From: Methanospirillum hungatei JF-1
GTDB taxonomy: Archaea; Halobacteriota; Methanomicrobia; Methanomicrobiales; Methanospirillaceae
NCBI RefSeq assembly: GCF_000013445.1
Contig: NC_007796.1
Span: 904,936-968,935, forward strand
Length of the DNA stretch: 64,000 nucleotides
Direction: 5' to 3'
This document shows, piece by piece, positions 1 through 64,000 of this stretch (the first letter of the stretch is position 1; every line of letters starts with the position of its first letter). A model generated the notes under the pieces. The model was not told the DNA's origin. It ran no database searches and saw only the letters and a list, made by a program, of their open reading frames with translations. The position numbers and the translations under genes were made by a program.

Positions 1-141
1 GGTGAAGAATTGATGAAAGATGGAGAGACCATTCCTGCACTTGGATATCTCTGCTATGGATATGGCTGGCTCGATACCTCTGTCCGGGCCGGTCTTTTAC
101 AGGTCCATCACAATTTTCATCTCTTCACAACAGAATTTTAA
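1..141 (+). CDS. 3' end of an unidentified protein
   Basis: The window opens inside a reading frame that runs from the first base to a TAA at 139-141, giving 46 C-terminal residues that contain PALGYLCYGYGWLDT and end in HLFTTEF. I do not recognise the family. The composition is protein-like and the frame ends exactly where the convergent hisE gene ends; the two stop codons overlap by three to four bases. The 5' part lies outside the window, so neither length nor function can be judged. Confidence 0.5.
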   Translation, partial: GEELMKDGETIPALGYLCYGYGWLDTSVRAGLLQVHHNFHLFTTEF

Positions 142-431
142 TGACGCCTGGATTGTAATTCATCCCATACCGACTGGAGCGTAACTCCTGATCTCTTCAG
201 AGCAAGCATAAAATGAAATAAAAGATCCGCACCCTCTTCTGAAATCCTGTTTTTATCACCGTTTTTTACAGCAATGATAAATTCGGTGCACTCTTCTCCT
301 ATCTTTTCAAGAGACTTGTCTATTCCCTTACTATGAGTGAGAATTTTTGAGGTATATGACTCTTCAGATGGGTGAGCAGCTCTTTCTTCAATTACCGCCC
401 AGATCTCATCCATAATTTCAGCTTTTTTCAA
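138..431 (-). CDS. hisE: phosphoribosyl-ATP pyrophosphohydrolase
   Basis: HisE removes pyrophosphate from phosphoribosyl-ATP, the second step of histidine synthesis, in the cytoplasm. The 97-residue length is normal for the stand-alone enzyme. It belongs to the all-alpha MazG-like fold: the metal-binding residues E46, E47 and E50 lie in GEECTE, and E66 and D69 follow in SEEGADLLFH. The start is a TTG that overlaps the TGA of the upstream NusA-like gene as TTGA, with a GAGGAG ribosome site just ahead, so the pair is probably translationally coupled. An ATG at codon 7 is the alternative start. No other his gene is nearby. Identification is firm. Confidence 0.95.
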   Translation of the reverse strand: MKKAEIMDEIWAVIEERAAHPSEESYTSKILTHSKGIDKSLEKIGEECTEFIIAVKNGDKNRISEEGADLLFHFMLALKRSGVTLQSVWDELQSRRH

Positions 432-889
432 GCTGCACTCTCCTCTGGAAAAACCTCACCAATTTCATATCCATGAAACCTTCGAATGAGGATTCGTGCT
501 TTTTCAATGGTACAGCCCCCTTTCCCAATCGCAATACCAACATCATTTTTATCTGAAACATAGATATTCATCTTCTTTGTCTGATCATCACAGGCAAATC
601 TTATCACCTGGGCTGGTTTGAAAATGTTTGAGAGAAATTCTTGAAGATCTTCAGCATATTCCACCATCTCAACTTTTCTTCCGGTTACTCCCTGGAGACG
701 CCTGATATTATCCCCCTTTTTCCCGATGGCATATCCCATGTCACCGGCTTTAATAACATAAATGATTCGATCAAATTTATCGTCGATTAAACAATCAAGT
801 GCTGTTGATTTTGTGAGAATTCTAAGCTCTTCAATATATCTACGTTCTTTAAATCCAAGATTTCTTTCCATAGGTAATTCAGACTCCAT
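428..889 (-). CDS. nusA: NusA-like KH-domain transcription/RNA-binding protein
   Basis: Archaeal NusA homologues are short, RNA-binding proteins made only of the two KH domains of bacterial NusA; their role in transcription or rRNA synthesis is not settled. Here 153 residues hold KH1 with GKKGDNIRRL near residue 56 and KH2 with GIAIGKGGCTIEKA near residue 120, both carrying the GxxG loop. The length fits the archaeal family (about 140-160). There are two possible starts, ATG at 889 and ATG at 871; the first is annotated. The gene precedes hisE with a 4-base overlap. In many archaea nusA sits beside ribosomal protein or RNA polymerase genes, which are absent here. Confidence 0.88.
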   Translation of the reverse strand: MESELPMERNLGFKERRYIEELRILTKSTALDCLIDDKFDRIIYVIKAGDMGYAIGKKGDNIRRLQGVTGRKVEMVEYAEDLQEFLSNIFKPAQVIRFACDDQTKKMNIYVSDKNDVGIAIGKGGCTIEKARILIRRFHGYEIGEVFPEESAA

Positions 890-1131
890 ATTCGCAATCT
901 AATGATATCCGATGGTAATCCAGCAGAGAGGTGAGTATAAAGATGATACTTATAGCCTTCAGATAACACTGGGTATGAAAATTTATGAGCCATCTCTTTG
1001 ATAGAAAACCGTGGAAATATTACCGGTTTAATTAATTAAAGGTTATGGTATAAAAGATGTTGATATCCAGGGCTGGTAAGGGGAACATCTTGGATATGAA
1101 AGAAGACGCATAAAATCCTCTTGTTAACCGG

Positions 1132-1542
1132 TCAGCAGGTAGCAAGTATGCTCTGAGTATCTCCAAGAATTGATGGATATTTGATAGCACTGCTCATCGG
1201 AAGCCGGGCAACCGGAGCATATGAAGAACGACGGCATAAAAGCGATTTCAGGGAATCAAGAGAAACTGTATACCGGTTTCCATCCATCAGTTCAATATTT
1301 AAGGCCTTCCCTGAATATGAAAGATATGCAAGTCCGGCGGTTGTACTGACATATTGCTTCCAGTTTAATCGTAACTGGAAAGTCCGTGCAGAGATTTTAC
1401 CCCGGATTGCATGGTTTAAATCTTCAAGGACAATTCCGAATCGTTTGCCGTCGATGACCAGTTCTATGATCTCAGTTGGAAGACCTTCCTCATCAATGGT
1501 AACGGCTTTTGCTTTCTGCATATATCCTGCTTTTTCGAGCAT
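1132..1542 (-). CDS. conserved-looking hypothetical protein
   Basis: A 136-residue protein of unknown function. It is mostly beta/alpha mixed, with a basic N-terminal half containing LNWKQYVSTTAGLAYLSYSG and a C-terminal run of SLKSLLCRRSS. No signal peptide or membrane segment is seen. The ATG at 1542 is preferred over a GTG four codons upstream because a GGTGAT ribosome-binding sequence ends seven bases before the ATG. A T/A-rich box (TTTAAATAGG on the coding strand) lies upstream. The same stretch is open on the opposite strand as well, so the coding direction rests on the ribosome site and composition. Confidence 0.6.
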   Translation of the reverse strand: MLEKAGYMQKAKAVTIDEEGLPTEIIELVIDGKRFGIVLEDLNHAIRGKISARTFQLRLNWKQYVSTTAGLAYLSYSGKALNIELMDGNRYTVSLDSLKSLLCRRSSYAPVARLPMSSAIKYPSILGDTQSILATC

Positions 1543-1728
1543 TTTTATTATCACCCAGTTGATAATAGAGGGTCAGCAGTACCCTATTTAAATCTTTAAA
1601 AAGCAGGGTGAAAGTGAAAATTAATTTATAATGATTATAGAATAAAATTTAAATTATCTTTCAAAAGCATTTTTAACCAAAATTAATAGAGGAAATTTTT
1701 TCCTTTCACTTTCGGAAATGAGACTTTT

Positions 1729-2571
1729 TTAGTGATTGATTCCCTGATGATCGATCGTTGGAAGATAAGATCTGGCAAGTTTTTCAAGTTCTTCAATCTC
1801 TAGTGGTTTGGGGATTACGAAATCTGTATTCGTCATTATTTCTTCGGCAAGGGATTGATATGTTGCAGAGAGTGATGAATCAGGTGCAAATTCAATAACT
1901 GTCTGGTTATTTAATTCAGCATACTGTACCAGGCCACTCCTCGGGATATAGGCGATTATCTTCGAACCGACTTCAGATGCAAATGCTCCCACCAGTTTCT
2001 CTTCATCTGGAAGATTTCTGCTGTTACAGATAACTCCTCCAAGTCTGCAGACCTGTCTGACATTTTGAGATATCCGGGAGATTGCCTTACATATATTATT
2101 TGCAGCATAGAGAGACATGAGTTCTCCGGAGGTGACAAGATATATTTCCTGTGCATATCCTTTTCGCATGGGCATAGCAAACCCGCCACAGACAACGTCG
2201 CCCAGAACATCATACACAATTATGTCTTCATCAAATGCTGAAAGTCGTTCAAGAAGTTGAAAAGTCGCAATAATGCCTCTGCCTGCACATCCGACACCAG
2301 GTTCTGGTCCTCCTGCCTCCACGCACCGAACCCCCTTATATCCGGTGAATACAACATCATCAAGGGTAAGGTTCTCTTCACCACGTTCACGGATAAGATC
2401 CAACACCGTCGGGATAAGTATCCCTTTCATAAGCATCCGGGTACTATCACGTTTCGGATCACACCCAATCTGCATAACTGAAAGACCACGGTTTACCAGG
2501 GCTGCGGAAAGATTTGCTGATGTGGTGGATTTACCGATACCTCCCTTGCCATAGAGAGCGATCTGTTTCAT
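1729..2571 (-). CDS. NifH-family iron protein, possibly CfbC of F430 synthesis
   Basis: A 280-residue ATP-dependent reductase of the nitrogenase iron protein superfamily. The deviant Walker [10 protein letters not shown] spans residues 8-16, and both [4Fe-4S] ligands of the homodimer are present: Cys95 in GVGCAGRG and Cys128 in GDVVCGG. No NifD, NifK or CfbD partner is in the window. In methanogens the NifH-like CfbC drives reductive cyclisation of Ni-sirohydrochlorin a,c-diamide toward coenzyme F430, and the CDPKRDST and [12 protein letters not shown] stretches look more like that branch than true NifH. It follows phosphoribulokinase by 40 bases on the same strand. Superfamily membership is certain; CfbC assignment is a moderate inference. 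Confidence 0.85.
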
Positions 2572-2611
2572 CCCTATTCAGTAATAATGCGTATTATTTG
2601 AGGTATCCGGT

Positions 2612-3583
2612 TTATTGATCCAGATGATTGGATAATGCTATTCTTCCATTGATTATCTGCCAGGAGAGTATCAGCCGTACAAGGTCGGTTCCGGTGATAT
2701 GTTCCTGACCTCTGAAAATATTAATTGGTGATATACCTGTCTGGAATTCTATCTGCCGTTCTATCTTATGGATGGTGTCTGGCATCAGTTCTCCATCCAC
2801 AACAAGAGCACGCATATTTCGTGAATCCGGAGTATGGGAGATACAGGATAATGAGAAATCATGGGATGATTTTTTAAATAAGTCACACAGGTCGATATTC
2901 AATTCAATATCTTCAAAGCAGTATTCTTGTGCCGGCATCGAGAGCATAACACGGTATACATTGCGTTTCTCTCCTTCTTCCTTTCCATACGATGAGTAAG
3001 AAATCTGGATGACTGCATCAGCCACCTCCCTTTGGGGGAACACATATTGAAAATAATCTGGTTCACGCTGAAGAATTTCACGAAGAACTTCATTTTTATC
3101 GTAGTTTCGTTTCTTCATATCCCGCCGTATCTTCCAGTCATATTTAACATCTCGTTCCGGATCCACAAAGATGGTGTAATCATAAAGCGCGCGAAGAGAT
3201 TTCGTTGCGTATGGATGTAGTCCTTCGATTATGATAAATTTCGTCGGAGAGAATAGTTCAGGTTCACCAAAGGTTCCATGATCATGCAGGTATACCGGTT
3301 TTTGTATTGTTCTGCCTGCCTTCAGGTCCATCAGATTTTCTTCCAATAATTTCAGATTATTTGCTGTATGGAGCAGAGGGGTTATACCCATCTCACTTCG
3401 TGTTTTTCTGTCATAGAGATGGTAATCATCTACCGTGATAGAAGAGACGAGTTCTTCACCGAAAATATCTGATATTGCTCGTGTAAAAGTTGATTTACCT
3501 GAACCGGAATCTCCTGCGACTCCAATAAGATAGACCAATGGAGAATGCCGAATTACTTCCCGGAAATTTTCAGGCTGACTCAT
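2612..3583 (-). CDS. prk: archaeal phosphoribulokinase
   Basis: A 323-residue P-loop kinase of the phosphoribulokinase/uridine kinase family. Walker A is GDSGSGKST (24-32), the catalytic acidic pair D52-D53 follows, and Walker B is IIIEGLHPY around E120; a basic KIRRD segment (151-155) fits the sugar-phosphate binding region. It lacks the redox-regulatory cysteines of plant enzymes. Phosphoribulokinase makes ribulose-1,5-bisphosphate for RuBisCO. In Methanospirillum hungatei an enzyme of this type was shown to work with archaeal RuBisCO in a reductive hexulose-phosphate pathway. RuBisCO itself is not in this window. It lies between fprA and the NifH-like gene on one strand with gaps of 48 and 40 bases, suggesting an operon. 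Confidence 0.88.
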   Translation of the reverse strand: MSQPENFREVIRHSPLVYLIGVAGDSGSGKSTFTRAISDIFGEELVSSITVDDYHLYDRKTRSEMGITPLLHTANNLKLLEENLMDLKAGRTIQKPVYLHDHGTFGEPELFSPTKFIIIEGLHPYATKSLRALYDYTIFVDPERDVKYDWKIRRDMKKRNYDKNEVLREILQREPDYFQYVFPQREVADAVIQISYSSYGKEEGEKRNVYRVMLSMPAQEYCFEDIELNIDLCDLFKKSSHDFSLSCISHTPDSRNMRALVVDGELMPDTIHKIERQIEFQTGISPINIFRGQEHITGTDLVRLILSWQIINGRIALSNHLDQ

Positions 3584-3631
3584 GATAAGGTTCAGGATCT
3601 CACGTTGGTTTGGACTTAATTTTTCAGTTAA

Positions 3632-4819
3632 TTATAATATTGCTGGTTCAGAGGCATGTTTGCTTGCTATCATATCGGCAAGTTTCATGAGTTCATCCCT
3701 GGTTTTTTCATCAGGTGCACCCTGGATGTAAACCGGGGGAAGAATTTCAGCCTTGATATGAGGTATCATGGACTGGATTACGTCAATTGTTTTTCCTCCC
3801 CACCCAAATGAACCGATAATAGTTGCAAACCTGGTTTTTGGTTTTACCAGATTTGCAAGATAGGCGGCATTGACCATTGCCGGATGCGGACCGAACAGGA
3901 CTGTAGGGGTTGCAAGAACCACAGTGGCAGCATCAACCAGTTCCATTGCAAGAAGTCCGCTATCTGCATCAGTCAGATTGAATGGTTTTACTCCGATATT
4001 CCGTTCCATGAGCAGGTCGGTCAGCATCCGAACCATACGCTCAGTACTGCCATGCATCGATACAAAGGGAATTAATACCTTATTTTTAACGGTATCAGAG
4101 GTCCATTCTTTGTATCTGTCTAATATCCACTTTGGATTATTGTGTAAGGGGCCGTGACTGGGTGCAATGATTGCAAGATCCATCTGGGAAATGGGTTCCA
4201 GATACTTACTGATGCTCGAACGGAATGGCATCATAATTTCTGCGTAATATCGTTTGGCCGATATTTCTGTCCGACATGGTTCATCCATATAAAGGGAGGA
4301 TGTGGCATAATGGGATCCGAAGAGATCACAGGAGAAGAGGATTTTATCTTCCGGGCAGTAGGTAATCATGGTCTCCGGCCAGTGAATCCAGGGATATTCG
4401 AAGAACTGAAGAGTCATTCCTCCAAGGTTTAGAGAATCACCGGTTTTTACAACCTGCACTCTGCCTGCAGGAATAGAGAGCAGGTGCCCGATGAGATCCT
4501 TGCATTTTTCTGTGCAATATACTTTTGCTCCAGGAAACAGTTCAAGGATTATTGGAAGACTTCCGGCATGGTCCTGCTCTGCATGGTTGATTATGATAGC
4601 ATCAATCCGGTCACAACCTGCACAGACAATATTAGTAATAAACTCTTCTTCATGTGAAGGATCAACAGTGTCAATAAGAGCAGTTTTCTCAGTACCTCTG
4701 ATAAGATAGGAATTATATGATGTTCCATCAGGTAGGGGAATCAAACTATCAAAAAGTCTTCTGTCCCAATCAATAGTGCCGATAGAGAAAATACGTTCAG
4801 TAATTTTTCTGACTACCAT
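3632..4819 (-). CDS. fprA: F420H2 oxidase, flavodiiron protein
   Basis: FprA reduces oxygen to water with F420H2, protecting methanogens from oxygen. The 395-residue protein has an N-terminal metallo-beta-lactamase-like domain with the diiron ligands H79, E81, D83 (NHAEQDH), H146, D165 and H222 (PSHGPLH), followed from about residue 248 by a flavodoxin domain beginning VLIPFVSMHGSTERM. There is no rubredoxin or reductase extension, matching the methanogen form. It appears to be the first gene of a three-gene run with phosphoribulokinase and the NifH-like gene. The region 4820-4925 upstream is shared with the divergent gene at 4926 and is A/T rich. Confidence 0.93.
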   Translation of the reverse strand: MVVRKITERIFSIGTIDWDRRLFDSLIPLPDGTSYNSYLIRGTEKTALIDTVDPSHEEEFITNIVCAGCDRIDAIIINHAEQDHAGSLPIILELFPGAKVYCTEKCKDLIGHLLSIPAGRVQVVKTGDSLNLGGMTLQFFEYPWIHWPETMITYCPEDKILFSCDLFGSHYATSSLYMDEPCRTEISAKRYYAEIMMPFRSSISKYLEPISQMDLAIIAPSHGPLHNNPKWILDRYKEWTSDTVKNKVLIPFVSMHGSTERMVRMLTDLLMERNIGVKPFNLTDADSGLLAMELVDAATVVLATPTVLFGPHPAMVNAAYLANLVKPKTRFATIIGSFGWGGKTIDVIQSMIPHIKAEILPPVYIQGAPDEKTRDELMKLADMIASKHASEPAIL

Positions 4820-4925
4820 AGAGATCTCTCAATAATTTTTTAATATGTACTCGGAAGAGTAGATAAAGCCCGTTATATGAGAGCTGTGACAGAAAATTTT
4901 TATCTATGATGAATAATTTTCTTGT

Positions 4926-5609
4926 ATGAAAAAAGTTATTAAATTGAAAGGATTCAGGAATGACAGATTTATTTCCATATTAGTCATATTTTTATGTCTG
5001 GTTCTGTTTGGTTGGGGAGTAAGTAGTGCTTTTGAAGTAAAAGAAGAGTATGTGGATTTCATATCGGAGAATGTGACCTATGTCAGTTCCCCACATTATG
5101 TTACGATACCGCACACAGAACCGCCACCGGTATATCTGACAAATCCATTAAATGATGAATCCGGAATTGTTCCGGGTGCAATTATATATGGACGGGTTCC
5201 AAAAAGCGGATTAAATAACCTTATTATCGATAATATAAACAATAACCAGGATATTGTTTTCGCTCTCAAAAAACCACAGTGGCCACATCCGGATTTTGCA
5301 ATTCTGATTCCCGGGGGTACATCAGTCAGAATAAAAGATATTCCAGATGGTACCTATGAAGCGTATCTTGCGACCGGATTGGGATGGGATAATTCCAAAA
5401 AACTATTTCTGAATGATCCTGACTATTACCTGATTACTGAGCCACTCTCTCTGGATACATCAGGAGAGGAGACAAGAGCGGGAAATCGTATAACCTACAA
5501 ACGAACGTACACCGTGTATTCGTATAATATTCAAAGATTACTAAACGAAAATTCTTATCTCACCCCGTTGGACGCAGGAGAATTTCCAAAATTCACCTTG
5601 TTTTCATAA
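4926..5609 (+). CDS. secreted or membrane-anchored hypothetical protein
   Basis: A 227-residue protein with a basic N-terminus and one hydrophobic segment (about residues 17-36, LVIFLCLVLFGWGVSSAF) that can serve as signal peptide or anchor. The rest is beta-rich and outward-facing in style, with proline-rich HTEPPPVYL and a region resembling an immunoglobulin-like fold (GTSVRIKDIPDGTYEAYLATG). I do not recognise a family, though similar proteins are common on the surface of Methanomicrobiales. It is divergent from fprA. Confidence 0.75.
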   Translation: MKKVIKLKGFRNDRFISILVIFLCLVLFGWGVSSAFEVKEEYVDFISENVTYVSSPHYVTIPHTEPPPVYLTNPLNDESGIVPGAIIYGRVPKSGLNNLIIDNINNNQDIVFALKKPQWPHPDFAILIPGGTSVRIKDIPDGTYEAYLATGLGWDNSKKLFLNDPDYYLITEPLSLDTSGEETRAGNRITYKRTYTVYSYNIQRLLNENSYLTPLDAGEFPKFTLFS

Positions 5610-5663
5610 AATAATGGATTGGAATATGCCTGGCATAACTCATAACTATCCAAATCTGGCTAC

Positions 5664-5882
5664 TCACCAAAATCCCATCTTCTTTTCTTTCCACTCAGCA
5701 CATTTCCAGGTAGATTCAACTTTTGGTCTGATATGAATGATCTTGTATTTTCCATCACTGTCACTCCCGGCATATACCGGGATTGGGGGGTTTCTCCAGC
5801 ATTCAAGCCTTAATATCTCTTTATTTTTTCCAAAGATCGGAACACAGAATTGACAATTCTGACAGAAATGCGGATCAGCCAT
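5664..5882 (-). CDS. small cysteine-containing hypothetical protein
   Basis: A 72-residue protein with an N-terminal CQNCQFC cluster (Cys7, Cys10, Cys13) and further cysteines at about 28 and 61, the last within KCAEW. The spacing suggests a zinc or iron-sulfur site. A similar architecture recurs in the 107-residue gene at 10345-10668, which also pairs an N-terminal CSVC with a later tryptophan-cysteine motif. Function unknown. It stands alone between a secreted protein gene and marker protein 14. Confidence 0.65.
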   Translation of the reverse strand: MADPHFCQNCQFCVPIFGKNKEILRLECWRNPPIPVYAGSDSDGKYKIIHIRPKVESTWKCAEWKEKKMGFW

Positions 5883-5979
5883 AACTGATTAGTTCTGATG
5901 TCGGCACCATTTATAGGTACTCTTTATTCCTGACAGTCAAATCGAAACCTATATCGTACACCCCGAATCACAGGTTTTT

Positions 5980-7488
5980 ATGAATCCTGGAATCTTCGAC
6001 AAATTTTTGAGACCCTCTCCGAAACCACACATTGTCGAAAGTCCTCCCCCACCTCTGATTATCAGGGGGCCGGGTATGGAATGCCGGGAGTATAACGAGA
6101 AACCATACTTTATTGTGGCCTCTGTTGAGATGGGAAATACCACAACAAAATGCATCCTGACCGGTGTGAATCTTGAAACCGGAATGTGCTATGTCATCAA
6201 TAAAACTGTCAGTATGAGCCGCGATGTCAGACCGCCCCGTCCTGGTGAAGAGATATTTGGCAGGACCCTGGACGGCACTGAACTGACACGTGAATCAGTA
6301 ACCGAGTTGGTGCGTGACACGCTTATCAAATGTCATAAGGATGCTAAGCTGGACATCAAAAAAGACCTTGATTTTGTGGTCAGAAGTACTGGTGTCGTTG
6401 CGGCGATGGATTCTCCTGATCAGGTCGGAGATTTTATCATTGCACTTGCAAACGGGTGCCTTGAGGCAGGGGTTCCTCCCAAGAAGATGACCCCACCGAT
6501 GTCCAAGATGAATCAGGCTCAGAAATTACAACCCTTTTCATTCGCAGACCGGGTAAATTTTTCAGGTGCAGTCGCAGGAGTCGTCCCCCCTCAGGGAACC
6601 ACCGGAGTTGAGATGGTAGCAAATGAGATGGAGGGTGAGCTGGCTATGGCGGGTATCAAGGAAGGTGCAAAATGGACCCCTGTAGACTTTAGAAACCCCT
6701 GCATCTCTATCGACTTTGGTACAACCCTTGACGGTCGGATCACCTCTCCGGTAGATCCGAAGTCAACAAATCCGTTTGCTAAAACCATAGGAAATTTCTG
6801 CGGTCTGGCCGGAGCAATCCCTGATGCAATCGTGAAAGGGACCGGACTAGTGAATGAAAAGAACGGAACTGCCCTTGACATATTTGGAGAGAAGAGCCGG
6901 CTTTCTGCAGCAATTGGATCCCGTAAATCATCAGATGTAGTCAACTCGTACGTTGATCGCTGTCATGACCTGATATCTGTTGAACTGGTTCCAAAAGAAC
7001 GAAAACGATATGGTATGGTGCCGGTATATGCAGAAGTTGCCATGGAATCAGGTGTTGCATTGATAGGAGTTGATGCAGGAACCAATGGGACAAATCTTGC
7101 TAAACTGGGTGAGATAGGAAAGGAGATTATCACGAAATATTCATTACCGGTCCTGAATGAAGTTATCGACCATGTTTGTTCGAGGATGGCCCTGCGCATG
7201 ATTGATGTGGTACATGAACTGGGTATGATATATCCTGAGACCTCCATTGGTTTCACTGGCAGGGCTGCAATATCCGGAAAGAAACCGGAATATATTCTCC
7301 AGGGAATTATTGATAGAAAACTCTTCCAGAACCCGGTAGATCATGTGGTATTTGTCGATGATGGCCTTGCACGAGGCGCAGCTCTGATGGGCAGGTGCAT
7401 GAATTCCCTTGGAAAGCCGGATAAACCAATAGGTGGAATGAGGGGTGGTAAATGTATCATGTCCAGGCGTATTGCCATTGGAAGATAA
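5980..7488 (+). CDS. methanogenesis marker protein 14
   Basis: A 502-residue member of the methanogenesis marker 14 family, found almost only in methanogens and of unknown biochemical role. Recognisable stretches are VASVEMGNTTTKCILTG near residue 46, an ASKHA-style phosphate-binding start, ISIDFGTTLDGRI in the middle, and FVDDGLARGAALMG near the C-terminus, consistent with an ATP-binding actin/hexokinase-like fold. Full length for the family. The N-terminal 30 residues are proline rich and may be a variable extension; internal ATGs exist, so the exact start is uncertain. A small gene follows 58 bases later on the same strand. Confidence 0.9.
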   Translation: MNPGIFDKFLRPSPKPHIVESPPPPLIIRGPGMECREYNEKPYFIVASVEMGNTTTKCILTGVNLETGMCYVINKTVSMSRDVRPPRPGEEIFGRTLDGTELTRESVTELVRDTLIKCHKDAKLDIKKDLDFVVRSTGVVAAMDSPDQVGDFIIALANGCLEAGVPPKKMTPPMSKMNQAQKLQPFSFADRVNFSGAVAGVVPPQGTTGVEMVANEMEGELAMAGIKEGAKWTPVDFRNPCISIDFGTTLDGRITSPVDPKSTNPFAKTIGNFCGLAGAIPDAIVKGTGLVNEKNGTALDIFGEKSRLSAAIGSRKSSDVVNSYVDRCHDLISVELVPKERKRYGMVPVYAEVAMESGVALIGVDAGTNGTNLAKLGEIGKEIITKYSLPVLNEVIDHVCSRMALRMIDVVHELGMIYPETSIGFTGRAAISGKKPEYILQGIIDRKLFQNPVDHVVFVDDGLARGAALMGRCMNSLGKPDKPIGGMRGGKCIMSRRIAIGR

Positions 7489-7546
7489 CATCTTCCTCGA
7501 ATTCAAAAGGAAATGCTCATCCATGAATAATCGTAAATTATAAAAT

Positions 7547-7789
7547 ATGGAAGAAGAGCAATATTATGACCTTGTTTTTCCCCCGGGGACTCCGCGGACT
7601 ATAATTCGTGAGATAATCAATACATTTGATGTAGAGCTCGTGGAACGGGCTGAGTCCCTCTCTTTTGCAAATATGGAAGGAGATGTCAGGAATCTTATCG
7701 CCGCACGTGGGAAAAAAGAGATCATGATTGAGGTTGAAAAGTTTTTTAAACGAAAATTAAACGAATTTATCGACGAGACACCAGCATAA
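7547..7789 (+). CDS. small acidic hypothetical protein downstream of marker 14
   Basis: An 80-residue acidic protein, predicted soluble and mixed alpha/beta (PRTIIREIINTFDVELVERA, then a basic helix KKEIMIEVEKFFKRKL). No family recognised. It follows marker protein 14 by 58 bases on the same strand and may share its transcript. Its last 23 bases overlap the end of the convergent surface-protein gene. Confidence 0.7.
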   Translation: MEEEQYYDLVFPPGTPRTIIREIINTFDVELVERAESLSFANMEGDVRNLIAARGKKEIMIEVEKFFKRKLNEFIDETPA

Positions 7790-8372
7790 ACAGACTCACG
7801 GTCAGGATGCCCAGGGATAATATTATGGTGCCTCCACTCAACGGACTTTTTTGAGTTGGAACCGGTACGGAATCCGGAATACTCTCTGTGGGGGTCTCTT
7901 CAGGTATCATAGGAGTTATAACCGTGGTAATCTCGGTCTGGTTTATATCTGACTGCACCTCATTATCTGCCGGGGTCGTCTCCACCTCACTTTTTTCCAT
8001 GAGGTCAAACATTGCAGTTTCAACATAGCCTTTTCCGATGATCTCTGCTCTGACCATATACGTATCTGGGGCCCATCCTGATGAATCAAATGATCCATTC
8101 CAATGATAATCCAAATTCTCTCTACTCTGAACCGGTACTACTACCGATCCGCCCCCTGCCATGGAAGGCTCATACTTCCCTTTCGGTCCAAATGATGCAG
8201 GCCAGATCTCGATGAGAACTGAATTATCAGTATTGAAATTTGTCGTACCTGCTATACCAATCAAATCTCCAGTGGTATAGGAAGATTCAACCTGGATATC
8301 TGCACTGACCGTGCTGATAAAAACAGTGATCAAGGTCAGCAGAATTATTCCTGTGATACATAGTACTTTCAT
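7767..8372 (-). CDS. membrane-anchored surface protein
   Basis: A 201-residue exported protein. Residues 1-24 form a signal peptide (basic start, then ITGIILLTLITVFISTVSA). A beta-rich domain follows (DLIGIAGTTNF to about residue 130), then a threonine/proline-rich spacer (TTPADNEVQ to VPVPTQKS), and a C-terminal transmembrane helix ending in VSRR. The layout of signal, domain, T/P linker and tail anchor is that of many Methanomicrobiales surface proteins with a DUF3821-like domain. The tail lacks a PGF motif, so it is not an obvious archaeosortase A substrate. Confidence 0.75.
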   Translation of the reverse strand: MKVLCITGIILLTLITVFISTVSADIQVESSYTTGDLIGIAGTTNFNTDNSVLIEIWPASFGPKGKYEPSMAGGGSVVVPVQSRENLDYHWNGSFDSSGWAPDTYMVRAEIIGKGYVETAMFDLMEKSEVETTPADNEVQSDINQTEITTVITPMIPEETPTESIPDSVPVPTQKSPLSGGTIILSLGILTVSLFMLVSRR

Positions 8373-8417
8373 ACTATACTATGATGAGTAAAAATCAATA
8401 AATCAGGTACATTGATT

Positions 8418-9173
8418 ATGAATATACCGTCATCATCTCATTGTAACGCAGGTAACCAATCAGCGTTCGCGCTAGAGCATGCCCCCTATGAACAGCCCTG
8501 TTATATTTCAAAATGGCTTCATCATCAATCCATACCGGTTAAAGATGTCAATTTATGGAACGGAGATGATCTTCCTGAAGTGGAAGAGGTTTCCTTTCTG
8601 ATTATCATGGGAGGTCCGATGAATATTTATGAACATGAGAAATATCCCTGGCTTATCAAGGAGAAGAGATTCATTCGATCCGTTATTGACAGCAATATCC
8701 CTGTGCTTGGTATCTGTCTGGGTGCACAACTCATTTCTGATGTTCTGGGAGGGGCGGTTACCAGATTATCATACCCGGAATACGGATGGATTTCAGTTTC
8801 ACGAACAACTCATGTAACAGAGAACCTCCCATTCTCATCAATAATCCCTTCTGATCTGATTGTCTTTCAGTGGCATCAGGATACGTTCTCAATCCCTCCC
8901 CGAGCAATCCATCTTTTCAAATCATATATCTGTCCAAATCAGGGATTTATCTATAACGATACTACTGTCGGTCTCCAGTTCCATCCTGAACTTGATGAAT
9001 CTGATATCCGAATATTTCTGGAACTCGTGGAAAAAGATACCGAAATTACTCATCAGGATTATCCAAAAGACGACATAGTTCAGAATATATCTCATTATAA
9101 AAGAGGAAATGAATTTATTGATTCACTATTAACGTTCCTGTTAAACCGGAATAAAACCCAAATACCCCGGTAA
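8418..9173 (+). CDS. class I glutamine amidotransferase-like protein
   Basis: A 251-residue protein of the stand-alone GMP-synthase-like glutamine amidotransferase family. The nucleophile elbow GICLGAQ holds Cys100, and the catalytic His189 and Glu191 sit in FHPE; MGGPMNIYE supplies the oxyanion-side loop. Such proteins act on various amines or as peptidases, so the substrate is unknown. It starts at an ATG; a TTG two codons upstream is possible. It is followed by the YeeE/YedE pair after 57 bases. The N-terminal region is unusually serine and asparagine rich. Confidence 0.88.
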   Translation: MNIPSSSHCNAGNQSAFALEHAPYEQPCYISKWLHHQSIPVKDVNLWNGDDLPEVEEVSFLIIMGGPMNIYEHEKYPWLIKEKRFIRSVIDSNIPVLGICLGAQLISDVLGGAVTRLSYPEYGWISVSRTTHVTENLPFSSIIPSDLIVFQWHQDTFSIPPRAIHLFKSYICPNQGFIYNDTTVGLQFHPELDESDIRIFLELVEKDTEITHQDYPKDDIVQNISHYKRGNEFIDSLLTFLLNRNKTQIPR

Positions 9174-9230
9174 ATTCATCTTTTTGTATAGTTACGATCT
9201 ATTCAAATCTTAAGAAAGACGAACAATGGT

Positions 9231-9746
9231 ATGCTTGATCTTCTCTTTGAGACAGAGTGGTCTCCATATCTGGCCGGAGCAGGGATAGGTGTTCTGCTCT
9301 GGTGCTCATTCCTCTTCTCGAACAAACCCTTAGGGTGCAGTACTGCATTTAGCAGAACATCCGGAATGATAGAGAGTATTTTCTGCCCAGATAAGGTAAA
9401 AAACAAGGAGTACTACAAAATGTTTGCTCCTGAGATAGAATGGCAGTGGATGATGGTTTTTGGAATTATTCTTGGTGCATGTTTATCTTCGGTTCTTTCA
9501 GGTACATTACAGATCTCTTTTATTCCTCAAACATTTCAGGCTGCATTCGGAGATAATATTCTCCTGCGTTTTCTTATGGCTCTGGTGGGAGGTATTATGA
9601 TGGGGCTTGGTGCCCGGTGGTCATGGGGATGCACAAGCGGCCATGGGATATCAGGAATGTCTCAGTTATCACTCGCAAGTCTGGTTGCAGTCATGGGTTT
9701 TTTTATTGCCGGTATCGGGACGGCTATGATACTCTATTCATGGTGA
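9231..9746 (+). CDS. YeeE/YedE family membrane protein, first half
   Basis: A 171-residue integral membrane protein with about four to five helices. It carries the cysteine motifs of the YeeE/YedE (TsuA/PmpA-like) family: Cys36 in PLGCST and Cys134 in GCTSGHGISG. Family members move thiosulfate or other sulfur species across the membrane, with conserved cysteines along the path. In this form the transporter is split in two genes; the partner begins 9 bases downstream. Sulfur import would suit a methanogen, but the substrate is inferred. Confidence 0.88.
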   Translation: MLDLLFETEWSPYLAGAGIGVLLWCSFLFSNKPLGCSTAFSRTSGMIESIFCPDKVKNKEYYKMFAPEIEWQWMMVFGIILGACLSSVLSGTLQISFIPQTFQAAFGDNILLRFLMALVGGIMMGLGARWSWGCTSGHGISGMSQLSLASLVAVMGFFIAGIGTAMILYSW

Positions 9747-9755
9747 GGGCTGATT

Positions 9756-10313
9756 ATGTTCACAAAATGTCATGCAAATGAGCGCCTTCAGTTAATACTC
9801 GGACTCCTCATTGGTATTGGGTTTGGTTTTTTTCTGCAGAAGGGCGGAGTGACCAACTATGATACCATCATCGGTCAGTTGCTTTTGACAGATTTTACCG
9901 TGGTAAAAGTGATGGTTTCTGCCATGATTGTTGGCATGATAGGAATTCATGTAATGAAAAGCCTCAATCTGATAGAGTTTCACACATTTAAGGGTTCAAT
10001 TGGCTCCAGTGTTATTGGCGGATTACTATTCGGAATAGGATTTGGCCTTCTCGGATACTGTCCTGGCACTGTGGCCGGTGCGATAGGACAAGGGCAGATG
10101 GATGCCCTACTCGGAGGTGCAGTTGGAATTCTTATCGGAACCGGTCTGTTTGCACATTTCTATCCGGGCATAAATGATAAAATCCTATCAATCGGTCAGT
10201 TCCCGGTTGAGACCATTCCTGAATTAATTCATCTCCCGCGTTGGATGGTGGTGCTGGTATTTGTGGCAGGGCTGTCTGGTGTATTGTGGTATCTTCAGAT
10301 ACTGGGGTTGTAA
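9756..10313 (+). CDS. YeeE/YedE family membrane protein, second half
   Basis: A 185-residue membrane protein with about five helices, partner of the preceding gene. The family signature GYCPGT contains Cys102, and the loop QKGGVTNYDTI (28-38) resembles the first cysteine-free re-entrant segment of YeeE. The two genes are separated by 9 bases, so they are almost certainly co-expressed and assemble into one sulfur-compound permease of the PmpAB type. Confidence 0.88.
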   Translation: MFTKCHANERLQLILGLLIGIGFGFFLQKGGVTNYDTIIGQLLLTDFTVVKVMVSAMIVGMIGIHVMKSLNLIEFHTFKGSIGSSVIGGLLFGIGFGLLGYCPGTVAGAIGQGQMDALLGGAVGILIGTGLFAHFYPGINDKILSIGQFPVETIPELIHLPRWMVVLVFVAGLSGVLWYLQILGL

Positions 10314-10344
10314 GTACTTCCTCAACCAATAATTTTACAGCATC

Positions 10345-10668
10345 ATGGTTGTAACGCCGCCAGAAAAACGTCAGATAAGACCCTGTTCTGTATGTGCATT
10401 CTTTGTGTTCACCACCGATACCGGGCTTGGAAGATGTAATCTGGGGAAGGATGAAAAGCAGGGATATGATAACCGTCGATGGGAACTTGATGAGTTACCA
10501 GATCTTTTACGATGGCCCTGCATGTATAATCTGACACCTGAAGAGATTGAGGTCTCGATGGATTCCTGGGTAAAAAGTCTGGTGCATGAATCACTCCGAT
10601 TCAGGACATCAGTGCAGACCAGGCGATCAATATCATCCGGCCGGAGAAGAGGAAATCGTAAAATCTAA
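10345..10668 (+). CDS. small cysteine-motif hypothetical protein
   Basis: A 107-residue protein with CSVCAFF (Cys14, Cys17), a third cysteine in RCNLG and a fourth in WPCMYN, likely a metal site, followed by a strongly basic, serine/arginine-rich tail (RRSISSGRRRGNRKI). No family recognised. It follows the transporter pair by 31 bases. The tail could contact nucleic acid. Compare the 72-residue cysteine protein at 5664-5882. Confidence 0.65.
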   Translation: MVVTPPEKRQIRPCSVCAFFVFTTDTGLGRCNLGKDEKQGYDNRRWELDELPDLLRWPCMYNLTPEEIEVSMDSWVKSLVHESLRFRTSVQTRRSISSGRRRGNRKI

Positions 10669-10807
10669 CACATATTATTAATATCTATTCAATTCACGCA
10701 CGATATCTGATAATTATCTGGTTTATCTTGATATATTGCAATAGGGAATCTCCAAAAGAGGAACAAAAAATATTGGATTTTTAGGAAATATATAATATGA
10801 CTAAATA

Positions 10808-11143
10808 TTAATCGTACTCACGCCAGGTATGGTTACACTTACTATTTGTACACCGAAAGAACCGGACCTCACTTTCATCAGCAGACCGAAGTTGCCGGAG
10901 CCACCAGAATGCTTCTCCATTCCCACAATTGGGACATTTTACAGCAATGGTGGGCAGGGTGCGGACCGATTCGGTATCATCGACGATAACTATCTCTTTC
11001 TCCTTTCTTTTATCGGTGATCTTCATCTTTGTCTCACCATGACCTTCTTTTTCCCAGCCGCAGGAGGTACAGATGAAAGAGCCTGCCTGATTTTTTAATA
11101 ATTTGCCGCACTTCTCACAAAACATACACATAAGGTCTGACAA
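10808..11143 (-). CDS. tfs: transcription factor S (RNA polymerase cleavage factor)
   Basis: A 111-residue archaeal TFS, which rescues backtracked RNA polymerase by stimulating transcript cleavage, like TFIIS. The N-terminal zinc ribbon uses CEKCG and CTSCG; the C-terminal ribbon uses CPNCG and CTNSKC. The acidic catalytic pair DE is present in RSADESEV and the ending HTWREYD is typical. Alternative starts at codons 5 and 7 are possible because MCMFCEKCG is close to the usual N-terminus. Divergent from archaeosortase A. Confidence 0.95.
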   Translation of the reverse strand: MSDLMCMFCEKCGKLLKNQAGSFICTSCGWEKEGHGETKMKITDKRKEKEIVIVDDTESVRTLPTIAVKCPNCGNGEAFWWLRQLRSADESEVRFFRCTNSKCNHTWREYD

Positions 11144-11240
11144 AGAAACATTTAAAACATACAGCAGCCTGACATACCAGAACGTTAGATAATACCAGTG
11201 AGAGAAGGATTATCTGATTATCATCCAGACAATATGGGAA

Positions 11241-12074
11241 ATGTTTGAACTTCTTATTCCCATTTCCTGTCTGTTTTTCCTGTTCGCTCTGGTTCCGGGA
11301 AGACACCGGACCTATGCAGCCATCATTGCCTGGATAACAATCATTATCGTCTTTATCGGCGGTCTCCCGACGTGGATAGAGGATAGTAATATCCTATATC
11401 CGGTGATGGCTCTATTATCTATTCCTTTCCTCATCATTACTACACGGCTTCTTCTGAAGGGGAATGATGCCGTTATAAGGCTGACACGGGCTGCAGGGGT
11501 AGCATTTATTATTTATGCGCCATTCGCATTTATAGAAGAGATAGGAAAATACCTGATAGCAACCGTAGTCCACCACACATATCTTGTCCTCCAGCTTCTG
11601 GGGTACCCTGTATATCTTGTGTTGTGGAACACCTTTCAAAGTGGATTTTTCAGGGTTGAAATAATCCTCGCATGTACGGGTATTCAGGCTATCGCAATCA
11701 TGCTTGGTGTCGCATCAGCAGTCCCTACAACCACCAGACAAAAGTGTCTTGCATTCCTCCTCATTGCTCCGGTCATCTATGTCCTGAATCTGTTTCGGAA
11801 TGCTGGAGTTATCATCACATATACCAGCCAGTCTTTTTCATGGTTGCCGGACATTTCGGGGAATACAGAATATGGATACTCCAGTTTTTTCTGGGCACAC
11901 AATATTTTTGCAGAGGGGGTTGCCCTGATATTCCTTATACTTCTTGCATACAGCCTTTTCAAGCTCATCCCTGCTCTTGGAGATTTTGCCGGAGATCTTG
12001 TCCAATCGTATGAAAAAGAGATTAAGAGTATCGTCGGTACAGATACACAATCCTCTGAAGTGCAGAGAGATTAG
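11241..12074 (+). CDS. artA: archaeosortase A
   Basis: A 277-residue polytopic membrane transpeptidase-like enzyme. Archaeosortase A removes the PGF-CTERM tail of surface proteins and links them to a membrane lipid. The candidate catalytic residues are Cys145 in LACTGIQ, Arg186 in LNLFRNAGV and His220 in FFWAHN, each at the edge of a predicted helix on the outer side. About seven to eight membrane segments are seen. The 3' end overlaps a convergent CDP-alcohol transferase by 53 bases; that enzyme class makes phospholipid head groups, a plausible link to the lipid acceptor. No clear PGF-CTERM substrate is in the window. Confidence 0.9.
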   Translation: MFELLIPISCLFFLFALVPGRHRTYAAIIAWITIIIVFIGGLPTWIEDSNILYPVMALLSIPFLIITTRLLLKGNDAVIRLTRAAGVAFIIYAPFAFIEEIGKYLIATVVHHTYLVLQLLGYPVYLVLWNTFQSGFFRVEIILACTGIQAIAIMLGVASAVPTTTRQKCLAFLLIAPVIYVLNLFRNAGVIITYTSQSFSWLPDISGNTEYGYSSFFWAHNIFAEGVALIFLILLAYSLFKLIPALGDFAGDLVQSYEKEIKSIVGTDTQSSEVQRD

Positions 12075-12654
12075 TACAGAGAGCAATTATCAGAACAGAT
12101 ATCCAGATAAAACCGGTAAGACCTCCAAGAACGAGCACCAGGACAGTTTCAGGTCTTCCAAAAAATCCGATTCCTTCCAAAGGATCATCAATCTTTCCTT
12201 CTTTTCGCTCAGTAAATCCAATCTCAGCATAGGTAACTGGTTTGATGAATGTGTTCATCATCGACCCGATAATGGCAACTGCCACAATACCAAAATCCCA
12301 GACTGGAGAGATCTTCAGAAATCCGGAGATAATGGGAATTCCTGAAAGACCTACCCCCAGAAGGACGATAGTATCCACATATTTATCTGCTATCCAATCA
12401 AAAACTGCCCCAAACCGTGTCTCCCTCCCGGTCATTCTGGCAACTGATCCATCGACGAGATCGAGAATAGCCGAACAGAACAGGAAAAGACTGCCGATAA
12501 AGTATGAATGTAAAATATAGGATACTGAGCAGATACAGCCGGTCAGAATTGATAATATCGTGATTATGTTGGGAGAAAGCCCGGCCCTTTTACATATTTC
12601 TGCTATCGGCTCGAGATACCTGATAAACCTGTACCGAAATGCAGTAATATTCAT
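12022..12654 (-). CDS. CDP-alcohol phosphatidyltransferase (archaetidyl transferase)
   Basis: A 210-residue integral membrane enzyme that joins CDP-archaeol to an alcohol head group. The family signature D-x2-DG-x2-AR-x8-G-x3-D-x3-D is complete in DLVDGSVARM through FDWIADKYVD. The N-terminus (RYLEPIAEICKRAGLSPN) resembles archaetidylinositol phosphate synthases, but head-group choice cannot be settled. The ATG at 12654 is preferred; an upstream extension of 21 residues (to 12717) lacks family resemblance. The gene ends inside the 3' end of artA on the other strand. Confidence 0.87.
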   Translation of the reverse strand: MNITAFRYRFIRYLEPIAEICKRAGLSPNIITILSILTGCICSVSYILHSYFIGSLFLFCSAILDLVDGSVARMTGRETRFGAVFDWIADKYVDTIVLLGVGLSGIPIISGFLKISPVWDFGIVAVAIIGSMMNTFIKPVTYAEIGFTERKEGKIDDPLEGIGFFGRPETVLVLVLGGLTGFIWISVLIIALCTNLSALQRIVYLYRRYS

Positions 12655-12811
12655 TCTTCGCTCAGTCGTTGATAATGATATGAGATATTTCTGCCGATGA
12701 ACATGCCACCTTTGCACAGCTCCTGATGAACTTTCCTCTAAGAGATCGTGGATATCAGTTCAAATCTCACAGCATATATTAGTCCTGTTCCATCAAACAT
12801 TACTGCTACAT

Positions 12812-13492
12812 ATGTCTGACCATATAAACCGCCCTTATGTTACCCTGGTATCAGAAGTGACAATTGATGGAAAACTCACAGTTACGAGGGGCGCTTCATC
12901 AAAGCTCCTGATGCAGTTTATGTCTCATGAGGCTGAAGTACTGCTCCATCAGATCCGGGCTGATTCTGATGCAATCATGGTCGGGGCAAATACCATCCGG
13001 ATAGATAACTCATTTCTGACCGTCAGACATGTAGAAGGTAAAAATCCAATCCGGGTCATTCCGTCTTCAAAAGCAGATATATCTCCGGATGCAAATGTCC
13101 TCTCACCTGATGCACCAACCATTATCGCAGTATCTGCACGGGCAGATAAGGAAACGTGTACGATTCTGGCAGAAAAGGGTGCTTACATAGAGATCTGTGG
13201 AGATGAATTCGTGGATCTTCCTATTCTGATGCGCTTACTCTTTGAAAAATATTCCGTGCAATCCCTGATGATAGAAGGAGGGTCTACCCTGAATGGCAAT
13301 ATGTTCCAAAAAGGCTTAATCGACGAACTTCTGCTCATTCATCTTCCCTTCATTGCTGGAGGAGAGGATACGCCCTCACTGGTCACCGGCCTTCATCCCC
13401 GTGATGTATCAGATCTTCTGAAACTGGATCTCATTACTCACTTCATGGCTGGTGAAAACCTTATCACAAAATGGCGTGTGGTCAGATCCTGA
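12812..13492 (+). CDS. arfC: diaminohydroxy ribosylamino-pyrimidine phosphate reductase
   Basis: A 226-residue RibD-C/dihydrofolate-reductase-like enzyme of archaeal riboflavin and F420 precursor synthesis. It reduces the ribose of the pyrimidine intermediate after GTP cyclohydrolase III action, before deamination. Visible family blocks are SEVTIDGKL (14-22), MVGANTIRIDN (56-66) and MIEGGSTLN (153-161), the last forming the NADPH site. Length is normal for archaeal ArfC. It is convergent with truD, with 13 bases between the ends. Confidence 0.9.
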   Translation: MSDHINRPYVTLVSEVTIDGKLTVTRGASSKLLMQFMSHEAEVLLHQIRADSDAIMVGANTIRIDNSFLTVRHVEGKNPIRVIPSSKADISPDANVLSPDAPTIIAVSARADKETCTILAEKGAYIEICGDEFVDLPILMRLLFEKYSVQSLMIEGGSTLNGNMFQKGLIDELLLIHLPFIAGGEDTPSLVTGLHPRDVSDLLKLDLITHFMAGENLITKWRVVRS

Positions 13493-13505
13493 AAGAGCAT
13501 TCAGA

Positions 13506-14774
13506 TCAAACCATATCCATTGGATCTGCTTTCATGAGTTCACGAAGGATAGTTGTAGCATACTGACCGGGAGGCAGAGAGAACCTGACAAGAAGATCTC
13601 CATCAATAATCTCATATGTCAGATCTGTTTTCATCAGCATGGGACGAAATGATCCGGCAAATTTTGTATCAAGAACAGATGATACCTTCTCAAACATCTG
13701 ACTTGAAATACCCTTCTCTTCGAGAACAGTGTGGATATTTCTGTCATCAGGTCCGGCATCAGAAATATACGATCCTCCGGGGAGAACCAGTGCGAGGGCA
13801 CATGTACCTCTTTTAAGCTGAACCTTCGCTGCATGGATGGTCGCCGGTGTGATTTTATCAGTCCTTCCATCAGGCCAGATAAGATAATCCCCAACTTCCG
13901 GTTCGAATAATGAATGACCATCCCGGATACGCATGCTCAACGTAGTATTAAAAATCCATGACTGCACCGCACTCACATACATAGAACGAAGGGTCCTGGG
14001 GAGTTGCAGGATGGCACCCAGGTAATCTCCCGGATAACGTACCAGATGATGTAGAACTGAACGTTCCAGTGATAACCGGGGAGGGAGAAGATGGAGACAC
14101 CGGGCAGCATCTTCAGTTTCTAGATAACAAGCTCTTCCTTCCTGTTCATGATCCTCCATCTGCGAGCCTGGTTTTCCAATCATCACCCTGACGGCTTCCT
14201 GGTAATTCCCTTTCAGTATCTCAAATCCGATAAGGTGTGTGACCGGTCGTGAGACACCAAACCGCTGATAACCTACATAATTTGGTATACCTTCCTTGAT
14301 CGATTTCTGAAAGCTTTCCAGGGAAGTTAATAACGATGAATCAGATATCTTCCTGATACGAATAGCAAAACTGTTACCTTGGAGATCTCCAAGTTTTATC
14401 GGATGTTGTGATGTTCCAAGGGCGGTCAAGGTAATATCGGGAATTGAAAGCCGTGCTATCTCTTCTGCCTTGATCTTATAAATCGAGATAAATTGTGTGG
14501 TAACAGCCCGTTTATCCTTCGTCCCTGCAAATCCAATCCGCTGATGACTGATCCCAAGTCCGGATGCTATCGCTTTTATTGCACGGTGTTGATCCCAGTT
14601 CCTCCGGTTCAGTGAACAGATAAGATACGGCCCGTCGGAATACGTATGGTCTGCAATTTCTTGAACTTCAAAATCATCAGGCAGATCTCTTAGTACTCCC
14701 CCGGTGCCGGGCGATTCAGTCAGATAGTAATGGAGACCAAGTTCCCTATCAATATCCCAGGGACTTTCCATCAT
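13506..14774 (-). CDS. truD: tRNA pseudouridine(13) synthase
   Basis: A 422-residue TruD enzyme that makes pseudouridine at position 13 of tRNA. The catalytic aspartate is D87 in GTKDKRA (84-90); the other family blocks NRRNWDQHRAI (near 56) and NYVGYQRFG (near 162) are present, with the large archaeal TRUD insertion between. Its ATG overlaps the TGA of pth2 as ATGA, so the two tRNA-related genes are translationally coupled. Length is normal for archaea. Confidence 0.95.
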   Translation of the reverse strand: MMESPWDIDRELGLHYYLTESPGTGGVLRDLPDDFEVQEIADHTYSDGPYLICSLNRRNWDQHRAIKAIASGLGISHQRIGFAGTKDKRAVTTQFISIYKIKAEEIARLSIPDITLTALGTSQHPIKLGDLQGNSFAIRIRKISDSSLLTSLESFQKSIKEGIPNYVGYQRFGVSRPVTHLIGFEILKGNYQEAVRVMIGKPGSQMEDHEQEGRACYLETEDAARCLHLLPPRLSLERSVLHHLVRYPGDYLGAILQLPRTLRSMYVSAVQSWIFNTTLSMRIRDGHSLFEPEVGDYLIWPDGRTDKITPATIHAAKVQLKRGTCALALVLPGGSYISDAGPDDRNIHTVLEEKGISSQMFEKVSSVLDTKFAGSFRPMLMKTDLTYEIIDGDLLVRFSLPPGQYATTILRELMKADPMDMV

Positions 14775-15133
14775 AGTAATGAGAGGGATCCGGTAATTTT
14801 ATCAAGGTCTTCACATTTCGCCGGTCCAAGACCAAGAGCGGTAATAGTGCCGGGTGGTATCTCCGTCATTCCCGCATCCTGAATGAGAACCGCTGCAATT
14901 CCTGCTGATTCTGCGAGGGTTTTCAGTTCAAATAATGTCTTTTGATCTGCTGCTTTCAGAACCACCTTTTTCTGGCCCTCATTCATCCATGCTTTTTTAA
15001 GTGTCAGCGAACTTTTTTCATATGCACCAATTGCCGCATGTCCTGCCTGAGCACATTTTTTCCCACAACTCATCTTCACATCATTACGAATGATAATACA
15101 TTGCTTATATTTGAATTCAGGTTCTGTCGCCAT
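14771..15133 (-). CDS. pth2: peptidyl-tRNA hydrolase, archaeal type (Pth2)
   Basis: A 120-residue Pth2 that recycles peptidyl-tRNA released by stalled ribosomes. The family start is clear: QCIIIRNDVKMSCGKKCAQAGHA, with D18, K20 and the GK pair at the active surface, and the C-terminal block PPGTITALGLGPA. It is the first gene of a two-gene unit with truD and is divergent from the geranylgeranyl reductase gene. Eighty-five bases separate the two starts and hold both promoters. Confidence 0.96.
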   Translation of the reverse strand: MATEPEFKYKQCIIIRNDVKMSCGKKCAQAGHAAIGAYEKSSLTLKKAWMNEGQKKVVLKAADQKTLFELKTLAESAGIAAVLIQDAGMTEIPPGTITALGLGPAKCEDLDKITGSLSLL

Positions 15134-15218
15134 CTGCCTTTAGACGTTGGTGTGACGAGTACAAAGGTCTGTTCTCCGGTGAGTTGATTGCCGGTTATGA
15201 AGAGTACTATACCAGCAC

Positions 15219-16373
15219 ATGAACCGGACATATGATGTTGCCATTGTAGGTGGAGGGCCGGTGGGATCCACAGCCGCCCGAATTTGCGCAAAATCAGGTC
15301 TTAAAACGTTACTTATCGAAGAACAGGCACATTTCGGATATCCTGTACAATGTGCCGGTCTGCTCTCTGATAGTGCTTTTCGGGAATGCGAAGTCTCCTG
15401 CTCATCTGTCCTCAATACCGTCTCTGGTGCGGATGTGCACGCGGGAGAAGCAACCTGCTCATTTGATGCCGGTAGAACTATGGCATATGTGGTTGACCGG
15501 GGAGCACTGGATCATGAGATGGGAAAAGCAGCAGCTGATGCCGGTGCTGATATCCAATTGAAGACGATAGCATCAGGTATTTCGCGCACATCTGGAATTC
15601 TACATCTAAAAGGAGTCAATGGACCAGAGGATGTTTCGTATTCGATGCTCATCGCCGCAGATGGCCCCCGGAGTTCAATTAGCCGGATGGTTGGGATACC
15701 CCGTGCCCCGGTATATCTTTCTGGTCTGCAATGTGATGTGCACCATGCTCTTCCCCCCGACCATGTGCAGATATATCCAAATGCATCTCCTGAATTTTTC
15801 GGATGGATGATCCCCTTGCATCCGGATCAAACACGGATAGGTCTTTGTGGAATTCATCACGTGAAGGAACGCTTTTCTGAATTTATAAAACCCTTTCAAA
15901 ACAAGGCCACCCACTTCGTAAGCGGGACTATCCCTCTTGGTACTTTGACAAGATCCTATGATGATCGGATACTTATTGCAGGAGATGCGGCAGCAATGGC
16001 AAAACCTACCTCAGGTGGCGGAGTATATACCGGTATCCGGGCAGCCCGTCACGCGGCAGAGGTGGCGATCCGGTGTATTGAAATGGATGACTTCAGCCCG
16101 AAGGCCATGGCATCGTATGAACATGCCTGGAAAGCTGATTTTGGTCATGAGATTTTGAGGGGTTTTCACTTCTTTCAAATTCGGCAGAAGATCTCTGAAA
16201 AAGATATGGAATCTCTGATAAGAACCTTGTCACATCCGAATTTGCAGGAAGTTATCACCAGAAAGGGAGATATGGATCGTCCATCAGGCCTTATCAAAGC
16301 ACTTCTCTCCCATCCCCGTATGATTCCTGCATACTATCTTATGGGGAAAGCCTTCGCCAGATCAAAACTATAA
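15219..16373 (+). CDS. geranylgeranyl reductase family flavoprotein
   Basis: A 384-residue FAD-dependent reductase. The N-terminal dinucleotide motif VGGGPVGSTAARI (10-22) is followed by the family YPVQCAGLL block near residue 48 and the second FAD contact GDAAAMAKPTSGGG near residue 256. In archaea this family saturates the double bonds of geranylgeranyl chains of membrane lipids (digeranylgeranylglycerophospholipid reductase). Methanogens often have several paralogues, so this copy could instead act on another isoprenoid. A ribosome site is not evident and the transcript may be leaderless. Confidence 0.88.
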   Translation: MNRTYDVAIVGGGPVGSTAARICAKSGLKTLLIEEQAHFGYPVQCAGLLSDSAFRECEVSCSSVLNTVSGADVHAGEATCSFDAGRTMAYVVDRGALDHEMGKAAADAGADIQLKTIASGISRTSGILHLKGVNGPEDVSYSMLIAADGPRSSISRMVGIPRAPVYLSGLQCDVHHALPPDHVQIYPNASPEFFGWMIPLHPDQTRIGLCGIHHVKERFSEFIKPFQNKATHFVSGTIPLGTLTRSYDDRILIAGDAAAMAKPTSGGGVYTGIRAARHAAEVAIRCIEMDDFSPKAMASYEHAWKADFGHEILRGFHFFQIRQKISEKDMESLIRTLSHPNLQEVITRKGDMDRPSGLIKALLSHPRMIPAYYLMGKAFARSKL

Positions 16374-16414
16374 ATATGTAACCTTCATACCTTTGTTTCT
16401 CAATAATTAGGGGT

Positions 16415-16744
16415 ATGGCAACCAATACACCCTCCAGCAGATTCGGACGTGGCTTTATCGTAAATATTACACACCTGAAGGTGAAATTTTCTCTTCCGGC
16501 AGAACAGGCCTGGTATGGTGCCCAGGATTATCTGACTGAACTTAAAGTTCCTGCACAATTCAAAGGGACTGAAGTCGAACAATTGACAGAGATGCTCCGT
16601 CAAAAGGTTGTCTGGCATCAGGCCGGTGGACCGGTTGACAAAGAAATGTATACTGATGTCAGAAGAATTCTGAACAGGCTTATTGTAGCGATAGACAGAG
16701 AACTTGGGATATCAGATGCAGATATCGGACAATACCATGCATGA
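16415..16744 (+). CDS. conserved hypothetical protein
   Basis: A 109-residue soluble protein, probably alpha/beta, with RGFIVNITHLKVKFSLPAEQ near the start and a helical second half ending GISDADIGQYHA. No family recognised by name; the even composition and placement 41 bases after the reductase gene on the same strand support it being real. It is convergent with the TPR protein, five bases apart. Confidence 0.72.
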   Translation: MATNTPSSRFGRGFIVNITHLKVKFSLPAEQAWYGAQDYLTELKVPAQFKGTEVEQLTEMLRQKVVWHQAGGPVDKEMYTDVRRILNRLIVAIDRELGISDADIGQYHA

Positions 16745-16749
16745 GTTTT

Positions 16750-18108
16750 TTAAAATCCAATTAAACTTCGTACAGTACTGATAACCCCACCTATGGTATC
16801 TCCATTTTTAAACTGAACATTTGCAAGAGCATCGTAGAGTTCAGATTTTTCCCCACCAGTCTCCAGTCCCTTCTGCAGGGCTGATAATGCATCTTCTCTC
16901 TGACCATAAAATGAGAATATAAGTCCTTTATAGAGATATCCGCGGGTATACCCGGGTTCCAGCTCAAGCGCCTTATTAATATATTTCATTGCCTCCAGAT
17001 AATCTCCGAGTAATCCCGTGGTATACCCATATGAAGAGAGCACCTCCGGATCATTTGGAAGAAGATCCAAAGCCCGTTTATAGGAATCCCTGGCACTTTC
17101 TATCCGTTTGATCTTTATCGCAGAGTCACCTTTCTTCTTCCAGCCTTCTCCATAATCAGGAGTGATGGCCAGAATCTGATCATAGAGATCTATCGTCTCC
17201 TGGTATCGCTTAATCTTATAATTGATTACCGTTGTTCGTTCCCATATCCCGGTAAACCGGACATTGCTTGCAATAGCAACATAATAAGAGTCCATTGGCT
17301 GCATATCCTTCGTTATCCGGGTTTTTTTAGATCCCTGATAATACCAGAGATCATTCTTTGCAAGGGCGTTAAACCCGCCATCAAAGGAGTAAAAAGCTTC
17401 TTTCCAGTTACGGTTATGATATTGTGCCTCTCCCGATACAAACCAGGCAGGCACACAGGTAAGATCCATGTTTCTCGCAGTCTTTGCAACTCCCAATGCC
17501 CCGTTATAATCACCTTTCTGAAGATATGAATATCCTTTATTTGCATAGAACTCCGGTTCATCAGGTTTTAATGAAATAGCTTTATCAAATGCAGAATTAG
17601 CCTTATCATATTCCTTCATGTTAAAATAGGTGACACCCATGTTGTTCCATGCCGCCGCGTAACCAGAGTTCAGATTGGTGGCCTTTTGAAATGCCTGAAT
17701 CGCCTCGGTAAATTTACCGGTCCGTGAAAGTGCCACACCCTGAACATTATACTGAATCGGATCATCAGGATTTAATGTAACAACATTCTGAAATGCTTCA
17801 ACGGCCTTATCAGGCTGATTCAGATATCCCCAGGAACTACCGATGATATGCCAGGCAAAACTACAGGTTGGATCTATCTTCAGGCATTGTTCAGATGTAT
17901 TAATTGCTTCAGGGTATTTTTCTTCATTATAATATATGAGTGCACGATACTGAAGTGCGGTCAGATTCTGTGGATTTAGTGAGAGGACATAATCATTCTC
18001 TTTGATGAGATCCTCTAAGGTAATGGTATCAACAGTCTGATTTGTATCTTCTCCGCTGGCAAAGGCTATAAAGAGTATGATAATCAAAACTGGGAGGATT
18101 TTTCTCAT
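16750..18108 (-). CDS. exported TPR-repeat protein
   Basis: A 452-residue protein with a signal peptide (MRKILPVLIIILFIAFASG) and about ten tetratricopeptide repeats, seen as recurring A-x3-A-L-x-L-x-P periods such as PDDPIQYNVQGVALSRTG. A divergent stretch around residues 215-280 (WYYQGSKKTRI) interrupts the repeats. TPR arrays are protein-docking surfaces; this one would act outside the membrane. The start at 18108 is chosen because GGAGG lies seven bases ahead; earlier ATGs at 18126 and 18114 would sit on or before that site. Confidence 0.85.
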   Translation of the reverse strand: MRKILPVLIIILFIAFASGEDTNQTVDTITLEDLIKENDYVLSLNPQNLTALQYRALIYYNEEKYPEAINTSEQCLKIDPTCSFAWHIIGSSWGYLNQPDKAVEAFQNVVTLNPDDPIQYNVQGVALSRTGKFTEAIQAFQKATNLNSGYAAAWNNMGVTYFNMKEYDKANSAFDKAISLKPDEPEFYANKGYSYLQKGDYNGALGVAKTARNMDLTCVPAWFVSGEAQYHNRNWKEAFYSFDGGFNALAKNDLWYYQGSKKTRITKDMQPMDSYYVAIASNVRFTGIWERTTVINYKIKRYQETIDLYDQILAITPDYGEGWKKKGDSAIKIKRIESARDSYKRALDLLPNDPEVLSSYGYTTGLLGDYLEAMKYINKALELEPGYTRGYLYKGLIFSFYGQREDALSALQKGLETGGEKSELYDALANVQFKNGDTIGGVISTVRSLIGF

Positions 18109-18193
18109 ATACATTCCTCCCGCCACATATCCTGGGGGGTTATGCTATATTGGAAGCCAATCTTAAAAAATGATATGATATGGTATGAAAAGA

Positions 18194-19090
18194 TTATCTT
18201 TTCCCCATAAAGGAGTTGATATCTTTGCCAAGACAGCCGATTGCATCAGATCTGCATCGCTGACAGTGTGACATCTGTCTGACATATGGTTTACATTTCT
18301 CCTGCATTGCCAGTTTTTCCTCTATCGTCGGAGGGGCTATATGAGCGAATTTGGCCTGTGCTATGAGCGGGATGATATTATGGATAAATACGCCCATTTC
18401 ACTAATTTTTTTGGCAATATCCGGAATATGGTGATCATTAATGCCCGGAATGTAAACCGTATTTACCTTAATAAGCATCTTTTTGGCGACAGCCATCTTT
18501 ATTCCCTCAAGTTGCCGTGAAACCAGAATCTCTCCCATCTCATGGCTGGAATAATAGCGCCTTCCCTTATAATCGATATACTGGTATATTTTTGCGGCGA
18601 TATCAGGGTCAATTGCATTCATGGTTACGGTGATGTTGGTGACCCCGTATTTTTCCAGAAGATCGATCTTATCTGGAAGAAGAAGGCCGTTCGTGCTTAC
18701 ACACAGAATAAGGTGTGGATATGCTTCATGAATCAACCGAAATGTTTCAAAAGTCTCTTCATTATCGAGAGGGTCTCCCGGTCCTGCAATACCAATAACT
18801 TTGATAAAGTGATACTGATTAATAATTTCGCGGACTTTTTCGAGTGCCTGCTGAGGGTTTAAGACTTCACTAGTAACACCCGGGCGGCTTTCATTGACAC
18901 AATCAAATTTGCGAACGCAGTAATTACATTGGATATTGCATTTTGGTGCAACCGGGAGATGGGCTCTGCCAAAGGTATGACTTGCTTTTTCACTATAGCA
19001 GGGATGTTCCTGGATCTTACGAATCTGGTCAGGATCCCATTTCACTATCTGGCCATCTATTTCAGTCTCCCGGTAGGATTCTTCAGCCAT
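18194..19090 (-). CDS. nifB: NifB radical SAM protein
   Basis: NifB builds NifB-co, the iron-sulfur-carbide core of nitrogenase cofactors, by radical SAM chemistry. The 298-residue protein is the short archaeal form without a NifX domain. The SAM cluster motif CNIQCNYC uses Cys51, Cys55 and Cys58; Cys31 and Cys64 and the C-terminal CQRCRSDAIGC set are the likely ligands for the two substrate clusters. The GAGPGDPLDN-type GGE motif appears as GIAGPGDPL. No other nif gene is adjacent; the NifH-like gene at 1729 is 15 kb away. Assignment is firm, its service to a nitrogenase is inferred. Confidence 0.95.
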   Translation of the reverse strand: MAEESYRETEIDGQIVKWDPDQIRKIQEHPCYSEKASHTFGRAHLPVAPKCNIQCNYCVRKFDCVNESRPGVTSEVLNPQQALEKVREIINQYHFIKVIGIAGPGDPLDNEETFETFRLIHEAYPHLILCVSTNGLLLPDKIDLLEKYGVTNITVTMNAIDPDIAAKIYQYIDYKGRRYYSSHEMGEILVSRQLEGIKMAVAKKMLIKVNTVYIPGINDHHIPDIAKKISEMGVFIHNIIPLIAQAKFAHIAPPTIEEKLAMQEKCKPYVRQMSHCQRCRSDAIGCLGKDINSFMGKR

Positions 19091-19108
19091 GGATTACACA
19101 TTATCCTT

Positions 19109-19996
19109 TTATCTATTAATATCGGTCGATGATTGTCCGGAAGATTTAGAAGGATGATCCTGGTTCAGCTGACATAAGGAACCCGCTGGCCCGGTGTTCA
19201 CACGATGGGATCTCATCCATCCGGATAGAATATGCATTATCAGATCCTCCCTGGATATCTCCATTTCATGAGCTACTTCATCAAGAGAAGTACACAATTC
19301 AGGAGAAAGAGTAAACAGAACTGATTCATCTCTCCGGCTTATAGAGTTCTCACTCACTTCTCGAGGAAATAGCCTGCTTTTTACATGGAGTAATGATAAT
19401 TCACAGACCGGGATAAAAAAGTAACAGATAGAACTCCATGATGGTTCAATACAAGACATAATGATTGCCAGAATGGATACAAATGGGACTATAAGACTTT
19501 TGGTTAGAATAAATCTGTAATGATTATCCGGAATAGGGATTGCAAGATGTGAAGAGTTCACATACACCCATTGACAAAAAAATATCAGACCGAGCAGTAA
19601 CATATTCGTATGAAATAACAGAACTGCCGGACCTTCGGTATGGTTATCTCCGGCCAGGGTTGATGTAAAAGGGATCAGACAGGCAACAAATAGTAAGATA
19701 AACGTAAGCCTGATGAGGAAAGGATCCAGTTTTGTTACCAGAGAAAATGTCCGGTGATGTGCACCCCAGAACGCTGCAAGGATGAAAAATGCCAATGCAA
19801 AATGGATTATCTGTGGAATCATCGCAATGCATATCTCTGCCGGCGAGAGATCATCCGCCTGTCCGGGAAGGGCCAGTCCGAGGACCAGAATGGTCATGAT
19901 AATGGCAAAAATTGCATCAAAAAATGCTTCCAGTCGATGAGGGGTCAGTTCAGCAAAGGGAAACGGGTTTATTAGAGCGGGTGAATTACTGGTCAT
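19109..19996 (-). CDS. TMEM175-like potassium channel family protein with C-terminal domain
   Basis: A 295-residue protein of the TMEM175 (DUF1211) family of potassium-permeable channels. The signature RLEAFFDAIFAIIMTILVL lies in the first helix, and about six helices follow up to residue 195. The C-terminal 80 residues are soluble and contain DESVLFTLSPELCTSLDEVA followed by helical EISREDLIMHILSGW, which resembles a ribbon-helix-helix fold; that fusion is unusual. The ATG at 19996 is chosen, with an ATATATAT box about 30 bases upstream, over a TTG at 20020 that would fall too close to it. Confidence 0.82.
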   Translation of the reverse strand: MTSNSPALINPFPFAELTPHRLEAFFDAIFAIIMTILVLGLALPGQADDLSPAEICIAMIPQIIHFALAFFILAAFWGAHHRTFSLVTKLDPFLIRLTFILLFVACLIPFTSTLAGDNHTEGPAVLLFHTNMLLLGLIFFCQWVYVNSSHLAIPIPDNHYRFILTKSLIVPFVSILAIIMSCIEPSWSSICYFFIPVCELSLLHVKSRLFPREVSENSISRRDESVLFTLSPELCTSLDEVAHEMEISREDLIMHILSGWMRSHRVNTGPAGSLCQLNQDHPSKSSGQSSTDINR

Positions 19997-20022
19997 GGTC
20001 GATCTGATAATTTGACTCAACG

Positions 20023-20032
20023 AATATATATG
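20023..20032. promoter_or_regulatory. shared TATA-like box of divergent genes
   Basis: The symmetrical AATATATATG lies 21 bases before the thioredoxin ATG at 20053 and about 27 bases before the TMEM175-like ATG at 19996. A single palindromic TATA box could serve both directions, giving leaderless or nearly leaderless transcripts, as is common in archaea. No experimental support. Confidence 0.4.
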
Positions 20033-20052
20033 ATAACAGAAAAGGACTACTT

Positions 20053-20445
20053 ATGGCACAGGACGTTCTCGTTGATATATCCGATTCTGACTGGGAACCA
20101 ATGGTTGAACGAAATGAAAAACCTGTTTTTGTCATGTTTTACAGTCCCTCCTGTACTCATTGCATCAGGATCATGCCGTCAATAGAGGAACTTGCCAGGG
20201 ATTTTGGAACTGAAATCGCGTTTGTAAAATTAAATCTTATCAGGTTTGATTACATCGGGGAACGGTACGGTGTCATGGCAACACCGACTTTTATCTATTT
20301 CTGTGGAGGAAAACCGGTTCAGACTCGTGTCGGTGCAGTATTTCCTGCAATGCTCAGAAAAATGGTTGAAGATATGGTAATTCACGGAGAAGAATGCCGG
20401 CTTGCGTCATCAGACTGGAAATATAAGATTACCGGATATGGGTAA
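20053..20445 (+). CDS. thioredoxin-like protein
   Basis: A 130-residue thioredoxin-fold protein without signal peptide, so cytoplasmic. The active-site disulfide is Cys34-Cys37 in SCTHC (the CxxC dipeptide is TH), and the cis-proline loop is MATPTFIYF near residue 76. A C-terminal extension (HGEECRLASSDW) adds one more cysteine. It could reduce a specific partner rather than serve as general thioredoxin. It is convergent with the Hsp20-like gene, one base apart. Confidence 0.9.
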   Translation: MAQDVLVDISDSDWEPMVERNEKPVFVMFYSPSCTHCIRIMPSIEELARDFGTEIAFVKLNLIRFDYIGERYGVMATPTFIYFCGGKPVQTRVGAVFPAMLRKMVEDMVIHGEECRLASSDWKYKITGYG

Positions 20446-20446
20446 T

Positions 20447-20941
20447 CTATTCAGTCTTTTTTTCTTCGCCTGATATTTCTGGGGTTGTCGTTGTAGAATT
20501 GATAACCTCTTCAACAATCTCTGCAGTTCGTGCAAGATAGACCAGTTCAAGAATACCATTACGAAATGTTCGGATACAGGATGACTCGACTACCGGTGGT
20601 AAAGGAGCAGAACTCCGGTACCTTATCTTCCCATCAAATCCAATGATGTGAAGAGTGTTTTCTGCAATCGCTACATTTATATGTTCGTCATATAATCCTC
20701 TCAATTCACAGGTGGCAATAACCCGGCCATCCCATTCGATGACCTCGATTGGCGGATGTTCAATATCATGGCCTGGGCCTGATCCGCCGGGAAAAGGAAA
20801 TCCTGGGGGGAGATTTCCTGCCATGATGATATTAACGCCTATCATACCGGGTCTTAGCTGCCCGCTGCCAAATGCCTGGGAGAGTATCTTTCGCAATATA
20901 TCTTCCATATTTTTGAAATCTTCAGGTGGGGTATCATTCAT
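20447..20941 (-). CDS. Hsp20/alpha-crystallin-like small protein
   Basis: A 164-residue protein with an alpha-crystallin-like beta domain in the second half: VIATCELRGLYDEHINVAI, then NTLHIIGF and FRNGILELVYLA, the last matching the GVLxI region of Hsp20 proteins. The first 70 residues are glycine/proline rich (GFPFPGGSGPG). The tail is threonine and glutamate rich. Small heat-shock chaperone function is plausible but the core is divergent. The ATG at 20941 is preferred to a GTG at 20956. Confidence 0.72.
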   Translation of the reverse strand: MNDTPPEDFKNMEDILRKILSQAFGSGQLRPGMIGVNIIMAGNLPPGFPFPGGSGPGHDIEHPPIEVIEWDGRVIATCELRGLYDEHINVAIAENTLHIIGFDGKIRYRSSAPLPPVVESSCIRTFRNGILELVYLARTAEIVEEVINSTTTTPEISGEEKKTE

Positions 20942-21376
20942 ATGTAAAATTCTCACTTTAAGATTGGGTTTTATTTCATATCAAGTTCCTCAGCAAGATT
21001 TTTGTGGTGGGGAAATTTTTTTTGTCTGACTTTGACATCCTGCATTATTACAGTAGATTTTATTTCCATCATTCCTTTCTGAATCCATGCAATATTGTAG
21101 GACTAAAAATGAAAATTTAAAAATTTATCGGGTATTTAGATCCGGAAAGAAACTCTTATGCAGGGTATGGATATCTCATCGATATGAAAAATCACATAAG
21201 ATCTAAACTCCCTCTTTCATGTATCATGATCTGATATGAGAACTTCGCGCATAAAAGGAGAACAAAAATAGTAAGGTTTTTTAAGGGACCCTTTATCTCT
21301 GAAGAATGCACTATGGTTAAATCGACTATTCTCTCTAAAAAGGCACTATGAATAACAGAAAAATCATTAGAATCTG
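20942..21376. other. 435-base intergenic stretch
   Basis: No convincing gene. It is A/T rich and lies upstream of the Hsp20-like gene and downstream of cdc48, both on the minus strand, so it holds the Hsp20-like promoter and the cdc48 terminator. A 72-codon minus-strand frame crosses into cdc48 and has no support. I see no RNA gene or repeat. Confidence 0.5.
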
Positions 21377-23782
21377 TTATTCTGGTTCCGCATTCTTCTT
21401 GTTGATACATTCATGTAAAAGATTCTCAACTTTGCCAGTAAGTTCCTCTATACGGGTGAAATTTTTCTCTTCCCAGAATGTCAAATCCCGCAGCTCATTA
21501 GCAATGTGAATCAGATCTGACGTAAGTTCCGTTACAAGCCCTGCCCGTTCAATCTGTTTTAAAATATATACTGCACGGTGGAGAACCTGTTGTTTACTCC
21601 GCGGGTACAAGAGAGCCCAGGCACCTGATTCAAAAATTTCCAGATTCTTATTATCGAGAGTCCCTTGCATATGAGTTAATATTTCTTTGAGGTATTCGGT
21701 AGTTATCCTGGGTACATCTTCTGGTCTTTTTGTCTTTGTGAACACATCATCTAGAAGATTCATCTTAACTTCCCTCACAAAGGCATGAATGTCAGCCCCT
21801 ACAAAATAACGCATCTCCCTGGCGATGGCATCATAATCAATGTTTTCATCCAAAAGAGTGCCCAAGTCTCTTAAATAAATTTTCAGAATCGCTTTTCTGC
21901 CGTTCAGATTCGGGGGTTTTATATAGATATGTTTTTCAAGTCTTCCTGGACGAAGCAATGCAGGATCAAGCAAATCAGGTCGGTTTGTTGCCGCCATGAT
22001 AACCACTCCGGAGAGTTCTTCAACCCCGTCCATCTCGGTAAGGATCTGTGATAACACACTTTCTCCAACCCGTGAATTTGTATGTTGCTGGCCCCGTTGC
22101 TGGACAAGTGCATCTATCTCATCAAAAAAGATGATAGATGGAGCTGATTGACGGGCTTTTCGAAATGCCTCCCGTACCTGTTTTTCTGATTCACCAACCC
22201 ATTTTGATAACAGTTCAGGGCCTTTTACCGAAATAAAGTTCATACGCGATTTGGCAGCGACGGCCTTGGCAAGGAGAGTTTTTCCAGTCCCCGGAGGTCC
22301 AAAGAGTAGAATTCCTTTTGGTGGTTTTATCTTTAGTTTCTCAAACGCGTCCCGCCTGTGGACCGGCCATTCAATTATCTTTTCTATCTCATGCTTTTCA
22401 GCATCAAGACCCTCCACCATCTCCCAGGGAACTTCAGGAATTTCAATATATAATTCCCGCATTGCAGAGGGCTCAATCCCTTTTCTTGATTCCTGAAAGT
22501 CATGATTGGTGATCATTAATGAATCGATAATCTCTGGAGGGACTTCCTCATCCTCCCTCATCCGGCTCATGATGCCCCGCAATGAATGCATAGCCGCTTC
22601 CTTACAATGCAGTGCTATATCGGCCCCGACAAAACCATAACTGGTCTCTGCATAGTACTCAAGATCCACGTCATCTGCAAGGGGCATGGTACGGGTGTGG
22701 ACATGATAGATTTCAAGCCTCCCAATCCGGTCCGGAATCCCTATCTCAATCTCCCGGTCAAACCTCCCGCCCCGACGAAGAGCAGGATCAATCGAGTCAG
22801 GCATATTGGTTGCAGCAATGACAACCACCTGACCGCGGGAGGCAAGCCCATCCATCATGGTCAGGATCTGTGCAGTCACCCGTCGTTCAACTTCACCGGT
22901 GGTATCCTGCCGTTTCGTTGCAATGGAATCTATCTCATCAATAAAGATGATGGATGGTGCTTTTTGTCTGGCTTCTTCAAAAATCTCACGGATCTTCTTC
23001 TCCGAATCCCCATAATACCTGCTCATCACTTCAGGACCGGATAATGGAATGAAATGGGCATCAACTTCACTTGCAACCGCCCGTGCAAGCAGGGTTTTTC
23101 CAGTCCCGGGTGGCCCGTACAGGAGCACTCCTTTTGGTGAGTCAATACCAAGACGTTCAAATATTCGTGGGTAGCGGAGGGGGATCTCCACCATCTCCCG
23201 GATAAGACTGATTTCTCTTGAAAGACCGCCGATATCCTCATAGTGAATAGATAATTCCTCGCTCTTCTTCTCCTCAGTCTGATACGGGGTATCATTCAGA
23301 ATGACTTCAGTGGTAAACGTGACAACCCCGGTACCCCGTGGCTCAAGACTTGATACAATGAAGGTAACGGTATTTCCGATAAGATCTATCCTGACTGTCT
23401 GACCCTCAATCACCGGTCTTCCACGCAATTTTTTTGCAAGGAGAACCTCAGGATTATTAAGTGATATGCTGGTAACCGGCTGCAGGATTACTTTCCTGAC
23501 ATCATGAACAGCAACACGTCTGACAATTACGCGGTCATCAATACCACAGCCGGCATTACTTCTAATCTCTCCATCAATCGCGATGTCATTTCTGCCTTGA
23601 GTGGTGCTCTGAGAACTCCATGCTGCTGCAACTGCCCGCTTTCCACCAAGAATCTCGATAAATTCCCCATTTACAATGCCAAGAGCACGCATTACTGCCG
23701 GATGAATCCGTGCAAGCCCTTTTCCTGCATCCTCTTCGGCAGCACGACGGACTTCAAGTCGAATCCCTGATTTAGCAGTCAT
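21377..23782 (-). CDS. Cdc48/VAT-type AAA+ ATPase
   Basis: An 801-residue double-ring AAA+ unfoldase. The N domain (1-180) is the double-psi barrel type. D1 has Walker A GPPGTGKT (223-230) and Walker B IIFIDEID (278-285); D2 has Walker A 495-502 and Walker B IIFFDEID (550-557). Archaeal Cdc48 unfolds substrates and can feed the 20S proteasome; a proteasome beta gene lies at 51651. The usual RRPGRFD of D1 reads RRGGRFD here. A helical tail of about 100 residues after D2 is longer than in typical VAT. It ends an operon with cyclo-ligase (11-base overlap) and a DUF155 protein. Confidence 0.95.
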
Positions 23783-24353
23783 ATTTTTCCTGAGAGCACC
23801 GATAGGTTGAGGTTTCTGTTACAATAATATCCATCCTGATATCATGGTCCTGAACCGGAATAGTAGGAACCTCCTGAACTGAATAGGCAACCCCTATCCT
23901 TTTAATATGAGGATGTTCGGATAAAAAACGATCATAATAACCTGCCCCATACCCGATTCTCCCTCCTGATCTATCAAATCCAAGCATAGGTATTATGGCA
24001 CAGGTTACATGGTGCGGATCTGCCGGAAGTTCGCAGCCTACAGGTTCTGGGACATGAAACGTGCTAGGTTTTAGTACATCACGGGTATTGATGTATGATA
24101 AGCGAAGACCGATATCTTCTTCTTCAATGATAGGGACGATGACTTTTCGTTCTTGATGAAGGAGATGATCAATAAACCAGGCGGTCTCAACCTCCGGCTC
24201 TTTGGCACAATATACAAGAACCGTCTCACAGGGATGAATGACCTGCGAGAGAGTATGACAGATCTGACGACTCATTTCCTTTCTGATATCTTCAGGAATA
24301 CTCCATCTCCGTTCCCGAAGATCAGACCGAATAGCTTCCTTTTGTGCCAGCAT
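23772..24353 (-). CDS. 5-formyltetrahydrofolate cyclo-ligase family protein
   Basis: A 193-residue member of the 5-FTHF cyclo-ligase family, which converts 5-formyl to 5,10-methenyl tetrahydrofolate using ATP. Key blocks are KEAIRSDLRERR at the N-terminus, the VPIIEEE region and the nucleotide loop GFDRSGGRIGYGAGYYDRFL. Methanogens use tetrahydromethanopterin, so the substrate may be a pterin derivative. The ATG at 24353 follows the stop of the DUF155 gene by seven bases and matches the family start better than the earlier possible start at 24398. Confidence 0.9.
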   Translation of the reverse strand: MLAQKEAIRSDLRERRWSIPEDIRKEMSRQICHTLSQVIHPCETVLVYCAKEPEVETAWFIDHLLHQERKVIVPIIEEEDIGLRLSYINTRDVLKPSTFHVPEPVGCELPADPHHVTCAIIPMLGFDRSGGRIGYGAGYYDRFLSEHPHIKRIGVAYSVQEVPTIPVQDHDIRMDIIVTETSTYRCSQEKYDC

Positions 24354-24360
24354 AATACTC

Positions 24361-25422
24361 TTACCTGATATACTCCCAGATTGCAAATACCAGTTCAATG
24401 GAGATCAGTATGATAATTATCCATTCGAGAAAGTTTGAATGCTGAATTCGGACTTCATCAGAAAGCATCGAGTAGTTTTCCTGAATCACATCTATCTTCC
24501 GATTTACACTATCACTCCAGAGCTGACTTCGCAATACCTTCAGGGCAGTTGCGTACACTCTGGCATAATAGACATCTTCAGTCACCTTTATGAGGTTATT
24601 TACTTTTTCGGTAATTTCTGAAACTTCAGCATGGATTTCCATCAGATCAGACATGATCTGATGATACACCCGCATCCGGCTGAGCCATGTCAGTCGATCA
24701 GCACGTTCGATATCCTGATACATCTTCTCCATCTTATTGGAGAGTTCCTGATCATAGTACCGAAGCTCAAATACCTGCACATTTGCATATTCGATAAGAT
24801 CAAAAAGGTCAGTCGGGACTTCTGGATTTTTTAACAGAGCGGCGTTCCATGAAAGAATGGTGAGATCTTCTTCAGTATAACTCAAACTGTTCTTCAAAAT
24901 TTCCTCTTTCATCTGATGAGAGAACCGTGTTTTCTCACCAAGGAGAAGGACTGCGGGATCTATGAGTTCTTCATGGTTATTTGTGAAATATATAATGTAA
25001 TCTTCATAAAAAGTATCATCAATCGCAATATCTGATATATGAGGCCGGAGTATCTCTTTCAGAGTATGTAAATATGATGAGAAGAGGTCTGATATTAACT
25101 CCTCATTGGTAAAAGAAAGGCATATCTCTTCGAAGATTCCTTCATCCTTATCTGATGATTCATAGACAAAACAAAGGCTAATGGCCCCGATATCATAAAT
25201 CCTCGCCGATACTAATAGATCGTACCGCACCCCGTTCATGGTAACATCAGTCGGATGCATCCGAAGGAGAAGCGGAGGTTCCTCTATCCTGATAGATTTT
25301 GGTTTTATCCTCTGAAAGTTCGCCCGGGCAGTATAATAACTCCTGGCGAGGGCATTCTCGAGAAGATTGATGTCAATCTCCTTTCCAACATCGTATATTC
25401 GGAAAAAGCGAATTGCATCCAT
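24361..25422 (-). CDS. RMD1/DUF155 family membrane-anchored protein
   Basis: A 353-residue protein of the DUF155 family, known in eukaryotes as the mitochondrial RMD1/RMND1 proteins. The body is soluble, with long helices around residues 215-300 (DQELSNKMEKMYQDIERA), and a single C-terminal transmembrane helix (WIIIILISIELVFAIW) as in all family members. RMND1 supports mitochondrial translation; the archaeal role is unknown. It is first in a three-gene unit with the cyclo-ligase and Cdc48. Confidence 0.82.
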   Translation of the reverse strand: MDAIRFFRIYDVGKEIDINLLENALARSYYTARANFQRIKPKSIRIEEPPLLLRMHPTDVTMNGVRYDLLVSARIYDIGAISLCFVYESSDKDEGIFEEICLSFTNEELISDLFSSYLHTLKEILRPHISDIAIDDTFYEDYIIYFTNNHEELIDPAVLLLGEKTRFSHQMKEEILKNSLSYTEEDLTILSWNAALLKNPEVPTDLFDLIEYANVQVFELRYYDQELSNKMEKMYQDIERADRLTWLSRMRVYHQIMSDLMEIHAEVSEITEKVNNLIKVTEDVYYARVYATALKVLRSQLWSDSVNRKIDVIQENYSMLSDEVRIQHSNFLEWIIIILISIELVFAIWEYIR

Positions 25423-25565
25423 CTAACTATACTCCTTATAAAAACATTTATGAAAAATATACTGATACATACATTGGACAAGATCTTCCTGATGGTACCG
25501 GGTATAATTCTCCATGTTAGATCCGTTCTGATAGTTTAATATAATAATATCTGAAGAGAGAATGT

Positions 25566-25826
25566 ATGATTGGTACACTCATACTTATCATCCTGTGTCT
25601 GATCGTGCTTGTCGTACTCTGGCACCTTTTGCAAAATATTGTCAAATTAGTTATTAACTCCATCCTGGGCCTCCTTTTACTTGGAATCGTTAAATTTCTC
25701 AACATATTCCCCTTGTTGGGGTTTCCGGATATTGAAATAGGATGGATTGCAGTGATCGTATGTGCAATCGCAGGAATACCTGGTGCTATCCTCCTTATGA
25801 TCCTTCATCTATTTGGTCTGGTATAA
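25566..25826 (+). CDS. BofA-like small membrane protein
   Basis: An 86-residue protein with two to three hydrophobic helices resembling the pro-sigmaK processing inhibitor BofA family (KLVINSILGLLLLGIVKF and IPGAILLMILHLFG). In Bacillus BofA holds a membrane protease in check; archaeal homologues are widespread and uncharacterised. It is divergent from the DUF155 gene and convergent with a secreted-protein gene. Confidence 0.82.
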   Translation: MIGTLILIILCLIVLVVLWHLLQNIVKLVINSILGLLLLGIVKFLNIFPLLGFPDIEIGWIAVIVCAIAGIPGAILLMILHLFGLV

Positions 25827-25833
25827 TCTTTTT

Positions 25834-27375
25834 TTAAAGTATCACAGGAATTACCAGTATCGGTGAATGAATGGTAACTCCTTCGTGATTATCGACAGTT
25901 GCTTTGAAGTACAGATATCCTTCCTTTTCAGGCAGAACTGGTATGATGATCTCTTCAGAAGGTAAAACAGATGAGATCTCATCAAAAAGATACCAGTCAA
26001 TACTGTTTGTAGAAGAGTATATCGAAAGATGCAAATTATCAGCATCTATGCTGTCAAAACCAGACAGTACAACAGATATGGTACCTTCTTCTAAAACTCG
26101 TGCCGGTACAGGGGTAGCATTTATTAGTATCTGACCCGGAGAAGACACCGGAACATCCATTACTTCGTCAGATTCCTCATCAAGAGGGGTAACCGTAAGA
26201 GGAAGCACATTTGAATATGCTGAAGGTGTGGTTGAATTCCCCTCTCTTTTCACTGCCATCACATACATCCCGGGGGTAAAAGGTGCGGGAACCGTACATT
26301 CAAAGAACCCATATCCATTTGTCAGTATTTTACTACTGTTCGGGTACTGATCCCAGACTTTCCCACCAAAATTATACCATACAAGATCCAGTGCCGATAA
26401 GAATCCGGGTTCCCCCTCCTTTTTACAATACCATCCATAGAGAGTGACATTCTGCATAGATTGGACTGATGTATTATCAATAAACGCATCAATTGTCTCA
26501 GAGGTATGGACTATCCGGGCAGGTGGGTTCATCGCTGTATCAGATGGGACAAGGAATACCGGATCAGACTGATATTCCGGTTCATTCCTGTTCTTCCGGT
26601 AGAGAAGTGAAAAAGAGAGAGAGTCAGGGTCTGTCAGATGAAATGTGGCATTCATTGTCCCGTCTTTCCTGGTTTGATATATCACTGGTTCTCCAGTACG
26701 TGACAATCCGACTTCAGGTATGAATGAGACTTTGGCATATGCAATCGGACCTCCATCTGATCTGACCTGTCCTGAGAATGATACCGCTTGTCCGGGTATA
26801 AAACCAGATGTATTGGATGTTAGGTGTACCATAATTCCCCCTTTCTTATCGGAAGGTGTCACCTCATGATCACCTGTCCCGAGATACCTCTCATCAGGTT
26901 CGAAAGATGTTGTAGTATCAGATTGGATGCAGGTAATCTCCAGTCTCTCACTTTTCATATTTTTCGAATTTACTTTCTGATCTGGTTCGTATATGGCCTG
27001 GTAGGAATATATTCCAGGTTCAGTCAGGAGGTCGGTAATAACAAATATCCCTGAATCATTGGTACTTGTATTCAGATAAGAAACTTCAGAGCTGCTGTTT
27101 TTTCGTTCAATAATAATATCAGAACCTGATAGCGGGCCAAAAATTCCTTTCAGAATTCCGGAAAGAACAATCTCATCACCTGGTTTTCTATAATACTGGT
27201 CAGGTTCTATGTTCAGAGTGAGTTCTGCTGCAATGGTGTAATCTTTATCTTCACCAATTGCGAGTATCTCCTTCCATTTATCATGAGAATATGGAGAAGC
27301 GGTAATTACACATGGGATTGCATGTAAAACCAGCAGAATAATACAAGCAACTTGAAAAAAATGTATCCCTTTCAT
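25834..27375 (-). CDS. secreted protein with immunoglobulin-like repeats
   Basis: A 513-residue exported protein. A signal peptide (IHFFQVACIILLVLHAIPCV) is followed by at least four beta-sandwich repeats, seen by recurring phrases such as KPGDEIVLSGIL, IPGQAVSFSGQV and VQSMQNVTLYGWY, each starting a strand pattern of surface adhesin or Big-like domains. No catalytic motif. No C-terminal anchor is evident. The ATG at 27375 with GGTG five bases ahead is chosen over a GTG at 27381. It follows a TPR membrane protein by 20 bases on the same strand, suggesting they act together at the surface. Confidence 0.78.
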   Translation of the reverse strand: MKGIHFFQVACIILLVLHAIPCVITASPYSHDKWKEILAIGEDKDYTIAAELTLNIEPDQYYRKPGDEIVLSGILKGIFGPLSGSDIIIERKNSSSEVSYLNTSTNDSGIFVITDLLTEPGIYSYQAIYEPDQKVNSKNMKSERLEITCIQSDTTTSFEPDERYLGTGDHEVTPSDKKGGIMVHLTSNTSGFIPGQAVSFSGQVRSDGGPIAYAKVSFIPEVGLSRTGEPVIYQTRKDGTMNATFHLTDPDSLSFSLLYRKNRNEPEYQSDPVFLVPSDTAMNPPARIVHTSETIDAFIDNTSVQSMQNVTLYGWYCKKEGEPGFLSALDLVWYNFGGKVWDQYPNSSKILTNGYGFFECTVPAPFTPGMYVMAVKREGNSTTPSAYSNVLPLTVTPLDEESDEVMDVPVSSPGQILINATPVPARVLEEGTISVVLSGFDSIDADNLHLSIYSSTNSIDWYLFDEISSVLPSEEIIIPVLPEKEGYLYFKATVDNHEGVTIHSPILVIPVIL

Positions 27376-27395
27376 GAGCACACCAAAATATCAGT

Positions 27396-28196
27396 TCAGC
27401 CCAGATAACGGTACTGGGTATAGCGGGATTCCAATTCTGCAATCGATTTCGGAACAAAAATATCTGATCTCTTGTTCATCTTAATTTTTATCTCATGCAC
27501 TCTGTCTGGTTTCAGTCTCATGGCATTTTCATAACTCTGAATACCTTCCGTATAGAGATCCTGATTTCTTAATCGTTCATCCGCTGAAAGGCCGGCGGTT
27601 GGAATTGTCAGGAGGGCAAATATGACATCTCCGCGTTTTTCCCAGATGAGAGAATCTAAAGGATTTAATGCAAGAGAGTTGGTATACCGTTCAAGAGCCT
27701 GAATATATCTGCTTTGATCAAGTGCAGCATCCCCGGCATAAGCAAAATTAATGGCCGTTTTTGGAGTTATCTGATCTATCTGATGGTACGTCTGATTTGA
27801 TTCATCATTCCGATAGAGCGCTTTTGTTATACGTGCTTTACGAAGTAAATAGTCAATATTTTCAGGATCACGGGCTATTGCCCCGTCCAGTGCGGTAAGG
27901 GTATCTTCCAATTTTCCAATCCTGTGAAGATATATCGCTTTTTTACCATAGTATTCTGCGACATCAGGATACCGATATATAAGATAATCATATAGGTCAA
28001 TGCAGGTGTCATACCGGCCCAGAAGAGATGAGACATCAATTAAAAGATGGGCGATATTTTGCCTGATATCCGCAGTATTTTGTCTGACATCTGCTGGTAG
28101 AATATTTTCTATCCCTTCAAGAAGAAGTACCGGAGTAATTACTGCAAATATTATGAAAACAACCAGAATTATTATTGGAATGGTAATAAGTCTCAT
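27396..28196 (-). CDS. membrane-anchored TPR protein
   Basis: A 266-residue protein with an N-terminal transmembrane helix (IPIIILVVFIIFAVITPVLLL) and five to six TPR units, for example DVAEYYGKKAIYLHRIGKLED and PLDSLIWEKRGDVI. Its soluble part most likely lies outside. Likely first gene of a two-gene unit with the downstream Ig-like secreted protein. Function unknown beyond protein docking. Confidence 0.82.
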   Translation of the reverse strand: MRLITIPIIILVVFIIFAVITPVLLLEGIENILPADVRQNTADIRQNIAHLLIDVSSLLGRYDTCIDLYDYLIYRYPDVAEYYGKKAIYLHRIGKLEDTLTALDGAIARDPENIDYLLRKARITKALYRNDESNQTYHQIDQITPKTAINFAYAGDAALDQSRYIQALERYTNSLALNPLDSLIWEKRGDVIFALLTIPTAGLSADERLRNQDLYTEGIQSYENAMRLKPDRVHEIKIKMNKRSDIFVPKSIAELESRYTQYRYLG

Positions 28197-28457
28197 AGTA
28201 CCCGTACATATTCACGATAACGTCCCTGCAATCACACAAAAATATTCTAAATCTGCTTAGATCCAAAACCTCATCATATTTCTGCTCCTCAATATATAAA
28301 TGCGGCTTACCTGCTCTACCTTTAAGTGAGCCTCTCTTTACAAAATCTTAGGAATAAATCTATGTACCGGTAGTCTTATAGGCACGGTAAACAGATCAGA
28401 AGCTAGCAAAATGGGTGCTGTTGTTATGGGGTATTATCGAATGCAGGGGGATGAGAT

Positions 28458-28988
28458 ATGAGAATTTTACAATATCTTAAAAAGGAAGTCATTGTACTAT
28501 CAATTCTCATTGGAGCTGTTGTATGTATTCTGTTCTCATCGCCCGTCTTCTCAGATCAGGTTATTACTATCGAAGATACGGGAAATTCTTTTCCATTGTA
28601 TGACTCTGTTCAGTACCAGATCCAGGATACCATACAAAAGGAAGAGACGGAAGGGAGGAGACTTTTCATCTCCCGTCCTTTTGGATACCTTGAATGCACA
28701 GAAGACAGTCAGGTCAATCTTTCCATCCGGAAGACATACATCGACAGGGTGGCCAGAGATAAAGCCTATATAAAAGGCGAAATTAGAAATCTAGATGACA
28801 AAACTATTGATATCATCGTAATCACCTTTAACCTGTTTAATGCTGACGGAGATCAGATAGGCAACGCCTATGCAACGATTGATTATCTGGAGCCGAAAAA
28901 AACGTGGAAATTCACTACTGATCCAATCACCCGTTCAGATTTTAAATTTGAACGATATGGATCAGTCTTTACCGGTGTGTACGACTAA
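28458..28988 (+). CDS. exported FxLYD-type domain protein
   Basis: A 176-residue protein with an N-terminal hydrophobic segment (VIVLSILIGAVVCILFSS) serving as signal or anchor and a C-terminal beta domain of the FxLYD type: AYIKGEIRNLDDKTIDIIVI, then VTFNLFNADGDQIGN-like strands and LEPKKTWKFTT. Such domains are common in archaeal and bacterial extracellular proteins of unknown role. A GGGGGATGAGAT ribosome site precedes the ATG. Confidence 0.8.
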   Translation: MRILQYLKKEVIVLSILIGAVVCILFSSPVFSDQVITIEDTGNSFPLYDSVQYQIQDTIQKEETEGRRLFISRPFGYLECTEDSQVNLSIRKTYIDRVARDKAYIKGEIRNLDDKTIDIIVITFNLFNADGDQIGNAYATIDYLEPKKTWKFTTDPITRSDFKFERYGSVFTGVYD

Positions 28989-28997
28989 AAGAGGAGA

Positions 28998-30338
28998 TCA
29001 GAGATAGAGGGAACGCAATTTTTTACTTACCCTTTCCACCTGTTCCACCGATGTACCGATATACGATTCCGGATTAAGCAATTTCTCAATTTCAGGTCCG
29101 GGGATATATTTCGTCACTTCAGGAGTCCCGGTGAGGAGCACTGATAATGGTTTTTGTAAGGCCAGTGCCTCCATACTCTTTTCCCTGATAATTTCATGGG
29201 CTTCCTGGCGTCCCATCCCCTTCTTTGTCAGTTCAATCATAACCGATTCTGCCATATTAATTCCATGCAGCATGCCAAGGTTCTGTTTTATCCGATCTTC
29301 CTTCAGGTTCAGACCTTCCAGAACTGAAGTCATGATCTTCAGGATGTGGTCGGTGAGGATGGTTGCTTCAGGGAATAAGATCCGTTCCGGAGAAGAGTTG
29401 GTTAAATCACGCTCGTCCCAGAGGGTATTATTCTGAAATGCCGGCTCTACTGATGACCGGATTATCCGGGCAAGACCACAAACCTGCTCACTTTTTATGG
29501 GATTTCTCTTATGAGGCATGGTAGAAGATCCGACCTGTTTTGCACCAAAGGCTTCTTCAACTTCTCCAATCTCCGTTCTCTGAAGGGAACGGATCTCAAC
29601 GCCGATTTTATCCAGAGTTGTGGCCAGATTAGCAAGGAAACAGAAATATTCCGCATACCGGTCACGCTGGATAATCTGGTTTGAAACATCAACCGATGAT
29701 ATATTCAGGTATTTCATCATCTGTTCCTGTATCTCCATCCCCTTCTCACCAAGAGCTGCCTGGGTCCCGACTGCGCCGGTGAGTTGCCCGACACAGACCC
29801 TTGGTCTCATTTGTGATAATCGCTCAATATGACGTCCGATTTCACTTGCCCATATAGCAAAACGAAGTCCGTATGTGGTCGGAACACCATGCTGACCATG
29901 CGTCCTTCCAATACAGACCAGATGCCGGGTCTTTTCTGCCCGGTCAAGAAGAACCGCGAGTATCTTTTTTAATTTGGTTTCAAGAATGTCCAGCGCATCG
30001 CGGAGCTGAAGACCGGTAGCGGTGTCAAGAATATCATTTGAGGTTGCTCCATAGTGGATCCATCTTCCTGCCTGACCGCATACTTCAGAAACTGCCCTGA
30101 CTACTGCCATCATATCATGGTGAATCTCTTCTTCAATCTCTTTTGAGCGTTCCAGGGATGCACTGCGTGCTTTCTCTGCAATTATTTCTGCATCTTCCCT
30201 GGGTATCATACCCAGTATTCCTTCTGCATGGGCAAGGGCGATCTCAGCTTCAATGATGCACCGGAACCGGTGTTCCTCACTAAAGACCTGTTTCATCTCA
30301 GGGGTGCCATATCTGAATTCTATCGGATGGATAGCCAT
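28998..30338 (-). CDS. purB: adenylosuccinate lyase
   Basis: PurB acts twice in purine synthesis: it splits SAICAR and adenylosuccinate, releasing fumarate. The 446-residue protein shows the superfamily signature SSTMPHKRNP (271-280), the catalytic histidine region GRTHGQHG (144-151), with H147 as general acid, and GATSNDILDT (97-106). The ATG at 30338 gives the standard N-terminus MAIHPIEFRYG; an earlier start at 30392 would add 18 residues with no family match. Divergent from mptD. Confidence 0.96.
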   Translation of the reverse strand: MAIHPIEFRYGTPEMKQVFSEEHRFRCIIEAEIALAHAEGILGMIPREDAEIIAEKARSASLERSKEIEEEIHHDMMAVVRAVSEVCGQAGRWIHYGATSNDILDTATGLQLRDALDILETKLKKILAVLLDRAEKTRHLVCIGRTHGQHGVPTTYGLRFAIWASEIGRHIERLSQMRPRVCVGQLTGAVGTQAALGEKGMEIQEQMMKYLNISSVDVSNQIIQRDRYAEYFCFLANLATTLDKIGVEIRSLQRTEIGEVEEAFGAKQVGSSTMPHKRNPIKSEQVCGLARIIRSSVEPAFQNNTLWDERDLTNSSPERILFPEATILTDHILKIMTSVLEGLNLKEDRIKQNLGMLHGINMAESVMIELTKKGMGRQEAHEIIREKSMEALALQKPLSVLLTGTPEVTKYIPGPEIEKLLNPESYIGTSVEQVERVSKKLRSLYL

Positions 30339-30440
30339 TGTGTACCTGTTGGACTCCATGCTAGTTAACCATATGAATCCAGATGAGGGCATATGAAAAA
30401 CACGGCATCTTATATAGACTGAAATCTCTCAGGTGATGAT

Positions 30441-30794
30441 ATGATAACTGACAGGGAACGGGCAGCTTTTGAAGCAGGAATAAAACTTGGTGCATTATAC
30501 CACCAATGGGTAGGCGTTCCGGTATCCCGAGAGTCCGCATCATCATTAGAGAAAGCGATAGAAAATGCGCACATTCAGCAACCTTATATGACCGATATTG
30601 CAGTGCGCCTTGATCGGGAACTTATGATACCGAACTCATTCGGATATAGTGAATTATCAGGTCTAATGCTGGATGTGGAACTGACTGTACGGGTCAATGA
30701 AGCATCATGTCATGCCTGTATTGCACGTGAAGGTGAATATCCCATGATGAGAATTGAGTGGATAGATGAAGACACCGAAATACCCAATCCTTGA
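30441..30794 (+). CDS. mptD: archaeal dihydroneopterin aldolase
   Basis: A 117-residue MptD, which converts 7,8-dihydroneopterin to 6-hydroxymethyl-dihydropterin in methanopterin synthesis. The family (formerly DUF372) is seen from AAFEAGIKLGALYHQWVG at the start and the C-terminal MMRIEWIDE. A catalytic glutamate near residue 25-35 and a tyrosine (Y20) are in the conserved block. Its last 29 bases overlap the TatD-like gene, in a different frame. Confidence 0.9.
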   Translation: MITDRERAAFEAGIKLGALYHQWVGVPVSRESASSLEKAIENAHIQQPYMTDIAVRLDRELMIPNSFGYSELSGLMLDVELTVRVNEASCHACIAREGEYPMMRIEWIDEDTEIPNP

Positions 30795-31596
30795 TGATCA
30801 TATCCACATCGATCCCAGAAACGGGAAAGGGATAGAGGCAGTAAAAGAGTTCAAGCGGGCAGGGGGGACTCACATATGTCTGGTAACAAAACCCTCCTGG
30901 TCCCTTGGTATCCATCCGGTCCGGGGAGAAGACTTTAGGGGAGTCTTTGATGAAACGCTTCAGATAGCACACCAGATCCAGGAGCAGACCGGTGTAATTG
31001 TTTTCCCTGTGTTGGGGTGTCATCCCGCAGAGATCACGGTCATGGCTGAACGGATGAGTGTTGCACAAGCGGCTGACATCATGAAAGATGGTCTTACCAT
31101 CGCTGCACAATATGTAACTGAAGGTAAAGCTATCGGACTTAAAAGCGGACGCCCTCATTATGAGATCCGTGAAGAGATTACCGTCCTTTCAAATGAGATA
31201 TTATCACATGCATTTTCACTTGCGGCAGATGCTGGATGTTCTATACAGATCCATGCAGAGTCAGGTCCGTGTGCAGATATGATAGAGATGGCATCTTCCC
31301 AGGGGATGAATCCTGCCCGCGTCATTAAACATTTCGGGACACCTGATACCCCGCTTATCCCCTCTCTTGTTGCAAAGCATGAAGAGATCCCAAATCTGTG
31401 CCGGTTGAAACGGGAATTTACCATGGAAAGTGATTACATGGATGAGAACAGCCGGCCGGGTGCCGTCATCGGTCCAAAATCGGTGCCCCGTTTTACCCTT
31501 CGGATGCTGGAGCAGGGAAGTATTACAGAAGAAGACCTGTACCGGATACATATGCATACACCCCGGAAGGTTTATGGGATTGAGATCGAACTCTGA
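30766..31596 (+). CDS. TatD-like metal-dependent hydrolase
   Basis: A 276-residue TIM-barrel hydrolase of the TatD-related archaeal family. Metal ligands are His12 and His14 in DDHIHID, a central glutamate/histidine set, IQIHAESG near residue 154 and a later CLIP-like HFG loop. TatD relatives are deoxyribonucleases or amidohydrolases, and the substrate here is unknown. The gene begins a same-strand run of nine that reaches 38323 with gaps or overlaps of under 50 bases. Confidence 0.85.
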   Translation: MKTPKYPILDDHIHIDPRNGKGIEAVKEFKRAGGTHICLVTKPSWSLGIHPVRGEDFRGVFDETLQIAHQIQEQTGVIVFPVLGCHPAEITVMAERMSVAQAADIMKDGLTIAAQYVTEGKAIGLKSGRPHYEIREEITVLSNEILSHAFSLAADAGCSIQIHAESGPCADMIEMASSQGMNPARVIKHFGTPDTPLIPSLVAKHEEIPNLCRLKREFTMESDYMDENSRPGAVIGPKSVPRFTLRMLEQGSITEEDLYRIHMHTPRKVYGIEIEL

Positions 31597-31641
31597 TACA
31601 CCTGAAAGGTTTTTCTCGTACAGGGGCACGATAATATCAGG

Positions 31642-31935
31642 ATGTTACTTAGAATTCACCGGTCGGCAGACAACAAGGAAGTAATAGGGTTATGTGACCG
31701 GGAACTAATAGGCAGGACCTTTTCAGAAGGGGAGATATCCATCTCTATTAATGAAGGCTTCTTTGGCAACCAGCCGACTTCTGAAGAAGAGGTCATCCGC
31801 GTTTTGATGAATGGTGATAATATCACGATCTTTGGAAAACGGTGCGTTGACCTTGCGGTCTCTCATGGGATCCTGGAACCGGATTCATGTCGCCTTATTA
31901 ACGGCATCCCGTATACGACTATCATTCGAATATAA
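31642..31935 (+). CDS. DUF424 family protein
   Basis: A 97-residue archaeal protein of family DUF424, seen as MLLRIHRSADNKEVIGLCDRELIG, EGFFGNQPTSEEEV and the ending GIPYTTIIRI. It is broadly conserved in archaea next to translation genes, as here with NMD3, and has no known function. It precedes NMD3 by 13 bases. Confidence 0.85.
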   Translation: MLLRIHRSADNKEVIGLCDRELIGRTFSEGEISISINEGFFGNQPTSEEEVIRVLMNGDNITIFGKRCVDLAVSHGILEPDSCRLINGIPYTTIIRI

Positions 31936-31948
31936 AAAAACGATTTAC

Positions 31949-32986
31949 ATGGACTTACAAGAGGCAATCTGTCCGAAATGTGGTGGCCCGTCACCAACCG
32001 GGGATATCTGCGGGAAATGTCGCGCATCAGATATTGAATGGTTTACCTGTGACGGCCGTGTCCGACTGGTACGTTGCCCGAATTGTAACTCTATGAGGGA
32101 TAATAACGGTTGGAATGATTGTGAACGATCACGTGAGGATCTTGAATATGAGGCTGCAATTTCGGCCATTCATCTCTTTCAGGATGTTCAGAAACCTGAA
32201 ATCTCTATAAAATTGGAAGAAAACAGCAAAAACAGAACTTTTGCACATATATCCATAACCGGTTTATTATATAATGAACCCCGTGAGGGGGCCTGCACGG
32301 TAGAGATACTCTGGCAATTTGACTCCTGTGACCGATGCAGCAGATATCACGGTAACTACTGGCAGGGGGTTGTGCAGCTCCGGGCTGATGGCAGAAAGGC
32401 TACCCCTGAAGAACAGGAACGTGCAAAACGGATAGCGTACCAGGCAGAAGAAGAGTTACAACTCCAGGGAGATCGGTTATCTTTTGTTACCCGGATGGAA
32501 GAAGGGCGTGAAGGTCTTGATATCATCGTCGGGACCCAGACGCTGGGTGAAAAGATATCTCGGGATATTACCAGGCGGATGGGAGGGAAATTCTCACTCC
32601 ACCCTACCCTTGTCGGAGAGAAAGAAGGAAAAAAACTATTCCGGATTACATATGCGGTTCGTCTTCCACGATATACGAAAGGAGATATCATTTTTATCCG
32701 GAATACCTATGGTGAAATTCTGGGGGCAGAGGGGAAGACTATCAGTTACCTGGATTTGGCCTCAGGAATACCCCGCACAGTCCCTGAATCCACCCAGTCC
32801 AGATATGTCGGATCTGTACGGGACGGAATACCCATGCTAGTCATATATCAGGATGGAGAAATGCTGGGTCTCATGAATGAAGAGACTGGAAAGACAGAAG
32901 AAGTCCCGGTTCAGTCATGGCGGACCATCGTCTCCGGAGAACGCGTACATATCATCCGGGATGAAGATCGGGTTCTGGTAGTCTGA
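31949..32986 (+). CDS. NMD3 family protein
   Basis: A 345-residue archaeal homologue of eukaryotic Nmd3, the adaptor for export of the large ribosomal subunit. The zinc-binding N-terminus has CPKCGGPSPTGDICGKC and CPNCNSM, and further CDRC appears in the middle. In archaea it probably takes part in large-subunit maturation. The start is the ATG at 31949; an upstream open extension to 31811 would overlap DUF424 and lacks homology-like sequence. Confidence 0.9.
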   Translation: MDLQEAICPKCGGPSPTGDICGKCRASDIEWFTCDGRVRLVRCPNCNSMRDNNGWNDCERSREDLEYEAAISAIHLFQDVQKPEISIKLEENSKNRTFAHISITGLLYNEPREGACTVEILWQFDSCDRCSRYHGNYWQGVVQLRADGRKATPEEQERAKRIAYQAEEELQLQGDRLSFVTRMEEGREGLDIIVGTQTLGEKISRDITRRMGGKFSLHPTLVGEKEGKKLFRITYAVRLPRYTKGDIIFIRNTYGEILGAEGKTISYLDLASGIPRTVPESTQSRYVGSVRDGIPMLVIYQDGEMLGLMNEETGKTEEVPVQSWRTIVSGERVHIIRDEDRVLVV

Positions 32987-32998
32987 ACAAATGATAAT

Positions 32999-33865
32999 AT
33001 GAATGTCCGGGAGATCCCCTGCAGGGAGATGAAGAAAATCCTTTCAGACCCATGGGTAGATACCAGCAGAAAACCCTGGGTATCAGGAGATATTGCGTAT
33101 GTCCCGGTGCAGAAAGGATATTCATATACTCTGACTCTTCCAGAGCGGCGAAGAAAAGGCAGAGGATACCAGAAGATAGGTTCAATTATCGCTTTTCATG
33201 GTGAACAACCTGGCGCAGACGTCATCGATGAAGTACGAAATCTCCATCACCCACAGGGGATTATCTGGTACCGGGGCCACCATGGAGAGATGCGGATTCC
33301 TGATATTGTTCTTCTTTATGGAGAGGTTTCTGACACCATCCACAAGGAGTCAGGTCTTTTATATCACCTCAATCCGACTAAAGTGATGTTTTCACAGGGC
33401 AACCGTGAAGAGAAGCAGAGGATAGCAAATCTTGTAAAACCTGGTGAACAGATTTGCGATATGTTCGCCGGTATCGGATACTTTACCCTTCCGATGGCAA
33501 AAGCCGGGGGATTTATTCATGCTCTTGAGATAAATCCGGATGCCGTGCACTATCTGGAAAAAAATGTCAGAGAAAATGCTCTTGATTCACGAATTCGTAT
33601 CACAATGGGGGACTGCAGGAAGACTATCACCGGGACATATGATCGCATTCACATGGGATATTACGAAGCAGCAGGATTTCTGGATGCCGCACTAGCACAT
33701 GTCAAATCAGGTACGGTACTTCATGTTCATGGGATCGGAGATAATACCACAGAGATTCAGGAGCATCTGAAAACCTTCGGACTTACTGCAACCCTCGCAC
33801 ACAGGATTATCAAGAAAATCGGGCCAGGGAAGGTTCATACCGTGACTGATGTGGTGATATCATGA
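32999..33865 (+). CDS. class I methyltransferase of the Trm5/Tyw2 type (Taw2-like)
   Basis: A 288-residue tRNA-modifying enzyme. The SAM motif DMFAGIGYFTLPMA (154-167) and LEINPDAVHYLEKN are those of the Trm5/TYW2 family. Motif IV reads RIHMGYYEAAGFL instead of the methylating Trm5 pattern, which favours the aminocarboxypropyl-transferring TYW2/Taw2 branch that builds wyosine-type bases on tRNA-Phe. Its stop overlaps coaBC by four bases (ATGA). Confidence 0.85.
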   Translation: MNVREIPCREMKKILSDPWVDTSRKPWVSGDIAYVPVQKGYSYTLTLPERRRKGRGYQKIGSIIAFHGEQPGADVIDEVRNLHHPQGIIWYRGHHGEMRIPDIVLLYGEVSDTIHKESGLLYHLNPTKVMFSQGNREEKQRIANLVKPGEQICDMFAGIGYFTLPMAKAGGFIHALEINPDAVHYLEKNVRENALDSRIRITMGDCRKTITGTYDRIHMGYYEAAGFLDAALAHVKSGTVLHVHGIGDNTTEIQEHLKTFGLTATLAHRIIKKIGPGKVHTVTDVVIS

Positions 33866-34998
33866 TCCTGAATGGGAAAACAATTCTTATCGGAGTTACC
33901 GGAAGCATTGCTGCAGTTGAGACCGTCCGTCTGATTCATGCCCTGAGAAGAAAAGGAGCAGAAGTTCAGCCGGTGATGAGTCAGGCGGCTTGCTCGATAA
34001 TTCATCCTGATGCCCTGACCTATGCAAGTGGACGGGAGACCATAGTCCGGATCTCCGGCCATGTTGAACATGTCCTATACTGCGGTGATGAGGGGCGTGC
34101 TGATCTTTTTTTGATCGCCCCATGTACTGCAAATACCATATCAAAGATAGCCTGTGGGATTGACGACACAACCGTTACAACCTGTGCAACCACTGCTCTT
34201 GGAAGAAAGATGCCCATCATCGTGGTCCCGGCAATGCATCATGCAATGTTCCGGCATGAAATCGTCATGAGAAATCTTGCTGCCCTGAAAAACATCGGCA
34301 TTGAGATAGTGGGACCCCGGATAGAAGAAGGGAAAGCAAAAATTGCTGACATCAACGAGATAGTCCTCTGGTGTGAACGGCTTTTATCAGGCAGACCACT
34401 TGCCGGAAAACATATCCTTATTACCAGTGGCAGATGTGAAGAGCCGGTTGATGATATCCGGGTCCTCACCACCCGTTCTTCCGGAAAAATGGGTCGGGAA
34501 CTAGCATATGAGGCTTTTCGGCTGGGTGGTGATGTAACCATTATTCACCGGGATGAGATACATATTGGAAGAAACATCCCTGTCACCACCGCGTCATCGA
34601 TGGGAGATGCAATCAGGTCGGTGATGGAAGAAGAGATACCAGATATATACATCAGTGCTGCAGCCATCTCTGATTTCGCTCCGGAATGTATATCCGGGAA
34701 AATTCCCAGTGGGAAACCTGCAACAATTCACCTTCGTCCCCTGCCAAAATTACTGGATCTTACTCTTGGAACCATACCGGTCACGGTCGCATTCAAACTT
34801 GGACAATCTGCACATGAAGAAGCAGAACAACTTCTATTAAAAGGGGTGACCATGGTCTGTGCCAACAAACCGGAAAATCTGGGATCTGATGATGCCCAGT
34901 ATACTATTCTGGATTCATTTGGGCAGAAGTCAATAGCGGGAAGCAAACAGGAGATAGCCACGCAGATTTATGATCGAATCATTGAAAAGCACCTGTAA
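33862..34998 (+). CDS. coaBC: bifunctional phosphopantothenoylcysteine decarboxylase/synthetase
   Basis: A 378-residue CoaBC. The N-terminal CoaC half carries ILIGVTGSIAAVE, the active-site H70 in GHVEH, and the loop APCTANTISKI (86-96). The CoaB half starts near residue 181 with HILITSGRCEEPVDDIR and RSSGKMG and later KPATIHLRPLPKLLD. It forms phosphopantetheine from phosphopantothenate and cysteine. With the next two genes it forms the archaeal CoA route: pantoate kinase, phosphopantothenate synthetase, then this enzyme. Confidence 0.94.
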   Translation: MILNGKTILIGVTGSIAAVETVRLIHALRRKGAEVQPVMSQAACSIIHPDALTYASGRETIVRISGHVEHVLYCGDEGRADLFLIAPCTANTISKIACGIDDTTVTTCATTALGRKMPIIVVPAMHHAMFRHEIVMRNLAALKNIGIEIVGPRIEEGKAKIADINEIVLWCERLLSGRPLAGKHILITSGRCEEPVDDIRVLTTRSSGKMGRELAYEAFRLGGDVTIIHRDEIHIGRNIPVTTASSMGDAIRSVMEEEIPDIYISAAAISDFAPECISGKIPSGKPATIHLRPLPKLLDLTLGTIPVTVAFKLGQSAHEEAEQLLLKGVTMVCANKPENLGSDDAQYTILDSFGQKSIAGSKQEIATQIYDRIIEKHL

Positions 34999-35000
34999 TC

Positions 35001-35870
35001 ATGGAACTGACACGCGTTACTGCCTTTTGCCCCGGTCATATCTCCGGCTACTTTCTCCCGGTTATCCACGATGATCCTGATTTATCGGGAAGTATCGGAG
35101 CTGGAATTGTCATCTCTGAAGGTGTCAGGGTTATTGCAGAGAAAAGTGCTGATTCTACCGTGAAGATATTTCAGACCGACCGGTACGGGCTGCCGGAAGA
35201 GATAGCTGAATCATCACCAGTTCTTATGGATCTTCTTGCATATATGCAGGTAAATGCATCAATCGAGACCTTTTGTCATCTCCCGATTGGGAGCGGATAT
35301 GGTATGTCAGCTGCCGCTCTTTTAGGTACGGTTCATGCGCTGAATGCTCTGTATAACTTCCATCTCTCTCCCCGTGAGTGTGCCCGGATTGCCCATCGGA
35401 TTGAGGTACAACACCAGTCAGGACTCGGGGATATTTCCGCATGTCAGGGGGGAGGATTTGTCATCAGAAAAACCCCTGGGCCTGATGGAGATATCATGCG
35501 GGTAATTGATACCCGTCCCATTTATGCCCTGACCATCAGTCCTATAAAAACCTCATCAGTGCTTTCATCCCATGACATGATAGCACAGATAACCCAGTCA
35601 TTTCCTTCCAGGATACCACAAAATCTGGATGATATTATGTCTCTTTCACGGGAATTTGCTGAGAAGAGTGGCCTTATTTCCAAGGAAATCAGAACCGTCC
35701 TTACTGCATGCGATAAAGAAAACCTCCCTGCAAGCATGACTATGCTGGGATGCGGGGTATTTGCACTCGGAAAAAGAGCAGAAACGGTTCTGAAAAAATT
35801 CGGAGAGGTATTTAAACTTACAATTTCACCCGGAGGTCCGGCAATATTATTTGGAGAACGATCTTCATGA
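35001..35870 (+). CDS. pantoate kinase
   Basis: A 289-residue GHMP-superfamily kinase. The ATP loop LPIGSGYGMSAAALL spans 94-108, and the N-terminus TRVTAFCPGHISGYFLP is typical of archaeal pantoate kinase. Archaea phosphorylate pantoate before joining beta-alanine, so this enzyme replaces bacterial pantothenate kinase. The context next to phosphopantothenate synthetase (4-base overlap) and CoaBC makes the call strong. Confidence 0.92.
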   Translation: MELTRVTAFCPGHISGYFLPVIHDDPDLSGSIGAGIVISEGVRVIAEKSADSTVKIFQTDRYGLPEEIAESSPVLMDLLAYMQVNASIETFCHLPIGSGYGMSAAALLGTVHALNALYNFHLSPRECARIAHRIEVQHQSGLGDISACQGGGFVIRKTPGPDGDIMRVIDTRPIYALTISPIKTSSVLSSHDMIAQITQSFPSRIPQNLDDIMSLSREFAEKSGLISKEIRTVLTACDKENLPASMTMLGCGVFALGKRAETVLKKFGEVFKLTISPGGPAILFGERSS

Positions 35871-36598
35871 TACCAGAATCTCATCCCAGGTATAAATCAC
35901 TGATAACACGGGAAAAACTGGCTCAGTACACCAAAACCGGAATAGTATCGCTTGAAGGACTAACCGCCCACGGAAGAGGAGAGGCTTTTGACTACCTGCT
36001 TGGGGAAGAGACGACTGAATCGGCACTCCGGGCAGAAAAAATAGCTGCCGCTCTTCTTCTCTCTGCAAACCACCCCGTTATATCAGTGAACGGGAACACC
36101 GCTGCTCTTGCTGCAAAAGAGATTGCACAGCTTCAACTGGCATCAAAGGCACGGGTTGAAGTAAACCTGTTCCATCGGACAGATGAGCGGGTGCAGGCAA
36201 TATCTGGTCTCTTAAAGGAACATGGTATCACGCTGGTAGAAGGAACTGTCTCCAGGTATATTCCTCTGGATCATGACCGGGGGCTCTGCCACTTTGATGG
36301 GATGCACTCTGCTGATGTGGTACTGGTTCCCCTGGAAGATGGGGATAGAGCACAGGCACTAATCGATCTCGGGAAAAAAGTTATTGCCATTGATTTAAAC
36401 CCCCTCTCCCGGACATCAAAGGTTGCCACAGTACCGGTCATAGACGAGGTTACAAGAGCACTTGCAAATATTGCAAGATTCTGCACCGAACTTGATCAGG
36501 ATGAGATAACCGGGCTTACACGTGAAATTCACGGAACCGGATTTATCAGGGATGCCCTTGAATATATACGGGAGAGGCTTTTGAATGTTCTGGATTGA
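35867..36598 (+). CDS. 4-phosphopantoate--beta-alanine ligase (phosphopantothenate synthetase)
   Basis: A 243-residue enzyme of the archaeal phosphopantothenate synthetase family, joining phosphopantoate and beta-alanine with ATP. Family blocks are HPRYKSLITREKL near the N-terminus, NGNTAALA near residue 75, NLFHRTDERV near 100 and VIAIDLNPLSRTS near 175. It overlaps the pantoate kinase gene by four bases and the RFC-like gene by 14 bases. Confidence 0.93.
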   Translation: MIPESHPRYKSLITREKLAQYTKTGIVSLEGLTAHGRGEAFDYLLGEETTESALRAEKIAAALLLSANHPVISVNGNTAALAAKEIAQLQLASKARVEVNLFHRTDERVQAISGLLKEHGITLVEGTVSRYIPLDHDRGLCHFDGMHSADVVLVPLEDGDRAQALIDLGKKVIAIDLNPLSRTSKVATVPVIDEVTRALANIARFCTELDQDEITGLTREIHGTGFIRDALEYIRERLLNVLD

Positions 36599-37580
36599 AA
36601 AATATCGTCCGGTCACTTTTGACCAGATACTTGGTCAGGAACGGGTGTGTGAAGTGCTCAGGCGATGTGCCGCAACAAAAAACCTCCCACATCTCGTAGT
36701 ATCCGGCCCACCAGGAACAGGGAAGTCAGCAGCGGTTGAGGTTACCCTGCGTGAATTATACGGAGATACCTGGCAGGATAATGTAACCATCTTCAGGACC
36801 TCTGATCTTATGGAACGGGGGAAATATGCGCTTGAATCAGATGAACGGTTTTTACATCTGTACCGATCTGATGAATCATTTCTGTCAAACTTCAAACATA
36901 TCATCTCTTCCTACGCTTCCATCCGACCGATTAATGCAGAGTTCAAAGTAATGTTGTTTGAAGATGCCCATGCGTTATCACATGATATCCAGCATGCTCT
37001 CCGCCGGACCATGGAACGGTATAGCAATACCTGCCGGTTTATATTTTGTACAACACAGGCATCAACCCTCATCCCTCCGATTAAATCCAGGTGCCTGCCT
37101 CTCTTTTTCACCCCCTTATCCCGTGATATAATCCGGGACTGCCTGAATACGATTCAGAATGATATTCCAGAACCTGATCGCGTCTCTGATGATGAGACCG
37201 GCCTTATTGTTGCTGCAGCAGGCGGGGATTTGAGAAAGGCAATCATGTATCTGCAGGTCAGGGTGGAGACGAAAATCCCTTTCAATCCTGATACCTTAAG
37301 CAGGACTGATACCCAGGAAGAGGCCTGCCTTGCACTTCATGCTATGAAAGCAAAAGATATTGTCGCGGCCCAAAAACGGCTGCAGGATCTTATGATTACT
37401 CAGGGACTGTCTGGCAGAGAGATTATCTCCACCCTTCTCCAGGTCACTGAACGCGAATATAATGATCCGGAGATTGTGACAAGGCTTGCCGATACTGATG
37501 CCCGTCTGACCCATGCAGGAAATGAATATCTGCAGGTCAATGCCATGGTAGCCACCATCGTTGCGGAGGTGTTTTCATAA
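36585..37580 (+). CDS. replication factor C small subunit-like AAA+ protein with altered Walker B
   Basis: A 331-residue clamp-loader ATPase homologue. The start WIEKYRPVTFDQILGQ, Walker A GPPGTGKSA (41-49) and the arginine-finger SRC (168-170) match RFC small subunits. However, Walker B, usually LDEAD, reads VMLFEDAHA (122-130), and sensor 1 CNY is CTT. The enzyme may bind but hydrolyse ATP poorly, or be a regulatory paralogue of the main RfcS, which is not in the window. It sits at the end of the CoA gene run with 14-base overlap. Confidence 0.85.
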   Translation: MFWIEKYRPVTFDQILGQERVCEVLRRCAATKNLPHLVVSGPPGTGKSAAVEVTLRELYGDTWQDNVTIFRTSDLMERGKYALESDERFLHLYRSDESFLSNFKHIISSYASIRPINAEFKVMLFEDAHALSHDIQHALRRTMERYSNTCRFIFCTTQASTLIPPIKSRCLPLFFTPLSRDIIRDCLNTIQNDIPEPDRVSDDETGLIVAAAGGDLRKAIMYLQVRVETKIPFNPDTLSRTDTQEEACLALHAMKAKDIVAAQKRLQDLMITQGLSGREIISTLLQVTEREYNDPEIVTRLADTDARLTHAGNEYLQVNAMVATIVAEVFS

Positions 37581-37609
37581 CCAGAGCAAAATTATCGGTA
37601 CATGCCCGG

Positions 37610-38323
37610 GTGCAGTCGCATTATGATGATATTGCTGACGTATATGACCAGCGGTATGACCACCGGGAACGTGGCAGGATCTATTATGATCATATCGCCG
37701 GGGCAGTACTCGGCAAAATCAATCCCTCAGGACATCTTCTTGACATTGGATGCGGTACAGGACTATTCCTCGAGCGATACCTGAAAGAAGGAACAGATAG
37801 GACCGCTACTGGTATTGATATCAGTCCGGGGATGATCAAAAAAGCAAGAGAGAGATATCCTGATCTACCCTATGTAGTGGGAAATGCAGAGCTTCTTCCC
37901 TTTGAATCTGACTCCTTTGATTCCATTTCAAGTCTTCTGGCCTTCTCATACCTTCAGAACCCGGGGCAGAGTCTGTCTGATTGTTATCGGGTTCTTGTTC
38001 CAGGAGGGAGGTTGGCAGTCTGTACGCTTGGGAAAAATATCTTTACATCAAGCCTTCCGGCCCTTTACTCAATTGGAGCGAAGATGAAGATACGGCGGGT
38101 TGGCGTGGGATCTTTTGCCGAACACTATTATTCTGCAAAAGAGATGTACGATCTTCTCGATAAAGCAGGGTTTGAAGAGATTGAGATATTTAAATGTTCA
38201 TTTGCTCACTTCAACCTTGCCGGCCCGCTCTTCATGATCGCAAAAAAAGTTGAATCCTTTATTGAAGATAACATCCCCTATCTGGCGTACAACCTGATAG
38301 CTGCAGGGAAAAAACCTGAATAA
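37610..38323 (+). CDS. class I SAM-dependent methyltransferase
   Basis: A 237-residue methyltransferase with motif I LLDIGCGTGLFLERY, the acidic loop GIDISPGM and post-motif PFESDSFDSISS. Sequence after residue 170 is UbiE/MenG-like. Substrate unknown. The start taken is a GTG at 37610; an upstream GTG at 37571 in the same frame would add 13 residues and overlap the RFC-like stop by ten bases. It is convergent with a membrane protein. Confidence 0.85.
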   Translation: MQSHYDDIADVYDQRYDHRERGRIYYDHIAGAVLGKINPSGHLLDIGCGTGLFLERYLKEGTDRTATGIDISPGMIKKARERYPDLPYVVGNAELLPFESDSFDSISSLLAFSYLQNPGQSLSDCYRVLVPGGRLAVCTLGKNIFTSSLPALYSIGAKMKIRRVGVGSFAEHYYSAKEMYDLLDKAGFEEIEIFKCSFAHFNLAGPLFMIAKKVESFIEDNIPYLAYNLIAAGKKPE

Positions 38324-38344
38324 AACTCTTCTATCTCCTTGTAA

Positions 38345-38791
38345 TTACTTCCCTTTCAATTTTTTTGAAAGTGCCTCAAATGTGTATTCCATCTCATAAT
38401 GGCAGCAATGTTTCCTGGGTAACCACAAAAACCGTTTTTGAAATTCAACATCCGCCCGGGTAACATGCAATGCCAGAGAGAGCTGAAAGGCCAGTATTAC
38501 AAACACGGTGAGGATAATATCACGAAGTGTAAGCGAAATGGTTGAAAAAAAGGAGTAATGAGCGGTGATTAAATAACGAATCTGATCCTCAAGTCCTGCA
38601 AGTTGACCGATTGTGACGGCTACTATGATTATTAAAAGCCCGAATAACAGGATCATGACACAGGAAATAATCCAGGAACGAAGGAATCTGCCGATAATCG
38701 CAACGATGGTGCATAAAATAAAAATTATAGCAACAGGGTCCGTCAGTGCCTGAATTATCGTATTATCCATTGATGTAAAATCCACCGGCAT
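38345..38791 (-). CDS. membrane hypothetical protein
   Basis: A 148-residue protein with three hydrophobic helices (TDPVAIIFILCTIVAIIG, ISCVMILLFGLLIIIVAVTI, and DIILTVFVILAFQLSLAL) and a basic C-terminal tail with cysteine pair CC and YTFEALSKKLK. No family recognised. It stands between a methyltransferase and the glycogen genes. Confidence 0.68.
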   Translation of the reverse strand: MPVDFTSMDNTIIQALTDPVAIIFILCTIVAIIGRFLRSWIISCVMILLFGLLIIIVAVTIGQLAGLEDQIRYLITAHYSFFSTISLTLRDIILTVFVILAFQLSLALHVTRADVEFQKRFLWLPRKHCCHYEMEYTFEALSKKLKGK

Positions 38792-38947
38792 CAGGTTTAA
38801 TTTTTTCTATATTTTTGAGTTCATCTTTTTTAGAAGGCACAGGTCACGCACATTTTATATTCATTACCGGAAAAGTAACAATATGGTTCAGTCATTCCAT
38901 TCTTGTTGGGTATACAGACTCTTTTTCAGCAGAATACAGGAGTTTAC

Positions 38948-40402
38948 ATGAATCAGCGATTTTGTATCGGGTTTGAAGTTCATCAGCCATATCGGCTTAA
39001 AAAAGGATTCAAACCTGATTTCGCGGACGGTCCGGATGATCCGATGGAGCGCTACTTCGATGACGCCAATAAAGAGATCCTGCTCCGGGTATGTGATAAA
39101 TGCTATGAACCGGCTACATCTATCATTCTTGATCAACTGGATGACGGTTTTTGCTGTGCATTCTCTCTCTCCGGAGTACTTATAGAACAGATGGAGAAAT
39201 GGGCACCTGATGTTCTTGATCTCTTCAGACAGGCGGCACAGCATAAAAATGTCGAGATGATCGGGCAGACCTATTTTCACAGCATCTCCAGCCTGTTCTG
39301 GACCATGGATGAATTCTGCAATCAGGTGAACCTCCATCGTGACCTCCTCAAAGACGTGTTCGGAGTAACTCCTCAGGTATTTGAAAATACAGAATTTCTC
39401 TTTGATAACCGGATTGCTGCCACGGTAAAAGATCTCGGGTTTAAAGCCTGCTTTACTGAAGGTGTAGATTATATACTTGAATGGCGAAGTCCGAATTACC
39501 TGTATCAGTGTGCCGGTCTACCGGTCATCATGCGCAATTTTAAACTTTCAGATGACATTGCGTTTCGGTTTACCTGCCGGGACTGGGAAGCCTGGCCACT
39601 GACTGCTGATCGGTATGCAAACTGGGTCTCACGAACTCCGGGTGATTTTGTACCGGTATTTATCGACTACGAGACCATCGGTGAACATTACTGGGTAGAG
39701 TCCGGAATCCATGAATTTTTCAGACATCTGGGTCCGGAGATGAGAAGATCAGAGGTCCAAATGGTAAAACCTTCAGATCTGTTATCCTTCCCGGTACATG
39801 ATGAATTTTCAATTCCTCTCCCCATCTCCTGGGCCGATGCCGAAAAGGATGGTACAGCCTGGATTGAAAACCGAAAACAGAAGAATGCATTCAGATCAGT
39901 GCAGCGTGCAGAATCATTCTGTAAAGATAAACATACCTGGCGGTGTATGCAGATTAGTGATCATTTCTACTATATGTCATGTAAACATGGATCGTGTGGA
40001 GAAGTCCATACCTACTTCAGTCATCAGCCGGAACATGAAGCATTTATTACCTATATGGATGTCCTGGCAGATTTTATCGAACGCTCCATACCCGAAATGG
40101 ACAAAAAGGAGTACCTCTATCCACTCCGTACCATTCCAATCGATAATGCCTTCTACTTCTCAAGTCCGGTCGGATACACCGGTCATGTCGCCTTTGATAT
40201 GGATCAGTTTGCCGATATGCTTCAGATTGTTCCATCAGACTCGATCACATATCACCATCAGAAAGGCGATTTTGCCAGCTGGTGTCGGAATGTCATAAAG
40301 GATGAGCCACTGGCACAGGCTATCGAAAAAGCCCGGAACCGGCAGGAACTGATACTGGCTGCAGATACCCGAAGACATGAATTATGGACCGCTTTAAAAT
40401 AA
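38948..40402 (+). CDS. GH57 family alpha-amylase-like enzyme
   Basis: A 484-residue glycoside hydrolase family 57 protein. Region 1 is GFEVHQPYR (His12), region 3 FENTEFLFDN puts the likely nucleophile at E149, and region 4 FIDYETIGEH the likely acid at D240. These intracellular enzymes degrade or rearrange alpha-glucans. No signal peptide. The ATG at 38948 is set by CAGGAG six bases upstream; an earlier ATG at 38903 lacks a site. With the GT4 gene 600 bases away and the debranching remnant it marks an archaeal glycogen cluster. Confidence 0.92.
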   Translation: MNQRFCIGFEVHQPYRLKKGFKPDFADGPDDPMERYFDDANKEILLRVCDKCYEPATSIILDQLDDGFCCAFSLSGVLIEQMEKWAPDVLDLFRQAAQHKNVEMIGQTYFHSISSLFWTMDEFCNQVNLHRDLLKDVFGVTPQVFENTEFLFDNRIAATVKDLGFKACFTEGVDYILEWRSPNYLYQCAGLPVIMRNFKLSDDIAFRFTCRDWEAWPLTADRYANWVSRTPGDFVPVFIDYETIGEHYWVESGIHEFFRHLGPEMRRSEVQMVKPSDLLSFPVHDEFSIPLPISWADAEKDGTAWIENRKQKNAFRSVQRAESFCKDKHTWRCMQISDHFYYMSCKHGSCGEVHTYFSHQPEHEAFITYMDVLADFIERSIPEMDKKEYLYPLRTIPIDNAFYFSSPVGYTGHVAFDMDQFADMLQIVPSDSITYHHQKGDFASWCRNVIKDEPLAQAIEKARNRQELILAADTRRHELWTALK

Positions 40403-41005
40403 TTTAAAATACCTTCTTTCCAAAAAATAAGGAAGATGGAAGGATCTGATAAGTCACCGTTCCATTCTCTCCATGGAGGGGGTAAGAGTAATTCTCTCTA
40501 TCCAGAATAAGCAATTCATTATTTATGTGGTTGAAGTAGGGTCACGTAAAACAATATATCGGAAATATTTAGGTTGGAGGATAGTAATGGGTACTTCCTT
40601 ACAGGTATCCTATTCTGAAAATATTCCTGCAGCTTGAATGATGCTTCTGAAGAGATGAATACCGGTCTGCCATTATAATTTGAATTTTTGAGCGCGGGAT
40701 GATGCTATCACTTTTTCCGACTTAATTTCCACCCGGACTGAAGGTTGTTATCTGTACAGGGGATGAAACGTGAGTAATTACATCTGAATATGCGGTACAA
40801 TCTCTGGTATAATCCGGCATATCGGATATATTTTTAATAGAAAGATCATCAATTCTTTGTATATGCGTAGTTTTCCGCTCGTGTTCTTGATGGACTTTTC
40901 AAAAAATTTCAAAAACACCGTTCATCCCGTGTTCATATTTCGTAATGCTCACCTGCTTACTGGAAAAATCACTTCATTCACCAAAAGACAGGATGGTGAT
41001 GTATC
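40403..41005. other. 603-base non-coding stretch inside the glycogen cluster
   Basis: No reading frame in it resembles a gene. It separates the amylase and glycosyltransferase genes, which are usually tightly linked in such clusters. It may hold the glycosyltransferase promoter (ATATATTTTTAATAG near 40826) and could be residue of lost DNA. I see no RNA gene or clear repeat. Confidence 0.5.
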
Positions 41006-42145
41006 ATGACCGGTCACCGCTTTAAAATAGCAATTTTCTGCTGGGAAAACCTGTACAGCGACCGGGTCGGTGGCCTTTCCAATGCCGCGACCTATCTTGC
41101 CCAGGCCCTTGCAAAGGATCATGAAGTCCATTTCTTCACCAGAGGCGATGAAGACTTTGAAATGAATAATGTATACTACCACGTCTACCGCCCGCATGGA
41201 AATAACATAGTTGAATACTGTGCAGACCTTTCAAGAGGTCTTGTTAACCGGTTTTATCAATATGATGACCCTGGTTTTGATATCCTTCATTTCCATGACT
41301 GGCATGTAACCGAAGCCCTGCATCTCCTCCAGGACCGGCCGACGGTATTCTCATTTCATTCAACAGAATACGGAAGAAATGGAAATGTTCACGGGGACTG
41401 GTGGGAGTACCATGAGATATGCAGCAAGGAATGGTATGCCAGCCTCATTGCCCGGCGGTGTATCATGGTATCATGGACACTCCGCAATGAAGTGCTTGAA
41501 CTCTATAAGACCGATCCAGGTAAGATCCATGTCATTCCGAACGGTGTCGTAAAAGAACAGTTTGACGTGAGCATTGATCCCGGTGCCATCAAAGCCCAGT
41601 ATGGTCTTCATTATATGACACCGCTCATCACCTACATCGGACGGATGGCATACCAGAAAGGCCCTGATATTCTCGTCGATGCAATACCCCTTATCCGGGA
41701 AAAGCACTGGAATGTCGCATTCATCCTTGCCGGCGGAGGAGGGATGCGTGACTGGCTTATAGAAAGGACAAAAGGATGGCCGGTTCAGCTTCCCGGGTTT
41801 ATATCAGATTCAGAGTATGTCAGACTCCTGCATGCCAGCGATATCGTTGTAATTCCAAGCAGGAATGAGCCATTTGGTATCATTCTTCTTGAAGCATGGA
41901 GTGCAAACCGGCCGGTTGTTGTCAGCAGGGTTGGAGGTCTTGCTGAAAATGTTGAGCATGGAGTAAATGGTCTTGTTGTGGACCCGAATCCGGAGGGAAT
42001 TGCATGGGGTGTCAATTACTATCTTGACAATCAGCATGATAGAATCAGATTAGCACGAGGTGGGTATAACCAGGTAGACCGGAGATTCTTCTGGGATTCA
42101 ATAAAAGATCAGGTGTTGTATGTGTACCGCGAAGCAATGCATTGA
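41006..42145 (+). CDS. GT4/GT5-type glycosyltransferase, likely glycogen synthase
   Basis: A 379-residue retaining glycosyltransferase. N-terminal VGGLSNAATYLAQALA binds the acceptor side; phosphate contacts are R213 and K218 in GRMAYQKG, and the EX7E pair is E288/E296 in EPFGIILLE. The fold is that of GT4, and position next to a GH57 amylase suggests alpha-glucan synthesis from a sugar nucleotide. A GGTGAT ribosome site lies just upstream of the ATG at 41006. The gene ends 131 bases before the debranching enzyme remnant. Confidence 0.9.
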   Translation: MTGHRFKIAIFCWENLYSDRVGGLSNAATYLAQALAKDHEVHFFTRGDEDFEMNNVYYHVYRPHGNNIVEYCADLSRGLVNRFYQYDDPGFDILHFHDWHVTEALHLLQDRPTVFSFHSTEYGRNGNVHGDWWEYHEICSKEWYASLIARRCIMVSWTLRNEVLELYKTDPGKIHVIPNGVVKEQFDVSIDPGAIKAQYGLHYMTPLITYIGRMAYQKGPDILVDAIPLIREKHWNVAFILAGGGGMRDWLIERTKGWPVQLPGFISDSEYVRLLHASDIVVIPSRNEPFGIILLEAWSANRPVVVSRVGGLAENVEHGVNGLVVDPNPEGIAWGVNYYLDNQHDRIRLARGGYNQVDRRFFWDSIKDQVLYVYREAMH

Positions 42146-42276
42146 ACATATCCTGCCGTATATAGATAAAGTCATTGACTGGCCATGGAACTGACGTTCA
42201 TCCCTCATACCATCAGATACGGATGAAAGCTTGCTAATCCCGCTATCGCATCGGCACGACTGAAATAACCAGCATG

Positions 42277-42720
42277 GAACATGATCTCATATCAGTCAGT
42301 CCGTGTTCAACCTGGATAGATACATCCATTACTCCACGGAAAGGAGACCGGTTGAAGTAAATACTCTCTGGGTACTGGCTCTTGAGGTGTGTGAGTACCT
42401 TGAGATAGGAGTCCCCGTCTTATCCAAACAGTAAGACGGTCCTTTTATTCTTTCTGGAATGAAGATGCCGGATGCATGTATGATGTCTGCGATCCTGATG
42501 ATGTATCCGAGACCAAACCTTATCGCCCTGGCTCATGGCCCGGTACATGGATGCACTCATACAATACGGTGAACAACCACGACAGATATCACGGGTATTG
42601 CAACCGCTCTGGCAGTACTTCCTGACCGATGGAATAGAAATACTTCCTGATACATTTGAAGGTTATTTTCAAATTGCTCCCAAGAGAGCCATTTGTTTGA
42701 CAGGGGTATTTCAGAATTAA
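42277..42720 (+). pseudogene. decayed C-terminal remnant of glycogen debranching enzyme
   Basis: Pieces of an amylo-alpha-1,6-glucosidase C-terminal catalytic domain occur in order but in different frames. Frame A from 42277 reads EHDLISVSPCSTWIDTSITPRKG; a shift near 42345 gives PVEVNTLWVLALEVCEYLE; then FWNEDAGCMYDVCDPDDVS in another frame; RPNLIALAHGP after a further shift; and finally YMDALIQYGEQ to LPDTFEGYF, ending at TAA 42718-42720. The normal enzyme has TPRxGxPVEVNALW, FWNxxxGxLYDVVDPDD and RPNQI, so at least three frameshifts and a stop (42430) are needed. The large N-terminal part is missing, as only 131 bases separate it from the GT4 stop. Confidence 0.85.
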
Positions 42721-42821
42721 TCAGAGGAAGAAATGCAATTCTTTCTTCAATTAACCCATTGGATGTCGAGTAACACCTTTCATTTATATGCGTTTTTCAC
42801 TTTCACCCTGTTTCCTTTACT

Positions 42822-42830
42822 CTTATATGG
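42822..42830 (+). promoter_or_regulatory. TATA-like box upstream of the RecA-like/PolB2 pair
   Basis: CTTATATGG lies about 30 bases before the ATG at 42855, the spacing of a leaderless archaeal promoter. A second similar box, TTTATATG, lies 40 bases further upstream at 42783. Together they would drive the two-gene unit. Not tested. Confidence 0.4.
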
Positions 42831-42854
42831 GGGATACCAGGATCCTGCTATGCC

Positions 42855-43352
42855 ATGTCAGTTCCTCTCCTATCACAGTTCTCAGTCTCTCAAGGTACAT
42901 TCACCGCTTTCATTGCACCAGTGGAGGATCTGACCCAAGCGCCCGGTTTATTTCTAAGAAAAGAACCAGGCCTTATTCTCTACCTGTGCGGTAATTATCC
43001 GGTGATCCTGCCTGACTTAACCCGGTATTCAGATCGGTTTGTTGTCAGAAGGGCTCTTACTGCCTTTCAGATCCTGACAATCCTGGATGAAGCATACCAG
43101 TCATTCCTTATCATTGAACATGATCGGTCGCTCTTTGAAGAACGTGCAGATCTTCTTCCCATCATCGGTCAACGGTGCAGGGAATATGCAATGAAAAATG
43201 CCGGAGTCCTTCTTCTTGCTCCCTATCCTGATATGTATATACAGGCACTTGAGCCATTTTTCCACCGGATATTCCTGGTTGATCATGTGCAGGGAGATAA
43301 AGTTGTAAAGAAAAAACGAACGAAATCAAAACAGATGTCCCTGGAGGTTTGA
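42855..43352 (+). CDS. RecA-fold-like protein without clear Walker A, partner of PolB2
   Basis: A 165-residue protein ending two bases before the PolB2 start. The sequence pattern SQGTFTAFIAP, then SFLIIEHDRSLFEERADLL, NAGVLLLAPYP and a basic end KKKRTKSKQ resembles a shrunken RadB/KaiC-type RecA fold: a strand with acidic end in place of Walker B, a helix, a vlll strand and a positively charged C-terminus. The GxxxxGKT loop is absent, so ATP binding is doubtful. I infer a structural partner of the polymerase, by analogy with ImuA. The family assignment is tentative; the coding call is good. Confidence 0.7.
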   Translation: MSVPLLSQFSVSQGTFTAFIAPVEDLTQAPGLFLRKEPGLILYLCGNYPVILPDLTRYSDRFVVRRALTAFQILTILDEAYQSFLIIEHDRSLFEERADLLPIIGQRCREYAMKNAGVLLLAPYPDMYIQALEPFFHRIFLVDHVQGDKVVKKKRTKSKQMSLEV

Positions 43353-43353
43353 G

Positions 43354-45321
43354 ATGACCAAATCAGACAGTTCATTCCTGTTGGATATTACCCGGACCAA
43401 AACCGGAGTGGATATCTGGGAGAAAACAGGTGGTCAGCTCTCCTGCACCCATCACTCCCTTGAGCAGGGTTTTCTTCTTTCTTTTCCGGATAGTCATCAG
43501 TTTTACCAGCTCCTAGATGGCCTTGCTGACGAATACCCCGTTACTCCATACCGGATTACCACCATTTACGGAGAAGAGGACGGATACCGGGTTCAGGCCG
43601 GGAGGGATGTTGCACAGAAGATAGAAGAACAGACCCTGTACCAGGCACGACTGTTTAACGTTGATATCAGGCCTGAACAGATCTTCTGCGCACACACAAA
43701 AAAGATAGTTGGAGGGTTTCAGGATGCAGATCGGTTCTCTCCTGATCAGAAAGCAGACCTTGATCTGATGGAGATTACCTGCCGGGAAAATCCTCACCGG
43801 AATCCCCATCCTGAACACATTACCATCATCACCAGCGCAAGGCAATGGATACTTGACGGGCCGGAGCGCACTATTGCAGAAGATCTCTTTACGATAATCC
43901 AGGATAAGGACCCGGATATCATACTTTTTCCTGATTATGACACATGGTCCGGAATTTTTTTTGGAATAGCCAGGGAGAATTATCTGTTTAATGCGTTCAG
44001 CAGAACCGGCAGGTTTCACACTGTTGCACCCAGATCCTATTTCAGCTATGGAAGAATGGAACACCGGCTTGGGGCGAAGATTCCTGAAGGCCGGATAATT
44101 ATTGACACCAAGCAGAGTTTCATGTACCGTGAAGGGGATCTCCGGGGAATTTTTCTTGCATCCAGGCTTGCCGGGCTTTCACCCAACCTTACCTGCAGGC
44201 TCACACCTGGCACACTGATCTCATCATATGAAGTATACGAAGCCCTTGCCCGGGGGTATGCAGTCCCTTTCCGGAAAAGTGATGCAGAGGCATGCAGAAG
44301 AGTCACGGCAATGAGACTTGATTACCGCGGAGGATACATACTTCAGCCTCCACCAGGTATATTTGCCGATGTTACCCAGATTGACTTTACCTCATTTTAT
44401 CCGTCCATAATCGTCAGTGAAAACCTCTCTCCGGAGACATTGAATGACCGGACAAAACCCGGATTTCTTTCATCAGTGTTGGAACCGGTCATTACGCTCC
44501 GACAACATACCAAGCAGATGAAAAAGACTGATCCATCCTATGCAGGGATGGACGGCGTATTAAAATGGATGCTGGTCACCTGTTTTGGTTATACCGGTTA
44601 TAAGAACGCCAGGTTTGGAAGAATCGAGGTCCACGAGGAGATTACCCGTGCCGCTACCCGGATATTGAAAGACTGTGTGAAACTTACCGAGGCCCATGGT
44701 GGAAAAGTTCTTCATGCAATCATCGACTGTCTGTTCATCAGGGGCGGTCATGCAGGAACCATCCAGGAAGAGATAGAACGGATGACAACCTTTCATACGG
44801 AGGCTGATACCTATGACTGGGTTGTTTTTCTTCCCCAGTCTGACGGGAGCGGGTCCTACTGCTCTTATTTCGGGCGGTTGAAAACCGGGAAGATGAAGGT
44901 GAAGGGAGTTTCTACAAACCGGAGGACCACTCCGCCCTATGTTGTCAGGATGCAGAATGAGATGTTTGATATACTTGGCACATACCAGGAAATTGATGGC
45001 ATCCCGGATGCACGGGACACCCTGTACTCTGTATACAGGCGGTACCTGGATACCATGAACCATGCAGATCTCAGGGATTTTATCATCACAAGGCGTATCG
45101 GGAAGCACACCTACAACAAACAATGCATTGCCCAGGCGGTTCTTGATACATATAAGGAGCATCATGTTACCATAGAGCCAGGTATGGATGCCTCATTCCT
45201 TGTCAGGGATGAGAAACGGCTCATAGTGGATCCTTCCTGGGACGCTCAGGGTATTGATACACGGTATTATAAAAGGCTCCTTGACAAGGCTTATGAAGAA
45301 GTGGTCTCTATGCTTCCCTGA
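43354..45321 (+). CDS. PolB2-type DNA polymerase family B, catalytic motifs altered
   Basis: A 655-residue family B DNA polymerase of reduced size. Motif A keeps D344 in DFTSFYPSII. Motif B, normally KxxxNSxYG, is KWMLVTCFG (404-412), followed by GYTGYKNARFG. Motif C, normally YGDTDS, is HAIIDC (454-459): the first aspartate is replaced by isoleucine 456 and only D458 remains. Exonuclease motifs are weak; an IIIDTKQ (248-254) is present but the DIET-type first motif is not. Archaeal PolB2 proteins were proposed to be inactivated. The ATG follows a GGAGGTTTGAG site, and the upstream partner gene stops two bases before. Confidence 0.9.
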   Translation: MTKSDSSFLLDITRTKTGVDIWEKTGGQLSCTHHSLEQGFLLSFPDSHQFYQLLDGLADEYPVTPYRITTIYGEEDGYRVQAGRDVAQKIEEQTLYQARLFNVDIRPEQIFCAHTKKIVGGFQDADRFSPDQKADLDLMEITCRENPHRNPHPEHITIITSARQWILDGPERTIAEDLFTIIQDKDPDIILFPDYDTWSGIFFGIARENYLFNAFSRTGRFHTVAPRSYFSYGRMEHRLGAKIPEGRIIIDTKQSFMYREGDLRGIFLASRLAGLSPNLTCRLTPGTLISSYEVYEALARGYAVPFRKSDAEACRRVTAMRLDYRGGYILQPPPGIFADVTQIDFTSFYPSIIVSENLSPETLNDRTKPGFLSSVLEPVITLRQHTKQMKKTDPSYAGMDGVLKWMLVTCFGYTGYKNARFGRIEVHEEITRAATRILKDCVKLTEAHGGKVLHAIIDCLFIRGGHAGTIQEEIERMTTFHTEADTYDWVVFLPQSDGSGSYCSYFGRLKTGKMKVKGVSTNRRTTPPYVVRMQNEMFDILGTYQEIDGIPDARDTLYSVYRRYLDTMNHADLRDFIITRRIGKHTYNKQCIAQAVLDTYKEHHVTIEPGMDASFLVRDEKRLIVDPSWDAQGIDTRYYKRLLDKAYEEVVSMLP

Positions 45322-45498
45322 ACCATGGGATTCACATGCTAAGAATATCAGAGAGGTTTTTGGGTAAGGAGATAATCATTACCGGACAAGAACCTCCCTG
45401 ACCATACCATCTTTGTGAGGGGGAAAAAAGAAATTTTAACAGTGATGATACTACTACACTAAGAGTCGAAGATAATTCCCGGCATCTGAAGATAAAAA

Positions 45499-46089
45499 AT
45501 GACTCGTGTTTTATATATCGATGATGAAAAAACCCTCCTTACTCTTACTCAGATCTATCTGAGAGAGGAGGCAAATCTTGATGTTGAAATTGCAGCATCA
45601 GCTGAAGAAGGACTTGTACTTCTGAGAAATGAATCATTTGATGCGATAATTTCAGATTATGATATGCCGGATATGGATGGGATTGAACTATTAAAATGTG
45701 TGCGGAAAGAAAATCCTACTATCCCGTTTATCGTGTTCACCGGAAAGGGGCGTGAAGAGATAGTCATTGAAGCCCTGAATTACGGTGCTGATTTTTATCT
45801 GCAGAAAGGCGGAGATCCAAAACCACTCTTTACAGAACTTGCAAATGCTATCCGCCATCTTGTCAGAAGAAGTAAGGCTGAAGATTCTGCAGTGCAGCAT
45901 ATGCAATACTGGAAGAATGTTCAGGAATCTATAAGCAGGAAGTTGCAGGATATTGAAAATTCTGCTCAGGCTTTAACGAACATTACAGAAGATCTCCCTG
46001 AAAGTCAGGAACATATCCGGAAGATCCTTATGCGTACACAGGAAATCCATGAAGAACTCCATAACCAGTACAAACCGGAGATGAAATAA
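45499..46089 (+). CDS. response regulator receiver protein with helical tail
   Basis: A 196-residue protein. The receiver domain (1-125) has the acidic pocket D8-D9, the phosphorylated D53 in SDYDMPDMDG, the threonine of VFTGKG and the lysine of LQKGG. The tail from about 130 is helical, probably coiled coil (QESISRKLQDIENSAQAL), with no recognised output domain. It is followed after three bases by a CPA2 antiporter, so ion homeostasis may be its target. Confidence 0.9.
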   Translation: MTRVLYIDDEKTLLTLTQIYLREEANLDVEIAASAEEGLVLLRNESFDAIISDYDMPDMDGIELLKCVRKENPTIPFIVFTGKGREEIVIEALNYGADFYLQKGGDPKPLFTELANAIRHLVRRSKAEDSAVQHMQYWKNVQESISRKLQDIENSAQALTNITEDLPESQEHIRKILMRTQEIHEELHNQYKPEMK

Positions 46090-46092
46090 TCC

Positions 46093-47292
46093 ATGAGTCC
46101 TGAAGGTGTCATGTCATCGATTGAGTTTCAGATGAGTCTGCTTCTTTTCGTGGCCCTGGCCGGGTATCTCCTGGCATCCCGTATCAATCAGTCTGCAGTC
46201 ATTGGTGAGATTCTTGTCGGACTGATTGTGGGGCCAAGTATCCTCGGTCTTGTGACATACACCGATTTTGTAAGCAGCATCGCCCATCTTGGCGCGATTA
46301 TTCTTCTGTTTGTTATTGGATTTGAGTTTAATATCCATGAAATTTTTAACATAAAATATGGGTTTATTGCAGCTTTTGGAGTTATTGTTCCCTGGATAGG
46401 TGGCTATGCCACGGCTCTTCTGTTTCATTTTAATATGCAGGGAGCCTTTTTTGTAGGGACTGCTCTTACTGCCACAAGTATTGCGATAACGGCAAATGTC
46501 CTCAGGGAAATAAATCAGCTTCAGTCAGAGGCTGCAAAAGCGATCATCGGTGCGGCGGTCATTGATGATGTTCTGAGTTTACTGGCTCTTGCAATCACGG
46601 AGGATTTTGTCTCCGGGTCATTCACCGTGGAGGGAGTCGTATTAGTCTTTATAAAGGCAATTGGATTTATGGGTATCTTCGGCCTTCTTGGTGTATCGGT
46701 TATCAGCAAGTTCCTCATGAAACTTGACCATTCAAAGATTGCCGAGAAGTTTCCTGAATTCGTTTTTATCACCGCGATGATGATCGCATTCTTCTATGCC
46801 ATGATGGCTGATCTGGTGGGTCTTTCTGGTATTGTTGGGGCATTTCTTGCAGGAGTCTCAATGGAGAGTGTGGGCCTCAGACATAGCAAGGACTTAAAGG
46901 AAGGTGCAGAGTACCTCCAGATCATATTTGCATCGATATTCTTTGTCTCTCTTGGTATTCTGGTTGACATGCATGCTCTGACACTGGATGGTATCATCTT
47001 CATGCTGGTTCTGACAGGTATTGCCATACTAACAAAGGTTATTGGATGTGCAGTACCTTCCCGTCTTATCGGGATGTGCACAAAGGATTCCCTTATAGTC
47101 GGGTTTGGGATGTCACCCAGGGGGGAAGTAGCCATGATTGTCGCCCTTATCGGACTTACCGGTGGAATTATCGGGCAGGATATCTATGCAGGCATTGTCT
47201 TTATGAGTCTTTTAACCACTATCAGCACCCCGATAGTATACCGGAACTGGCTATACCGGAAAACACCCTGTATTGCAGAAAAAACAGAATAA
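46093..47292 (+). CDS. CPA2 family cation/proton antiporter
   Basis: A 399-residue polytopic protein with about 12 helices of the Kef/NapA-type antiporter superfamily. The conserved acidic pair of the ion site is D158-D159 in AAVIDDVL, and TATSIAIT (126-133) forms the unwound helix. It exchanges Na+ or K+ for protons. No TrkA-N or other regulatory domain is attached. A start at codon 10 is possible. It probably shares a transcript with the response regulator upstream. Confidence 0.92.
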   Translation: MSPEGVMSSIEFQMSLLLFVALAGYLLASRINQSAVIGEILVGLIVGPSILGLVTYTDFVSSIAHLGAIILLFVIGFEFNIHEIFNIKYGFIAAFGVIVPWIGGYATALLFHFNMQGAFFVGTALTATSIAITANVLREINQLQSEAAKAIIGAAVIDDVLSLLALAITEDFVSGSFTVEGVVLVFIKAIGFMGIFGLLGVSVISKFLMKLDHSKIAEKFPEFVFITAMMIAFFYAMMADLVGLSGIVGAFLAGVSMESVGLRHSKDLKEGAEYLQIIFASIFFVSLGILVDMHALTLDGIIFMLVLTGIAILTKVIGCAVPSRLIGMCTKDSLIVGFGMSPRGEVAMIVALIGLTGGIIGQDIYAGIVFMSLLTTISTPIVYRNWLYRKTPCIAEKTE

Positions 47293-47296
47293 AAAA

Positions 47297-47752
47297 TTAC
47301 CCTTCAAGGGGTATGGTAGTTAACTTTACCGTTTCAACACCTTTTTGAGCCATAAGACGCTCGGCAATCCCTTTTACCTGCTGGGCATCTCCCTTTACTA
47401 AAAGAACTTCCACACACCGGTTGTGAGTCACATGGGAATGCAGTGAAGCCTGAATTAAATCCATGAAGTCATGCTGGATATCGGTGATTGCCGCGACAAG
47501 TCCGCGTTGATGGTGATCATAGACTAACGTGATAATGCCCTGCCTGGGGCCGGAGAGATCAGCCATCCATTTATGATATCTGATATACGAACGAATGGCA
47601 TCCCGTATACCTTCAGATCTGGAAGAATATCCCCTGTTTTTCAGAATCTGATCAAAACTCTGAAGTAAATTCGATGGAAGTGATACTCCGATCCGGGATA
47701 GATCATGGTCATACAAATCATCCTGTTCCGAATCAGCGAATGAGGGAGACAT
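47297..47752 (-). CDS. nikR: nickel-responsive regulator NikR
   Basis: A 151-residue metalloregulator. Residues 18-60 form a ribbon-helix-helix DNA-binding domain (RIGVSLPSNLLQSF), and the C-terminal ACT domain binds Ni(II): H94, H105, H107 and C113 reproduce the spacing of E. coli H76, H87, H89, C95. Nickel is essential in methanogens for F430 and hydrogenases. An extra 17-residue acidic N-terminus is present. Targets are not visible nearby; the 180-base region upstream (47753-47932) may hold an operator but no clear inverted repeat was found. Confidence 0.95.
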   Translation of the reverse strand: MSPSFADSEQDDLYDHDLSRIGVSLPSNLLQSFDQILKNRGYSSRSEGIRDAIRSYIRYHKWMADLSGPRQGIITLVYDHHQRGLVAAITDIQHDFMDLIQASLHSHVTHNRCVEVLLVKGDAQQVKGIAERLMAQKGVETVKLTTIPLEG

Positions 47753-47932
47753 GATGATTACTATTTATGTAATCTGGTATATCTTTTTCTTACCATGTAT
47801 GCCGAAAAGATCATGAATATTTAAGGATAAGACATATCAGAAGATTACATCAGCCATCAATGAAATTTATCGCCAGAAAGAAAATACGTTATATTACTCA
47901 CTATTTAGTAAAATTTGTTTAAATAAATACTC

Positions 47933-48625
47933 TCATAGTCCGGAGCTCACACCGGTTTTTGGGCCTGGTACGGTATGCCCGGATTTTCTATATCTGAGTA
48001 TCCATACAAAACGCGGGAACAGTTGGTTTTTGACTCGCATGGTCCATGTGCAGGGACTTGCAGAGAGCAGCGTAAGATCAACAAACAATGATTGAATGTC
48101 AGATTCTGAAAAATAATGGGTAATAATTCCATTCCCTTTGAGCAATGTCCCGTCTTCTACTTCCACACCGGATGTTGATCTGAAATCTTCTGTCCCAAAA
48201 ACGGTTACCAGCAATTCACCATCCGGGCTGAGAGTTCGTGTTATCTCACGGGCAGCGGTTATGCGATCCGTGTGCAGAAGATGCCCCAGGATATGATGAG
48301 CATCAATATTCTGAATCTGTGATTTTTTAAAAGGGAGATATCGTACATCAGCACAGATAAAGGAAACGTCAGCCAGTTCAGATCGTGATCTGCAGAGGCG
48401 GAGCGCCGTCATGGAGAAATCAAGTCCTATCCGGCAGGTCGCAAAAGAGGCGGTGCGAAGGTTTTTCCCATTTCCACATCCCAGGTCCAGAAATATTCCC
48501 TGGTTTATCTGGGTTGTCGGCTCAAGAGGGGAATTCCCCCAGAGCGTCCCCTTAACTTGGTACTCTGCGTCCCAGGCCTGCCGTTGACCGGTTTTGTTCT
48601 CATGAATGTTACCCGCCGGTGTCAT
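47933..48625 (-). CDS. class I SAM-dependent methyltransferase
   Basis: A 230-residue methyltransferase with DLGCGNGKNLRTA, the acidic GLDFSM loop, and CADVRYLPF. Related to the tellurite-resistance/UbiE group; substrate unknown. Start at 48625 is chosen, overlapping the MFS gene end by 17 bases; an open frame continuing to 48742 would overlap it far more. Likely co-transcribed with the transporter upstream, so a small-molecule role such as export of a methylated compound is possible. Confidence 0.8.
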   Translation of the reverse strand: MTPAGNIHENKTGQRQAWDAEYQVKGTLWGNSPLEPTTQINQGIFLDLGCGNGKNLRTASFATCRIGLDFSMTALRLCRSRSELADVSFICADVRYLPFKKSQIQNIDAHHILGHLLHTDRITAAREITRTLSPDGELLVTVFGTEDFRSTSGVEVEDGTLLKGNGIITHYFSESDIQSLFVDLTLLSASPCTWTMRVKNQLFPRFVWILRYRKSGHTVPGPKTGVSSGL

Positions 48626-49715
48626 GTATGTTAAATCCCTTACATGAGCATTTTCCAATAATGATGGCTGTAATAATAGCACCAAGTGCGATGACTGCCG
48701 ATGCGGTTTCAAAGGATGAATAAGAGATGATATATCCTCCAATTGCAGGGAGGAAGGTCATACCTGCATAACTACAGGTGGAGTACAGGCCCATGGCAAT
48801 TCCCTGTCGCTCCTCGGCATGTGCCAGATATCCAATCTGTGAAACCATGATAAGGCCGGCAACGGCTCCCATGATGAGGATTATTACCGGGGCTATGAGG
48901 AAAGAAAATAGTAAGGGAACGATCATGAGGGCTGATATCCTGATGAGCAGGACCGGTTCGATCTTCAGATACGGGGTTCCTAGTGATGCAATGATAGTGG
49001 CAAAGTTCATTGCAGCAAGAACAGTGCTTACCTCATGGACCGGATATCCTGAAAGCTCAGGAAACACAGCCTGTACATACCCGGTTGATCCCAGAAGAAT
49101 GATCACCGAAAACCAGAGGGGGTACTGACGTAGCATCTGCGAACCGGTCTCTCTGACTAATACCTGTGCAGAAATTCTATCCTGCGCTCCCAGCCGGGGT
49201 ATTGTGATTATACATACCATAATGCAGATAAGGCCTGTACCAAGAGTGCAGACAAGAGCCCCAAGAAGTATATCTCCGGTCACCATAGCAAGCCAGCCTG
49301 ACCCGATAAGTCCACTCAGGAGACCGAAATTGAGCGATGCCATGAAGAGACTGGTATTTTTCAGGGTGTCTTTCTGATATCCAATCCAGGATAATGCAGA
49401 GGAGACGAAAAATCCTGCACCGATTCCTTCAATAAATCTCCAAATAAGCAGATCGACCGGTTCTGTAAGAGTAATTATGAGTATGCCGGATATGAGGGTG
49501 AGAACCAGAGAGATTCGGATTAATAACGGCTGACCGTACCGGTCACTTGCTACCCCGGCGGGAAGCGTTGTTGTCATCGCTCCAAAAAAGTATGCCGAGA
49601 AGATAAGAGTCTGAAACGAAAGATCATCAGAAAGAGAAGGAAGAATCGGGACAATGGCATTTGATAAAGCCATCACCATGAAGACTGCGATAAAAAGCAA
49701 AAATGACCGATTCAT
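48609..49715 (-). CDS. MFS transporter
   Basis: A 368-residue major facilitator with about 11-12 helices. The loop 2-3 motif GVASDRYGQPLL matches the MFS G-x-x-x-D-R/K-x-G pattern, and GAGFFVSSALSWIG resembles the drug-efflux helix. Substrate unknown; the drug/proton antiporter class is plausible. Probably co-transcribed with the methyltransferase downstream and it lies five bases after aCPSF1's end. Confidence 0.88.
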   Translation of the reverse strand: MNRSFLLFIAVFMVMALSNAIVPILPSLSDDLSFQTLIFSAYFFGAMTTTLPAGVASDRYGQPLLIRISLVLTLISGILIITLTEPVDLLIWRFIEGIGAGFFVSSALSWIGYQKDTLKNTSLFMASLNFGLLSGLIGSGWLAMVTGDILLGALVCTLGTGLICIMVCIITIPRLGAQDRISAQVLVRETGSQMLRQYPLWFSVIILLGSTGYVQAVFPELSGYPVHEVSTVLAAMNFATIIASLGTPYLKIEPVLLIRISALMIVPLLFSFLIAPVIILIMGAVAGLIMVSQIGYLAHAEERQGIAMGLYSTCSYAGMTFLPAIGGYIISYSSFETASAVIALGAIITAIIIGKCSCKGFNIHDTGG

Positions 49716-49720
49716 CTGTA

Positions 49721-51610
49721 TCAGATTAACCGGTATGTTTCCAAATTCATAGGGGAGGTTGTCTGAATGTGTAATTTTTTATAAATAGAACTTGCAAGAT
49801 CGATGGTCTTGTTCTCATCACCATGAATTGCAAATATCTTCTCTGGTTTGGGTTGCATATGAGAGACAAAATTCATGAGTTGTCTGCGATCTGAGTGCCC
49901 TGAAAACCCATCTACCGTGATACAGTCAAGGTTGACGACGATCGTCTCCCGGTTACCGATTGGAATCTCCCGCCAGCCTTTCTGAATTCTCCGGCCAAGT
50001 GTTCCGTCTGCCTGATACCCGACAAAGACCAGGCAGTTTCGTTCATCAGCAGCAAGGTTTCGGAGGTATTCCATGACAGGTCCACCGTTTAACATACCGC
50101 TGGTAGTGATGATAACACATGGCTCCCCGGTGATGACACGCTCACGTTTCTCTGCAGAATCCACCTGCTCAAAACACTCGGCAAGGAATGGGTTGTGCCC
50201 TTCTTTGAAGATAAGATTACGAAGCTCTGAATTCAGGTATTCAGGATAGGTGGTATGAATCGCAGTCGCTTCCTTGATCATACCGTCAAGATAAACTTTA
50301 ACCGGTGGGAATTTCCCAAGCCGCATACCTTCTTCAATGGCAAGCATGACTTCCTGAGAACGTCCGACGGCAAATGCGGGGATGATGATCTTCCCGCCCC
50401 GTTCAAGAACCTCGCGAAACACCCCATATAATCTCTCTTCTGCATCAGCACGGTTTGGCTGCATATCCTGTGCCCCACCATAGGTGGATTCCATAAAGAG
50501 TGCCTCTAGTCGTGGATAATGATTTACTGCAGCATTGAAAAGACGGCTTTTCCCATAATGAAGATCGCCGGTAAATGCCACATTATACAGCCCGTCTCCG
50601 ACATGGAAATGTGCTATACCTGATCCAAGAATATGTCCTGCATTGTGGAAGGTCAGTTTGATATCAGGAGCAATATCAGTGACACATCCATAATTAAGTA
50701 CTATTGAGTGCTTGATATATTCCTTGACCTCATTCGAGGAATACGGAATGGGTTTTCCTTCCTTATTCACCACGTCAAGGTAATCGAGCTGTAGCATAGC
50801 GGCTAAATCACGGGTTGGCGGGGTAGAGTATACCGGTCCTTCATATCCATATTTATAAAGAAGCGGAATGTAGGCACAATGATCCAGGTGTGCATGGGTA
50901 AGGACCACGGCATCCAGCTGAGAGAGCGGATGAATCTCAGGAACATAGAGATATGGTGTTGCTTCAAAACTGTCTGGTTTTTCTCCGCAGTCGATAAGGA
51001 CACGGCTTTCAGGTGTGGAAAGAAGAAATGCCGCACGTCCGACTTCACGACAGCAACCGAGGGTTGTCACCCGTATCCATTGATCTTTTGCGATGACATC
51101 ACGATGGATTCTGCGACCTATCCTCTTTAAGAGCTCTTTTCGTTCCTGGTGGGCGGCCCGTAAATACTGCCGTACCTGCTTTACCGTGCTGCTTTCGATG
51201 GGCGGAGTCCTGACAACCTTGGGTGTCCACCCGATCTCACGGGTTATGTCACGAAGGGTGGCTCCGTTTTTCCCGATAACCACGCCGGGTTTTTCTGCCT
51301 CAATGAGGACTTCACCGCTGTCTGCTTCAAAGAATATATCAGATATTCCTGCATTCTCACCGACGACACGTCTTATTGCAGATGCAGCACGTTCAGGATC
51401 TTCTAATATGGTGGGACGGACAACGATACGTTTCCTGATATCCCTGGCAAGTATTTTGATAAGATCATCCTGGTCAGCAAAGGTCTTGGGATCATCAGTG
51501 TAGATGACCAGTTCAGGCCCTTCAAATTCAACAGATGATACTTTAATCCCCTTTGGGACTTTCTTTTTAATTTTTTCCTGTATCTCTTTGAGACGTTCCT
51601 CAATAAGCAT
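49721..51610 (-). CDS. aCPSF1/FttA beta-CASP ribonuclease
   Basis: A 629-residue archaeal homologue of CPSF73. N-terminal KH domains include [13 protein letters not shown] (GxxG at 113-116), then a metallo-beta-lactamase domain with H239, H241, D243, H244 (THAHLDH) and a beta-CASP insert, ending with GHSD and HGDENKT histidine motifs. The enzyme cuts RNA and terminates transcription genome-wide in archaea. Full length, highly conserved. The proteasome beta gene lies 40 bases upstream on the same strand. Confidence 0.97.
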
Positions 51611-51650
51611 AAAACCGTCCTAAAAAAGTGTATAAAATATTTAAAATAGT

Positions 51651-52280
51651 CTAATTTGGTGTAAGCACACTAATTTCTTCATCAGATAATTCATGATAGG
51701 AATCTTCAGTAATTACAACAACAGCAACTCCTTCTCCTGACCCTGCATCCCGTTTTATTGCAGAACGAAGGGCACGTATGGCAAGTTCGATGGCAGAACG
51801 TTCGTCCATGCCGAGGGTGTACCGGTCTTCAAGGACACCATATGCCATGGGAGATCCGGACCCGGTTGCTACAATGCCATCTTCCTTTCCGGTACCTCCG
51901 ACAGCGTCTACTGAGAAGAGTACCGGCCCGGTTTCATCAACCCCTCCAATCAGGAGTTGAACATAGAATGGAAACATCCGGTTCCCATGAAGAATATTTG
52001 AAAGAAGAGTGGATGCAGCCTGAACACTGATACGTTTCCCTCTGCGGATTTCGTAAAGGTTCGCTTCCACAGTCATCAGCCGTGCAAGCTGCTGTGCATC
52101 ACCAACACCGCCGGCAGTGGTAAGTCCAATCCGGGGTGCGATCTGGTAGATCTTCTTTGCAGTTTTGTTGGATATCAGGTATCCCATGGTTGCACGTTTT
52201 TCACTTGCGAGCACAACACCGGTTTCAAAAACAATCCCAACCGTGGTTGTTCCTTTCATTGTATCGCTCTGTTCGACCAT
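51651..52280 (-). CDS. psmB: proteasome beta subunit
   Basis: A 209-residue 20S proteasome beta subunit. A ten-residue propeptide (MVEQSDTMKG) precedes the catalytic Thr11 in G-TTTVGIVFE, which autocleavage frees. The active-site lysine and aspartate regions are ASEKRATMGY and the later SGSGEGVAV-like GDAGSGEG. It assembles with alpha subunits not in this window and works with PAN or Cdc48, and a Cdc48 lies at 21377. Followed by aCPSF1. Confidence 0.97.
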   Translation of the reverse strand: MVEQSDTMKGTTTVGIVFETGVVLASEKRATMGYLISNKTAKKIYQIAPRIGLTTAGGVGDAQQLARLMTVEANLYEIRRGKRISVQAASTLLSNILHGNRMFPFYVQLLIGGVDETGPVLFSVDAVGGTGKEDGIVATGSGSPMAYGVLEDRYTLGMDERSAIELAIRALRSAIKRDAGSGEGVAVVVITEDSYHELSDEEISVLTPN

Positions 52281-52371
52281 AATGGACTCCGGAAATAATG
52301 AGTAAATGGGGAAAGTATTGCAGAAGCAAAAATGCCTTAGTTACAAATAACCTGCAATAATTTAAAGGTTT

Positions 52372-53235
52372 TTATTGATATTTTTCATCTAAGAGGACTT
52401 TAATAAGTTCTCTGTCGAAGAGAATACTTTTGAGCCGGTTATCACCGTTCACTATCGGAAGCTGATCTACCCGTGCACGCTTCATTTTCAGGGCACATTC
52501 ACTGACTTCGGCATTTGGCGGGACCATGACCACATTGGTGATCATGGCAGATTTTACCGGACGATTGGGGAGCTGAACCCGTGAAATGCCGTAGCTGATG
52601 TGATGAACGTCACGGATACTTTCCCAGGTCCATTCATCATCATCAGTACCGGTAGTGGAGAGATCAGATGTCTCTACTGAATCTTCGATCATAGCACATC
52701 TGATCAGATCACGCTCACAGATTATGCCCTGAAGTTTTGATTCACGATTCAATATAGGTATAGCCTCAAACCCGGATATCTCCATAATTCGCCCTACAAG
52801 GGGCAGAGGAGTCTCTTCCCAGAGAGCAAAAGTAGGGCTTGTGTATGTATCTTTAATCTCTTCCTCTATCTTCATCCGAGCTATTGCAAGGATAAGGTCT
52901 GCAACACTGATAAGTCCCACCAGATTCTTTGCTTCGTCGAGGACAGGCATCCTGCGGATATTATGTGTCCTCATTATCCTGGCTGCCTCGGTCAGCGTTG
53001 CGTCTGAACGGATCGTGAGCGGATCAGGTGTCATCAGTAACGCAAGCTGGTTTTCTTCAGGTTTGTGAAGAAGATCCTTTCGTGTGATGATACCAACCAG
53101 TTTTCCGCCTTTTAAAACGGGAACTCCACTAATCCCTGTTCTTTTTAAAATTTTAAGTACATCATCCCGGTTTCCAGGTATTTCGACGGTGACGACGTCG
53201 GTCGTCATGTAGTCAGATACCAGCGGGACCGGCAC
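52372..53235 (-). CDS. four-CBS-domain protein
   Basis: A 287-residue protein of four CBS domains in two Bateman modules (residues about 5-60, 68-120, 140-190, 225-285). Repeats are seen in VSDYMTTDVVTVEI, LMTPDPLTIRSDATL and ITNVVMVPPNAEV. Such modules sense adenine nucleotides. The first base of its ATG overlaps the end of the universal stress gene by one base, so the two are coupled. No effector domain is attached. Confidence 0.92.
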   Translation of the reverse strand: MPVPLVSDYMTTDVVTVEIPGNRDDVLKILKRTGISGVPVLKGGKLVGIITRKDLLHKPEENQLALLMTPDPLTIRSDATLTEAARIMRTHNIRRMPVLDEAKNLVGLISVADLILAIARMKIEEEIKDTYTSPTFALWEETPLPLVGRIMEISGFEAIPILNRESKLQGIICERDLIRCAMIEDSVETSDLSTTGTDDDEWTWESIRDVHHISYGISRVQLPNRPVKSAMITNVVMVPPNAEVSECALKMKRARVDQLPIVNGDNRLKSILFDRELIKVLLDEKYQ

Positions 53236-53663
53236 TATGATCTCACCACCAACACGGAAACTTTGCTGTGTTCAACAACAAAGGAACTTACACTTCCGAT
53301 AAGGATACGGTCAATATTACTCTTCCCATGAGAACCCATAATGATGAGGTCTGCACCAATTTTATCAGCGGTGGAAAGTATCGTGTCACCGGCATGACCC
53401 TGTTCAAAATGTGTTATGACTTCCGTGTTCTTTTTCTGGGCAATCTCTTTGATCTTATCAAGTGCTGCATTGCCCTCCTGCTCAAGCAGGCTGTACATGA
53501 TCTCAAGTTTGCTGTCTGCCGGTATATCTGTAAAAAGCCCTGATTCTACGACGTAGACTGCGTGAAGTTTTGCTTTCCAGGCCTGTGCCTGTTCGACGGC
53601 TACTTCAAATGCCTTTTCACTGACAATAGATCCGTCAATAGCAACAAGAATTGTGTTGTACAT
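53235..53663 (-). CDS. universal stress protein UspA family
   Basis: A 142-residue UspA-fold protein with the ATP-binding pattern G-x2-G-x9-G-S: MGSHGKSNIDRILIGSVS. The N-terminus YNTILVAIDGS is standard. Likely an ATP-binding stress protein; it is co-transcribed with the CBS protein, which also senses nucleotides. Promoter is within 53664-53705. Confidence 0.94.
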   Translation of the reverse strand: MYNTILVAIDGSIVSEKAFEVAVEQAQAWKAKLHAVYVVESGLFTDIPADSKLEIMYSLLEQEGNAALDKIKEIAQKKNTEVITHFEQGHAGDTILSTADKIGADLIIMGSHGKSNIDRILIGSVSSFVVEHSKVSVLVVRS

Positions 53664-53705
53664 ATACTCCCCTCAAAAAGGCTTCCTAACTAATTTGGAC
53701 TTTAC

Positions 53706-54737
53706 CTAAAAAATTCTTGCGCAAAAATGGCTCATTGGAGCCCTCTTCACAATGGTGGATTTGATATCGCGGGAATGGCGCAAATTACCCCAGGAACAAT
53801 CCATTACACAGAATGAAGCCCGGTTACCCGGCATAATAGAATGAGAAATTCCTGATGGAGGAAATCCTCTGGTTGCTGAATAGAGGAGGTTCTCAGCCGG
53901 CACCCCATAGACGGAATGGATAAACGAGATCTCCTGCATCATGTCAGGCTGGACAAACATAACATTATCAGTCCCAATCAGTATTTCAACGCCGGCATCA
54001 ATCATTTCCTGGACAGGGGGGTGAGCCCGGCCGGATGTTACCCGGAGGAGAAAATTTGAGCGACAACAGAGAACTACCGGTATTCCTTCATCAGCAATCC
54101 TTCGGATCTGGGATTTGGTAACATGGGTACAATGCACTAGAAAATCAGGGTGTGCTTCTAATGCAGCATCAATATCATCAGGATCTTTTTCACCCGCGTG
54201 AAACCCGATAATCTTTCCCTGCCTTTTCATCAGGTCAGCTATCTCCATGGACTGGGTAACATCCCTTGCACTGCTAATCCCTGCTCCGTCGGCTATCTCC
54301 TCTCCACCTTCACGTCCCAGGATGATTGGACGAATGTGCATCTGGGATGCCGCCTCTTGTAATGCCAGAACTCCTGGTTTTCCCCCTTCACGAAAATCAG
54401 CAAAGCCCGCTGTTCCGGAATGGATCATCTCAGTTATGGAATCTCTCATTGCTGATATAAGGCGGGGCACTGAGGTTTTTGCAAGTATCTGATGCTTGAG
54501 TCCATGGGGAGGCGTGACAAGTTCATCAAGTGTCCCGGCACAGGGCAGATCCATCGCAACCGTATCAGCAAGATGGGTATGAGCATTGAAAAATGCAGGA
54601 CAGATCCATTGGTCCGGGACAGATGATTCATCCTCTACGGCGGTGATGATGCCGTCCTGAACAACGATGGTAACGTCCCGCGCCTCAAGGGTTTCACCAG
54701 TCAGAGCTGTCCCTGATACCGAATACTCTTTTATCAT
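53706..54737 (-). CDS. amidohydrolase family protein
   Basis: A 343-residue metal-dependent amidohydrolase related to cytosine deaminase and TrzN-type chlorohydrolases. Metal ligands are H53 and H55 in NAHTHLAD, the histidine of GFHAGEKD (near 200), the HCTHV pair and the late aspartate in GTDNVMF. Length is on the short side. Substrate unknown. In Methanomicrobiales similar proteins sit near 5'-deoxyadenosine or S-adenosylhomocysteine deaminases; no such neighbour supports it here. Confidence 0.88.
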   Translation of the reverse strand: MIKEYSVSGTALTGETLEARDVTIVVQDGIITAVEDESSVPDQWICPAFFNAHTHLADTVAMDLPCAGTLDELVTPPHGLKHQILAKTSVPRLISAMRDSITEMIHSGTAGFADFREGGKPGVLALQEAASQMHIRPIILGREGGEEIADGAGISSARDVTQSMEIADLMKRQGKIIGFHAGEKDPDDIDAALEAHPDFLVHCTHVTKSQIRRIADEGIPVVLCCRSNFLLRVTSGRAHPPVQEMIDAGVEILIGTDNVMFVQPDMMQEISFIHSVYGVPAENLLYSATRGFPPSGISHSIMPGNRASFCVMDCSWGNLRHSRDIKSTIVKRAPMSHFCARIF

Positions 54738-54757
54738 GATATATTGCCGGCCTTGTC

Positions 54758-54767
54758 TTTTATATAA
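54758..54767 (+). promoter_or_regulatory. TATA box of Sec61 beta gene
   Basis: TTTTATATAA-like sequence (tttatataat) starts about 30 bases before the Sec61 beta ATG, the spacing expected for a leaderless transcript. The gene lacks an obvious ribosome site. Not tested. Confidence 0.45.
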
Positions 54768-54788
54768 TTCATCGGTCAGATATAGATT

Positions 54789-54950
54789 ATGGCAAAAAAA
54801 GCAGGTGGACGATTAATCTCATCTGCTGGTCTCGTCAATTACTATGACAGTGAAGACCGGCGGGCAGTCCACATCAGCCCCTATGTAGTTTTGGCTGCGG
54901 CGGTTATATGTGGTGTTGCAATCTTCGTCCTGAATATGATTTCATTCTGA
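54789..54950 (+). CDS. preprotein translocase subunit Sec61 beta (SecG)
   Basis: A 53-residue membrane protein, the small beta subunit of the Sec61/SecY translocon. The N-terminal cytosolic part AKKAGGRLISSAGLVNYYDSED and the transmembrane part HISPYVVLAAAVICGVAIFVL match archaeal Sec61 beta (a conserved glycine-leucine-x-Y-Y block and SPxxV). The start is ATG at 54789 and TGA at 54948-54950. Its short length makes it easy to miss. Translation would be leaderless. It is convergent with cofE, four bases apart. Confidence 0.92.
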   Translation: MAKKAGGRLISSAGLVNYYDSEDRRAVHISPYVVLAAAVICGVAIFVLNMISF

Positions 54951-54954
54951 TCTT

Positions 54955-55701
54955 TTACACTTTTTTTAACGCTTTCCTGATGACGTCTTCTCCTTCTCTG
55001 AAGTAGATGTCATTGTGTCCGGTCCATGCAGGTATGCCACGGAAATGAACGGCAGGTACCCCGTTATTGCTCTCACCCATGATGAGATTTGCAAATCCGG
55101 CGATCTCGTCAACCACCGCTTCTTCAGTTATCTCCAGAGTATGCCCGAAGAGATCACTATCTCCGCGGAAATCTCTGATGGCTGACATCCCACTCCAGCC
55201 AATAGCATGACCGGTCTGTCCACGCCGAAATGATCTGCCACAGGTGTCAGTTACGATGATCCCACAGCTTTTGCTGGTGAGGTCTTTTATCTCCGTTCTG
55301 ATCTCCTCAGCTTCCTTCATGGGATCTGCAGGAAGGGTGATAACAAGGCCGTCCTCAACATTGCTTGCGTCCACTCCTGACCTGACTCCTACATGACCGC
55401 AGGATACTTCAGTGAGGGTGAATGGTGTTTCTATGAGAACGTCACAGGCCTGATCTAGGACGACTTGGATAAAGCGGGGATCTTCACCTGTCTTTTCTGC
55501 AATCCGTGTTGCCCGGTCACCAGGTATGACATCTTTTAAATTCCGGGTGTATCCCTTTGCCTTCGAGATTATTGTACTTGCGATACAGATGATGTCTCCA
55601 TCTTCCAAAGCGCATTTTTCAATTATCAGGCGGGGAAGGTCATCTCCTTTTTGAATCAGGGGAAGACCCCTGATACCTGTTACGGTTACTGAAGTGTACA
55701 G
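54955..55701 (-). CDS. cofE: coenzyme F420-0:L-glutamate ligase
   Basis: CofE adds L-glutamate residues to F420-0 with GTP. The 248-residue product matches family length (about 249 in Archaeoglobus). Blocks present are DASNVEDGL, DTCGRSFRRGQTGHAIG and NLIMGESNNGVPAVHF. The family N-terminus GxPLIxxGDDL is seen as GIRGLPLIQKGDDLPRLI, but no ATG, GTG or TTG precedes it in frame; the only plausible start is CTG at 55701 (or ATT just before), behind an AAAGGAGAGG ribosome site. An internal ATG at 55608 would remove 31 conserved residues. The tRNA-Ser promoter is in the divergent gap. Confidence 0.88.
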   Translation of the reverse strand: MYTSVTVTGIRGLPLIQKGDDLPRLIIEKCALEDGDIICIASTIISKAKGYTRNLKDVIPGDRATRIAEKTGEDPRFIQVVLDQACDVLIETPFTLTEVSCGHVGVRSGVDASNVEDGLVITLPADPMKEAEEIRTEIKDLTSKSCGIIVTDTCGRSFRRGQTGHAIGWSGMSAIRDFRGDSDLFGHTLEITEEAVVDEIAGFANLIMGESNNGVPAVHFRGIPAWTGHNDIYFREGEDVIRKALKKV

Positions 55702-55765
55702 AATAATCCCTCTCCTTTCAGGTGAAATGTGAAAGAATATACGAGTATTGATCGGAGCTTTAGGA

Positions 55766-55778
55766 ATATATTTTTAAA
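55766..55778 (+). promoter_or_regulatory. box A promoter of tRNA-Ser
   Basis: ATATATTTTTAAA lies 25-37 bases upstream of the tRNA 5' end, the usual distance for an archaeal TATA box. It is the only such box between cofE and the tRNA. Confidence 0.55.
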
Positions 55779-55802
55779 GTTGATATACAGACATGTATAG
55801 GT

Positions 55803-55886
55803 GCCGAGATAGTCTAGTCCGGGAAGGCGGTGGTCTTGAAAACCACTGGTGGTAACACCTCGGGAGTTCAAATCTCCCTTTCGGCG
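55803..55886 (+). tRNA. tRNA-Ser (anticodon UGA)
   Basis: An 84-base class II tRNA. The acceptor stem pairs GCCGAGA with TTTCGGC and has G73 as the discriminator, the anticodon stem GTGGT/ACCAC carries loop CTTGAAA with anticodon TGA at 55837-55839, and GGGAGTTCAAATCTCCC forms the T arm. A long variable arm (TGGTGGTAACACCTC) fits serine tRNA. CCA is not encoded. No intron. Confidence 0.95.
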
Positions 55887-56100
55887 TAAAAATTTTTTTT
55901 CAGATTTTTGTTTCATTAGTTCTCATATCTTCATTTTGTCTCGTGTTAAATATGCGGATCACCAGTATATGGACCGCCTTTTTTCTGCAGGAGATATTCA
56001 GAAGATAGAGCATTAAAAGGTGATCTTTATGCTGAACAAGAGTATCCGGACTATATACTCTGTAGTTCAAGATGCTGGAATGATGCAATTTTTCTGCATA

Positions 56101-56415
56101 GTGAAGCAGAATGAAGCAATGTGAAGCAGTGTGCGGAAAAGATCCGCTCTGATATATTATTCCGATTTAAGATCTATCGATAATTTCATAATTTTTGTTT
56201 TTTAATGCGGAAAACCGGCCGTCACACGTACATATTAATCCGGTGGCTAATGATGATTCAAATTTTTTTGTGAGTACACGAGTTGCTTCACTAAAGATCT
56301 TAGAATAATATATATGTGTACATATATTCAATTTAGTGAGTTTTCGCGGTTTTTGACTGTGAAGCAACTGCTTCACACATGCAGAAAAGATATCCTTTTT
56401 TCCGCCATGCTTCAC
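56101..56415. repeat. clustered GTGAAGCA/TGCTTCAC motifs
   Basis: Three head-to-tail copies spaced exactly 10 bases (one helical turn) occur at 56101, 56111 and 56121: GTGAAGCA, ATGAAGCA, GTGAAGCA. Inverted copies TGCTTCAC are at 56284-56291 and 56408-56415, and 56359-56376 is a near-perfect palindrome GTGAAGCA-AC-TGCTTCAC. A further GAAGCAGTGAAG lies near 56430. The pattern suggests binding sites for a dimeric regulator or replication iterons of a lost element. Confidence 0.55.
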
Positions 56416-56633
56416 TCTGGTGAAGGAGGGAAGCAGTGAAGTGAAAACACTATGTGGGAGAGTTGAAAGATAATGGAATGGGTGTTTTTACTTTCGATCA
56501 GCAGGTGATCCTGGAGAACCGGAAGAGAAAATCATAACGGGGTCATGTAATATAAGTAGTAATGGTTCTGGTGGGCATTGTATAAACAGGAAAGATGAGG
56601 GGGGTTCACATACGGGACAGATATTGAAATATT

Positions 56634-56812
56634 ATGAATATCAGTCTGCTGGATAAAGATAACATTCGATTTGCTATTGGAGAGGAACATGAAGAAAACC
56701 GCAAATTCATTACAGAGAGAGCAGACGCAACGAAACCAAACGAGAGTATTACCAGTTCAGGAGAGCCGTTTTCAGGTAGGGAGATGGAACGGTTGCCAGG
56801 AACTACCTGAAT
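56634..56812 (+). CDS. possible small ORF, unsupported
   Basis: A 59-codon frame starting ATG (MNISLLDKDNIRF) with natural-looking acidic composition but no family. It stops early; an overlapping frame continues (56671-56901). It could be a remnant. Low confidence. Confidence 0.25.
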
Positions 56813-56990
56813 CTGATGGAATAATAGAACTAAACCGGCTTGTAGTTATGTGGCTACATAATACTGAAGACCAGGCGAAATGGAAAATCAGGCGTATATG
56901 AAAGAATCGCGGGAAAACTGAATTGGTCTCTCACCTTTCAAGAAATAAGAAATTCTGAAATATCCCGGGAAGGCTATATCAAAAAAAAAT

Positions 56991-57743
56991 TTACGTACTC
57001 TCTTCAATCTCTGAAGTGAGGTATGCATACAATAACACTGCAACAACCGCTCCGATAACCGGACCGATCACATAGATAGGAAAATATATCCAAAGATTCG
57101 AACCCCCAAGCACCAGATCTGCAAGGTATGGCCCGAAGGTTCGTGCAGGATTCAGTGAAGCTCCTGCAATATTCCCTGTGGCGGTTATTATCCCTCCGAC
57201 GGTTAGACCAATAATTAACCCGGCAAACCCTGGCGGAGCACGATTATCTACAGCAACACCCATAATCACGAGCATCAGCAGAAATGTTCCAATAGCCTCC
57301 GCCAGGATAGCCTGTCCATACGATATTCCTGGGAACGGTGCAGTCGCCCCTAATCCTCCAATCAGAACTGCATCCATGCCGACGGTCGCTGCAAAAAGTA
57401 GACTTCCGAGAACTGCACCCAGACACTGTGCAATCACATACGGAATAATCTCTTCTGCTGGAAACCGTTTCGTAACTCCGAGGGCAATGGTCACCGCCGG
57501 ATTGATATGACATCCGGATACTCTCCCAAGAGCATAGATACACCCGGCAATGGCAATGGCAAAGCTCATACCGATAGCAAACCAGTCCCCAAGGCCGCCA
57601 AGTACACCGATTCCAATATTAAACTCAGTAGAAGGGTTTGTACCATGTGCAATCATCAGGGTGATAGCCGCTGCACCAGCACCAAAGTATACCAGAATCC
57701 CGGTTCCCACTCCTTCTGCAACACATCGTTGTAACAATGACAT
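56991..57743 (-). CDS. aqpM: aquaporin AqpM
   Basis: A 250-residue MIP-family channel with six helices and both NPA loops: SGCHINPAV (NPA 81-83) and ASLNPAR (198-200). Archaeal AqpM conducts water and, with a wider filter, glycerol or possibly gases. Residues 161-170 (GVAVDNRAP) mark the archaeal form. It is the distal gene of a three-gene unit with DUF2180 (two bases upstream) and DUF2193 proteins. Confidence 0.95.
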   Translation of the reverse strand: MSLLQRCVAEGVGTGILVYFGAGAAAITLMIAHGTNPSTEFNIGIGVLGGLGDWFAIGMSFAIAIAGCIYALGRVSGCHINPAVTIALGVTKRFPAEEIIPYVIAQCLGAVLGSLLFAATVGMDAVLIGGLGATAPFPGISYGQAILAEAIGTFLLMLVIMGVAVDNRAPPGFAGLIIGLTVGGIITATGNIAGASLNPARTFGPYLADLVLGGSNLWIYFPIYVIGPVIGAVVAVLLYAYLTSEIEEST

Positions 57744-57745
57744 GA

Positions 57746-57955
57746 TTACTCCTTCTTATATGCCGCAACACATTCCGGACAGAGGATTCTGGGCAATCGT
57801 TTTCCGCTCTTCTTAACCGGGAAGGGATACCCCCCTTCCCAGAGATCAATATCTTCCCGAATACTATGGTCCATGCATAGCCCCATACCGCAGGCAATAC
57901 AAATCCCAACTGCATCGGTATTTTTTCCTTCTTTTGCACACACGTAACACTTCAT
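57746..57955 (-). CDS. DUF2180 zinc-finger-like protein
   Basis: A 69-residue cysteine-rich protein: CYVC, CIACG and C-x-D-H in GMGLCMDH, plus CPEC at the end, together an RBM/B-box style zinc site. DUF2180 is a methanogen family of unknown function. It lies between AqpM (two bases away) and DUF2193 (18 bases away), so the three are surely co-transcribed. Confidence 0.82.
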   Translation of the reverse strand: MKCYVCAKEGKNTDAVGICIACGMGLCMDHSIREDIDLWEGGYPFPVKKSGKRLPRILCPECVAAYKKE

Positions 57956-57973
57956 TTTTAACCTCTGGCGTGA

Positions 57974-59473
57974 CTACACGGCTTCTTTCCACTGGCAATA
58001 ACCATGACGGAAATCCATCAGTGCAGCTGAAGCACAATCCTTGCAAATCCGTGCCGGAGCTGCAACCGTTTCTTTATGAAGAGCAATAATATTCGTCATC
58101 AGGGTAGCAGTCACCGGCTCACTAGTCAGGAGACAGGGATAATCGGCAAGCCTCATCATGGCAGACATGCGAACGGTCATGGCACATGCCGGATAAGCGT
58201 ATCTCTGTGGGTTCATAAGGACATCATTTTTATGAATTGGCGATAGATCAACCGTAAATCCACCTACTTTCGGGGAGGGGATTCCTTCGCCGCTACTCTG
58301 CATCCGACGTGCTTTGTCCAGGTATTTCCATCCCCGATAAATCATGTCCATAAAATCACAGTTGTGGAGCTCTACTGCAGCACTCCGGGTAGGATAAAGC
58401 TGAACATAATTATGGTATCTTTTCGTGAGAAGATCCACGATCATAATAGCGTTGAACCCATCAAGTTCCAGAATATATTCTGCCGCACAAGCAGAAGCAC
58501 CCGTTGCAAGACCAAGAAGGTCATATTCATTTTTAACCTTCCCTTCTGCTTTTTTCAGGGTAGACTCCATTACCGCCGTTGTGGCATCTATGGCAGCCAT
58601 GACAACATCGTCCTTGCACATATTGAACGTGGATTGCGAGATATGATGGGCGATATCACCGACACAATACGCCGGAATGGTGACGATGTTCCCATAATGA
58701 ACACCCTCCTCCATGGCGGCCTTCACCACTGGTGCCATCTTTGTGCGATATGACTCCATGTATTTCCGGTGATCAAAGGATTTCTGACCAACAGTATCCA
58801 TAAGTTCAGCCTGCGCCTTCACCGGGTGTTCATAAATCGCCTGGAGCATGTCGATTTCTTTTTTCACCGCTTCAGTAAGCGATCCACCTTTCTCTATTTC
58901 ATGAGCAAACACATCACCGATACCATACGATGTGTTCATCCCCCATGACTTTGCTGCGAGAATTGCCTGTTTATGATCCGCAGGAATGGTGATCCCGCTA
59001 AGAATCCGGTTCACAACATTACTTGTTGAACCAGGTATAAGGGCAAAATCCACAACACATGTCGGACCGTAAAACCCTCCATATCTCCGTGCTGATTCAC
59101 GACCTATAAGCGATTCAGATTTCTTAATTGCTCCGACAAAGGTCTCAACACTTTTAGCAAATTTAGGATCTTCCTTGCAGAGAATTTCCAGAATGACCGG
59201 AGTCTGATAATGTTCTACGAATGGATCATCCTCGGGTCTGATCGTTTTCGTAAGGCCTTTTAGAATCTCAAAATGTGCCTTTACAGATTCGGTGTGTAAT
59301 TGAAATACCGACGGAGACTGATCTGCAGCGGGTTTCATCTTCTGCACGGCGTCGAGATATGGTTGTGCATCGTCAATTACAAAATTCCCCCCGCGTTTTT
59401 TCTTTACCGCCTCTACATCGGCATGTTGAGCCGCCATGGCCTCTTTGATCATTTTCTTGTGGAGTTCAGACAT
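57974..59473 (-). CDS. DUF2193 family protein
   Basis: A 499-residue methanogen protein of unknown function, mainly helical and without signal peptide. It has several cysteines and histidines that might bind a metal, including CVVDF, YCVGDIAHH, ELHNCDF, and the C-terminal ICKDCASAALMDFRHGYC. The ATG at 59473 is preferred over a GTG three codons upstream. First gene of the operon with DUF2180 and AqpM. No catalytic family recognised. Confidence 0.85.
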   Translation of the reverse strand: MSELHKKMIKEAMAAQHADVEAVKKKRGGNFVIDDAQPYLDAVQKMKPAADQSPSVFQLHTESVKAHFEILKGLTKTIRPEDDPFVEHYQTPVILEILCKEDPKFAKSVETFVGAIKKSESLIGRESARRYGGFYGPTCVVDFALIPGSTSNVVNRILSGITIPADHKQAILAAKSWGMNTSYGIGDVFAHEIEKGGSLTEAVKKEIDMLQAIYEHPVKAQAELMDTVGQKSFDHRKYMESYRTKMAPVVKAAMEEGVHYGNIVTIPAYCVGDIAHHISQSTFNMCKDDVVMAAIDATTAVMESTLKKAEGKVKNEYDLLGLATGASACAAEYILELDGFNAIMIVDLLTKRYHNYVQLYPTRSAAVELHNCDFMDMIYRGWKYLDKARRMQSSGEGIPSPKVGGFTVDLSPIHKNDVLMNPQRYAYPACAMTVRMSAMMRLADYPCLLTSEPVTATLMTNIIALHKETVAAPARICKDCASAALMDFRHGYCQWKEAV

Positions 59474-59929
59474 CAGTAACACGTCCTGGTAATTGAGCCA
59501 GCCTCCGGTAATCCATCAGCTGTATGTTTTAGCCATCAATGGCTGATTATATAAAAGTGCGCATCATGAAGACAGGAGATCGATCAGAAAAAACTGAACT
59601 GATTTGCCTTCTCTATCTGCCATACCTGCAGATCTCCACGGTTTGGAAAGACCTGCGATAAGGAGAAGGCCGGAACCATCCAGCTTGAAACTCTGTCTGC
59701 AGCGATAAAAGGTGTATATCCTGAAATGGGGGAGAGATGCATGCAGGCAATCAGATCAATCTGATCTTTTTTGAATGATGTATCTGTATATCGGTTTTTT
59801 CCCGTTCAGGATGCAAGGGAACTATTATCCTTATTTTGATAGGATACCCCACCATAAATTTCTGAAATCACACTGTTTCCTATATATATGTGTATGTTCA
59901 AATAATTTTGAAACATTTGTGAGAGAGTC
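59474..59929. other. 456-base divergent intergenic region
   Basis: Between the divergent DUF2193 and ProC-like genes. It must hold both promoters. A frame at 59603-59763 reads TCDKEKAGTIQLETLSAAIKG and looks protein-like but has no start or family, so it may be a decayed gene. No RNA gene seen. Confidence 0.4.
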
Positions 59930-60706
59930 ACGACAACAAATATCGCCTGTATCGGAGCCGGCAGGGTTACCCGAATCCTCCTTGAAGGCCTTGCCAGAAA
60001 GAATTGTCTTCCTGAACGAATCATGGTGACTGATACCAATCCAGATGTCCTGAAAAATCTTGCAGAAAAATTCCCTTCAATTGAACCAACAAACCAGGTT
60101 GATGAATCGATGAGCAACGCTGATTTTCTCTTTATCAGCCTTCATCCACCGGTGGTTGGAGAAATGCTCCATAACATTGTTCCCTTCCTTGGAGAAAAGA
60201 CTACCATCGTATCTTTGGCTCCGAAAATAAAAATAGCAACCATCAACCAGCTCACCGGAGCATCACGTTCTGTCATTCGCATGATCCCAAATGCTGCCTC
60301 ATATGTGAATGAAGGATACAATCCGGTGGTATTTGGATCGTCTTGTCCGGAAAATATACGGAAAAAATTCACTGAACTCATGGTCGCTCTCGGACAGATG
60401 CCTGAGGTTCCTGAAGAGATGTTGGAAGCATATACAGTCATAACGGCCATGGGTCCGACGTACCTCTGGTTCCAGCTGGCTGAACTCATCCACCTTGCAC
60501 AGACATTTGGTCTTACTCAGAAAGATGCTACTGATGCGGTCCTTCCCATGGCTGAGGGAGCTGCGAAGATCATGAAGAAATCAGACCTGACTCCAGAGGC
60601 GGTCATGGATCTTGTTCCGGTAAAACCTCTTGCTGATAAAGAAGAGGCTATCAGGGAGATGTATAATGGATCCCTTACCGGGTTGTATGAAAAACTTACG
60701 TCATAA
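59930..60706 (+). CDS. pyrroline-5-carboxylate reductase-like oxidoreductase
   Basis: A 258-residue ProC-family protein. The Rossmann motif is IACIGAGRVTRILLE, and family blocks RMIPNAASYVNEG and ITAMGPTYLWF follow. The reading frame containing the Rossmann motif has no ATG, GTG or TTG between its last stop (59909-59911) and the motif; ACG at 59930 falls exactly where family members start (M-T-T-N-I-A), behind GTGAGAGAG. The first ATG is at 60023, which would delete the NAD(P)-binding motif. Either a non-canonical start or a damaged gene. A T8 tract follows the stop. Confidence 0.8.
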   Translation, partial: TTTNIACIGAGRVTRILLEGLARKNCLPERIMVTDTNPDVLKNLAEKFPSIEPTNQVDESMSNADFLFISLHPPVVGEMLHNIVPFLGEKTTIVSLAPKIKIATINQLTGASRSVIRMIPNAASYVNEGYNPVVFGSSCPENIRKKFTELMVALGQMPEVPEEMLEAYTVITAMGPTYLWFQLAELIHLAQTFGLTQKDATDAVLPMAEGAAKIMKKSDLTPEAVMDLVPVKPLADKEEAIREMYNGSLTGLYEKLTS

Positions 60707-60826
60707 TTTTTTTTCTCCGGTAATTTTATCTGGTATTCGTCCACAATTAAGAACTTTTTCCCAATCTATGTTAATTTCATGGTCCTCATCCTGTTCACTA
60801 TTGCAGGTACCAGGCTGACATTGCAT
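60701..60826 (-). CDS. possible 41-residue cysteine-containing small protein
   Basis: A minus-strand frame from ATG (60826) to TGA (60701) encodes MQCQPGTCNSEQDEDHE, with the body WEKVLNCGRIPDKITGEKKL. Acidic with three cysteines; a TTTATATG-type box (60852-60859 on the plus strand) lies about 30 bases upstream, fitting a leaderless transcript. It overlaps the ProC-like stop by six bases. No family recognised. Confidence 0.45.
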   Translation of the reverse strand: MQCQPGTCNSEQDEDHEINIDWEKVLNCGRIPDKITGEKKL

Positions 60827-60988
60827 CTGGATAAAAAGTTGATGCCAAAGAGTTTATATGCTCCTTTTTATTATCCAATATATTTATATTTGTCAATATT
60901 TCAATAAATATTGAATCATCCTGAGCTATACTCAGCAATGGTATAAAACCAGAAACGTAATGGTTAAAAAAGAAGATAGAGTAGTAAA

Positions 60989-62110
60989 ATGATCATATCA
61001 ATAAAAAATTCCAGATCCAGGATCCATATCGAAGCAATATGCTTTTGCTTGTTATTTCTTCTTTTATGCGGAGCATGTAGTGCAGATTCTTCAAACTCCT
61101 CTACAATCTCTTCTGATTCACCAGCGATTCATTTCTTTTATAGCCCTCTCTGTTCCTCCTGTCATAAGGTTATACCCTTTATTGAGGAATATGAGACAAC
61201 TCATCCGTATGTTCGTATCCAATACCACAATATCGGCGACAATGAGGATGACATCCTCCTGTTTGAGACATTCAGGAAGATGCATCCTGACAAATCATTA
61301 TTCGTCCCGGTTGTTTTTATAGGAGAGGAGGCCCTCATCGGTGAGAAGGCGATATTTTCAGAATTTGAGCAAAAAGTCGGGGAGATCAAGACTCATGGTG
61401 CATCTGAATTTAATGAAAATAGGACTTCAGGTTCAGAAACCATCACAGTAAATCCCGTGATCCTCCTCCTGGCTGCTCTGGGAGAAGGATTCAATCCCTG
61501 TGGTCTCCTGGTTCTTGCCCTTCTGCTGGTCTCACTTATGGCATCGGACTCCAGGAAGACGATTCTCCTGGTAGGATCTGCGTACATCCTGGCATTTTAT
61601 CTGGTCAGGGTCTTATCTGGATTTGCAATTTTCTCAGCTATTCAGATTCCGGGAGTTGCACAGATATTTCTCATCGTTGCCGGAATCATCGCGATCATTG
61701 CCGGACTGTTCCAGATAAAAGACGGCCTTGTTAAAAATCCGAAAGCACTCTTCTCCATTCCCCAGTCGAAGAAAAGTTCCATTTCAAAATACCTGAAGAT
61801 TGCAAGTGTTCCTGCCGGATTCATCGTTGGTGCCCTGACCGGTCTATATGGTATGGCCTGCACGGTCGGGATATATATCTCAATTCTCGGAATGATATAC
61901 CAGGATTTCCAATCGGGCTTATTTTATCTTCTTGCATATAATTTCGTTGTAGTTATACCGCTTATTACAATACTTCTCCTGGTCATCTTCGGGCTCTCTC
62001 CGGAGAGACTGAATTCATGGAGAGATGAAAGGAAGAGCCTGCTTCGAATTATCATAGGAGTTATCATGCTTATTATGGGGATAATCATCCTGATGGATGT
62101 ATTTCTCTAA
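60989..62110 (+). CDS. thioredoxin-fold domain fused to CcdA/DsbD-like membrane domain
   Basis: A 373-residue protein. After a signal-like helix with a cysteine (CGAC, perhaps lipid-modified), an outside thioredoxin-fold domain carries Cys55-Cys58 (LCSSC). A membrane domain of six to seven helices from about residue 155 has the CcdA/DsbD cysteines in NPCGL and YGMACT, which pass electrons from the cytoplasm across the membrane. The protein would keep an extracytoplasmic partner reduced. Fusion in this order (thioredoxin first) is uncommon. It begins the redox cluster reaching 64000. Confidence 0.87.
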   Translation: MIISIKNSRSRIHIEAICFCLLFLLLCGACSADSSNSSTISSDSPAIHFFYSPLCSSCHKVIPFIEEYETTHPYVRIQYHNIGDNEDDILLFETFRKMHPDKSLFVPVVFIGEEALIGEKAIFSEFEQKVGEIKTHGASEFNENRTSGSETITVNPVILLLAALGEGFNPCGLLVLALLLVSLMASDSRKTILLVGSAYILAFYLVRVLSGFAIFSAIQIPGVAQIFLIVAGIIAIIAGLFQIKDGLVKNPKALFSIPQSKKSSISKYLKIASVPAGFIVGALTGLYGMACTVGIYISILGMIYQDFQSGLFYLLAYNFVVVIPLITILLLVIFGLSPERLNSWRDERKSLLRIIIGVIMLIMGIIILMDVFL

Positions 62111-62139
62111 ATTTTCAGCCGATAAATGGTGAAACAGGT

Positions 62140-62598
62140 ATGCATATGGAAAAGATTGAACGTGGTATGTACAGTCTGATTCTTCTCGTAAATTTGGTAA
62201 TTCTCATGCTCATCCCGGCATGCTCGGGAGCGATATTTCAAAAGGACGGGACTGAAATCACGCGAGATGAAGTTACGAAAATATTTACACATAATTCAAT
62301 TTTTCATGAAAATTCTCCCATCCAGATACAATTCTTTTATAGTTCCGGTTGTGGCAGCTGTAAAGATGTACTTCAGTTCCTTCAATCATATGAACGGAAA
62401 AATCCTTCTGTCCTGATCGAATTCCGGAATCTTGTATATGATGAAGAGAACCGTCAATTATTTACCGAATATAAAAACCAGTTCAATTATTCGAAAATAT
62501 CGTATCCTGCATTATTTATCGGTGATATCGGAATAACAGGAAGCAGTGACATTATTCATATAACTGATTCGGTGGTAAAAGGGTATCAGAATCTATGA
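62140..62598 (+). CDS. lipoprotein-like thioredoxin domain protein
   Basis: A 152-residue exported protein. The signal is LVNLVILMLIPACSG, a possible lipobox with Cys28. The thioredoxin-like domain has Cys71-Cys74 in SGCGSCK. It starts 30 bases after the CcdA-like gene, so electron delivery from that protein is plausible. An alternative start is at codon 3. Confidence 0.83.
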   Translation: MHMEKIERGMYSLILLVNLVILMLIPACSGAIFQKDGTEITRDEVTKIFTHNSIFHENSPIQIQFFYSSGCGSCKDVLQFLQSYERKNPSVLIEFRNLVYDEENRQLFTEYKNQFNYSKISYPALFIGDIGITGSSDIIHITDSVVKGYQNL

Positions 62599-62664
62599 AG
62601 GGAGAGAATGGTGGTTGGGATAGTGAAATCTATCCTTTTGCCATGGTAGATTATGGAACTGACA

Positions 62665-63168
62665 TCATTGTTCGTATATTGTCATTCTATCAATGATTGC
62701 TCTGGATAACTCCTCTCCAAATGCCTTTTTATCGCTGAGTTTATACCAGAGTTGTATCTGGTTCTCTGCATGAAATCCGGTATCATCTATATATCCAATC
62801 ATCACCGAAGACGAGGTCGTCCCGAACCTGGAGACAATGTCTGCATTCTCCGGGAGGTCAACATTCACATGTCTGAAAATGATCTTCCCTTCATCAATTT
62901 CCTGCATGAATGATTTATTCATGGCCTCTTCAGTACGTTCTCCAAGCACCCGGCAGGGATAACATTGATGGGTTTCATGGAAATGATATACTTCTAGTGC
63001 TTTTGGAGGGAGGATAAATAATGATGAACTATTATGTTGAAGAGAGAGATTTTCAAGGGTAAATATCTGGTTGCATCCGCATCCGCCTGACAGGATCATA
63101 ATGGAGGTAATTACAGCAAGTAGCAGAAGAGGGATGAGGATATCTTTTCTCGGACCTTGAATAGGCAT
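62665..63168 (-). CDS. ArsF-like thioredoxin-fold lipoprotein
   Basis: A 167-residue protein with an N-terminal helix ending in LSGGC (possible lipobox, Cys30) and a domain with Cys69-Cys72 (QCYPCR) that resembles the family named nitrophenyl compound nitroreductase subunit ArsF. A conserved FRHVNVDLPEN motif follows. Its function in archaea is unknown. It faces the two plus-strand redox genes, convergent, and is the last gene of a minus-strand set with two DGC proteins (36-43 bases apart). Confidence 0.8.
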   Translation of the reverse strand: MPIQGPRKDILIPLLLLAVITSIMILSGGCGCNQIFTLENLSLQHNSSSLFILPPKALEVYHFHETHQCYPCRVLGERTEEAMNKSFMQEIDEGKIIFRHVNVDLPENADIVSRFGTTSSSVMIGYIDDTGFHAENQIQLWYKLSDKKAFGEELSRAIIDRMTIYEQ

Positions 63169-63204
63169 TGATAAAAAAATAAGAGACTATCGCCGGAGGA
63201 AGGT

Positions 63205-63561
63205 TCACCGGAGTTTTTCCCTCACAACAGATGTCAAAAGTTCAATCTCGTCAAATCGCGGATCTTCCATACCATTCTTTACAATACCACACTCAGTGGC
63301 AATGACATGAATGTCCGGATCATACCCATGCTCCTTAAGTTTTTTCCTCCCGCAGCAGTCAGAACATCCATCAATAATAACTATTCTCTTTGCATGGGCG
63401 AGAACATCACGTAATTTTTCTGGATCACTTCGTGCAGCAAGAGAACATTCAATTATACCCGGACATCTCCGGTGGAGCGCATCACTTACCTTTGTCGTAA
63501 GTTTGCCCGTATTGGATATTCCTGAGCAGGTCACCAAAGCAGTGTCAGAATCCAGGTGCAT
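63205..63561 (-). CDS. DGC domain zinc-binding protein
   Basis: A 118-residue protein of the DGC (putative zinc-binding) family. The defining motif is DGCSDCCGRK, here with an extra cysteine; a nearby TCSGI and ATECG add ligands. Family members bind zinc and are found with sulfur or metal homeostasis genes; no activity is known. It lies in tandem with a second DGC protein, nine bases away, upstream of the ArsF-like gene. Confidence 0.85.
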   Translation of the reverse strand: MHLDSDTALVTCSGISNTGKLTTKVSDALHRRCPGIIECSLAARSDPEKLRDVLAHAKRIVIIDGCSDCCGRKKLKEHGYDPDIHVIATECGIVKNGMEDPRFDEIELLTSVVREKLR

Positions 63562-63570
63562 AAAAAATGA

Positions 63571-63999
63571 TTAGGAGCAGTTACCGCTGCAGCCACACCC
63601 GCCGGAAGGAACCTTCTTTTCAGAATTAGATTCCTGGATTTTTCCTTCTCCTTTCCAGGCGGCAGAGACAATAGACTCAACCTGTTCTTTTGTAAAAGAT
63701 CGGTCAGAGGAATTTTTCTCGATACCAAGATCGGTTACAACCAGATGCTGATGAACCGGAACTCCCGCTTGCTCAGCTATCTTTCGTGCACAATCCATCC
63801 CACATCCGTCAATAGCAACGACTTCATGTACATTCCGTGCACGTTCAGCCAGAGACTCTGATCCAGATGCCAGCAGGGCCGTGCATACAAAGCTGCCATA
63901 TCCTTCGTCAGATAGCTGAATAGCAGCCTGATTTGATATCTGCCCGGTATTTGCCTGCCCGGAGCAGGGAAAAATCAATCGGTTCTTCTCGTTACTTCC
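63571..63999 (-). CDS. DGC domain zinc-binding protein, 5' partial
   Basis: A second DGC-family protein; the frame remains open to the window edge. It carries IFPCSG, CTALLAS and DGCGMDCARK, and a glycine/cysteine tail GGCGCSGNCS. A TTG at 63978 could start a 135-residue form, but a preceding EKNR stretch matches family N-termini, so the true start probably lies beyond 64000. Same strand as the next DGC gene, nine bases apart. Confidence 0.8.
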   Translation of the reverse strand, partial: GSNEKNRLIFPCSGQANTGQISNQAAIQLSDEGYGSFVCTALLASGSESLAERARNVHEVVAIDGCGMDCARKIAEQAGVPVHQHLVVTDLGIEKNSSDRSFTKEQVESIVSAAWKGEGKIQESNSEKKVPSGGCGCSGNCS

Positions 64000-64000
64000 A

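Follow-up and report, generated by a model that had tools for sequence, protein, structure and literature searches.

A glycogen debranching enzyme gene has very probably decayed beside a constrained GH57-GT4 gene pair in Methanospirillum hungatei JF-1

Results

The window analysed here is a stretch of 64,000 nucleotides from Methanospirillum hungatei JF-1 (NC_007796.1, positions 904,936 to 968,935). On its forward strand lie an intact GH57 alpha-amylase-like gene (38903-40402), an intact, glycogen-synthase-like GT4-type glycosyltransferase gene (41006-42145) and the remnant of a GH133-type glycogen debranching enzyme (GDE) gene of GDE_N-GDE_C type (42185-42773), the last delimited by DNA alignment to its orthologue in isolate M59, by tblastn and by a protein search of the organism's own genome. 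The GH57 protein passes the PF03065 cut-off (1.7e-66, 224.9 bits) and carries the HQP, GQ, NTE and DYET motifs, placing it in GH57 with a putative amylase or branching activity; a PDB search with it returned no match. The GT4 protein has a strong Pfam match and falls below the cut-offs of both GlgA profiles (129 of 302 bits for TIGR02149, 78 of 328 bits for TIGR02095), and thus is not assigned to GlgA, but it may work like a synthase. A stretch of 229 bp between GH57 and GT4 in JF-1 (40424-40652), single-copy in the genome, corresponds to 6 bp in M59. Downstream of the remnant, a conserved 165-aa ORF with no Pfam or NCBIfam match (42855-43352) precedes a family B DNA polymerase gene (43354-45321). 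At the matching place in the related genome G171 (L034, between 8878 and 9046) the polymerase gene is missing, and the 165-aa ORF is followed by the response regulator gene.

The nearest intact GDE gene was found in G177, a MAG named "Methanospirillum hungatei isolate M59", and encodes a protein of 575 aa. This protein passes the Pfam cut-offs for GDE_C (PF06202; 7.1e-77, 259 bits) and GDE_N (PF12439; 3.9e-14, 53 bits), and in its C-terminal half it aligns with structures of eukaryotic GDE. Given that it scores 193 bits against TIGR01561 (gde_arch), under the curated 364-bit cut-off, it is a divergent member of the archaeal and bacterial GDE family (GH133; PF12439 plus PF06202), whereas what JF-1 retains no longer codes for the protein. 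Gene order in M59 is that of JF-1, namely GH57, GT4, GDE, the 165-aa ORF, the family B DNA polymerase, a response regulator and a transporter, and DNA identity is about 93.4% over 17 kb, on both sides of the gaps, with two breaks within the GDE gene.

When aligned to the M59 gene of 1,728 bp, the JF-1 remnant amounts to 589 bp on the forward strand. It opens at 42185, where the start codon would be, and closes with the counterpart of the stop codon at 42771-42773. The two genes differ by seven deletions and no insertions; the smaller deletions span 1 to 3 bp, and two large ones about 967 and about 164 bp. The 5' piece (42185-42257) covers codons 1-24, codon 14 being a premature TGA, and is followed by the deletion of about 967 bp; the middle piece (42258-42524), which corresponds to about codons 347-439 of M59, is split over three frames because of small deletions and ends at the deletion of about 164 bp; and the 3' piece (42525-42773), about codons 494-576, has one further small deletion. 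The large deletions took out most of GDE_N, the start of GDE_C and a segment closer to the C-terminus. In 11 intact orthologues 114 residues are invariant, and of these the remnant retains 32, has lost 70 through deletion and differs at 12. With these deletions, frame changes and the premature stop, no single open frame spans GDE_N and GDE_C, and the remnant is therefore not a working member of GH133.

Both homology and position trace the remnant to an intact GDE_N-GDE_C gene, since the M59 orthologue is syntenic and tblastn with it recovers the pieces in the correct order at 77-90% identity, far above chance (linked E = 4.6e-31 and 1.0e-25); residues 1-25 alone match the 5' piece at 80% identity. 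The original prediction had read a debranching enzyme pseudogene from the motifs TPRKG, PVEVNTLW, FWNEDAGCMYDV, PDD, RPNLIALA and LPDTFEG, and a three-frame translation of 42140-42860 shows them in just that order across three forward frames broken by stops. Its placement of the feature at 42277-42720 does fall on the remnant but was too narrow, missing the 5' piece and the last codons. It had also described the gene cluster as otherwise intact. The GH57 and GT4 genes are indeed open and constrained, but a second, distinct GT4 gene that several congeners carry is missing from both JF-1 and M59. In G149, G167 and G171 (L031, L033 and L034) and in several other genera, this gene separates GT4 from GDE, and it is absent from JF-1, M59, G182 and G163. 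The GH57 orthologue of G163 (L055) is recorded with one in-frame TGA.

In the GDE of C. glabrata the catalytic acid pair is Asp1241/Glu1492, and mutation of Glu1492 abolishes debranching (PMC4837477). Judged by motifs, M59 has the Asp in TWMD and the Glu in LPE, while JF-1 retains the Asp and, in its 3' piece, has Asp in place of the Glu. The Glu of the conserved LPE motif is the predicted catalytic base and probably corresponds to Glu1492, the mapping of TWMD and LPE onto the C. glabrata numbering being drawn from partial alignments rather than from a structure.

The remnant has also lost codon constraint relative to its intact orthologue, as expected of a pseudogene. The comparison was polarised with G182 as the sole outgroup to JF-1 and a single MAG, M59. 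JF-1-specific substitutions at codon positions 1/2/3 number 16/8/7 for the remnant, 1/0/19 for GH57 and 3/1/14 for GT4. On the JF-1 lineage, nonsynonymous and synonymous changes stand at 27:4 in the remnant versus 23:81 in five flanking genes (Fisher p = 7e-11). Lineage-specific changes in the remnant number 31 in JF-1 versus 6 in M59, while those in the neighbours are balanced (104 vs 114). Given this asymmetry and the contrast in nonsynonymous to synonymous changes, the GDE gene decayed once the JF-1 branch had separated from M59. Over that branch GH57 and GT4 remained under constraint, although part of the branch may predate the loss, so that constraint after the loss is not separable. The GDE gene tree matches the GH57 plus GT4 tree within the genus (FastTree). 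Horizontal replacement of GDE in M59 is disfavoured, as the GDE tree joins M59 with G182 (support 0.93), just as GH57 plus GT4 predicts.

No intact copy lies elsewhere in the JF-1 genome: a search with GDE_C (PF06202) gave no match at E <= 0.001, and the M59 GDE protein matched this locus only, in five pieces. Searches of the genome likewise found no GH13, GH15 or GT3 enzymes, leaving no candidate for debranching through GH13 or GH15. JF-1 does encode a single alpha-glucan phosphorylase (archaeal/DUF3417 type), one GH77 glucanotransferase and, adjoining the GH77 gene, a second GH57 protein, which is 850 aa long and contains a DUF3536 domain (L073 891-3443; genome about 638.9-641.4 kb). It is likely that all alpha-1,6 activity has been lost in JF-1.

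Across 199 genomes of the order, GDE_C gave 28 matches (27 strong, 1 weak), including six other Methanospirillum genomes, in all of which the gene is uninterrupted. Every one of the 27 genomes in the sample whose GDE is clear has a GH57 orthologue (at least 40% identity), an association with p = 3e-20 before any correction for relatedness. GDE is absent from 23 of the 50 genomes with a GH57 orthologue, JF-1 included and some of them being incomplete, and GT4 directly follows GH57 in 14 inspected GDE-less loci outside the genus as well as in L072, whose genome has its GDE elsewhere. These GDE-less loci and co-occurrence counts indicate that GDE is an accessory to a GH57-GT4 core. No convincing GDE remnant was found beside GH57-GT4 in the 15 inspected loci outside the genus, the sole marginal match (E = 0.009, in L062) falling on that locus's GT4 gene.

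Within the genus, a second GDE remnant lies directly after GT4 in another Methanospirillum species, G197 (84% complete; L059 8284-8442). There, codons 1-24 run straight into a part that begins near codon 498 (tblastn E 2.9e-4), and the remnant has stops of its own; 13 of the 24 residues are identical, compared with 9 in the best of 300 shuffles. Because G197 branches outside JF-1 plus M59 in the tree, and M59 is intact, independent loss in the two is the simplest account. The first breakpoints of the two remnants lie no more than about 2 bp apart, for which a deletion hotspot and chance are both possible.

Discussion

A debranching enzyme gene that decayed on the JF-1 branch and is now a pseudogene is the best explanation of these findings, and we hold it with high confidence. 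The JF-1 case is an ordinary, recent and lineage-specific pseudogenisation, repeated in genus and order; since the debranching route is dispensable in many relatives, its loss is unremarkable. Purifying selection on GH57 and GT4 along the JF-1 branch shows, at the level of constraint, that the pair has a function for which GDE is not required.

What the pair does may be approached through better-known loci. In Sulfolobus acidocaldarius, amyA and glgA are required for glycogen, and deletion of glgX led to 38.5-fold more glycogen in stationary phase (PMC8158581); its alpha-amylase belongs to GH57 and its glgX is assigned to GH133 in a 2024 review (PMC11046441). As in JF-1, an alpha-amylase gene there adjoins a synthase gene with GH133 nearby (amyA-glgA, glgC-gaa-glgX; PMC8158581). 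JF-1 differs in having a GT4 instead of a characterised GlgA, in having no GH15 and in that its debranching gene is dead. Among Euryarchaeota, Picrophilus torridus has a GT4-GH133-GH57 cluster and Methanoculleus bourgensis a GT4 next to glgB/GH57 (PMC11046441). As in JF-1, genes of these families are neighbours there with no GT3 or GT5 synthase; no pseudogene is mentioned for either, whereas JF-1 has lost GDE and is without the second GT4. The same review poses the question of whether the missing branching enzyme could be the GH57 amylase (PMC11046441), and when genomes of Methanomicrobiales were compared in 2009, M. hungatei had a phosphorylase while no glycogen synthase could be identified (PMC2686161).

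By analogy with amyA-glgA of Sulfolobus, the GH57-GT4 pair would make or remodel an intracellular alpha-glucan, which JF-1 would break down with its alpha-glucan phosphorylase and GH77 enzyme, leaving the stubs of alpha-1,6 branches uncleaved; alternatively, its polymer may carry few branches. Glucan breakdown would then be slower or incomplete, or the polymer sparsely branched. We give this functional proposal, built by analogy, roughly even chances. With no GT3 synthase in JF-1 and a GT4 below the GlgA cut-offs, glycogen is a presumptive product of the pair, and the literature searched held no glycogen measurement for M. hungatei.

It is conceivable, though on balance unlikely, that the pair makes some other glycan or glycoconjugate and that GDE had a separate purpose. 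GT4 is a broad family, the window GT4, a predicted glycogen-synthase-like enzyme, lies under the GlgA cut-offs and could act on another acceptor, and the pair occurs without GDE in the GDE-less loci inspected. However, the presence of a GH57 orthologue in every sampled genome with a clear GDE ties GDE to the pair, bearing in mind that this association is uncorrected for relatedness, and the GT4 beside GH57 in Methanoculleus has been suggested to be an uncharacterised glycogen synthase (PMC11046441).

Rather unlikely, too, is that debranching was taken over by another enzyme, such as the second GH57 or the window GH57. Some GH57 enzymes are amylopullulanases (PMC11046441), and the second GH57, encoded next to GH77, might itself act on alpha-1,6 bonds; debranching would then persist. 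However, our search for a solved or named relative of this DUF3536 protein found none, and relatives lacking GDE are common, so no substitute is needed.

Two further readings concern the remnant itself. That it still encodes a short functional peptide or RNA is highly improbable: its retained invariant residues might speak for a residual role, but the remnant region holds no open frame of at least 80 aa, and the JF-1-specific substitutions show no third-position bias. That a sequencing or assembly error broke a really intact gene is practically negligible, as several of the breaks are single-base deletions of the kind typical of such errors but base-calling cannot account for the two large deletions, the nonsense mutation and the 31 JF-1-specific substitutions at all three codon positions, and the flanking genes are clean in the same assembly, a finished single contig of 3,544,738 bp.

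Returning to the decayed gene and the constrained pair beside it, a bolder reading, which we regard as doubtful, is that GH57-GT4 in Methanomicrobiales is an uncharacterised alpha-glucan synthesis module operating without an alpha-1,6-debranching enzyme. JF-1 would then be a natural knock-out with a polymer that is only partly degradable, and perhaps structural or protective instead of a store.

JF-1 and M59, 93% identical across the locus, offer a clean comparison with and without the debranching enzyme. The two genomes make the role of GT4 and GH57 approachable, as well as the question of how glycogen is built in Methanomicrobiales without a recognised synthase. In addition, taking JF-1 as the type genome for the pathway content of the genus would lead to the false conclusion that Methanospirillum lacks a GH133 debranching enzyme.
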